Notes under the pieces: generated by a model
The model's input: only the letters and a program-made list of their open reading frames with translations
Told to the model about the DNA's origin: nothing
Databases searched by the model: none
Shown here: positions 1-32,098 of the stretch, one piece after another
Numbering within the stretch: the first letter of the stretch is position 1
How the letters are laid out: every line of letters begins with the position of its first letter
Assembly (NCBI GenBank): GCA_028819565.1
Contig: JAPPLD010000020.1
Coordinates: 1 to 32,098 of the forward strand
Source: Gammaproteobacteria bacterium
Lineage (GTDB): Bacteria; Pseudomonadota; Gammaproteobacteria; Poriferisulfidales; Poriferisulfidaceae
Direction of reading: 5' to 3'
DNA: 32,098 bases
Program-made: the position numbers and the translations under genes

Positions 1-58
1 TGAAGCCGGATTAGAGAGGGGCGGACCATCCCATTACACAAAATCTCGAAGCGCCAAA
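1..58. mobile_element. Possible end of an IS256-like insertion sequence, cut by the window edge
   Basis: Read on the minus strand from about position 58 inward, the sequence contains ATTTTGTGTAATGG followed by GGTCCG. This resembles the terminal inverted repeats I recall for IS256-family elements. The adjoining nuclease gene loses family-like sequence at about this point (after residue 171) and stops within the putative terminus. No transposase is visible, and neither the other end nor a target duplication can be checked because the window begins here. The call rests on motif resemblance plus the gene breakpoint. Confidence 0.3.
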
Positions 59-580
59 GAGAACATCTTTGATTAGAACCGTTTTACCCGCCATGATTTC
101 TGCTAGTCTCTCAGAAGAAGTAATCGTTTGTAGACGTTGCGAAGCGAATTCTTTAAGCTGATGCTCAAGTGCACTGTATTGGTCGGGCTTTGATTGAATC
201 TTCGATTTCCTCGAAAACTCTCCAATACAGACTTTGTTAATAAGCACTCCATCACGATAGAATTCAAAATCCAGACAGTTGGTGTAGATTAAATTTGGCA
301 ATGCTTTTAAATAGCGTTCTTTTTGTTCCGCTTCTTCACCCCTAAGCTTACTTAGATCTTTGTCAATATCTTTAGCCTCAACATGGCCGACAATCACTTC
401 ACCACGGTTAACTAGAAAATCTGGCGCACCGCACGCTACACGTTTTGGTTCGTTTAGAGCCGTAACATCTGTATCAATCGAAGAAAAAAGATCTTGCAGA
501 ATCGCCCTATAGGAATGCTCCGTTGCCACTCCTGTTTTGTGAATGTTTTGTACTTCTGAGATAAAGTTCTGAATATCCAT
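11..580 (-). pseudogene. Truncated N-terminal PD-(D/E)xK nuclease domain of a restriction-modification-type enzyme
   Basis: The 189-residue reading frame resembles the nuclease domain at the start of large type ISP/IIG restriction-methylation proteins. It shows a textbook core: a helix with E21 (ATEHSYR), then GAPD with D54, then HVEAK with E68 and K70, so the nuclease residues look intact. The complete family is usually several times longer, with methyltransferase and sometimes helicase domains. Here the frame leaves family-like sequence after LIKDVL (residue ~171) and stops after about 18 unrelated residues. That point coincides with a possible insertion-sequence end. It lies 220 bp downstream of the STAND gene on the same strand, so co-transcription is possible. 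No clear ribosome binding site precedes the ATG. It could be a decayed remnant or a stand-alone nuclease; I favour remnant. Confidence 0.55.
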
Positions 581-800
581 TGAGGTATTGCAAAGTCTTT
601 GGCAAATTTGTTGTGTTAAGCGAAAAGTTTCAAACCCTTATGCGGATGGACAATTTAAATGCATGGAGTAATTGTAGGGTACGCCTAGATTAATTGAATT
701 CCGGTATGTTTTATGTGCCGCATATTGGGATTTTGGGAAAGGAAGAAAGACGCGCACGCATAGAATTCATAACTACTATTGACAGTGTGAATTCGGACAA

Positions 801-3800
801 TCAAAGGTATCCATCAACTGCTTCCTGTTGCTCCCGTTTTTTCGCTTTTTGCTCTCGCTTTAGCATGATTTGTGCCCCTCGTTTGCCTATGGAGACGATA
901 CGTGGGTCAATATCATTGAGTAACGTTTCAAAAGCATGGCGCCATTCCGCCCACATATCACTATCGTTACCCGCCCAAACCCAGCCCAGGCTCTGAGTCG
1001 CTTCTGCAACTTGGTCGATTGTATAGCCGGCGTCAAGTGCCAGCATAGCTTTTTTTGCCCACTCGTCATTTGGCTTCCCAGCAAGGGGAGTTAGATGTAG
1101 ATTTGCAAGTTCTGTAGACGCTAGGAGTTCACGATAAAGATCAAGTGAGTTCCCAACTAAAGCGCCGAGAATTTCTTGGATGCTATGAGATTCTATGTCA
1201 GTAGAAATCGTCCTTAGCACTTTTCGTCGCTGTTCTTCATTGAGGGTTTTCGCTACTTTCTTTGCTGCTTCTTCCCTGTCGCATCCGTAGAAAGGTTTTT
1301 CATTCTGAACTAGCCGAGTCATCCACGCAGTAGCCAATTCGCTTTCGTGCTTCAAAATTTCCCCAATCCAATAATCGTCGTGTTGGGAAAACTCAGTCTG
1401 GGCATCAGCGGACCGAAGAATTGCAATACTCCACATCTCTTTCAAAGGACCATCTACACATTTTTCGGTAGACATCCAATGGCCTGTGGCAGCTGCAACT
1501 GCCACATGCGCGTGTTCTGCCGAGAACATCTCAAATAGTGTACTTTCTGGAACTTCTTCGCGGAGACAGTGAGTTTCAATGAGTTGCCCCATGCCTTCAG
1601 CTTTGGCAATCGAAGCAGTGAGAATTTCTGGGGGTGTATGAAGATGGGTAATTGCAACAGAGATGCCAACTGATACATATAATTCGTTATCCAAGCAGTC
1701 GTTAACAATTGACCATGAACGTGGTTCGCTCGACACTGCTTTACTTACGAACGGTTTTACTAAATCAAAGGGAAGTTCGTGTCCCATAAAAGCTTTTGCT
1801 ACAGCAATAGGGCTAGAGCATCTTTCGGCGAGTATTTCGCAAAATTTTGGGGATTCGCGGGGATAATTGATTTCTGCTGCTCGTGCTTTGGCTTCAACGT
1901 CAGTCATGAGATTCGCAATCTTTCCTGCAGATAAGCCTTTCCAATTTTCAGCAAGGTCATTAAGGGCATGATTGTATGAGGCTTGATCAGAATCAAAGCC
2001 CTCAAAATGGCGTTGATCCGGATAAAGACACTCAAAAATTGGGTCCTGATGTACAGACAATTCAAAATCAATCCAATTTGCCAACTCTTTAAGTTTGCGC
2101 TGGACCCCTGGAAGTTTGCACGAAATATCTGCCAGATCGTTTACTGCGTATTGTGCAAATCGGTCGGTTGCAGCCTTAAGGTCATCATGGGCAGCCCACC
2201 TCGGGTTAGAGATGCTTCTTAAGAGTTGAAACAATTCATCCCATGGTATTTCTTCAGACCGTCTTATGACACCTGCGACCAAAGGCCAAGATGCAGTCAA
2301 TTTGTCGATGATCTTTGGAGGTAGGACTTTATCTGTCAGTATCATCTGTAGCTCATTACCAGGGTCAAACCTTTGGGTGTGGTAGGCGGGGTTGAGCGCA
2401 ATGCACATGGCCGAGATGGCAACGTGCGAATTTTGTGATCTTTCCCACCATTTTTGTGCATGTTGGAGCAAGGCTACACGTCTTTGTAGAGATCTTTCCA
2501 TGTTAGAAAAGTCTTCTTCTATCCAGGGTTTTAACTTGTCCAAGATAGGGTTTTCATTTTGTCCCCAGTAGAAACTTGGCTGACCTTGTCTGTTTACAGC
2601 CTCTTCCAGCAACTTGGGGATTACCCTATCCGGGGCATGCAAGAGAGCAGGCCGACAAATTTCTACAAGCAGTTCCGGATGCCGATCAAGCACGTAATTC
2701 ACTTCTGATTGCCCTTGGAATGCATATTTCTCCCAAAGGCGAGGAGTACCGAATTTCTCCAGCAAGTGCTCAATGTCGAGAATAGATGCGTCACCTGAGC
2801 GTGCATCGATCAGTATTTCAAGGGCATCCTTCGGATTGCAAACAATAGGCAAGAAATCCTTAATAGGTAAAGAACCAGCTCCGTTATAAAAACCGCGCCG
2901 CACTAATGGCCCCCGTATTTCTGGTGGTTCAACAGATAGTGGGCAACCGGATTCCGGTGAAGAATTTTCTGGTCTTTCAAAGATAATCCCTGAAGCTGCT
3001 AATTTTGCCAATTCACGCGTAACAGTCATGACTGATTCATTTAAGATTTCTGCAACATCACTCGGCTTTACGCCTGCATTTCCACCTAATGCGAAAGGGG
3101 CCAACCGGAGTGTAGAGTCATCACCAAGCACTTTATTGAGGCTCGGCGCAAGTTGGTCCATTAATCCTTGGCCATGTACTACGCTTTTGACATCTCCGAC
3201 GAGGCATAAGTGAGCGAGTGTTACCGCTAGACCTGGCAAGCCAACTGCCTGTTTCCGAATAAGCCGGAGCAATCTATCTGGTCCCAAAACCCCTGTGGAC
3301 TTAATAATTTCAATCATGGTGTCCGCGTCAATTCGGTCGAGTTTCCGCGGGTCTTTACTGCTAATCCGTAGCGCAGCACAGACAGCAGAAGTTTCTCCCG
3401 GCCAGCACGTCGCAATGATTCGAAATTCAGCCCGTACCTCATCTCGAAGTTGAACAAGATTCTCAATCCATTCACTACGAACATGCGCATCGTCCACGAT
3501 AATTGCTGGAGGGTTGAAGCTGTAAAGATCTTTGGCTATTTGTGCTCGGTCCAGATCGACCATGAATCGAGCTTTGCCTTGAAGGGTTAGTGCTCGTAGA
3601 AGGAAGGTTTTTCCAGACCCTGGTTCTCCTGCGAGCACACAATCACCCCGGCTATCGTCTAAGAGCCATTGCATGTCATGTTTTCTGCCAAACACCCTAG
3701 TCTCGAAAATAGGTCTTCTTGTAAGGGGAAACACACTTAAAGCATGTGGTTTCCCAGTCACTCCAAGTAAACGCTTACACCAGTCTGGTTCGCGGTAGAG

Positions 3801-4397
3801 TTGGAGTGCGAACCAATCTTGATCGTAGGTTTGCATGAGCGTTACGTTTCTTTGGCGCGCTGCCTCGTATAGTTTTTTTCGAGTGGCGGGTGTAATACGC
3901 CGTGATGTTGCAAATAGTAGACGTCGAGACTTCCATTCCTGTTTGCAGGCCCGATTCAGATTTTTATTGAAATTCTGCGTTAGGTTTTGGCTAGTCGTTA
4001 TGATCAGAGGGAAAGGTTCTTCTGAAGTTCTATCGGCAACGGCTCCGTCAAAGCCATCATCTCCCCCGCCACGAACGGGTACCAGCCTTGGCCACATGAC
4101 TTTTAACAAGTCTGTCGCACATGCCTCAAAGATTTCTGGATCTAGTTTTTCATTTAATCCTTCTAGAATTGCCCGGTGATGCGAATCAAGTATCAAACTA
4201 GAAGTTCTTTTAATCGGATCCCCTGAAGGAAACTCTTCGGCAACCTTCTTTACACGATCAACCATTGCCGAAGAAATTTTTATTTCGCCTCTTTCCCATC
4301 GGGCAACCGTATTAGGTTCAACCCCGACAGCTTGGGCGAGTGCCTTCTGAGTCATGTGCAAACGCTCCCGAAGCGCCTTGATTTCAGTATTTTTCAT
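801..4397 (-). CDS. XRE helix-turn-helix / nuclease-like / STAND P-loop NTPase, predicted defence protein
   Basis: This is a 1198-residue multidomain protein. Residues 1-55 form an XRE/Cro helix-turn-helix (MTQKALAQAVGVEPNTVARWERG). Residues ~85-210 resemble a restriction-endonuclease fold: FEACATDLL helix, then GGGDDGFDG with a candidate catalytic D117, then the strand LIITTS. The expected (E/Q)xK is not obvious, so activity is uncertain. Residues ~235-420 are a STAND-type NTPase with Walker A GEPGSGKT (257-264), Walker B-like IIVDDAH (299-305) and a strand ending IIATCWPGE. Residues ~430-480 look like a winged helix. The remaining ~700 residues are mostly helical with no repeat I can name, and probably form the sensor. 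Such effector-NTPase-sensor layouts are typical of Avs/NLR-like antiphage proteins; the role here is inferred. The gene is markedly AT-richer than the chromosome to its right, suggesting transfer. Confidence 0.75.
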   Translation of the reverse strand: MKNTEIKALRERLHMTQKALAQAVGVEPNTVARWERGEIKISSAMVDRVKKVAEEFPSGDPIKRTSSLILDSHHRAILEGLNEKLDPEIFEACATDLLKVMWPRLVPVRGGGDDGFDGAVADRTSEEPFPLIITTSQNLTQNFNKNLNRACKQEWKSRRLLFATSRRITPATRKKLYEAARQRNVTLMQTYDQDWFALQLYREPDWCKRLLGVTGKPHALSVFPLTRRPIFETRVFGRKHDMQWLLDDSRGDCVLAGEPGSGKTFLLRALTLQGKARFMVDLDRAQIAKDLYSFNPPAIIVDDAHVRSEWIENLVQLRDEVRAEFRIIATCWPGETSAVCAALRISSKDPRKLDRIDADTMIEIIKSTGVLGPDRLLRLIRKQAVGLPGLAVTLAHLCLVGDVKSVVHGQGLMDQLAPSLNKVLGDDSTLRLAPFALGGNAGVKPSDVAEILNESVMTVTRELAKLAASGIIFERPENSSPESGCPLSVEPPEIRGPLVRRGFYNGAGSLPIKDFLPIVCNPKDALEILIDARSGDASILDIEHLLEKFGTPRLWEKYAFQGQSEVNYVLDRHPELLVEICRPALLHAPDRVIPKLLEEAVNRQGQPSFYWGQNENPILDKLKPWIEEDFSNMERSLQRRVALLQHAQKWWERSQNSHVAISAMCIALNPAYHTQRFDPGNELQMILTDKVLPPKIIDKLTASWPLVAGVIRRSEEIPWDELFQLLRSISNPRWAAHDDLKAATDRFAQYAVNDLADISCKLPGVQRKLKELANWIDFELSVHQDPIFECLYPDQRHFEGFDSDQASYNHALNDLAENWKGLSAGKIANLMTDVEAKARAAEINYPRESPKFCEILAERCSSPIAVAKAFMGHELPFDLVKPFVSKAVSSEPRSWSIVNDCLDNELYVSVGISVAITHLHTPPEILTASIAKAEGMGQLIETHCLREEVPESTLFEMFSAEHAHVAVAAATGHWMSTEKCVDGPLKEMWSIAILRSADAQTEFSQHDDYWIGEILKHESELATAWMTRLVQNEKPFYGCDREEAAKKVAKTLNEEQRRKVLRTISTDIESHSIQEILGALVGNSLDLYRELLASTELANLHLTPLAGKPNDEWAKKAMLALDAGYTIDQVAEATQSLGWVWAGNDSDMWAEWRHAFETLLNDIDPRIVSIGKRGAQIMLKREQKAKKREQQEAVDGYL

Positions 4398-4487
4398 AGT
4401 TTGTTACCTGCATGCAAAATTCGCAAAAATGATTGCCGTCACGAAACCATTAGAAACTGTACGGAAGAATCAACACAGCAGTGAAAT

Positions 4488-4841
4488 TCAGTTTTCCAAC
4501 TCATGCTCTCTTCCTGTTGCGCCATGCCACGCATAAGGATTCTGGTACTTCAGTTTCATATTGCGTTTCACCAACTTTTCGTGCTCATGTGCAATGGGCT
4601 CCGTTACTGTTCTTGACTCCCGTACGAAGTAACCCACGAATTTTCCATTCGGCAGGTACAGGCTAAATTTTACGTGTTTGATATTTTTCATCGATGTTTT
4701 TGACATCGGGCATGTATGAGGCCGGGGACCGCTATCTCCGGCTCCAATCCGCAAGTTAAAAGCCATTATATATGATTCAACTATACGGCGCGTATATGAA
4801 AAATTAAGTTTCCCGGCTATAGGTTGGACATGACCCTCCAA
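4488..4841 (-). CDS. Doubtful small hypothetical protein
   Basis: This is an open frame of 117 codons. The more protein-like part begins at an internal ATG at 4706 and would give 72 residues. It contains plausible strand and helix segments (HVKFSLYLPNGKFVGYFVRE, then a Lys/Glu-rich helix) and ends with NPYAWHGATGREHE. The first 45 residues look like non-coding translation. No good ribosome binding site precedes either ATG. It lies directly upstream of the XRE-STAND gene on the same strand, so if real it could be a small partner or an older island gene. I do not recognise the family; it may simply be an open stretch in AT-rich spacer. Confidence 0.3.
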   Translation of the reverse strand: MEGHVQPIAGKLNFSYTRRIVESYIMAFNLRIGAGDSGPRPHTCPMSKTSMKNIKHVKFSLYLPNGKFVGYFVRESRTVTEPIAHEHEKLVKRNMKLKYQNPYAWHGATGREHELEN

Positions 4842-4862
4842 TGTTGTGGTCTCGTTGTAGTC

Positions 4863-4891
4863 TTGAATATTGGAAAATAATAGTACATAAT
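4863..4891 (+). promoter_or_regulatory. Sigma-70-type promoter of the toxin-antitoxin operon
   Basis: TTGAAT (4863-4868) and CATAAT (4886-4891) are separated by exactly 17 bases, close to the sigma-70 consensus. Transcription would begin near 4898. That leaves about 40 bases of leader before the ATG at 4939 but almost none before the ATG at 4903, which helps choose the antitoxin start. Antitoxins of this type commonly repress their own promoter; I see no clear operator palindrome. Confidence 0.6.
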
Positions 4892-4938
4892 AGGTTCGTC
4901 AGATGCCCGTATGGTTAAATCTGGAAAGAATTCGAGAC

Positions 4939-5202
4939 ATGGAACTTGCAATCCGCGAAGCAAAAGCGCGCCTTTCCGAACTTGTCAGTGCCGCCCAGAG
5001 CGGGGAGCGTGTCGTCATCATGAAATATGGCGAGCCGGTTGTTGAACTGGTTCGTTGCCAAGGACGTGGCGGCATTGACTTCGAAAAACTAGAAGCGGCC
5101 CGAAAACGTCTTGGAATCTCAGGAAACAGGGAAGAATGGCTCCAAGCATTCGACGATCCGAAATTCAGCCGTCAAGTGCTGGGACTTGAAGACGACGACT
5201 AG
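4939..5202 (+). CDS. Phd/YefM-family antitoxin
   Basis: This protein of about 87 residues begins MELAIREAKARLSELV and continues SGERVVIMKYGEPVVELV. That is the N-terminal DNA-binding and dimerisation fold of prevent-host-death (Phd/YefM) antitoxins. The acidic C-terminal tail, with WLQAFDDP and an EDDD end, is the part expected to wrap and neutralise the toxin. The frame is also open from an ATG at 4903. I prefer 4939 because it has a GGAAAG ribosome binding site 10 bases upstream, because the promoter would leave no leader for 4903, and because family homology begins there. The PIN-domain toxin starts 8 bases after its stop, so the two are surely co-transcribed. Family members usually repress their own operon. 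Confidence 0.85.
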   Translation: MELAIREAKARLSELVSAAQSGERVVIMKYGEPVVELVRCQGRGGIDFEKLEAARKRLGISGNREEWLQAFDDPKFSRQVLGLEDDD

Positions 5203-5210
5203 GGGGACCG

Positions 5211-5630
5211 GTGCCGGCGCGCATCCTTCTTGACACTTCCTATCTGTATGGGTTGATGGAGGCTCCTGGGAAGCTTTCTTCAGCAGAGCAGGATTTTTTG
5301 TCTGACCAGAGCGTTCGGCTCTACGTCAGTGCGGTGTCAATCTGGGAGATGCGGCTTAAATATCATGCCCGTACCCCATCGGGCAAACGGAAGAGCCCTT
5401 TTGACCCACACAATGTCGTGGCAATGCTTGAAGAACAGGGCGTGATTTTTCTACCGATGACGGGGACCCATGCTGCACGGGAGCTTGAAACTCCAATCAG
5501 CCATCGAGACCCGTTTGACGAACTCCTTTTAGTTCAGGCTCAGGAAGAAGGTCTTAGGTTGCTTACCGCTGACCGGGAATTAAGCAACCATCCGCTTGCT
5601 GTTACGGTGCAGGATTTGCCGGATCAATAA
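5211..5630 (+). CDS. VapC-like PIN-domain toxin
   Basis: This 139-residue protein has the PIN ribonuclease layout. An N-terminal LLDTSYL carries the first acidic residue (D8), VSAVSIWEM carries the conserved Ser and Glu, and HRDPFDELLLVQA plus LLTADREL carry the remaining metal-binding acids. All the expected acidic positions seem present, so the nuclease is probably active. PIN toxins usually cut tRNA or rRNA and are neutralised by the partner antitoxin. The start is GTG, preceded by the purine-rich ribosome binding site AGGGGGA (5201-5207) immediately after the antitoxin stop. Pairing a Phd-type antitoxin with a PIN toxin is common. The target RNA cannot be predicted. Confidence 0.87.
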   Translation: MPARILLDTSYLYGLMEAPGKLSSAEQDFLSDQSVRLYVSAVSIWEMRLKYHARTPSGKRKSPFDPHNVVAMLEEQGVIFLPMTGTHAARELETPISHRDPFDELLLVQAQEEGLRLLTADRELSNHPLAVTVQDLPDQ

Positions 5631-5755
5631 GCAGTCTTTCTGGCAGAAAGCCGTAATTCTGGCGGGAAACCCTTTTTGCATTTCCCCAAGGTGATGCTCA
5701 AGGCGGCATAAAGGGGCTCTGTACCGTAAAATACCGCAAAATTCGTGAGGGCCAC

Positions 5756-7171
5756 ATGCCTGATTCTACAGCGAAACCCTGGGCTGGACGGTTCGCTCGG
5801 GCGACCGACAGCGAGGTGGAGGCGTTTACGGCGTCCGTCCATTTCGACGGCTGCCTGTACCCCTATGACATCCAAGGGTCGCAGGCGCATGCCCGCGGGT
5901 TGCAGCGGGCGGGCGTTCTGACCGAAGAGGAATGCAAGACCCTCGTCGAGGGCCTGGCGCAGGTGCGCGCGCGCATTGATGCGGGCGAGGCTGAATGGGA
6001 TCCGGCCCTCGAAGACGTGCACATGAATATCGAGGCGATGTTGGTCGCCGAGGTCGGCGAAGTTGGCAAGAAGCTTCATACCGGGCGTTCCCGGAACGAC
6101 CAGGTGGCCACCGACCTGCGGCTGTACGCCCGGGCCGCACAGGCTCAGCTGGATGCCGAGGCGCATGCCCTGCAGTCGGTTCTAGTTGAGCGGGCAGAGG
6201 CGGAGACGGAAACCCTGATGGCAGGCTTCACCCACTTGCAGACGGCGCAGCCGGTCACGCTCGGCCATCATCTTCTGGCTTGGTACGAGATGCTGAAGCG
6301 CGATCGGCAGAGGTTGGCGGAAGCATTCCGCCGGACCAATACGCTGCCGCTGGGAGCAGCGGCCCTGGCTGGGTCTGGCTATCCGGTGGACCGGCAGTAC
6401 GTGGCGGAGCTCTTGGGCTTCGATTCGCTGTGCGACAACTCTCTGGATGCGGTCAGCGACCGGGATTTCGCGGTCGAGACCTGCGCGGTTCTTAGCCTTC
6501 TGATGGTGCACCTGTCCCGGATGGCGGAGGAGATCGTCCTGTGGGCCAGCCCGGCCTTCGGATGGGTTGACCTGCCCGACGAATACTGCACAGGTTCCTC
6601 GCTCATGCCGCAGAAGAAGAACCCGGATGCCTTGGAGTTGATCCGCGGGAAGAGTGCACGCGTCTGCGGGCACCTGCAGGCGTTGCTGATGCTTATGAAG
6701 GCGCAGCCCATGGCATACAATCGGGACAATCAGGAAGACAAGGAACCGTTGTTTGACAGCGTGGATACTGCGTTGGCTTGCCTGTCGATTATGCGGGCGG
6801 TGGTGCAGGCAATGGAATTCGACCGGGAGAGGTTGAAGGCAGCAGCGGCGGAAGGCTATTCAACCGCAACGGATTTGGCGGATGCGCTGGTGGCGCGTGG
6901 AGTCGCGTTCCGGGACGCACATCACATCACCGGGCAGGTCGTGGCTCATGCAGTCGAACGTGGCCTGACGCTGGATGCGCTGAATCTCGAAGAAGTCCAG
7001 CAATTCAGTCCAGCCATTGATGTTGAACTACTTGAGTCGCTGACGCCGGAACGGTCGGTCGCGGCGCGCGGGCTGCATGGTGGCACGGCTCCCGATGCGG
7101 TAAGTGCCCGGGTGACACAGGCGCAGGAAGAACTTTCGGTGGGGCCGCTGGCAATGCCAGAACAGCCTTAA
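5756..7171 (+). CDS. argH: Argininosuccinate lyase
   Basis: This enzyme splits argininosuccinate into arginine and fumarate, the last step of arginine biosynthesis, in the cytoplasm. The 471-residue length matches the family. Diagnostic segments are HTGRSRNDQ (108-116), THLQTAQPVTLGHH starting at ~159 with the catalytic-base His160, and the fumarase/aspartase-superfamily signature GSSLMPQKKNPD (280-291) that carries the flexible-loop serine. GAGG lies just upstream of the ATG. The gene stands alone between the toxin-antitoxin pair and the convergent esterase, and it marks the return to GC-rich core chromosome. The 125 bases before it presumably hold its promoter, but no strong boxes stand out. 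Confidence 0.97.
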   Translation: MPDSTAKPWAGRFARATDSEVEAFTASVHFDGCLYPYDIQGSQAHARGLQRAGVLTEEECKTLVEGLAQVRARIDAGEAEWDPALEDVHMNIEAMLVAEVGEVGKKLHTGRSRNDQVATDLRLYARAAQAQLDAEAHALQSVLVERAEAETETLMAGFTHLQTAQPVTLGHHLLAWYEMLKRDRQRLAEAFRRTNTLPLGAAALAGSGYPVDRQYVAELLGFDSLCDNSLDAVSDRDFAVETCAVLSLLMVHLSRMAEEIVLWASPAFGWVDLPDEYCTGSSLMPQKKNPDALELIRGKSARVCGHLQALLMLMKAQPMAYNRDNQEDKEPLFDSVDTALACLSIMRAVVQAMEFDRERLKAAAAEGYSTATDLADALVARGVAFRDAHHITGQVVAHAVERGLTLDALNLEEVQQFSPAIDVELLESLTPERSVAARGLHGGTAPDAVSARVTQAQEELSVGPLAMPEQP

Positions 7172-7192
7172 CTAGCTGAAAAACAGACTATT

Positions 7193-7849
7193 TCAGTCCA
7201 GGTTGCTGCGCAGGAACTCGCCCAATGCGGCGATTTCCTCTGGAATGATCGTGTGGGCGAACGCCTCGCTGTACCAATCGACCGAGGCTCCGTGTCCGCG
7301 CAACCAGTTGCAACTAACTTCCCCGTACTCGTGCAGGACAACATCATCCTGTGAGCCATGCGCCATGAACACGGGGGTCTGCAATGTCAGGCGACCGACC
7401 TGTCGCATCAGGTATTTGTCCTGCGGCAGGTAGCCGGATAGGCAGACAGCAGCGGCCAAGGGTTCGGGATGGGTCAGCGTGGTGAACAGGGCCTGTGCGC
7501 CGCCTTGGGAGAAACCTCCAACCGCGAGCTGAGTGATTCCGGATTCGCGCTGGCGCTCGAATTCGGCACGGACGTGCCGGGCGCTTTCCTCCAGTTCGTC
7601 TATGTTGCTGGTGACACGTCCATCCGGTTCCGGCAGAATGTCGAACCAGGATGGCGCGACCTGCCCGCCGAAAATCGTAACCGGCCGTGGTCGAGCCTGC
7701 AGGGCAATCACGCGCAGGCCCGGACACTGCAATTGGCGGCCCAGATCCGCAAAATCGTCAGCCGTCGCGCCCAGGCCATGCAGCCAGACCAGTGCAGAGC
7801 GCGCGGGACCGTCGGCGGGTTCCTGGATCAGGGAGTCGGCGGGGCTCAA
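7193..7849 (-). CDS. Carboxylesterase/phospholipase-type alpha/beta hydrolase
   Basis: This alpha/beta hydrolase resembles the ~218-residue bacterial carboxylesterases related to acyl-protein thioesterase. It has WLHGLGA (oxyanion-hole region), SWFDI, the nucleophile elbow GFSQGG, the acid in GSQDDVV and the catalytic histidine in AFAHTI. Substrates are probably short acyl esters or lysophospholipids. The start is uncertain. The frame stays open upstream into the inserted TnpB element, so an ATG there is an artefact, and no in-frame ATG exists near the expected start. I chose the TTG at 7849 because it gives the family length; an upstream non-ATG codon or sequence change is possible. Its promoter probably lay in the divergent spacer now split by the insertion. 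Confidence 0.85.
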   Translation of the reverse strand: MSPADSLIQEPADGPARSALVWLHGLGATADDFADLGRQLQCPGLRVIALQARPRPVTIFGGQVAPSWFDILPEPDGRVTSNIDELEESARHVRAEFERQRESGITQLAVGGFSQGGAQALFTTLTHPEPLAAAVCLSGYLPQDKYLMRQVGRLTLQTPVFMAHGSQDDVVLHEYGEVSCNWLRGHGASVDWYSEAFAHTIIPEEIAALGEFLRSNLD

Positions 7850-7899
7850 GGGAAAGAGGTCGATTACGGGTGTTCGGCGGGATTTCGGTTTGGCGCATA

Positions 7900-7907
7900 G
7901 TATATTA
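7900..7907. repeat. Left copy of an 8-bp direct repeat flanking the TnpB element
   Basis: GTATATTA occurs here and again at 9264-9271, immediately outside the inverted-repeat ends of the TnpB element. The match extends to GTATATTAGG if the first bases of the left end are counted. It looks like a target-site duplication. Removing the element and one copy restores a compact divergent promoter region between the esterase and lptM. Confidence 0.6.
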
Positions 7908-7932
7908 GGGAATGTAGCAAAATCTGCAAAGG
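7908..7932 (+). repeat. Left terminal inverted repeat of the TnpB element
   Basis: It reads inward GGGAATGTAGCAAAATCTGC followed by AAAGG. It matches the reverse complement of 9236-9263 apart from a 3-base insertion and a few substitutions. A TATAAT (7933-7938) follows directly and ends six bases before the tnpB ATG. Confidence 0.6.
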
Positions 7933-7944
7933 TATAATCCTGAA

Positions 7945-9258
7945 ATGAAAGCCCACCGCACCGTCCGCTACCGCCTGCATCCGGGTTCTGCACGCAAGAA
8001 CCGGCAACTGCACGGCACCGCCGGGGCCTGCCGATTCGTCTGGAATCACATGGTTGGGAAGCTCAGGGACGAGTACGAATTTGGAATCAAGCCGGATTTC
8101 CGGCATTATTCCCTGTGCAACGTGTTTACCATCATGCGGAGAGATGATGGCAACACGAAATGGTTGCAGGATTATCCGTCCAAGGTGGTCAGACTCTCTC
8201 TCCAGCCCATCGAGACGGCTTACAGGGAATTCTTCAAGGACCGCGGGACCGGCGGGAAACTGAACCGTCAACTTCCGAAGTTCCACGGCAAGTGGACGAC
8301 CACGCTTTCGTTCCCGGTAGACTATCAATCGGCAAAGATGGCAGGGGAAAGCCTGTATGTGCAGAAGGTCGGCTGGATGAAGCTGGTCGGCACCAACCCG
8401 CACCCGGACGGTGAGTTCAAGTCCGGCACGGTCAAATGCGAATGCGGCAACTGGTACGCCTACCTGGTGCACGAAGTGGACGCGCAAGTCAGCCTTCCCC
8501 ATTCCATCAAGGAAGTGGGCGTCGATCGCAACATCACCGAGGGTCGGCTGGCCGTGCTGTCGGACGGGACCAAGCATGGTGGACCGGATCTGGAGAAGAA
8601 AGTGGCTAAACGCAAACGGTACGAGCGGTCCATGGCGCGCAAGCGCGAGGTCTGGTCGAAGAATCAGAAGAATCTCTGCGGGCCGAAGCTCCAGGGCAAG
8701 TCGCGCTATCAACCCTCCAACCGGTATCTGCGGGTCCAAATCAGGCACCAACGGGCTTGCGCGGCGGAACGTTTCGCACGGAAGAACTGGGGGCACCACG
8801 TCAGCAAGGCCATCGCATCCGAATACGATGTCGCCTACGTGGAAAAGCTGAATATCCGGGGCATGACGAAATCGGCTAGGGGCACGAAAGAGAATCCCGG
8901 CAGGCACGTGAAATCGAAATCCGGCCTGAACCGTCAGATACTGGCCAGCGCATGGGGCACGCTGGAGCTGTGCTTGAACTACAAGTTGGAAGTGCGCCAT
9001 GTCAATCCTGCGTACAGCAGCCAGACCTGCCACCAGTGCGGGCATGTCGACAAGGACAGCAGGAAACGAACGGACTTCAAGTGCACCGCTTGCGGGCACG
9101 CGGACGATGCGGATGTGAACGCCGCATTGAATATCTTGGCCTTCGGGAATGGGGCTGCTGGACGTGGAGGCGGCGACACCGGCGGGGCACCCTGCCACAG
9201 TCGGCCTGGGAAGCGTCAAGAAATGGGCAAAGAATCCCTTGCGGATTTTGCTACATAA
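7945..9258 (+). CDS. tnpB: TnpB RNA-guided nuclease (IS605 OrfB family)
   Basis: This is a 437-residue TnpB. It has the N-terminal helix-turn-helix-like start (TVRYRLHP, ACRFVWNH) and a RuvC nuclease domain. The catalytic acids all seem present: Asp in VGVDRNI, Glu in VEKLNIRGM and Asp in DDADVNAALNI. The zinc finger is CHQC...CTAC. TnpB is an RNA-guided endonuclease whose guide RNA comes from the element's right end. The first motif is GVDRN rather than the usual G-I/V-D-x-G. The stop codon lies inside the right inverted repeat, so any guide-RNA scaffold must overlap the last ~150 coding bases. The ATG is 6 bases after a TATAAT, so the transcript may be leaderless or read through from outside. 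No TnpA is present. Confidence 0.93.
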   Translation: MKAHRTVRYRLHPGSARKNRQLHGTAGACRFVWNHMVGKLRDEYEFGIKPDFRHYSLCNVFTIMRRDDGNTKWLQDYPSKVVRLSLQPIETAYREFFKDRGTGGKLNRQLPKFHGKWTTTLSFPVDYQSAKMAGESLYVQKVGWMKLVGTNPHPDGEFKSGTVKCECGNWYAYLVHEVDAQVSLPHSIKEVGVDRNITEGRLAVLSDGTKHGGPDLEKKVAKRKRYERSMARKREVWSKNQKNLCGPKLQGKSRYQPSNRYLRVQIRHQRACAAERFARKNWGHHVSKAIASEYDVAYVEKLNIRGMTKSARGTKENPGRHVKSKSGLNRQILASAWGTLELCLNYKLEVRHVNPAYSSQTCHQCGHVDKDSRKRTDFKCTACGHADDADVNAALNILAFGNGAAGRGGGDTGGAPCHSRPGKRQEMGKESLADFAT

Positions 9259-9263
9259 TTCCC
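9236..9263 (-). repeat. Right terminal inverted repeat of the TnpB element
   Basis: On the plus strand it begins CCCTTGCGGATTTTGCTACA and ends ATTCCC, mirroring the left end. It includes the last codons and the TAA stop of tnpB. The direct repeat GTATATTA follows directly at 9264-9271. Confidence 0.6.
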
Positions 9264-9271
9264 GTATATTA
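9264..9271. repeat. Right copy of the 8-bp direct repeat flanking the TnpB element
   Basis: This GTATATTA matches 7900-7907. It is followed by the lptM leader, so it marks the junction with host sequence. If the element behaves like an IS605-type TnpB, bases beginning near here would form the guide of its RNA. Confidence 0.6.
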
Positions 9272-9297
9272 GGCGCGCATCGACGGGAGAGAAATTC

Positions 9298-9408
9298 ATG
9301 AGCGTTCTGCGATGGTTGTTCTTGGGCTTCGTGTTGATCGGGTCGCAGGCCGGGTGCGGGCAGATGGGACCGCTTGAGCCGCCGCCGGAGGCCGCGGCCG
9401 ACGGTTGA
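9298..9408 (+). CDS. lptM: Small LptM/YifL-type lipoprotein
   Basis: This 36-residue peptide has a short charged start (MSVLR), a hydrophobic stretch (WLFLGFVLIG), a lipobox-like SQAGC with the lipidation cysteine at position 20, then GQMGPLEPPPE. The C-G-Q-x-G-P-L-x-x-P signature is typical of LptM, a small outer-membrane lipoprotein that assists maturation of the LPS translocon LptDE. Its position just before lysA is also the usual gammaproteobacterial arrangement. The stop overlaps the lysA ATG by one base (TGATG), so translation is coupled. GGGAG lies at 9284-9288 upstream of the ATG. The TnpB element sits about 30 bases upstream and may have displaced the native promoter. Confidence 0.82.
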   Translation: MSVLRWLFLGFVLIGSQAGCGQMGPLEPPPEAAADG

Positions 9409-10658
9409 TGGAAGATTTCATTTACCAGGACGATCGGCTGCACGCCGAGTCGGTTCCGCTGGAATTGATTGCCGAGGAGCATGGCACGCCATGCTTCGTG
9501 TATTCGGCTGCCGTAATGCGGCGGCGCATCGAAGAATTGCGTGCCGCCTTCTCCGGACACTCCTGCCGCATCTGCTATGCGGTCAAGGCCAACGGGAATC
9601 TCGCGGTATTGCAGCATTTGGCGCAGTTGGGTTGCGCGTTCGACCTCGTTTCCGGGGGTGAATTGGCGCGCGTGAAGGCGGCAGGCGGCGATGTATCTGC
9701 TTCTGTCTTTTCAGGTGTCGGCAAGACCGCGGAAGAGATCCGGCAAGCTTTGGATGCGGGCATCGGAGCCTTTCACGTGGAATCGCCAAGGGAACTTGAA
9801 CGAATTTCCCGCATTGCCCAGGAAATGGGGAAGGTGGCCCCGGTTTCCCTGCGCGTCAATCCGGCGATTGAGGTGGACACGCACCCGCATATCGCGACTG
9901 GATTTCGTGGCAGCAAGTTCGGTATCCCGTGGGAGGAGGCACTGGAGACCTACCGCATGGCGAACCGTCTGGATGGGCTGGAAATCCGCGGCGTGGCCTG
10001 CCACATCGGCTCCCAGTTGATTGATGCCGAACCGATCGTCATGGCGGCGCGGCAGTTGGTGAGCCTGACGGACCAGTTGCGCGAAGAAGGGATCGAACTG
10101 GAATACGTGGATGTTGGCGGAGGCCTTGGGATTTGCTACCAAGACGAAAAGTCACCGTCTCTCGATCCCTATGCCGAGGGCTTGCGCGAGGCAATCGGAG
10201 ATCGGCCCTTGTCCCTGATCATCGAACCGGGACGATACGTGATGGGCAACGCAGGAATCCTGCTGACTTGCGTGGAATACATCAAGCACACTACCGGCGG
10301 GCACTTTGTCGTGGTGGATGCGGCCATGACCGAGTTGATGCGCCCGGCCTTGTACGGGGCCTGGCATGCCATCATGCCAGTCATCAAGGCTGAAGGGCGT
10401 GAGCGCCTGAATTGCGATGTCGTGGGGCCAGTGTGCGAAACGGCAGACTACTTGGGCCGCTCTAGAAACCTTGCGGTGGAGGAGGGCGAGTTGCTCGCAG
10501 TGTTCTCTTGCGGGGCCTACGCGGCCTCCATGGGCAGCTCCTACAATGCCCGTCCACCGGTTGCCGAGGTGATGGTCGATGGAGATCGGCATGATCTGGT
10601 TCGCCGCCGGGGAGAAGTGGACGCGTTGTATGCCGGCGAGACCCTTCGGCAAAGCTGA
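9408..10658 (+). CDS. lysA: Diaminopimelate decarboxylase
   Basis: This enzyme converts meso-diaminopimelate to L-lysine with pyridoxal phosphate, the last step of lysine synthesis. The 416-residue protein has the PLP lysine in YAVKAN (K60), HIGSQ and the GGGLGI phosphate-binding loop, EPGRY, and the C-terminal CGAY and SSYN segments that complete the active site of the neighbouring subunit. I chose the ATG at 9408, which overlaps the lptM stop, over a TTG one codon upstream. In many bacteria lysA is followed by dapF; here an unrelated exported protein comes next. Confidence 0.96.
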   Translation: MEDFIYQDDRLHAESVPLELIAEEHGTPCFVYSAAVMRRRIEELRAAFSGHSCRICYAVKANGNLAVLQHLAQLGCAFDLVSGGELARVKAAGGDVSASVFSGVGKTAEEIRQALDAGIGAFHVESPRELERISRIAQEMGKVAPVSLRVNPAIEVDTHPHIATGFRGSKFGIPWEEALETYRMANRLDGLEIRGVACHIGSQLIDAEPIVMAARQLVSLTDQLREEGIELEYVDVGGGLGICYQDEKSPSLDPYAEGLREAIGDRPLSLIIEPGRYVMGNAGILLTCVEYIKHTTGGHFVVVDAAMTELMRPALYGAWHAIMPVIKAEGRERLNCDVVGPVCETADYLGRSRNLAVEEGELLAVFSCGAYAASMGSSYNARPPVAEVMVDGDRHDLVRRRGEVDALYAGETLRQS

Positions 10659-10692
10659 GCCTGTAAAATAGGGATTTTGCGGTGAACGCCCC

Positions 10693-11535
10693 ATGCCGAA
10701 AATTTCCATGATCGCCCGTACAGTAGCTTTTCTGCTCCTGTTTTCCACCCCCTTGGCATGGGCGGAATGCTCCCGGGACGACATTCAGTTCTATCTGGAC
10801 AAGGGCTTCACGACCGAACAGGTCACCTCGCTGTGTTCGGAGCCGGCCGGTGAAAAGAAAAAGAAGTACCGCGCGTACACGGACGAATACGTGGACCGGA
10901 GCGATCAGGAGTACCAGGCCCGGATGCGAGTGGAGCGCGAAGCGGCCCTGCGCAACGCGATCGAAGCTACGGACATCCGGCTCGAAAGGGGCTACTTGTA
11001 CTATGTCCGTCCGCAGTGCGTCAGCGAGGGGGTCGAAAAGGACCGCGCTTTTGGCCTTAAGTCCTGTCCAAACATCCGCTACCGGATCAAGTTGGCGGGG
11101 CTGAAGGTTGACGAGAAAGAACATAAAAAACGATTCCTGTTTGGACAGAAGATGGTCCGGGTCACGGGGCAGATCAAACGCCAGGAGATGCCGGGCGCCT
11201 TCGCCGATATTCCGGACGAGTACTGGCGGAATGTCTTGCGTAAGAGGTTGGAGAAAGGGAATTCGACCAAGATCCCACTGCGCGATGGCGTGGACTTTCA
11301 TTTCGCGCGCAACGCGCTGAGAGACATGGTGGGGTTTGAGACCGAGCGCGCCCAGCAATTGGTTGGGCATCGGAGCGGAGCCGAAGAAGATGGCGTCTTC
11401 GATGATTTGGGCGAGATGCTTGAAAGCGGAGCCGAGAGAGAATCAGAGGGCGGATCTGACCAGCCTGCGAATGAAGGCGAAAGCGCGGCCGAAGAAGAAG
11501 GCTTGTTCGATGTCTTGGACGAGATGTTCAACTGA
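10693..11535 (+). CDS. Exported protein of unknown function with a duplicated acidic C-terminal motif
   Basis: This 280-residue protein begins with a Sec signal peptide: basic start, a hydrophobic run VAFLLLFS, and cleavage likely after AWA before ECS. The mature part begins CSRDDIQFYLDKGFTTEQV and then TSLC, so two cysteines flank a short helical segment; I do not know its role. A basic, helical central region follows, with another Cys pair (PQC, KSC). The tail is very acidic and carries two copies of one short motif: EEDGVFDDLGEML (~233-245) and EEEGLFDVLDEMF (~267-279), the second at the very C-terminus. I do not recognise a family. It probably acts in the periplasm. It may be co-transcribed with lysA, 34 bases upstream, or have its own promoter (AT-rich gap at 10660-10680). 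Confidence 0.75.
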   Translation: MPKISMIARTVAFLLLFSTPLAWAECSRDDIQFYLDKGFTTEQVTSLCSEPAGEKKKKYRAYTDEYVDRSDQEYQARMRVEREAALRNAIEATDIRLERGYLYYVRPQCVSEGVEKDRAFGLKSCPNIRYRIKLAGLKVDEKEHKKRFLFGQKMVRVTGQIKRQEMPGAFADIPDEYWRNVLRKRLEKGNSTKIPLRDGVDFHFARNALRDMVGFETERAQQLVGHRSGAEEDGVFDDLGEMLESGAERESEGGSDQPANEGESAAEEEGLFDVLDEMFN

Positions 11536-11553
11536 TTGTAAAGAGGCTGAAGT

Positions 11554-11576
11554 AGCCCGCGCAAAGATTTCTTGCG
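11554..11576 (+). terminator. Weak hairpin after the exported-protein gene
   Basis: The arms CCCGC and GCGGG flank a 13-base AT-rich loop just after the stop of the exported-protein gene. There is no T-run after it, so any terminator would be weak or Rho-assisted. It separates that gene from the aprBA leader. Confidence 0.35.
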
Positions 11577-11635
11577 GGTTGAAAAGAACTGTAATCACAC
11601 AACCTTGATTGATTTGACTCATTAGCCTTTTCAAG

Positions 11636-11650
11636 TTGACAGGACGTCAA
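11636..11650 (+). promoter_or_regulatory. Inverted repeat TTGAC-N5-GTCAA in the aprB leader
   Basis: A perfect 5-bp inverted repeat with a 5-base spacer lies 27 bases before the aprB ATG. Its left arm with the following A reads TTGACA, a consensus -35, but no good -10 follows at 16-18 bases. It may be an operator or half of an unusual promoter. No regulator gene is adjacent. Confidence 0.35.
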
Positions 11651-11676
11651 TAGAACAGACAACCAAGGGGTAATTA

Positions 11677-12141
11677 ATGCCGACTTTCGTACGCACCGAC
11701 AAATGCGATGGATGCCAGAGCCAGGAGAAGCCGGCCTGCATGTACATTTGCCCCCACGATCTGATGTATCTGGACAAGAACGGTTCCAAGACCGGCCATG
11801 CCATGAAGGCATACAACCAGGAGCCCGAACAATGCTGGGAGTGCTATGCCTGCGTCAAGATCTGTCCGCAACAGGCGATCGAATGCCGCCACTATGCGGA
11901 TGTCGTTCCGCTGGGTGCTTCGGTGCAGCCACTGCGCGGGACCGATTCCATCCTGTGGACCATCAAGTTCCGTAATGGCACCACGAAGCGCTTCAAGTTC
12001 CCGGTCCGCACGACGCCGGAAGGTTCGGCCGACCCATACGGTGGCGAGAACGAGGCGGTGATATCGGAAGGCAAGGACCACAGCACGCTGTTCACTAAAA
12101 GGACGCACAGTTGCGACATGTCGCAGTTCGTAACCAGTTGA
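11677..12141 (+). CDS. aprB: Adenylylsulfate reductase, beta subunit
   Basis: This is the iron-sulfur subunit of APS reductase, 154 residues. Two cysteine clusters, CDGCQSQEKPACMYICP and CWECYACVKICP, bind two [4Fe-4S] clusters that carry electrons between the partner's FAD and a membrane complex. The C-terminal tail is the part that wraps AprA in known structures. In sulfur oxidisers the enzyme runs in reverse, oxidising sulfite plus AMP to APS. aprA starts 15 bases downstream, so the two form an operon. The ribosome binding site is an AAGGGG run before the ATG. No aprM, qmoABC or sat gene is visible next to it, so the electron acceptor and ATP sulfurylase must be encoded elsewhere. Confidence 0.96.
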   Translation: MPTFVRTDKCDGCQSQEKPACMYICPHDLMYLDKNGSKTGHAMKAYNQEPEQCWECYACVKICPQQAIECRHYADVVPLGASVQPLRGTDSILWTIKFRNGTTKRFKFPVRTTPEGSADPYGGENEAVISEGKDHSTLFTKRTHSCDMSQFVTS

Positions 12142-12156
12142 TCGGATTGCAGGATC

Positions 12157-14124
12157 ATGGGAGAGTTTGGAAGCCCTGAAATCGTAGAAGAAGAGGTTGA
12201 TATTCTCATCATCGGCGGTGGCATGGCTTGCTGTGGCGCAGCATTCGAGATATCGCGCTGGGTGGAAAAGGCCCGCGAAGAAGGGACTGACCTCAAGGTC
12301 AAACTGGTCGACAAGGCGGCAATCAGTCGCTCTGGCGCCGTCGCACAGGGCCTGTCCGCAATCAACACCTACATGGGCGAGAACGATCCGTCGGACTATG
12401 TCCGCTACGTTCGTGGCGACCTGATGGGCATCGTGCGCGAGGATCTCGTATACGACGTCGGCCGGCACGTCGACGACTCGGTGTACAACTTTGAGAAATG
12501 GGGCCTTCCGATCTGGAAGCAGCGCGGGGACGAAGGCAAGTCGCTGGTCGACGGCGGCAAGCCGGTCCGCACCGGACGTTGGCAGATCATGATCAACGGC
12601 GAGTCCTACAAGTGGATCGTGGCTGAGGCTGCCAAGAAGGCCCTGGGCACCGAGAATATCGAGGAACACGTTTTCATCGTGCGCTTGATCACCGACAAGA
12701 ACGATCCGAACCGGGTAGCTGGCGCGGCAGGCTTCAGTGTTCGCGACAACCGTCTCGTCGTCTACCGCTTCAAGTGCTGTCTGCTGGCCTGCGGCGGTGC
12801 CGTCAACGTGTTTCGCCCGCGTTCCGTGGGCGAGGGCACTGGACGGGCCTGGTACCCGGTGTGGAACGCCGGCTCCACCTACTCGATCGCGGCCGAATGT
12901 GGCGCGGAATTAACCATGATGGAAAACCGCTTCGTGCCTGCCCGCTTCAAGGACGGCTACGGTCCGGTGGGTGCTTGGTTCCTGTTGTTCAAGGCCAAGT
13001 CCATGAATGCGCTCGGCGAGAATTATCAGGCCAAGAATGTCGAGGATCTCAAGACTTACGGCTACGACGCCTACGCCAAGGGCCCCAAAATCGGGACCTG
13101 CCTGCGCAATCACATGATGATGAAGGAGTTGAAGGAAGGCCGCGGCCCGATCTTCATTGATACTCCTTCCGCGATGGCGCAGTTGGCGGCGAACATGACG
13201 CCGGAGGAGATCAAACATCTTGAGGCCGAGGCCTGGGAGGATTTCCTCGACATGACCATCGCCCAATGCGGTGTCTGGGCTGGCGAGAACATTGAACCGG
13301 ACAAGGAAATGTCCGAGATCATGCCGACCGAACCCTATTTGCTGGGCTCGCATGCCGGCTGTGCTGGCATCTGGGTGTCCGGCCCCGAGGATATCCCGGG
13401 AACCCCCGACCATTACCACTGGGGCTACAACCGGATGACCACCGTGGCGGGCCTGTTTACTGCCGGGGATGGCGTGGGCGCTTCCGGGCACAAGTTTTCC
13501 AGCGGTTCGCACAGCGAAGGGCGAATCGCGGCCAAGGCCATGGTGCAGTACGTGCTTGACCACCCGGATCTCAAGCCTGAACTGGGACGCCCGGTGGAGG
13601 ACATCGTGGAAGAACTCTACCGTCCGGTGCGCAACTTCCTCGAACACAAGGACTACACCACGGCGATCGACGTCAACCCGAACTACATCACGCCGAAGAT
13701 GTTCCAGTTCCGCCTGCAGAAAATCATGGACGAGTACGTGGCCGGCGTCTCGACCCTGTACCAGACCAACAAGATGATGCTGGAACTGGCCGAGAAGAAG
13801 CTGGAAATGCTACGCGAGGACTCGCTGAAAATGCGGGCGAAGGATCTGCACGAACTTCTGCGGGCCTGGGAGAACTACCACCGCCTGATCGCAGCGTTCG
13901 CGCACATGAAGCACATCCAGTTCCGTGAGGAGACCCGCTATCCAGGCTATTACTACCGGGCGGACCACATGGACATCGACGACGAAAACTGGAAATGTTT
14001 CGTCAACTCGAAGTTTGATCGGCATACCGGAGAGTGGTCCCTGCGAAAAGTCCCGTATGTGCAATTGATCAAGGTGTCTGAGGACGAGCCGGCCGGAATG
14101 TCCCGCCCTGGCAGCGACTGCTGA
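12157..14124 (+). CDS. aprA: Adenylylsulfate reductase, alpha subunit
   Basis: This is the FAD-containing catalytic subunit, 655 residues, full length for the family. It belongs to the fumarate reductase/succinate dehydrogenase flavoprotein superfamily. The Rossmann FAD motif DILIIGGGMACCGAAFEI is at ~15-32, the substrate-side segment SRSGAVAQGLSAIN at ~58-71, and the C-terminal FAD-binding GHKFSSGSHSEGR at ~445. With AprB it interconverts APS and sulfite plus AMP in the cytoplasm. Its presence without assimilatory genes indicates dissimilatory sulfur metabolism, and the gammaproteobacterial context argues for sulfur oxidation rather than sulfate reduction. A T-rich hairpin terminator follows 14 bases after the stop, so the operon is just aprBA. 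Confidence 0.97.
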   Translation: MGEFGSPEIVEEEVDILIIGGGMACCGAAFEISRWVEKAREEGTDLKVKLVDKAAISRSGAVAQGLSAINTYMGENDPSDYVRYVRGDLMGIVREDLVYDVGRHVDDSVYNFEKWGLPIWKQRGDEGKSLVDGGKPVRTGRWQIMINGESYKWIVAEAAKKALGTENIEEHVFIVRLITDKNDPNRVAGAAGFSVRDNRLVVYRFKCCLLACGGAVNVFRPRSVGEGTGRAWYPVWNAGSTYSIAAECGAELTMMENRFVPARFKDGYGPVGAWFLLFKAKSMNALGENYQAKNVEDLKTYGYDAYAKGPKIGTCLRNHMMMKELKEGRGPIFIDTPSAMAQLAANMTPEEIKHLEAEAWEDFLDMTIAQCGVWAGENIEPDKEMSEIMPTEPYLLGSHAGCAGIWVSGPEDIPGTPDHYHWGYNRMTTVAGLFTAGDGVGASGHKFSSGSHSEGRIAAKAMVQYVLDHPDLKPELGRPVEDIVEELYRPVRNFLEHKDYTTAIDVNPNYITPKMFQFRLQKIMDEYVAGVSTLYQTNKMMLELAEKKLEMLREDSLKMRAKDLHELLRAWENYHRLIAAFAHMKHIQFREETRYPGYYYRADHMDIDDENWKCFVNSKFDRHTGEWSLRKVPYVQLIKVSEDEPAGMSRPGSDC

Positions 14125-14136
14125 CGTTTTACGCTT

Positions 14137-14171
14137 GGGAAGGGCACTTGGCTTCCTTCCTTTTTTCTTTT
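14137..14171 (+). terminator. Rho-independent terminator of aprBA
   Basis: The stem GGAAG/CTTCC with a nine-base loop is followed by TTCCTTTTTTCTTTT. The position, just after the aprA stop and before bolA, fits a factor-independent terminator closing the aprBA operon. Confidence 0.7.
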
Positions 14172-14188
14172 AAGCGACAATCCCATCC

Positions 14189-14518
14189 ATGGACATGCGG
14201 CAGAACATCACGGACAAGTTGCAGGCGCAACTGGCGCCGGCGTACCTGAATGTGGAGGATGAAAGCCACATGCACAACGTCCCGCCAGGGGCGCAATCGC
14301 ATTTCAAGGTGACGGTAGTCGCGGCGGAGTTCTCTGGGCAGTCGCTGGTGAACCGGCACCGGCGGGTAAACCGGATCCTGGCCGAGGAACTGGCCGGGCC
14401 GGTGCATGCGCTGGCCCTGCATACCCTAAGCGAAGAGGAATGGCAGGCCAAGCCGGACGTGCCGGACAGCCCGCCGTGTCGCGGAGGCTCGAAGGTTCAG
14501 CCCAAGTCGCCGACCTGA
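14189..14518 (+). CDS. bolA: BolA-family protein
   Basis: This 109-residue protein matches the BolA fold. HMHNVPPGAQSHFKVTVV, the F-x-G loop, LVNRHRRVN and VHALALHTLSEEEW fit the conserved histidine and RHR segments of the family. BolA proteins pair with monothiol glutaredoxins to bind [2Fe-2S] clusters and affect iron metabolism and stress morphology. The C-terminal tail after residue ~92 is unconserved. The ATG at 14189 has a weak ribosome binding site; a second ATG two codons later is also possible. The gene's last 22 bases overlap the convergent cupin-like gene. It sits alone after the aprBA terminator, with no glutaredoxin nearby. Confidence 0.88.
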   Translation: MDMRQNITDKLQAQLAPAYLNVEDESHMHNVPPGAQSHFKVTVVAAEFSGQSLVNRHRRVNRILAEELAGPVHALALHTLSEEEWQAKPDVPDSPPCRGGSKVQPKSPT

Positions 14519-14775
14519 CGGAACCCGCTGACCGACTCCAGAACCTCAATCTCGCAGACTGCGCCAGGTTCCAGGGCAAACCAGTCGCCGCCGCGCAACT
14601 CGATGGAGGGTTGCCCCTCGGCGTGAATCTTAAGGCGACCGTCAAACAGCACATATTCCTCGTACGTGACCGCCTTTCTCGCGGTTCGGCCGACCGGGGC
14701 ATTCCACTCCGGCCAATCCTCCACCGCCCAGACTTCAAGTTTTCCGGGTGGAACCCGCTGTTCGTACCGGATCAT
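14497..14775 (-). CDS. Small cupin-like protein
   Basis: This 92-residue protein is rich in beta strands with a cupin pattern: YEEYVLFDGRLKIHAEG, then SIELRGGDWFALEPGAVCEIEVLE. The G-D-x-x-x-x-x-P-G turn is the usual mark of the second cupin motif. The histidines that normally bind metal are mostly absent, so it may be a binding or structural cupin rather than an enzyme. Its ATG overlaps the stop of the TPR gene (ATGA), so it is the last gene of the long leftward cluster. Function unknown. Confidence 0.7.
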   Translation of the reverse strand: MIRYEQRVPPGKLEVWAVEDWPEWNAPVGRTARKAVTYEEYVLFDGRLKIHAEGQPSIELRGGDWFALEPGAVCEIEVLESVSGFRQVGDLG

Positions 14776-15554
14776 GGCTGGCCGAGCCGCCCCGGATGCC
14801 GTGGCGGTTCTGGGGGATGAGCTTCAATATCTTCCAACAGCGCGACTGCCGACTCATGCTTGATGCGGTCGTAGGCATTCTTTGACGGTGCCTGGACTGC
14901 CCGAGTAAGCAGGTCGCGCGCCCGCTCGTAGTTTGAGTTCCGATCCAGCAACAGGAGCCCATGCGCGGATAGGTAAAGCGTGGGCTTGTCGTCAGGCGCA
15001 AGCTCAAGTGCTCGTTCAAAGTGTGCCAGCGCCTCCTTTGCGCTGGCACCATAGAGGATGCCAGCCATGATCCCTCCGCCGTGACGGGCTTCCGCATGCC
15101 AAGAACCCAGGCTGAAATGGGCGGCCGCCATATCCGGTTTCAGGCGGAGCGCTTCCTCAAGTTCATTACGGACTTGCTTCGGATAGTCTTTGCTAAATGC
15201 TTCTGAAAGATCAACAGTTTGTGTGTATCTTCCGAGAGCATGTGCCAGCTGCAGGTGGGCATCCGGATTCTGTGGATCCAATCGAACGGCTTCCCTTGCC
15301 AATTTCGTTGCCCGTTCGAACAGGGCCTGCTTTTCATCATCCTTTGCGAAGTGATAGCCGTGGATCGCCAGGGATCGGGCCGCGAGTGCATAACCGTCGG
15401 AGGTTTCGAGAGACTCGGCGAGTTCGGCCGCTTCCATGAACCGGCCTTCATCAAGAGCGGCACGTGCCGCTTCAATGGATTGAGCACTCGCGATGCTTAC
15501 CGGGAGAACCCAAAACGTAATTGCCAGGCAAGTCAGAGTGGGAACCTTGATCAT
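14772..15554 (-). CDS. Exported TPR-repeat protein
   Basis: This 260-residue protein begins with a Sec signal peptide (MIKVPTLTCLAITFWVLPVS, cleavage likely after ASA). Several tetratricopeptide-like helix pairs follow: AARAALDEGRFMEAAELAES (~28-47), KLAREAVRLDPQNPDAHLQLAHAL (~85-108), NELEEALRLKPDMAAAHFSLGSWH (~130-153) and ALAHFERALELAPDDKPTLYLSAHG (~175-199). The C-terminus is proline-rich. TPR proteins in the periplasm usually act as scaffolds; no partner is evident. Start and stop overlap the neighbours as ATGA, so translation is coupled to the receiver-like gene upstream and the cupin gene downstream. Confidence 0.82.
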   Translation of the reverse strand: MIKVPTLTCLAITFWVLPVSIASAQSIEAARAALDEGRFMEAAELAESLETSDGYALAARSLAIHGYHFAKDDEKQALFERATKLAREAVRLDPQNPDAHLQLAHALGRYTQTVDLSEAFSKDYPKQVRNELEEALRLKPDMAAAHFSLGSWHAEARHGGGIMAGILYGASAKEALAHFERALELAPDDKPTLYLSAHGLLLLDRNSNYERARDLLTRAVQAPSKNAYDRIKHESAVALLEDIEAHPPEPPRHPGRLGQP

Positions 15555-15955
15555 CGAACGCTTTCACTCTGGGATGAGGCGCGGGCTTCAGTGCCGAGTG
15601 CTTGCTCCATCTGAGCCTCGGTTACAGGCAATTCCAGTGCTGCATGAAAGTCGTAACGTTCCTTGATCCGCCCGAATTGTTTTCGGTGCTCGGGTTCCAT
15701 GATGACCAGGGTCTGGATTCCAGGGGTTCTTTGAACCAGCGCGATCATTGACTCAAGGCTGCTGGTGCGGTCGCGGAAGTCGGACTGGAAGTTGAATTCG
15801 CAGACGATAACGTCGGGAGGTTGCCGCTTGATGCTGGCCAGTGCCTTGCGCATGGACGCGCAGACCTCGACCGAGAAACCCAGTTGCCGGTACAACGGTG
15901 TGAAATCGGGATAGCCGCCTAGCTCAATGATGGCGAGCAGGCGATGTGCGCTCAT
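15551..15955 (-). CDS. Degenerate receiver-domain-like protein
   Basis: This 134-residue single-domain protein has response-regulator topology: strand LLAIIEL, helix, strand, helix with PPDVIVCEFNF, then LESMIALVQRTPGIQTLVIMEPE and LELPVTEAQMEQAL. The paired acids at the end of strand 1 are reduced to one Glu (E11). The phospho-acceptor position is Glu (E53) instead of Asp, and the conserved Lys before PV is Leu. It therefore probably cannot be phosphorylated in the usual way and may act as a fixed-state protein-protein domain. It overlaps the Nudix gene upstream and the TPR gene downstream by 4 bases each. No kinase is nearby. Confidence 0.65.
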   Translation of the reverse strand: MSAHRLLAIIELGGYPDFTPLYRQLGFSVEVCASMRKALASIKRQPPDVIVCEFNFQSDFRDRTSSLESMIALVQRTPGIQTLVIMEPEHRKQFGRIKERYDFHAALELPVTEAQMEQALGTEARASSQSESVR

Positions 15956-16530
15956 GCGCTGTTCTCGGCCTGGGCTCCGGCTCCTGGATGGGGCGCAATG
16001 GTCCCCGTGTGCACCCGGCCATTACCGGGGCCATGTTCGAGGTAGAGTTCAAGATTCGCCCGGATGACGTCAAAGGCGATGGCATCCCAAGGGATGTCTT
16101 CCGGTGCAATTAGTTCGGTTCTGGAAGATTCCGGACCGGGCTCCGCTTTGCCGCTGGCCAGCGTCCCGTAATACATTGTGTAGATCTGCGAAATATGCGG
16201 GAGGCTGTACAGGGAGAACAACTGGATGTCCTCGATTTCCGCGGTGGCTTCTTCCATGCACTCGCGGCGGGCGCATTCCTCAACCGTCTCATGGTTCTCC
16301 ATGAAGCCGGCAGGAAGCGTCCACAGCCCGAACTTGGGTTTGATGGCACGCTTGCACAACAGGATTTTTCCTTCCCACTCCAAGATGGCACCGGCGACCA
16401 TCAACGGGTTCTGGTAGATGATGTAGCCGCAGCGGCCGCACAGATTCCGGCGCTTGGTGTCGCCGGGCGGAATCCGGTATTCGAGGCTGCCGGCGCCGCA
16501 CTGCGGGCAGTAGAGAGGTTTGGCGTACAT
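15952..16530 (-). CDS. Zinc-ribbon Nudix hydrolase
   Basis: This 192-residue protein starts with a zinc ribbon (YCPQCG...NLCGRCGY, ~8-36) and continues with a Nudix domain. The Nudix box is intact: GFMENHETVEECARRECMEE, the G-x5-E-x7-R-E-x-x-E-E pattern. Zinc-ribbon Nudix proteins of this kind hydrolyse dinucleotides such as NADH, FAD or ADP-ribose; the substrate here is unknown. I chose the ATG at 16530 because it has GGGAG just upstream and because the open frame further upstream is the antisense-phase tail of the sulfurtransferase gene. It lies 13 bases after the sulfurtransferase stop. Confidence 0.88.
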   Translation of the reverse strand: MYAKPLYCPQCGAGSLEYRIPPGDTKRRNLCGRCGYIIYQNPLMVAGAILEWEGKILLCKRAIKPKFGLWTLPAGFMENHETVEECARRECMEEATAEIEDIQLFSLYSLPHISQIYTMYYGTLASGKAEPGPESSRTELIAPEDIPWDAIAFDVIRANLELYLEHGPGNGRVHTGTIAPHPGAGAQAENSA

Positions 16531-16543
16531 AGGATCTCCCGTG

Positions 16544-17386
16544 TTAGGTATTTCCAGTGGCGATGGGACGCGCAGGATCCCGAATCCATTCGCTCCAGGA
16601 GCCGACATATAGCTGCCCTGGTTCCAGCCCGGCGTGCGCCATGGCCAGGAGGTTGTGACAGGCGGTGACGCCGGAACCGCAAGAGTGACAGACGGGCCGC
16701 GGATCGTCGGCCAGCGATTCAAACCGTTGGCGCAGGGCTTCCGGCGACTTGAAGCATCCGTTTTCGTCGAGGTTTTCCTGGAATGGCAGGTTCCGGGAGC
16801 CGGGGATGTGCCCGCCTACGGTGTCAAGTGGCTCATGTTGTCCGGAAAAACGTTCGGGCGCACGCGCGTCAATGAGTTGGACCTGATCCTGATCCAAGGC
16901 ATTTGCCACGGCCGCGGTGGTAAGCCACAGGTCTTCCTGCGGCGAGGCAGCATAAAGGACTTCCGACTCAGACGGCATATCGTCCGATACCGGACGGCCT
17001 TCGCGCGTCCACTTGGGCCAGCCGCCGTTGAGCAGGGCGGCGGACGAATGCCCGGACCAGCGCAGTAGCCACCACATCCGCCCGGCGATCGCCCCACCCG
17101 CATCGTCGTAGACCACGACCTGCGTATCCGCTTGGATGCCCCAAGCCCCAAGTTGGGTTGCAAATGCATCGATGGCGGGCAACGGGTGCCGGCCACTGTC
17201 CTCGTCGGGTGCGGAGGCCATGTCGTCGTCGAGATGCGCGTAGTGCGCGCCTGGGATGTGACTTTCCCGCCACGCCTCGCGGCCAGCCTCCGGACGCTTG
17301 AGGTCGAAACGGCAATCGAGCACGACAAGCTCCGGCGTTCCCAGCAGGTCCGCCAATTGCGCCGTTTCGATCAGCGTGGAATACAT
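16544..17386 (-). CDS. Two-domain rhodanese-type sulfurtransferase
   Basis: This 280-residue protein has tandem rhodanese domains. The first is inactive (LVVLDCRFDLKRPEAGREAW, then SHIPGAHYAHLD). The second carries the catalytic cysteine in SCGSGVTACHN, the loop form typical of 3-mercaptopyruvate sulfurtransferases (SseA type) rather than classical thiosulfate rhodaneses. It moves sulfane sulfur to cyanide, thiols or proteins. In a sulfur oxidiser with aprBA it could feed sulfur trafficking, but nothing proves the link. I chose the ATG at 17386; an upstream ATG at 17431 would add 15 residues of no family resemblance. It lies 86 bases after cmoB in the leftward cluster. Confidence 0.9.
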   Translation of the reverse strand: MYSTLIETAQLADLLGTPELVVLDCRFDLKRPEAGREAWRESHIPGAHYAHLDDDMASAPDEDSGRHPLPAIDAFATQLGAWGIQADTQVVVYDDAGGAIAGRMWWLLRWSGHSSAALLNGGWPKWTREGRPVSDDMPSESEVLYAASPQEDLWLTTAAVANALDQDQVQLIDARAPERFSGQHEPLDTVGGHIPGSRNLPFQENLDENGCFKSPEALRQRFESLADDPRPVCHSCGSGVTACHNLLAMAHAGLEPGQLYVGSWSEWIRDPARPIATGNT

Positions 17387-17472
17387 GCTTCCGTCCTCGC
17401 GAACACCCAGAAGACTAGATATCGAAATCAAAGGGTGCTGAATTCAGCAATTATAACGATTGTTCTCTACGG

Positions 17473-18474
17473 CTATGCGAAAGCTACGAAAATCGCTCTC
17501 ACCGGGACCGGGAGTCCTTCTACGGTGCGAGTTGGGTCTTCTGGGTCCAGCGCTTCCTTGAGCGAGTGGAATGGCATCCAGTCGGTGGTGCGCTGCTCCT
17601 CCAGCGGGGTGGCGGTCCGGTCCACGCAATGGGGGGACTGGAAGCCGGCTTCGTCCAGCAGGTGGAGGATACGGTCGGGATGCAGCAGGGTCCAAACATT
17701 GCGCATGTTGGCGTAACGCCCGTCGATCGGGAGCGTGCCGGATGCGGAAGTTTCCTCGCTGATCAGTGTCTCGACCACCAGTTCGCCGCCCGGTTCCAGA
17801 TACCGGCGAAGTTGTTGCAGGTGCTCCCGGGGGTCCCGCCGGTGATGCAGCACCCCCATCGAGAAGACGCTGTCGAACTGGTGTTCGGGCAGGTCCTCGA
17901 ACCGGGCCGGGATCATCGAGGCTGCGAACTCGGGCGGCAGAAAACGCGTCAGTGCGGCGAACTGCCAGTTCGCGAGCCAGTTCGAATCCACGCCCAGGGC
18001 GAGGTGGGCGCCTAGGCCGACCATGCGCAGCAGGTAATAGCCGTTTCCGCTCCCCACGTCCAGGATCCGTCTCCCCTGCAGATCGGAAATATGGGGAAGG
18101 ACACGGTCCCATTTCATGAAACTCTGCCATTCCGCATCGATGGAGACGCCGAACACAGAGAGGGGGCCTTTGCGCCAAGGCACGAGGTCCCGAAGCCCGG
18201 AGGCAAGGCAAGCCTGTTGTTCGGCATTCATCTCCTCCGGCGCGCCGATCTCCGGCTGGTCGAGGTTCAATTCGACATGCCGGGCCAGATGCTGGGGCAG
18301 GGCACGGACGGTCGCCTGCCAGCGTGGGAAATCCCCGTGTTCCGGATGTGCCCACCGTTGTGCGGAGAGATCCAGCCATTCGGCCAGATCGCACGACTGC
18401 AGGAGCTCGGTCAGTCCGGCGTCGCGTTCCGGCGTGTGGCCAGCATGGAGGTGAAGTGGAGGCATTGGAACCAT
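17473..18474 (-). CDS. cmoB: tRNA U34 carboxymethyltransferase CmoB
   Basis: CmoB transfers the carboxymethyl group of carboxy-S-adenosylmethionine to 5-hydroxyuridine at tRNA position 34, giving 5-oxyacetyluridine, which widens codon reading. The 333-residue protein shows the family block PWRKGPLSVFGVSIDAEWQS followed by KWDRVLPHI, the methyltransferase glycine loop ILDVGSGNGYYLLRM, FSMGVLHHRRDP and RYANMRNVW, and near the C-terminus TTDWMPFHSL and DPTRTVEGLPVP. The frame's ATG at 18474 lies 64 bases inside the end of cmoA in another frame. A second ATG at 18465 is equally possible. The pair cmoA-cmoB is standard in Gammaproteobacteria, but the long overlap is unusual. Confidence 0.95.
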   Translation of the reverse strand: MVPMPPLHLHAGHTPERDAGLTELLQSCDLAEWLDLSAQRWAHPEHGDFPRWQATVRALPQHLARHVELNLDQPEIGAPEEMNAEQQACLASGLRDLVPWRKGPLSVFGVSIDAEWQSFMKWDRVLPHISDLQGRRILDVGSGNGYYLLRMVGLGAHLALGVDSNWLANWQFAALTRFLPPEFAASMIPARFEDLPEHQFDSVFSMGVLHHRRDPREHLQQLRRYLEPGGELVVETLISEETSASGTLPIDGRYANMRNVWTLLHPDRILHLLDEAGFQSPHCVDRTATPLEEQRTTDWMPFHSLKEALDPEDPTRTVEGLPVPVRAIFVAFA

Positions 18475-19166
18475 ACGGTAACGGGATCGAATCCGGCCGT
18501 TATCAGGCGTTCGCGGTGGGTAGGCAGCGAGTCGCGCACCAGCACCTGCTCTAGGGCGGTGCGTTTCTGGCTGATTTCCAGATCGCTGTAGCCTTGGGCG
18601 CGCTTGAAATTCTCGTACCGCTTCTGGACGAGACTTTCTTCCGGTTCATCGAAGCGGAGTTTTTCGGTCAGGATCAACGCCCCGCCCGGACGTAAAGCCT
18701 CGGCGATCCGGCTCAGCAGCGGCAGTCGGTCTTCCGGCGGCAGGAACTGCAGGGTTAGGTTGAGGACAACCACGTCGGCCGATTCCAGTTCGACTTCACG
18801 GATGTCCGCACAGCGGTACTGCACGGGTGAGCCGGGCACGCGGGGACAACGCGCGATCATGTCCGGCGATGAATCGATGGCCAATATCGGATGCGTCTCA
18901 CCCAGTCGCGCACTCAGCGCACGCGTCACGGTGCCGAGGGAACAACCCAGGTCGTAGCAAGTCGCGCCGGCCTGCGCGTATCTCCCGCCCAGCACGGCGG
19001 TGCCGTGGACGAGGCTGGCGTAGCCTGGGACCGAACGTTCGACCATGTCTTGGAAGACTTTGGCAACTTCCGCATCGAAACGGAATCGATCCGCATCGCG
19101 CGGCGCAGCGTAAAGTGCATCGGGAGTGCGTTCCGGGGATCCCGGCCCGGGCTCCTCTGGTGTCAT
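18411..19166 (-). CDS. cmoA: Carboxy-S-adenosyl-L-methionine synthase CmoA
   Basis: CmoA makes carboxy-SAM from SAM and prephenate, the donor used by CmoB. The 251-residue protein begins MTPEEPGPG and shows FRFDAEVAKVFQDMVERSVPGY, the SAM loop CYDLGCSLGTVT, VVLNLTLQFLPPEDR and LILTEKLRF, and ends with the family's VWFQCLHFTSMLA. I chose the ATG at 19166 because it overlaps the stop of the phosphofructokinase gene (ATGA) and because homology starts there; the frame remains open upstream only as an out-of-frame reading of that gene. It overlaps cmoB by 64 bases. Confidence 0.95.
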   Translation of the reverse strand: MTPEEPGPGSPERTPDALYAAPRDADRFRFDAEVAKVFQDMVERSVPGYASLVHGTAVLGGRYAQAGATCYDLGCSLGTVTRALSARLGETHPILAIDSSPDMIARCPRVPGSPVQYRCADIREVELESADVVVLNLTLQFLPPEDRLPLLSRIAEALRPGGALILTEKLRFDEPEESLVQKRYENFKRAQGYSDLEISQKRTALEQVLVRDSLPTHRERLITAGFDPVTVWFQCLHFTSMLATRRNATPD

Positions 19167-20425
19167 ACAGAGAAAGCGGGCAGTTTCTTGGGTACCGCGA
19201 TGTTTTTCAAGGTTGCATATTCCGGCAGCCCACCCCTGAACGGGGGCGGGCTTTCGCCCCGGATCAGCGGTGCCAGGTAGGTTCGGCATCGGCCGGTGAT
19301 GCGGAAGCCGTTGCGGCTGATGTAGCTGCGCGGCATCTTCCGCTCGCGGTTGGCTACCCGGGACAGGTCGACCTGCCCGATCTTCCAGCGGTACGGTCTG
19401 TTGGAGGTGCGTACGATGATGGGCATGATCGCGGTTTGTCCGGCCAGGGCGAACCGGACCGCGGCGCGGCCGACCGCATAGGCTTGCCTCAGGTCGGTCT
19501 TCGATGCGATATGGCGTGCCGAGCGCTGCAGGTAGTCGGCCACAGCCCAGTGGTACTTGTAGCCCAGTTTCTCCTTGACCATCTGCGCGAGGATTACGGC
19601 GTTCCCGCCGAGCTGCGCATGGCCGAACACGTCCCGGGTGCTGGCCTCTGCCAGGAATTTCCCGTCTTTGGTGCGCACGCCCTCGGAGGCGACGATGGTG
19701 CAATACCCGAAACGCTTGACGCAATTGTCGACCCGGGCCAGGAAGACTTTGGGGTCGAATGGGATCTCCGGGAACAGGATCAGGTGCGGAGGCTCGGAGG
19801 GAGATCGCGAGGCCAGGCCGCCGGCCGCGGCGATCCAACCCGCATGACGTCCCATCACCTCTAGGATGAACACCTTGGTCGACGTAGCTGCCATGCAGGC
19901 GACGTCCAGTCCCGCTTCGCGGATCGAGGTGGCCACGTACTTCGCGACCGATCCGAAGCCCGGGCAGTTGTCGGTGACCGGCAGGTCGTTGTCGACGGTC
20001 TTCGGGATGCCGATGCAGCGGATGGGATAGTCGAGTTGGTCGGCGAGCTGGGAGACCTTCCACGCGGTGTCCTGGGAGTCGCCGCCACCGTTGTAGAAGA
20101 AGTAGCCGATGTCATGTGCGTCGAACACCTCGATCAGGCGTTTGTACTGGGCTTGGTTCTCCTCCAGTCCTTTGAGCTTGTAGCGGCAGGAGCCGAACGC
20201 GGCGCCGGGAGTGTGGCGCAACGCGGCGATGGTGCGGGCGGTTTCGCGGCTAGTGTCGATCAGGTCCTCAGTCAGTGCCCCGAGGATGCCGTTGCGCCCG
20301 GCGTAGACCCGGCCGATGCGCGAGCGGTTCGCCCGGGCCGTCTCAATCACGCCGCAGGCCGAGGCGTTGATGACCGAGGTCGGTCCGCCGGATTGGGCGT
20401 AGAAGGCGTTGCGACGCGCGCTCAC
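19163..20425 (-). CDS. pfp: Pyrophosphate-dependent 6-phosphofructokinase
   Basis: This enzyme reversibly phosphorylates fructose 6-phosphate using pyrophosphate, so it can serve glycolysis and gluconeogenesis. The 420-residue protein has the nucleotide/PPi loop YNGGGDSQDTAWK, the catalytic GIPKTVDNDLPVTD and the substrate segment MGRHAGWIAAAGGLA. The GGDS form, with an acidic/serine step where ATP enzymes have GGDGS, points to PPi rather than ATP. PPi-PFKs are frequent in autotrophic and methylotrophic Gammaproteobacteria, where a coupled proton-pumping pyrophosphatase can save energy. Here the next gene upstream, 16 bases away, is a cation/proton antiporter. cmoA starts inside its stop codon. 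Confidence 0.92.
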   Translation of the reverse strand: MSARRNAFYAQSGGPTSVINASACGVIETARANRSRIGRVYAGRNGILGALTEDLIDTSRETARTIAALRHTPGAAFGSCRYKLKGLEENQAQYKRLIEVFDAHDIGYFFYNGGGDSQDTAWKVSQLADQLDYPIRCIGIPKTVDNDLPVTDNCPGFGSVAKYVATSIREAGLDVACMAATSTKVFILEVMGRHAGWIAAAGGLASRSPSEPPHLILFPEIPFDPKVFLARVDNCVKRFGYCTIVASEGVRTKDGKFLAEASTRDVFGHAQLGGNAVILAQMVKEKLGYKYHWAVADYLQRSARHIASKTDLRQAYAVGRAAVRFALAGQTAIMPIIVRTSNRPYRWKIGQVDLSRVANRERKMPRSYISRNGFRITGRCRTYLAPLIRGESPPPFRGGLPEYATLKNIAVPKKLPAFSV

Positions 20426-20441
20426 GACGGGGCCGGAGCCG

Positions 20442-21620
20442 TTACAACTGGCGCAGTTCGTCCGACACGGCCATTGGCGACGGGTAGAACATGACGATCC
20501 AATAGGACGAGATGATGAACGTGAACAGGACGGTAGTCTGGATGACGTAGGAGGCGTTCTCGCTGATGACGCCGCCAGCCAATGCCAGCACCGCGATCAG
20601 CAGCGAGAACTCGCTGGCGTTCGCCAGGCGCACGCCGACCGCATGGGCACGCTTCTCCTTTTCCCCGGCCCGGCACAACAGGGTGCGGAACAGCCAGGGT
20701 TTGCTGGTCATCACGAAGGCGGTCAGCAGCACTGCCGGGAGCAGCACGTCCAACAGGACTTGCCAGTTGTATCCCGCACCGACGGCAAAGAAGAAGATTA
20801 CCAGGAAGAAGTCGCGCAGGGGCTTGAGCACTTCCGCCACGAATTTCGCGATGGGGCTCGAGGCCACTGCGACGCCGGCGATAAAGGCTCCGGTTTCCGC
20901 CGACAGGCCGAGCACGGCGGCGAGTTCCGCCACGCCCAGGCACCAGCCGATGACCAGCAGGAAGATGTATTCCTGGATCTGGTCGAAGCGGGCGAAGAGC
21001 GGGGTGAGCACATAACGCTGGAACAGCAGTGCGAATACGGCGAGCAGAGGCAGGCTCAGGAGCACGGAGAGGATTTCCCAGGCACCGGCGCCGGCTTCCC
21101 CGCCGCCGGTGGACATCAGTTCGATCAGGATCAGGATGATGATGGCGAGCAGGTCCTGCAGGAGCAGGATGCTGATCATCAGTTCGCCCGTGATCTGGTG
21201 GTGCAGGACGGTGGTCGGCAGGAGTTTCAGGCCGATGATGGTGCTGGAGAACATCATGCCGGCGCCGATGAAGACGCAATCAAGCAGGGAGAAACCAAGC
21301 GCGTAGCAGATCGCGCCGCTGCCCGCCGCGAAGAACCCGGAGGTGATGCCGGTGATGACGGCGGTCTTGCGGAACAGGTGCAGCAGCTTCTGCGGCTCCA
21401 GGTTGAGGCCCAGCAGGAACAGCAGGAACATGATGCCGATGTGCGACACGTTCTCGACCATCTGGGTGTCTGCCACCAGCCCTGCGCCGAACGGCCCGAC
21501 GATGAGGCCGAGCAGGATGTAGGCGATCAGCATGGTCTGCCGTGCGAACAGGGAGAGGGTGGCCAGAACGGCCGCGCCCGTGAAAATCAAGAAGATCGTG
21601 AAGACGACGTCGGTAGTCAC
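20442..21620 (-). CDS. CPA2-family monovalent cation/proton antiporter
   Basis: This 392-residue integral membrane protein has about 11-13 hydrophobic segments across its length. It matches the Na+/H+ exchanger domain of the CPA2 (Kef/NapA-like) family. Useful marks are GLIVGPFGAGLV near the N-terminus, LFLLGLNLEP (~66-75), FSSTIIGLKLL with the unwound-helix region, and LSAETGAFIAGVAVASSP (~240-257). It has no C-terminal RCK/TrkA-N domain, so it is the short transporter-only form. The transported ion (Na+ or K+) cannot be told. It is the first gene of the leftward cluster, and its promoter lies in the 100-base divergent spacer shared with the orphan antitoxin. Confidence 0.9.
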   Translation of the reverse strand: MTTDVVFTIFLIFTGAAVLATLSLFARQTMLIAYILLGLIVGPFGAGLVADTQMVENVSHIGIMFLLFLLGLNLEPQKLLHLFRKTAVITGITSGFFAAGSGAICYALGFSLLDCVFIGAGMMFSSTIIGLKLLPTTVLHHQITGELMISILLLQDLLAIIILILIELMSTGGGEAGAGAWEILSVLLSLPLLAVFALLFQRYVLTPLFARFDQIQEYIFLLVIGWCLGVAELAAVLGLSAETGAFIAGVAVASSPIAKFVAEVLKPLRDFFLVIFFFAVGAGYNWQVLLDVLLPAVLLTAFVMTSKPWLFRTLLCRAGEKEKRAHAVGVRLANASEFSLLIAVLALAGGVISENASYVIQTTVLFTFIISSYWIVMFYPSPMAVSDELRQL

Positions 21621-21691
21621 GGATTAGTTTTCATATTGCCGAGCGATGGCATTTTAGCAGTAGGGGGGCGAGTGGTGCCGGTCCGTGGCCA

Positions 21692-21697
21692 TATAAT
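21692..21697 (+). promoter_or_regulatory. Candidate -10 box of the orphan antitoxin
   Basis: A perfect TATAAT lies 22 bases before the ATG at 21720, with ribosome binding site GGAGG at 21708-21712. The -35 position is GC-rich and poor, so this may be a repressed or activated promoter. Confidence 0.45.
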
Positions 21698-21719
21698 TGG
21701 ACAAATCGGAGGAATCATC

Positions 21720-21971
21720 ATGCCGGTCGTCGACATTCATGCGGCTCGAGCCCAGTTGTCAAGCCTGCTCACGCGAGTTGAAGCTGGGGAGGAGATCGTC
21801 ATTGCACGGGATGGAAAGCCGATTGCGAAACTTGTTTGCTGCGGACATTTTGGTAAGCGCCAGTTTGGCGCTTTGAAAGGGCGAATCTCTATCGACGATC
21901 GGTTCTTCGACCCACTTCCCGAAACCGAGTTGGCGGCTTGGGGGCAGGGAAATGTTACGAATCCGATTTGA
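21720..21971 (+). CDS. Orphan Phd-family antitoxin
   Basis: This 83-residue protein reads MPVVDIHAARAQLSSLLTRV, then GEEIVIARDGKPIAKLV. It is a clear Phd/YefM-type N-terminal domain, more typical in sequence than the antitoxin at 4939. The C-terminal half (KGRISIDDRFFDPLPETELAAW) is the usual toxin-binding tail of antitoxins that pair with PIN toxins. GGAGG stands 7 bases before the ATG. No toxin follows: the next gene begins 30 bases downstream and is a metabolic dehydrogenase. It could be the remnant of a pair, could neutralise a toxin elsewhere, or could regulate its neighbour. Confidence 0.85.
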   Translation: MPVVDIHAARAQLSSLLTRVEAGEEIVIARDGKPIAKLVCCGHFGKRQFGALKGRISIDDRFFDPLPETELAAWGQGNVTNPI

Positions 21972-22001
21972 TGTGGATTTTCTGGTGACTTGTTAACGAT
22001 C

Positions 22002-23189
22002 ATGATGCCTGAGCGCAGGTTCTATTCCGGCAGGAATTACAGGCGAGCCTGTTCGGTCGAGGAACTGCGGGAGATTGCGTACCGACGGACGCCGTACTTC
22101 GCGATGGAGTATGTCGAGGGCGGCGCGGAAGACGAAATATCCCTCACGCGAAACCGGGAAGTCTTGCGCGATATCCATTTCGTACTGAACGTGCTGGTCG
22201 ACACCAGCGATCGACACCAGCGAGTCAATCTGTTCGGGAAAGAATCCGATTCTCCCCTCGCCATTTGCCCCACCGGTCTCAATGGCATGCTATGCCGCGA
22301 TGCGGACGTGGCCTTGGCGCGAGCGGCGGAGGAACACGGCATCCCGTTCTGCCTGGGGACGCTTTCGACGACCCGTCTGGAACAGGTCGCGCAGGAAGCC
22401 CATGGGCGGTTATGGATGCAGTTGTACGCCATGACCCAGCGCGAGATCACGCAGGACATCCTGGATCGTGCGGAGGAAGCCGGGTACGAGGCGCTGGTCT
22501 TCACCGTGGATTCCAACGTCTTCGGGAACCGGGAATGGGATCGCCGCAGTTACCGTGCGCCGGCGAAACTGACCCTGCGCAACATGCTGGACGTGGCGCG
22601 GCATCCTCGGTGGGTGTGGGACGTCTTGGTTCCGCATGGCATCCCTCGCTTCGAGAACATTGTGGACTTCATGCCGCCGGAGGCGAAAAGCGCGGATGCA
22701 GGGGTGGCGATCGTGACCAAGCTGTTCGCACCCGATATCACTTGGAAGGACGTGGAGTGGTTGCGCAGAAAATGGCCACGAAAACTCATCGTCAAGGGCA
22801 TCTTGTCTCCTGCAGATGCAGTCCGGGCCGTCGAGGCCGGTTGCGATGGCCTCGTCGTCAGCAATCACGGGGGGCGGCAACTGGACAGTAGCATCTCGTC
22901 CATCGAGGCGCTCCCCGGTATTGCAGCGCAAGTGAATGGGAAGGCGGCGATCCTCGTGGACAGCGGCTTCCGGCGTGGCACGGACGTCGTGAAGGCGCTG
23001 GCGCTGGGTGCGGACACGGTCATGGTCGGGCGCGCCACGCTGTTCGGCTTGGCGGCCGGTGGGGAGGCCGGAGCCGGCTACGCGCTTTCGATCTTGGCCG
23101 AGGAAATCGACCGCACGCTGGGTCAACTGGGATGCCGCTCGATCTCTGAACTCGGCCCGCATCTTCTGAAGTGCCCGTTCGAGGTCTGA
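22002..23189 (+). CDS. lldD: FMN-dependent alpha-hydroxy-acid (L-lactate-type) dehydrogenase
   Basis: This 395-residue protein is of the family that oxidises L-lactate, glycolate or mandelate using FMN. Features are PYFAMEYVEGGAEDE near the N-terminus, AICPTGLNGMLC, LWMQLYAMTQREIT, the FMN-phosphate segment ILVDSGFRRGTDVVKALALGAD with MVGRATLFGLA, and the catalytic histidine in VVSNHGGRQLDSS. The family has several substrates that motif inspection cannot separate, so the lldD symbol is tentative. I used the ATG at 22002; a TTG at 21990 is less likely. It is 30 bases after the antitoxin gene and probably co-transcribed with it, while ampD starts 8 bases downstream. Confidence 0.85.
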   Translation: MMPERRFYSGRNYRRACSVEELREIAYRRTPYFAMEYVEGGAEDEISLTRNREVLRDIHFVLNVLVDTSDRHQRVNLFGKESDSPLAICPTGLNGMLCRDADVALARAAEEHGIPFCLGTLSTTRLEQVAQEAHGRLWMQLYAMTQREITQDILDRAEEAGYEALVFTVDSNVFGNREWDRRSYRAPAKLTLRNMLDVARHPRWVWDVLVPHGIPRFENIVDFMPPEAKSADAGVAIVTKLFAPDITWKDVEWLRRKWPRKLIVKGILSPADAVRAVEAGCDGLVVSNHGGRQLDSSISSIEALPGIAAQVNGKAAILVDSGFRRGTDVVKALALGADTVMVGRATLFGLAAGGEAGAGYALSILAEEIDRTLGQLGCRSISELGPHLLKCPFEV

Positions 23190-23197
23190 GGGACGGC

Positions 23198-23758
23198 ATG
23201 CGCATCGATACTGCGAGCGGGCGCCTGCACGAGGCGCGGCAGGTGGAATCGCCGAATTGCGACAGCCGACCGGAAGACTGCGGTATCGACCTGGTGGTAA
23301 TTCACGGCATCAGCCTCCCGCCGGGGGAGTTCGGCTCGGACGACATCGAGCGCCTGTTTTCGAACATGCTGGATCCAGATTCCCATCCATTTTTTATGGA
23401 AATTAAAGACTTACGCGTATCTTCTCACTTGCTGATCCGCCGCGACGGGGAACTGGTGCAGTTCGTGCCGTTCCACGAACGGGCCTGGCATGCGGGGGAA
23501 TCCCGCTTCGAGGAGCGGGAGCAGTGCAACGACTTTTCGATCGGCATCGAACTGGAAGGCACGGACGAGCAGCCGTACGAGAGAGTGCAGATCGAAAGAC
23601 TGGCCGAAGTGATCCAGGCTTTATGCGAGGCGTATCCTGAACTGACTCCGGATAGGGTGGTCGGGCACAGTGACGTGTCGCCGGGGCGCAAGACCGACCC
23701 GGGGCCGTATTTTGACTGGGAAGGTTTCCGGGCCTTGTTAGCCGGTTCTGGGCTTTAA
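23198..23758 (+). CDS. ampD: 1,6-anhydro-N-acetylmuramyl-L-alanine amidase
   Basis: AmpD is a cytoplasmic zinc amidase that removes peptides from anhydro-muropeptides during cell-wall recycling. The 186-residue protein follows the family from [14 protein letters not shown] on. It has [14 protein letters not shown] with the first zinc histidine (H36), [46 protein letters not shown], and [21 protein letters not shown] with the other zinc His and Asp. The ATG at 23198 is chosen because homology begins there and GAGG precedes it; the frame extends upstream into lldD. The 3' end overlaps convergent msrB by 21 bases. No ampR or beta-lactamase gene is nearby. Confidence 0.95.
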
Positions 23759-24145
23759 CTGCAGCGAGACGGAGTTGATGCAGTAGCGCAGGCCGCCGGG
23801 GGCCGGACCGTCCGGGAAGACGTGGCCCAGGTGTGCATCGCAATGCGCGCACAGGACTTCGGTGCGGACCATGCCGTAGCTTGAGTCCGTCTGCTCATCC
23901 AGACATTGCGCATCGACAGGCCGGGTGAAGCTTGGCCAGCCCGTCCCGGAGTCGAACTTGTCCTGCGAGTCGAACAGGGGTTGTCCGCAGCAGACGCAGA
24001 GATACATGCCGTCTTCCTTGCAGTTCCAGTAGTCTCCCTGGAAGGGACGTTCGGTGCCTTTACGGCGGCATACGGCGAACTGCTCGGCGCTTAATTCCGC
24101 CCGCCATTCGGCTTCGCTGCGTTGCAGTTTTCCCATTTTCGCCAC
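23738..24145 (-). CDS. msrB: Peptide methionine (R)-S-oxide reductase
   Basis: MsrB repairs oxidised methionine (R-sulfoxide) in proteins. The 135-residue protein has two zinc CxxC motifs (CVCC and CAHC), the substrate region [10 protein letters not shown] and the catalytic cysteine in RYCINS near the C-terminus, all intact. No signal peptide is present, so it is cytoplasmic. It is a stand-alone MsrB, not fused to MsrA. The gene is convergent with ampD and shares 21 bases with it. Its promoter must lie in the 94 bases before the small membrane-peptide gene. Confidence 0.95.
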
Positions 24146-24239
24146 TATACCGGATGCGGAACGACCGGGGAGTCACGGGCATCTCTTGCGGTACAATGTC
24201 GGTGTTCCAACCTACGCACCAATTAGAGAGGAGAACGCT

Positions 24240-24320
24240 ATGAGTGGATGGGCTTGGATGGCGATCGGCGCCACCGTCCTTGCCGTGGTGATCATGCAGA
24301 TCGCCATGCGTATCAAGTAA
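24240..24320 (+). CDS. 26-residue single-span membrane peptide
   Basis: An ATG preceded by a strong GAGAGGAGAA ribosome binding site opens a 26-codon frame: MSGWAWMAIGATVLAVVIMQ, ending IAMRIK. One hydrophobic helix spans most of its length with two basic residues at the C-terminus, so it probably sits in the inner membrane with a cytoplasmic C-terminus. A TACAAT (24192-24197) upstream may be its -10. Two perfect hairpins follow its stop. I do not recognise the family; the strong ribosome binding site and hydrophobic, charge-capped sequence argue that it is real. It precedes gshA by 84 bases and could be co-transcribed or serve as a leader. Confidence 0.55.
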   Translation: MSGWAWMAIGATVLAVVIMQIAMRIK

Positions 24321-24322
24321 CC

Positions 24323-24373
24323 CGGCTGAGATTCAGCCGCCTCCACGAAAGGACGTGGTCACGCGTCCTTTCC
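24323..24373 (+). terminator. Two consecutive hairpins between the small peptide and gshA
   Basis: GGCTGA-GAT-TCAGCC forms a perfect 6-bp hairpin. It is followed by GAAAGGACG and CGTCCTTTC, a perfect 9-bp stem with an eight-base loop. No long T-run follows either, so they may be a weak terminator, an attenuator before gshA, or RNA-stabilising structures. Confidence 0.5.
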
Positions 24374-24404
24374 ATATGGGTCCCGCGAAAACCCTAGGGC
24401 TGTC

Positions 24405-25982
24405 ATGCCTTTAAATGCCTCCCTTTTTCAGCAACGCCTAGAAGCATGGCGTCGGTCGTCCGACCGCCATATTTTCCGCGATATCCAGATTGGGCTCGAA
24501 CGGGAAGCCCTGCGCGTGGACGCGGAGGCGGGCTTAAGCCACGCGTCTCATCCCGCAGCCTTGGGGTCGCCGCTGACTCACCCGCACATCACCACGGACT
24601 ACTCGGAGGTGATGATCGAACTGGTCACACCACCGGACACCCTGGAGGCATCCTATGCGTTCCTGGAGAATCTGCATCGCTACGTTTACGAACATCTGGG
24701 GGAAGAGCGACTGTGGTGCGGGAGCATGCCCTGCGTGATTGCCGGGGATCCGGACATCCCGCTGGCATACTACGGGGAATCCAACCCGGGCCGTATGAAA
24801 ACCATCTATCGGCGCGGACTGGGTTATCGGTACACCCGTTCGATGCAGGTGATTTCGGGCGTGCACTTCAACTGCTCGATGCCGGCGGAATTCTGGCGTC
24901 AGGAATTTGACGGACAACTTGATCCGGACAAGATTTCCGAGCGCTACTTCGATGCCTTGCGCAACCTATTGCGGTTCGGCTGGCTCGTCGCATACTTGTT
25001 CGGCGCGTCGCCCGCGATCTGCCGATCCTTCGTCCTGCAGAAGCATGAAAGCCTCGACCTGTTCACTCCCGGCACCTACTACGGCCCTGACGCGACCTCA
25101 CTGCGCCAAGGCAGCATCGGTTACCAGAACAGCCAGGAGGCCAGCACCGGCGTGCATGCCGACTACAACAGCCGGGCCGGCTACATCGAATGCCTGCGGG
25201 AGGCAACGGCTACGCCGTGCCCTCAGTACCAGGAGATCGGCGTCCGGCGCGATGATGGAGAATACCTGCAGCTGAACGCTAACCAGTTGCAGATCGAAAA
25301 CGAATACTACAGCCCGGTCCGCCCCAAATGCGTCCCGCAGGGCAATGAGAAGCCGAACCGGGGCCTGCGGCAGAGGGGCGTGGAATACCTGGAACTCCGG
25401 TCGCTGGACATTGATTCGTTCGAGCCTTGCGGCATCGGACCGGATACGATGCGTTTCCTCACTGCCTTGGTGGTGTATTGTTTGCTGGACGGCAGTCCAA
25501 AAATGTCCATGTCCGAACAGGCCGACGCCGACTACAACATGCAGCAGGTCGCACACCTTGGGCGGGATCTGGAGGTGATGCTGCGGCGCGGGGAGGAGGT
25601 CTCCTTGCGTGACTGGGCGGGCGATCTACTGGCGGACATCCGACCGGTCTGCGAACTTTTGGACGAGGCCCGCGGACAGACGACATTCCGGCAGGCTTGG
25701 GAGGTACAGGAAGCCAAGTTGCGAGACCCGGCACAGACGCCTTCGGGGCGCATGGTGTCGCAAATGGGCGAATCTGGGGAAGCTTACGTGGAATGGGTGC
25801 TGAAACGCTCTCAGGAACACCGGGAATTCTTTGGGGACCGGCCGCCTGACCCGGAACTTCGCTCCCGCTTTGATCAGGTTGCCGAACAGTCCCGGCAGCA
25901 GCAGAAGGCCATCGAGGAAGCAGAGCGGGAATCCCCCCTGTCTTTCGAGGATTATCTGACCGCTTACGAGGCCCAGGCGTGA
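24405..25982 (+). CDS. gshA: Glutamate-cysteine ligase
   Basis: This enzyme joins glutamate and cysteine with ATP, the first and rate-limiting step of glutathione synthesis. The 525-residue length and sequence fit the proteobacterial (type 1) family: GLEREALRVD with metal-binding acids (~30-39), HPHITTDYSEVMIELVTP (~59-76), YRRGLGYRYTRSMQVISGVHFN (~134-155) and EYLELRSLDIDSFEPCGI (~328-345). It ends in GTGA, where the GTG of the next gene overlaps its stop, so the two are translationally coupled. gshB is not visible. Hairpins upstream may control its expression. Confidence 0.96.
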   Translation: MPLNASLFQQRLEAWRRSSDRHIFRDIQIGLEREALRVDAEAGLSHASHPAALGSPLTHPHITTDYSEVMIELVTPPDTLEASYAFLENLHRYVYEHLGEERLWCGSMPCVIAGDPDIPLAYYGESNPGRMKTIYRRGLGYRYTRSMQVISGVHFNCSMPAEFWRQEFDGQLDPDKISERYFDALRNLLRFGWLVAYLFGASPAICRSFVLQKHESLDLFTPGTYYGPDATSLRQGSIGYQNSQEASTGVHADYNSRAGYIECLREATATPCPQYQEIGVRRDDGEYLQLNANQLQIENEYYSPVRPKCVPQGNEKPNRGLRQRGVEYLELRSLDIDSFEPCGIGPDTMRFLTALVVYCLLDGSPKMSMSEQADADYNMQQVAHLGRDLEVMLRRGEEVSLRDWAGDLLADIRPVCELLDEARGQTTFRQAWEVQEAKLRDPAQTPSGRMVSQMGESGEAYVEWVLKRSQEHREFFGDRPPDPELRSRFDQVAEQSRQQQKAIEEAERESPLSFEDYLTAYEAQA

Positions 25983-26371
25983 GTTATCGCATCCTGGACC
26001 CGCGGAACCTGCAGATCGACCGGGTCGATCAGGATGCGCAGCGGTTGGCGTTGCATTTCCTTGAAGCGAACATCGAGAAAATCATGGACAATGCCGAGCA
26101 GCGCACCCTATGGACGCAAGCGGGGTCTATCGAGATGTGGGATCCAAAACTTTCGGTCGAACTCTCGGCCGCGCCATTTCGGATCGCGCATTTGGATCTG
26201 GAAGACGGCCTGTATACCCAGCGCGACATGATCCGCATCCCGTTGGATGTGTCGGGAGAGATCGTTTTGTCCCTGTGGTTTGAAGGCCAGGACGAGCCGT
26301 TGCGCTTGGAAGGCTCGCGAATGTGCTTGCACCTGGACGACAACCCCCGCTATGTGCGGCATCTGGACTAG
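25979..26371 (+). CDS. Unknown small protein coupled to gshA
   Basis: This 130-residue soluble protein starts GTG-AGT-TAT within the gshA stop codon (4-base overlap). It is acidic, with alternating strand and helix segments and several notable pieces: DPRNLQIDRVDQDAQRLALHFLEANIEKIMDNAEQRTLW at the start, then IPLDVSGEIVLSLWF and MCLHLDDNPRYVRHLD at the end. No membrane segment, signal peptide or cysteine pair is visible. I do not recognise a family. The tight coupling to gshA, and djlA 8 bases downstream, suggest co-transcription, but neither neighbour reveals a function. Confidence 0.72.
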   Translation: MSYRILDPRNLQIDRVDQDAQRLALHFLEANIEKIMDNAEQRTLWTQAGSIEMWDPKLSVELSAAPFRIAHLDLEDGLYTQRDMIRIPLDVSGEIVLSLWFEGQDEPLRLEGSRMCLHLDDNPRYVRHLD

Positions 26372-26379
26372 AGGCGATC

Positions 26380-27207
26380 ATGCAGTTCTTCGGTTGCCTG
26401 TTCGCTCTGTTCTGGGGAGCGTTCTGCATGATGATTGGCGCCTGGCTGTTTGGCGGCTGGGGAATCATCCTGGGCGCGGCGGTCGCGGTGTTCACGATGG
26501 GCAGGACTTCGTGGGGCACGTTTGGAAGCACGGGCGAGGGCGGCGTTTGGGATGACAACGACCAATTGATTCAGAGACGGCAAGTCTTCTCGCGCATCGT
26601 GTTCCTGGTCAGCGGGCACATCGCCCAAGCGGACGGCCGGGTGACGGAGCAGGAGATCCGGTGTGCCGAAGAGCTCATCGAAGAGTTCGGCCTGAACCCG
26701 GAGCAACGCGGGCATGCCATGCATTACTTCAACCTCGGCACCCGGCCGGGCTTCGACCTGGGCGGCAGCCTGCAGGAACTGATAGGGGCCTGCCGGAGCG
26801 AACCTTCGCTGATTGCAACCTTCATCGGGATCCAGGTTGCAATGGCGTGCGCAGATGGGGAGCTTTCTCCGTCGGAAGAGCAGATCATCTACACCTGCTG
26901 TACGGCGCTGGGATACCCGGAGAGCCGGGTGCGGGCGATCATCGACCAGTATCTCGGGCACGCCCGGCGCGCCGGTTCCGTGCCGGAGCCCGACGTGAAC
27001 CTGGACTGGGCCTACGACGTGTTGGAGGTTGAGCCATCCATGCCGATGGAAGAAGTGCAGCGTGCTTATGCCCGTAAGATGAAAGACTTCCACCCGGACA
27101 AGTTGGCGTCCAAGGGGCTGCCGAAGGAATTCATGGAATTTGCCACGGAACGGACCAAGCAGTTCACCAAGGCATACCAGGCGATCAAGAAAGCGAAAGG
27201 GAAATAG
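26380..27207 (+). CDS. djlA: DjlA-type membrane-anchored DnaJ co-chaperone
   Basis: This 275-residue protein has the DjlA layout. An N-terminal hydrophobic segment or hairpin (FFGCLFALFWGAFCMMIGAWLF, then IILGAAVAVF) anchors it in the inner membrane. A TerB-like helical domain follows (~65-190; VFLVSGHIAQADGRVTEQEI, then ACADGELSPSEEQIIY). The C-terminal J domain begins DLDWAYDVLEVEP-like and holds the essential HPDK motif (DFHPDKLASKG). It stimulates DnaK and is linked to envelope stress signalling in enterobacteria. The ATG at 26380 is preceded by GAGG, and the stop lies 1 base from the next ATG. Upstream in-frame codons are antisense-phase sequence of the previous gene. Confidence 0.9.
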   Translation: MQFFGCLFALFWGAFCMMIGAWLFGGWGIILGAAVAVFTMGRTSWGTFGSTGEGGVWDDNDQLIQRRQVFSRIVFLVSGHIAQADGRVTEQEIRCAEELIEEFGLNPEQRGHAMHYFNLGTRPGFDLGGSLQELIGACRSEPSLIATFIGIQVAMACADGELSPSEEQIIYTCCTALGYPESRVRAIIDQYLGHARRAGSVPEPDVNLDWAYDVLEVEPSMPMEEVQRAYARKMKDFHPDKLASKGLPKEFMEFATERTKQFTKAYQAIKKAKGK

Positions 27208-27208
27208 C

Positions 27209-28093
27209 ATGAGACTGGTCACCGTCGAATACGAAGGCCGGACTTGGCTCGGCGTGCAGCAGGAAGACCTGGTCTTCCTGCCGGTCCTGCACGACGCCTC
27301 GCTGCCGTCGTCCATGCTGGACTTGATCGAGGGCGGCGACACGGCGCTGCAATCCGTGCGGGCGGCATTTGAATCCGGGCCGGCCGACGCGTTCGTCCCG
27401 GCCGATCAGACCGAACTACTGGCTCCGATTCCGCGTCCGCGGCAGAACATTATGTGCATGGGGCTGAACTATGCGGATCACATCGAGGAGGCGGCCGCCT
27501 CGCTGGGCCGCGACCAGAGCCTGCCGAAATACCCGATTGTGTTTACCAAGGCGGCGAACAGCGTCAACGCGCCGTTCGGAGAGATTCCCTACGACTCCCA
27601 GGTGTCAGACAAACTGGATTGGGAAACTGAACTGGGCGTGATCATTGGCCGTGCCGGCCGCGGCATCTCGGAAGCGGAAGCCTACGACCACGTATTCGGG
27701 TACACCGTGATCAACGATGTCTCGGCGCGCGAATTGCAGCGCCGCCACAAGCAGTTCTTCATCGGCAAGAGTCTCACCGGTTTCTGCCCGATGGGTCCGT
27801 GTATCGTGACGGCCGACGAGATCGAAGATCCACACGATCTGGAATTGTGGTGCCGGGTCAACGGCGTGGAAAAACAGCACTCCAATACCCGCTACCAGAT
27901 CTTCAGCATCGCCCAGCAGATCGCGGCCTTGTCGCGCGGCATGTGGCTGGAGCCGGGGGACATTCTGGCGACCGGAACACCGAGCGGTGTCGGTTTTGCG
28001 CGCACGCCGCCGGAATACCTGCAGCCGGGCGATGTGGTGGAATGCGAGGTGGAAGGAATCGGGACGATTCGCAACCGGGTGGTGGGGCGCTAG
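27209..28093 (+). CDS. Fumarylacetoacetate-hydrolase-family protein
   Basis: This 294-residue protein belongs to the FAH superfamily, which hydrolyses or decarboxylates acylpyruvate-like diketo acids. Diagnostic segments are MCMGLNYADHIEEAA with the catalytic histidine, YPIVFTKAANSVNAP, DWETELGVIIGRAGRGISEAEA with metal-binding Glu residues, GYTVINDVSARELQ, KSLTGFCPMGPCIV, and near the C-terminus LEPGDILATGTPSGVG and PGDVVECEVEGIGTIRN. A short N-terminal domain precedes the catalytic core. Substrates vary widely within the family, so none is assigned. It starts 1 base after djlA and ends 3 bases before the convergent reductase gene. Confidence 0.88.
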   Translation: MRLVTVEYEGRTWLGVQQEDLVFLPVLHDASLPSSMLDLIEGGDTALQSVRAAFESGPADAFVPADQTELLAPIPRPRQNIMCMGLNYADHIEEAAASLGRDQSLPKYPIVFTKAANSVNAPFGEIPYDSQVSDKLDWETELGVIIGRAGRGISEAEAYDHVFGYTVINDVSARELQRRHKQFFIGKSLTGFCPMGPCIVTADEIEDPHDLELWCRVNGVEKQHSNTRYQIFSIAQQIAALSRGMWLEPGDILATGTPSGVGFARTPPEYLQPGDVVECEVEGIGTIRNRVVGR

Positions 28094-28096
28094 CGA

Positions 28097-28843
28097 CTAC
28101 CAGTAGCTTTCAGTCGTGATCTGCCCCGGCGCGCTGCGCCGGTTCCGAGCCATTCCCATTGTCTTCAGCAGGGCCGAGGTGTCCTGAACCATCTCCGGGT
28201 TGCCGCACAGCATCACCTGGGCGCGCGCTGGATCGAAGTCCATGCCGGCGCGTTCCGCCAGTCGCCCGTCCTCGATGGCGGCGGGGATGCGTCCGTGCAG
28301 GGTGCTGGGGTCGTCTTCCCGGCTGACGAACGGCACATAGACGAGCTGCTCCGGGTGCCGGTCCAGGTGTTGCTGGATGGTGTTCTGGTAGGTGAGTTCA
28401 CGGGTGTAGCGGACCGCATGCACCAGTGCGATCTTGCGATGGCGGGCCCAGGGGTCGGGCGTGCCGAGGATGGACAGGTAGGGGCCAAGGCCGGTCCCGG
28501 TGGCCAGTAGCCACAGGTATTCGCTCTGGGGCACTTCGTCCAGCACAAAAAAGCCGACGCCTTGCGAAGAAACCCAGATCCGGTCGCCGGCCGCCAGGGA
28601 TTCCAGCTGCGCGGACAGCGGGCCTTCTGGCACGATGATGGAATAAAACTCGAGATTTTCGGCATCCGGCGGGTTGACGAAAGAGTAGGGGCGGGCAATC
28701 CGCTCCCCGCCGATGTCGAGCGCAAGACGACCGAACTGTCCGGCTGTGAACCGGACCTCCGGCGCCCTGATGTGCAGGGAGTAAAGCTGGTCGGTCCAGT
28801 GTTGGTTCTCGACGACCGTGCCTTCGAGCCACTCGGTTGCCAT
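28097..28843 (-). CDS. fpr: Ferredoxin-NADP+ reductase
   Basis: This 248-residue flavoprotein of the bacterial FPR type has an N-terminal FAD-binding barrel with RPYSFVNPP (~51-59) and a C-terminal NADP domain with ATGTGLGPYLSIL (~113-125) and VMLCGNPEMV (~218-227). The family's conserved C-terminal aromatic is a Trp here. It moves electrons between NADPH and a ferredoxin or flavodoxin. The Rieske ferredoxin gene lies 13 bases upstream on the same strand, so the two probably form an electron-transfer pair. It is convergent with the FAH-family gene with only 3 bases between stops. Confidence 0.92.
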   Translation of the reverse strand: MATEWLEGTVVENQHWTDQLYSLHIRAPEVRFTAGQFGRLALDIGGERIARPYSFVNPPDAENLEFYSIIVPEGPLSAQLESLAAGDRIWVSSQGVGFFVLDEVPQSEYLWLLATGTGLGPYLSILGTPDPWARHRKIALVHAVRYTRELTYQNTIQQHLDRHPEQLVYVPFVSREDDPSTLHGRIPAAIEDGRLAERAGMDFDPARAQVMLCGNPEMVQDTSALLKTMGMARNRRSAPGQITTESYW

Positions 28844-28856
28844 GTCTGCTCCCGGA

Positions 28857-29168
28857 TCAGCAGCAGATCAGCACGCGGTTCCCGTCCACCCGTACCGGGT
28901 AGGTGCGCAAAGGTTCTTCAGCCGGCTCCTCGACGGGTTGTCCGGTGCGGACATTGAAGCGACTGCCGTGCAGGGTGCACTTGACCAGTTCCCCGTCCAG
29001 GCAGCCAAGCGACAGAGAGGAATCTTCATGGGTGCAGGTGTCGTCGCAAGCGAACAGGGTTCCGCCGACATTGGCCAGCAGGATGTCGTGCTGTTCATGC
29101 TGGATGCGGAGGGTTTGTCCTGGCGGGATTTCCGATACGGTAGCGACCTGTACAAAGGGATTTGGCAT
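28857..29168 (-). CDS. Rieske-type [2Fe-2S] ferredoxin
   Basis: This 103-residue soluble Rieske protein carries both cluster-binding boxes: CTHEDSSLS (C-x-H) and CTLHGSRF (C-x-x-H). It has the short loops typical of non-haem-oxygenase ferredoxins rather than the bc1 subunit, and there is no membrane anchor or Tat signal. It ends with a CC pair. The following fpr gene, 13 bases away, suggests NADPH-dependent reduction. No oxygenase or other final acceptor is encoded here. The promoter is in the 56-base divergent gap shared with ilvA. Confidence 0.92.
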   Translation of the reverse strand: MPNPFVQVATVSEIPPGQTLRIQHEQHDILLANVGGTLFACDDTCTHEDSSLSLGCLDGELVKCTLHGSRFNVRTGQPVEEPAEEPLRTYPVRVDGNRVLICC

Positions 29169-29224
29169 AATCTGCTCGTTTAACCCTGTAATTATAACTT
29201 TTCACCGGGGTGGAGAAGCGCGTC

Positions 29225-30751
29225 ATGGACTATCTGGAACGGATTCGACAGGCCCGGGTCTACGATGTCGCGGAGCGTACGCCCTTGCAGCGGGCACCGC
29301 AGTTGTCGGAACGGCTAGGCTGCGAAGTTTGGCTCAAGCGCGAGGATCAGCAGCGCACGTTTTCATTCAAGCTGCGCGGCGCCTACAACAAGATTTCCGG
29401 GCTGGACGAACAGCAGCGCGCGCGTGGCGTGATCGCCGTCTCGGCTGGCAACCATGCCCAGGGTGTGGCGTTGGCGGCTTCCAAGCTAAACCTGGATGCC
29501 GTGATCGTGATGCCGCGGACCACGCCACCGATCAAAGTCAATGCCGTGCGCGCCTTGGGAGGCAACATCGTACTGGAAGGGGACGATTACGATGCGGCGA
29601 GCCGGTATGCCTTGGACAAGGCAGAAGCCGAACAGCGGATCTTCGTTCATCCGTACGATGACCCGGACGTCATCGCGGGACAGGGGACGATTGCGGTCGA
29701 AATCTGCGAGCAATGCGCGACCCTGCCGGATGCGGTGTTCATCCCGGTCGGCGGCGGCGGCTTGCTGGCCGGAATGGGAATTTGGTTGCGCCATGCGGCA
29801 CCGGACACGCGCGTGATCGGGGTGGAACCGGAGGACGCGCCGTCCATGGCGCGGGCGCTGGAAGCCGATGAACGCGTATGCCTGAAGCAGGTCGGCCTGT
29901 TTGCGGACGGTGCGGCCGTGCGCCAGGTCGGCGAGGAGACGTTCCGGCTGGCGCGCGAATGCGTGGACGAAGTAATTCTGGTGAGCATCGACGAGATCTG
30001 CGCGGCAATCAAGGATATCTTCGAAGAAACCCGGGTCTTGGTGGAGCCGGCGGGTGCGCTGGCGGTAGCCGGAATCAAGCGCTACGTGCAGTCTCATGCA
30101 ACCGCGGACCAGACGCTGGTCGCGATCAACAGTGGCGCCAACATCAATTTCGACCGCCTGCGACATGTTTCGGAGCGATCCGAACTCGGCGAAGGCCACG
30201 AGGGTATCTTCGCGGTCACGATTCCAGAGCAGCCCGGCAGTTTCCGCAGGTTCTGCGAGGCCGTGGGCGACCACAGCATCAGCGAATTCAACTACCGCTA
30301 TGCGGATTCCCGTGACGCTCAGATCTTCGTCGGAATCAAGTTCCGTGATGCGGAAGCCGAAAAACCGGACTGGGTGGCGTACCTGCAGGAATGCGGCTAC
30401 AGCGTGCAGGACCTGAGCGACAACGAGACGGCCAAGTTGCACCTGCGCTACTTGGTGGGCGGACACACCAGCAGCGACCAGCGCGAGATCCTGTACCGGT
30501 TCGAGTTTCCGGAACGCCCTGGAGCGCTGTTGGACTTTTTGTCCAGCATGGGGCAGAACTGGAACATCAGCCTGTTCCACTACCGGAACCACGGTTCCGC
30601 CTACGGCCGGGTGCTGGTGGGCATGCAGGTGCCGGAAGACGAGATGGATGCATTGCGTTCATTCCTCGAGACACTGGGGTACCAGTACTACGAGGAGACG
30701 GGGAACGCCGCCTGCCGGACTTTTCTAGGGCAGATGGGACGTGGCGCCTGA
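29225..30751 (+). CDS. ilvA: Biosynthetic threonine ammonia-lyase (threonine deaminase)
   Basis: This PLP enzyme deaminates threonine to 2-oxobutyrate, the first step of isoleucine synthesis. The 508-residue protein has FSFKLRGAYN with the PLP lysine (~55), SAGNHAQGVALAASKL and VPVGGGGLLAGMG binding the phosphate, and two C-terminal ACT-like regulatory domains (IFAVTIPEQPGSFRRFCEAV and ILYRFEFPERPGALLDFLSS). The long form with two ACT-like units is the isoleucine-feedback-regulated type. The ATG at 29225 is chosen because GTGGAG lies 9-14 bases upstream and homology begins there. A TATAAC at 29193-29198 may be its -10. A shared hairpin follows before the convergent H1-like gene. Confidence 0.95.
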   Translation: MDYLERIRQARVYDVAERTPLQRAPQLSERLGCEVWLKREDQQRTFSFKLRGAYNKISGLDEQQRARGVIAVSAGNHAQGVALAASKLNLDAVIVMPRTTPPIKVNAVRALGGNIVLEGDDYDAASRYALDKAEAEQRIFVHPYDDPDVIAGQGTIAVEICEQCATLPDAVFIPVGGGGLLAGMGIWLRHAAPDTRVIGVEPEDAPSMARALEADERVCLKQVGLFADGAAVRQVGEETFRLARECVDEVILVSIDEICAAIKDIFEETRVLVEPAGALAVAGIKRYVQSHATADQTLVAINSGANINFDRLRHVSERSELGEGHEGIFAVTIPEQPGSFRRFCEAVGDHSISEFNYRYADSRDAQIFVGIKFRDAEAEKPDWVAYLQECGYSVQDLSDNETAKLHLRYLVGGHTSSDQREILYRFEFPERPGALLDFLSSMGQNWNISLFHYRNHGSAYGRVLVGMQVPEDEMDALRSFLETLGYQYYEETGNAACRTFLGQMGRGA

Positions 30752-30796
30752 CAAGGCGAACGATAGGGATATTGGTGGATTAAGCCCGTAGGGGCG

Positions 30797-30828
30797 AGGG
30801 CCGAACCACCGGAGCGGTTCGGCTCACC
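30797..30828. terminator. Shared hairpin between convergent ilvA and the H1-like gene
   Basis: GCCGAACC (30800-30807) and GGTTCGGC (30816-30823) form a perfect 8-bp stem with an eight-base loop. Short flanking GAG/CTC and GGG/CCC matches extend it. It could stop transcription from both sides. No T-run is adjacent on either strand, so its efficiency is uncertain. Confidence 0.5.
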
Positions 30829-30832
30829 CTGC

Positions 30833-31336
30833 TTATCTTTTCTTCTTCGCTGTCCTGCGCTTGGCGGCCTTCTTTTTGGCCGTCTTGCGTTTGGCGACTT
30901 TCTTTTTCGCGGTCTTCCGCTTTACAACTTTCTTTTTCGCCGCCTTGCGCGGTGCAGCCTTCTTTTTGGCCGTCTTGCGCTTCGCGACCTTTTTCTTTGC
31001 GGTCTTCCGCTTCACGGCTTTCTTCTTGGCAACCTTCTTTTTCGCGGCCTTACGTTTCACGGCTTTCTTCTTCGTCGTCCTGCGCGGTGCTGCTTTCTTC
31101 TTGGCGGTCTTGCGCTTCGCGACCTTCTTCTTCGCGGTTTTCCGCTTTACGGCTTTCTTCTTGGCAACTTTTTTCTTTGCCGTCTTGCGTTTAGTGACTT
31201 TCTTTTTGGCCACTTTCCGCTTGGCGGCTCTTGCCGGGGCTTTTTTCTTTGCTACTTTCCGTTTGGGGGCGCGTTTCGCACTGGCCTTTTTCTTCGCTGT
31301 GCTGCGCTTTTTCTTCGTTGAACGTTTGACAGCCAC
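30833..31336 (-). CDS. Lysine/alanine-rich histone H1-like DNA-binding protein
   Basis: This 167-residue protein is made almost entirely of Lys, Ala, Arg, Val and Thr. A ten-residue pattern (K-R-K-T-A-K-K-K-V-A and variants) runs through most of it. It resembles the H1-like tail domains of bacterial AlgP/Hc1-type proteins, which bind DNA non-specifically and help compact the nucleoid. There is no folded domain. One 30-residue block (56-85) recurs identically at 101-130, with many silent base differences between the copies. The GTG start has GGAGG upstream. A 61-base inverted repeat lies in its leader. It sits between the 6S RNA and ilvA. A role in alginate control should not be inferred. Confidence 0.8.
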   Translation of the reverse strand: MAVKRSTKKKRSTAKKKASAKRAPKRKVAKKKAPARAAKRKVAKKKVTKRKTAKKKVAKKKAVKRKTAKKKVAKRKTAKKKAAPRRTTKKKAVKRKAAKKKVAKKKAVKRKTAKKKVAKRKTAKKKAAPRKAAKKKVVKRKTAKKKVAKRKTAKKKAAKRRTAKKKR

Positions 31337-31370
31337 GTGATCCTCCAGGTTGGTTTATGACAGACACAAA

Positions 31371-31434
31371 ATAAACGCTGGAGAGCCAGCTGTCATAGAA
31401 GACAACATTGATTCGTCACTCCAGCGTGTTTAGT
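31371..31434. repeat. Inverted repeat flanked by 8-bp direct repeats in the H1-like gene leader
   Basis: The left arm TAAACGCTGGAG (31372-31383) pairs with CTCCAGCG-TG-TTTA (31419-31432). The direct repeat GACACAAA stands outside each side at 31363-31370 and 31435-31442. It can form a long hairpin in the H1-like gene's leader RNA, or it may be a very small MITE-like insertion with a target duplication. Nothing is encoded between the arms. Confidence 0.45.
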
Positions 31435-31478
31435 GACACAAACCGGCATCTGGGCTCAAGCTGCCGTTTTGTGCGAAA

Positions 31479-31494
31479 CGGTGCTTGCGCACCG
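31479..31494 (-). terminator. Terminator-like hairpin after the 6S RNA
   Basis: CGGTGC and GCACCG form a perfect 6-bp stem with a four-base loop. On the minus strand it is followed by TTTCGCACAAAA, a weak T-run. It lies just beyond the 3' end of the 6S RNA and probably ends or processes it. Confidence 0.5.
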
Positions 31495-31510
31495 AGAAGA
31501 ATGTTCGGAA

Positions 31511-31707
31511 GGAAGGGCAGTGCACTCCGCCTGCCGTGAACCAGGACGTGACCTTGAACCGAAAGTTCAGGTGGGTCCCTAGGAAATGCCGTAGGCTTCC
31601 CGGACGAAAACGCCGGTAATGCGCAAAAGCATTTACGCGTCGGGTCCCGGTCAGTTGGAATAGGTTCACGGGTGTGCCTGGTGGAACAGGCGGAGGCACC
31701 GACTTCC
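31511..31707 (-). ncRNA. ssrS: 6S RNA
   Basis: The region just downstream of zapA has the expected 6S RNA structure, about 190-200 nt. The outer closing stem pairs the 5' segment containing GTGCCTCCGCCTG with the 3' segment CAGGCGGAGTGCAC, then GGAAG with CTTCC. Near the 3' half is the stem-loop CCTGAACTTTCGGTTCAAGG (minus strand of 31552-31571), closely matching the conserved 6S hairpin CCTTGAACC...GGTTCAAGG of E. coli. 6S RNA mimics an open promoter and binds sigma-70 RNA polymerase in stationary phase. The order zapA then ssrS is standard in Gammaproteobacteria. The usual following fau/ygfA gene is absent; an H1-like gene takes its place. Ends are approximate. Confidence 0.85.
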
Positions 31708-31731
31708 AATGATTCGTGGGGTTTCTCGCCG

Positions 31732-32040
31732 TCACGTCAGGTTCGCCTCCTCGACCCGGTCCAGTGCTTTCTGGACTCGTGCCGACAGCGCATCGATGCG
31801 TTCGAGCAGATGATCCGGCGTTCCCTTCGACAGGCGCAGGTATTCATGGCTCAGGTTCAGTGCCGTGACGACCGCAACGCGATCTATGCCGGCGGTGGCA
31901 TCGGCGTCGTGGACTTTCTGCACCTGGGCCTTCAGAAACTTGATGGCCTCGTCGAGGGATTTGCGCTGGTCGGGCGGACAACCGACTTCGTAGGTCTTCT
32001 TGAGAAGACGGAAGCCGACCTGTTCGGATTCTGCACTCAT
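31732..32040 (-). CDS. zapA: Cell-division protein ZapA
   Basis: ZapA is a small cytoplasmic protein that bundles FtsZ filaments at the Z-ring. The 102-residue protein shows the family N-terminal strand-turn pattern (VGFRLLKKTYEVGCPPDQRKSLDEAIKFL, with the conserved CPP) and a long C-terminal coiled-coil helix (VAVVTALNLSHEYLRL onward). Its ATG overlaps the stop of the preceding ZapB-like gene (ATGA), and the 6S RNA follows about 25 bases after its stop. This zapB-like/zapA/6S order supports the call. Confidence 0.92.
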   Translation of the reverse strand: MSAESEQVGFRLLKKTYEVGCPPDQRKSLDEAIKFLKAQVQKVHDADATAGIDRVAVVTALNLSHEYLRLSKGTPDHLLERIDALSARVQKALDRVEEANLT

Positions 32041-32098
32041 TGGAGTCTGCTGTACGGCTTGAGTTGCGCCAGCACCTGCTCGACGGCGGTGCGGGCCT
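32037..32098 (-). CDS. C-terminal end of a small ZapB-like coiled-coil protein (partial)
   Basis: The last 19 codons before a TGA that overlaps the zapA ATG read ARTAVEQVLAQLKPYSRLQ; the rest lies beyond the window. In many Gammaproteobacteria zapA is preceded by a short coiled-coil gene of the TIGR02449 (ZapB-like) type whose C-terminus has this helical R-x-x-V-E-x-x-L-x-x-L-K pattern. The identity rests mostly on position and this short match. Confidence 0.55.
   Translation of the reverse strand, partial: ARTAVEQVLAQLKPYSRLQ

What the first reader, a model, noticed from the sequence alone, without database searches (positions are those of the whole stretch)
7900..9271. TnpB-only element with ~25-bp inverted ends and an 8-bp direct repeat
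IS200/IS605-family elements move by a single-strand mechanism and normally show neither terminal inverted repeats nor target duplications. Here 7908-7932 and 9236-9263 mirror each other, and GTATATTA stands immediately outside both. The simplest reading is that tnpB rides as cargo in a unit mobilised in trans by a DDE transposase, a combination I do not know to be described.
Basis: partly seen in the sequence, partly recalled or inferred. Interest (0 to 1): 0.75.

Follow-up and report, generated by a model that had tools for sequence, protein, structure and literature searches.

The report
TnpB gene riding in cut-and-paste transposons
In sponge-symbiont bacteria, genes for the RNA-guided DNA cutter TnpB (the ancestor of Cas12) are carried as cargo between the ends of ordinary DDE transposons (IS1595 and ISL3 families) and apparently moved by transposases encoded elsewhere in the genome, an arrangement known from eukaryotic Fanzor genes that I could not find described in bacteria.

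Summary
Window 7908-9263 holds an intact tnpB between terminal inverted repeats (TIRs), with a perfect 8-bp duplication, GTATATTA. The same 25-bp ends and an 8-bp duplication bound a complete IS1595-family (DDE) element in the same genome (C2:12089-14768: transposase plus DNA methyltransferase) and in a sister species. Further tnpB copies carry the same ends, several with their own 8-bp duplications. At three tnpB sites, four sister species have the uninterrupted site; at the window, each keeps a single GTATATTA. No Y1 (IS200/IS605) transposase was found in six genomes of the genus. It is not a one-off: the same TnpB clade also sits between at least two other IS1595-type end sets, a second TnpB lineage has further IS1595-like ends, a third has ISL3-type ends matching a complete ISL3 element, and a genome of another family shows the same. 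TnpB is under purifying selection (dN/dS about 0.18) and its 3' end carries extra synonymous constraint, as expected for a retained guide RNA. Mobilisation in trans by DDE transposases is therefore well supported; what TnpB does there is inferred. The precedent is eukaryotic Fanzor1; I found no prokaryotic report in the open-access library.

The parts
7900..7907 (.). left copy of the 8-bp target-site duplication GTATATTA
   Evidence: a single copy is present at the empty site in four sister species
7908..7929 (+). left terminal inverted repeat, IS1595-type end 'A' (GGGAATGTAGCAAAATCTGCAA; 3 nt shorter than the consensus GGGAATTATGTAGCAAAATCYGCAA)
7945..9258 (+). tnpB, 437 aa, RNA-guided endonuclease family (HTH_OrfB_IS605, Cas12f1-like_TNB, guided_TnpB); RuvC motifs DRN / EKLN / DADVN and the zinc-ribbon cysteines present
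9136..9219 (+). putative omega-RNA core overlapping the 3' end of tnpB (TTGGCCTTC...GAAGCGTCAA); strong predicted fold and excess synonymous conservation
   Evidence: inferred, no RNA data
9220..9238 (+). segment between the omega-RNA core and the right TIR; may pair with the TIR as a 3' stem-loop (suggestive only)
9239..9263 (-). right terminal inverted repeat, 25 bp, identical (bar one C/T position) to the ends of the complete IS1595 element G000:C2:12089-14768
9264..9271 (.). right copy of the 8-bp target-site duplication GTATATTA

Best explanation
The element is a non-autonomous transposon: a tnpB gene, with its overlapping guide-RNA region, sits between IS1595-family terminal inverted repeats. 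A DDE transposase made by a full IS1595 element elsewhere in the same cell recognises the shared 25-bp ends and inserts the unit at a new site, duplicating 8 bp. SHOWN by sequence: shared ends, 8-bp duplications, empty sites, several independent insertions, a partner element in the genome, no Y1 transposase found. INFERRED: that this particular IS1595 transposase does the moving, and by which chemistry. INFERRED, less certain: TnpB is still an active RNA-guided nuclease whose guide RNA runs from the 3' end of tnpB through the TIR into the flanking DNA. As proposed for IS200/IS605 TnpB, it would cut the vacated or empty sister site so that repair copies the element back, giving a cut-and-paste unit retention and spread. 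Because the cassette recurs between different IS1595 end sets, and other TnpB lineages between further IS1595 and ISL3 end sets, tnpB seems to be captured repeatedly by resident DDE transposons.
For: Complete IS1595 element with the same 25-bp ends at G000:C2:12089-14768 (transposase PF12762 E=1e-46, NF033547 E=3e-59; 8-bp repeat GGCCATTT) and at G001:C3:50194-53248 (TCTTGTTA). Perfect 8-bp duplications at seven tnpB elements: window GTATATTA; C24 ATGCGTTT; C2 ATCCGATG; C31 GTATTGGA; C16 ACTACTAA; G002:C2 CAATATAC; G200:C95 ATTCTCAT. Seven of eight positions match at several others. Uninterrupted sites in four sister species at each of three loci. All seven intact IS1595 elements inspected in the genus have GGG-type TIRs and perfect 8-bp repeats. 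No Y1_Tnp in seven genomes, while control genomes ring. End swapping: homology between the window copy and the C2:123.8k copy begins at the start codon and stops after GTCAAGAAAT; the ends differ but each pair matches. Type-F tnpB ends closely resemble the ends of an IS1595 element in G002. ISL3-type tnpB ends match an ISL3 element with duplication TCCAAAAC. Median pairwise dN/dS 0.18, no internal stops in twelve copies. Codons of conserved residues are 81% identical in the 3' end of tnpB against 40% elsewhere, window versus G200.
Against: No direct evidence of transposition in trans. Some copies have lost the duplication or have decayed ends (C15, C24:47091, G003:C89), and the window's own left end has lost 3 nt, so this copy may be immobile. 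No TAM-like motif was apparent by eye upstream of the insertions, which leaves the proposed role of TnpB unproven. The TIR-containing 3' stem-loop is only suggestive.
Confidence: 0.9

Rival explanations
1. A conventional IS200/IS605 tnpB element inserted once by the single-strand Y1 route into a small IS1595 derivative (MITE), and the composite merely looks like a DDE unit.
For: The tnpB core (start codon to GTCAAGAAAT) is shared between copies with different ends, so it must once have been placed between IS1595 ends somehow.
Against: Several insertions at different sites each have their own 8-bp duplication with the TIRs at the borders, so the composite moved as a unit after it formed. No Y1 transposase in the genus. 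Beyond the ~25-bp TIR no sequence shared with the full IS1595 element was seen in the end comparison.
Confidence: 0.05
2. The inverted ends are sub-terminal palindromes or guide-RNA structure of an IS200/IS605-type element, and the 8-bp repeats are coincidental.
For: TnpB guide-RNA scaffolds normally have a 3' stem-loop near the transposon end (PMC10278001), and a hairpin can be drawn here.
Against: The ends are identical to those of complete DDE elements; empty sites carry one copy of the repeat; most full-length TnpBs outside the genus and G200 score like the null in the same scan.
Confidence: 0.01
3. The unit is moved by the DDE transposase in trans, but TnpB is only a passenger with no role in the spread of these units.
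For: IS1595 elements in this genus also carry other cargo (DNA methyltransferases). No TAM-like motif was seen at insertion sites.
Against: Purifying selection, motifs present in nearly all copies, and extra synonymous constraint over the guide-RNA region; recurrent association of different TnpB lineages with different end sets.
Confidence: 0.3

Closest known systems
[quoted passage not shown]
   Same: TnpB-type nuclease as cargo between DDE TIRs with target duplications; non-autonomous, Fanzor-only units exist; capture by several transposon families.
   Different: Eukaryotes and their viruses, a different TnpB clade; here a bacterial TnpB with IS1595 and ISL3 ends. In Fanzor1 the TIR and duplication are reported as part of the reRNA scaffold; here that is only suggested.
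IS200/IS605 (IS1341-type) tnpB-only elements
   Same: TnpB family protein; guide RNA expected to overlap the 3' end of tnpB.
   Different: Those lack TIRs and target duplications and depend on a Y1 transposase; here both are present and no Y1 gene was found.
IS1595-family transposons with passenger genes
   Same: Ends, 8-bp duplication and DDE transposase of the partner; cargo is known in this family (own knowledge) and seen here as DNA methyltransferases.
   Different: The cargo is an RNA-guided nuclease, and the unit lacks its own transposase.
MITEs mobilised in trans (e.g. PMC3119063)
   Same: Share only the TIR and the duplication length with the partner element.
   Different: Encode a full-length selected protein rather than being non-coding.
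ISL3-family elements
   Same: Ends and 8-bp duplication of one further TnpB group match a complete ISL3 element in G003.
   Different: The tnpB unit has no ISL3 transposase of its own.

Membership tests
IS200/IS605 | tnpB-type accessory gene | tested here: met
IS200/IS605 | Y1 (HuH) transposase in cis or in trans | tested here: not met
   no Y1_Tnp in G000-G005 or G200, while control genomes are positive
IS200/IS605 | no terminal inverted repeats and no target duplication | tested here: not met
IS200/IS605 | sub-terminal palindromes recognised by TnpA | not tested
   no TnpA found, so no reference palindrome
IS1595 | terminal inverted repeats identical to those of an IS1595 element | tested here: met
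IS1595 | 8-bp target duplication | tested here: met
IS1595 | encodes an IS1595 DDE transposase | tested here: not met
   the unit encodes only TnpB; the transposase is in the partner element. It is therefore a derivative moved by IS1595, not an autonomous member
ISL3 (a related group of tnpB units, not the window) | ends and 8-bp duplication shared with a complete ISL3 element | tested here: met
RNA-guided TnpB nuclease | RuvC DED and zinc ribbon present, gene under purifying selection | tested here: met
RNA-guided TnpB nuclease | omega-RNA at the right end with a guide from flanking DNA | tested here: inconclusive
   fold and synonymous constraint fit; the TIR part is uncertain; no RNA data
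RNA-guided TnpB nuclease | TAM adjacent to the target | tested here: inconclusive
   no motif apparent by eye in the left flanks listed; too few sites for a formal test

The most novel reading that the evidence does not exclude
Bacteria contain a class of DDE transposons that use TnpB as a bolt-on retention module. The tnpB-omegaRNA cassette has been taken up repeatedly by IS1595 and ISL3 elements, and its guide RNA has absorbed the new TIR into its scaffold, so that the nuclease still reads the flanking DNA and re-homes a cut-and-paste transposon. This would be a bacterial parallel of Fanzor1.
Probability: 0.45. Interest if true: 0.85.

Novelty: new variant of a known kind. Interest (0 to 1): 0.7.

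Why it matters
TnpB is taken to have co-evolved with IS605 and IS607 transposases, and its proposed function assumes that the transposase's target motif doubles as TnpB's TAM. A natural set of bacterial TnpBs that work, or fail to work, inside DDE elements with 8-bp duplications and no evident shared target motif makes that assumption directly testable. It also gives a bacterial counterpart to the step by which Fanzor moved into eukaryotic DDE transposons. Cognate autonomous partners, end swaps and empty sites are all available in a few small genomes.

Tried and rejected
Laying the whole genome in the Python box was not available. Rfam gave no match. A search of named GTDB contigs gave six close loci, from a Candidatus Porisulfidus MAG and two gammaproteobacterial MAGs, plus one distant locus, and no canonical IS605 homologue. 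Plasmid hits were distant TnpBs, about 33% identity at best in the listed rows. Viral contigs gave three distant loci with no TIR above null. A hairpin joining the pre-TIR segment to the TIR was first taken as covariation evidence. Against shuffles most right ends are not significant singly, and some ends of IS1595 elements without tnpB also have one. With a better-defined arm, tnpB right ends are collectively enriched (Fisher p=1e-4 over 12 related ends) and controls are not (p=0.83), but the ends are not independent, so it stays suggestive. No common motif was seen by eye upstream of the insertions. L127, in another genome, has an 8-bp repeat (TCCTGCTG) in GCTG-rich sequence with a weak IR; not pursued. 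A pair-count on the guide-RNA alignment failed for a length error and was replaced.

Full report
WHAT IS THERE. The window encodes a 437-aa TnpB at 7945-9258 (Pfam HTH_OrfB_IS605 and Cas12f1-like_TNB; NCBIfam guided_TnpB E=9e-52). It is flanked by GGGAATGTAGCAAAATCTGCAA (7908-7929) and, reverse-complemented, GGGAATTATGTAGCAAAATCCGCAA (9239-9263), with GTATATTA directly outside both. The only irregularity is a 3-nt deletion in the left end relative to the consensus of this type.

THE PARTNER. The window lies in a 1.8-Mb genome (G000). The end core GTAGCAAAATCNGCAA occurs eight times in it, and the control pattern never. One pair, C2:12089-14768, bounds a complete element with both 26-bp ends identical and duplication GGCCATTT. 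It encodes an IS1595-family DDE transposase (PF12762 E=1e-46; NF033547 E=3e-59) and a DNA methyltransferase fused to an HNH domain. A sister species has a 3.05-kb element with the same ends and duplication TCTTGTTA. All seven intact IS1595 elements examined in the genus have GGG-type TIRs and perfect 8-bp duplications.

OTHER COPIES. tnpB copies with the same ends occur elsewhere in G000 and in three sister species. Perfect duplications: C24:13601 ATGCGTTT and G002:C2 CAATATAC (GTATATTG read on the other strand). Near-perfect ones (7/8): G002:C19 and G003:C19. Others have lost theirs.

EMPTY SITES. Joined flanks of three insertions (window; C24; C31:103k) were searched in five sister genomes. 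Four of them carry each site uninterrupted at 80-94% identity. At the window, all four read ...GTATATTAGGCG... with one GTATATTA. At C31:103k all four have a single repeat (one with one base changed), and at C24 a single ATGCGTT(T).

NOT IS200/IS605. No Y1 transposase was found in six genomes of the genus or in G200, while the same search is positive in five control genomes.

BEYOND ONE END TYPE. A G000 copy of the same TnpB clade (C2:123.8k) has different ends, GGGACTTATAAAGGAAAGTTGACA / GGGAACTATAAAGGAAAGTTGGCA, with duplication ATCCGATG. Homology to the window copy starts at the start codon and stops after GTCAAGAAAT, so the cassette is common and the ends are swapped. A G001 copy has a third end set, GGGAATTATGTAGATAACTTGACAG (duplication 7/8), close to the ends of a full IS1595 element in G002 (GGGAATTATGTAGGTAACTTGGCAG). 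A second TnpB lineage, 43% identical, has ends GGGATTTATATACGTGACTCCC with duplication GTATTGGA. A further group (C22, C26, C6) shows decayed ends of the same style. A third lineage has ends GGCGCTTC...GTGTGGAAT with duplication ACTACTAA. These ends also bound a complete ISL3-family element in G003 (PF01610 E=2e-66, duplication TCCAAAAC).

OUTSIDE THE GENUS. Among 369 genomes of the class, the nearest TnpB outside the genus (50% identity) is in G200, of another family. G200:C95 has ends GGGAATTATATACTTAATGCCCC with duplication ATGAGAAT (ATTCTCAT on the other strand), and G200:C46 has a different IS1595-style end set. In a scan for TIR plus 8-bp repeat, 17 of 21 TnpB loci of these two groups exceed the highest null score (12). 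Of the full-length TnpBs tested elsewhere in the class, only two loci do: L127 at 17, and one locus fetched twice (L140, L206) at 13. The pattern is therefore a property of particular lineages, not of TnpBs in general.

IS TnpB FUNCTIONAL. Twelve copies have no internal stop; dN/dS against the window copy is 0.14-0.25 and the median over all pairs is 0.18. The RuvC and zinc-ribbon motifs are retained in nearly all, with a substitution in or beside a motif in a few copies. At the 3' end of the gene, codons for identical residues are themselves identical in 81% of cases between the window and G200, against 40% in the rest (p=0.002; the boundary was chosen after viewing the alignment). The region folds strongly and consistently, although the covariation term is negligible. 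This fits a retained guide RNA overlapping the end of tnpB. Whether the guide RNA extends through the TIR, as reported for Fanzor1 (PMC10711439), is only suggested by stem-loops that use the TIR as 3' arm; the statistics are weak.

MECHANISM. Shown by sequence: the unit has inserted with 8-bp duplication at several sites, its ends are those of resident IS1595 elements, and it encodes no transposase. Inferred: the IS1595 transposase acts in trans. Hypothesis: TnpB cuts the vacated or sister empty site so that the element is copied back, as proposed for ISDra2 (PMC8612924). No TAM-like motif was apparent by eye upstream of the insertions, which is the main gap in this part.

COMPARISON. Eukaryotic Fanzor1 genes are captured by several DDE superfamilies (PMC3627910) and can form non-autonomous units with TIRs and duplications (PMC10711439). 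For prokaryotes, the same 2013 paper assigns TnpB to IS200/605 or IS607, and a genome study of haloarchaea describes IS605-type elements as lacking TIRs and duplications (PMC3119063). Eight full-text searches of the open-access library found no report of a bacterial tnpB in IS1595 or ISL3 elements. Subscription papers and ISfinder were not available, so novelty is provisional.

VERDICT. Observation confirmed, interpretation supported and broadened. A new variant of a known kind: trans-mobilised DDE cargo units whose cargo is a bacterial TnpB. The organism belongs to the group of Candidatus Porisulfidus, sponge-associated sulfur oxidisers (organism name from the record titles).

Noticed in passing
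L009:3255-4454 (G000:C2), also in L088 and L098: IS1595 elements in this genus carry DNA methyltransferase cargo; the G000 copy has an N6/N4 methylase domain with a C-terminal HNH endonuclease domain on one polypeptide.
   Followed up: partly
L168:1463-1666 (G200:C16): A ~204-bp miniature derivative of a tnpB unit with IS1595-type ends GGGAATTATAAGGGAGAGTTGACAAA and a perfect 8-bp duplication TTATTTTG.
   Followed up: partly
G000 contigs C2, C4, C6, C12, C15, C16 and G001 C8, C26, C30, at contig tips: ISL3-type TnpB ends (GGCGCTTC...) sit at many contig ends, so this repeat probably breaks the assembly and its copy number is undercounted.
   Followed up: no
L127 (G251:C38): A tnpB from another genome flanked by an 8-bp direct repeat TCCTGCTG and a weak inverted repeat; may be chance in GCTG-rich sequence.
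   Followed up: no
window 7900-7907: GTATATTA is conserved in four sister species just upstream of a small ORF and the lysA-like gene and looks like a promoter -10 region, so the insertion may have disturbed that promoter.
   Followed up: partly
window 801-4397 (-): 1198-aa protein with an N-terminal HTH and a P-loop NTPase motif (GEPGSGKT); possibly a STAND-type or defence-related protein.
   Followed up: no
window 4903-5630 (+): Adjacent small genes resembling a Phd-type antitoxin and a PIN-domain (VapC-like) toxin.
   Followed up: no
window 30833-31336 (-): 167-aa lysine/alanine-rich repetitive protein resembling bacterial histone H1-like proteins.
   Followed up: no
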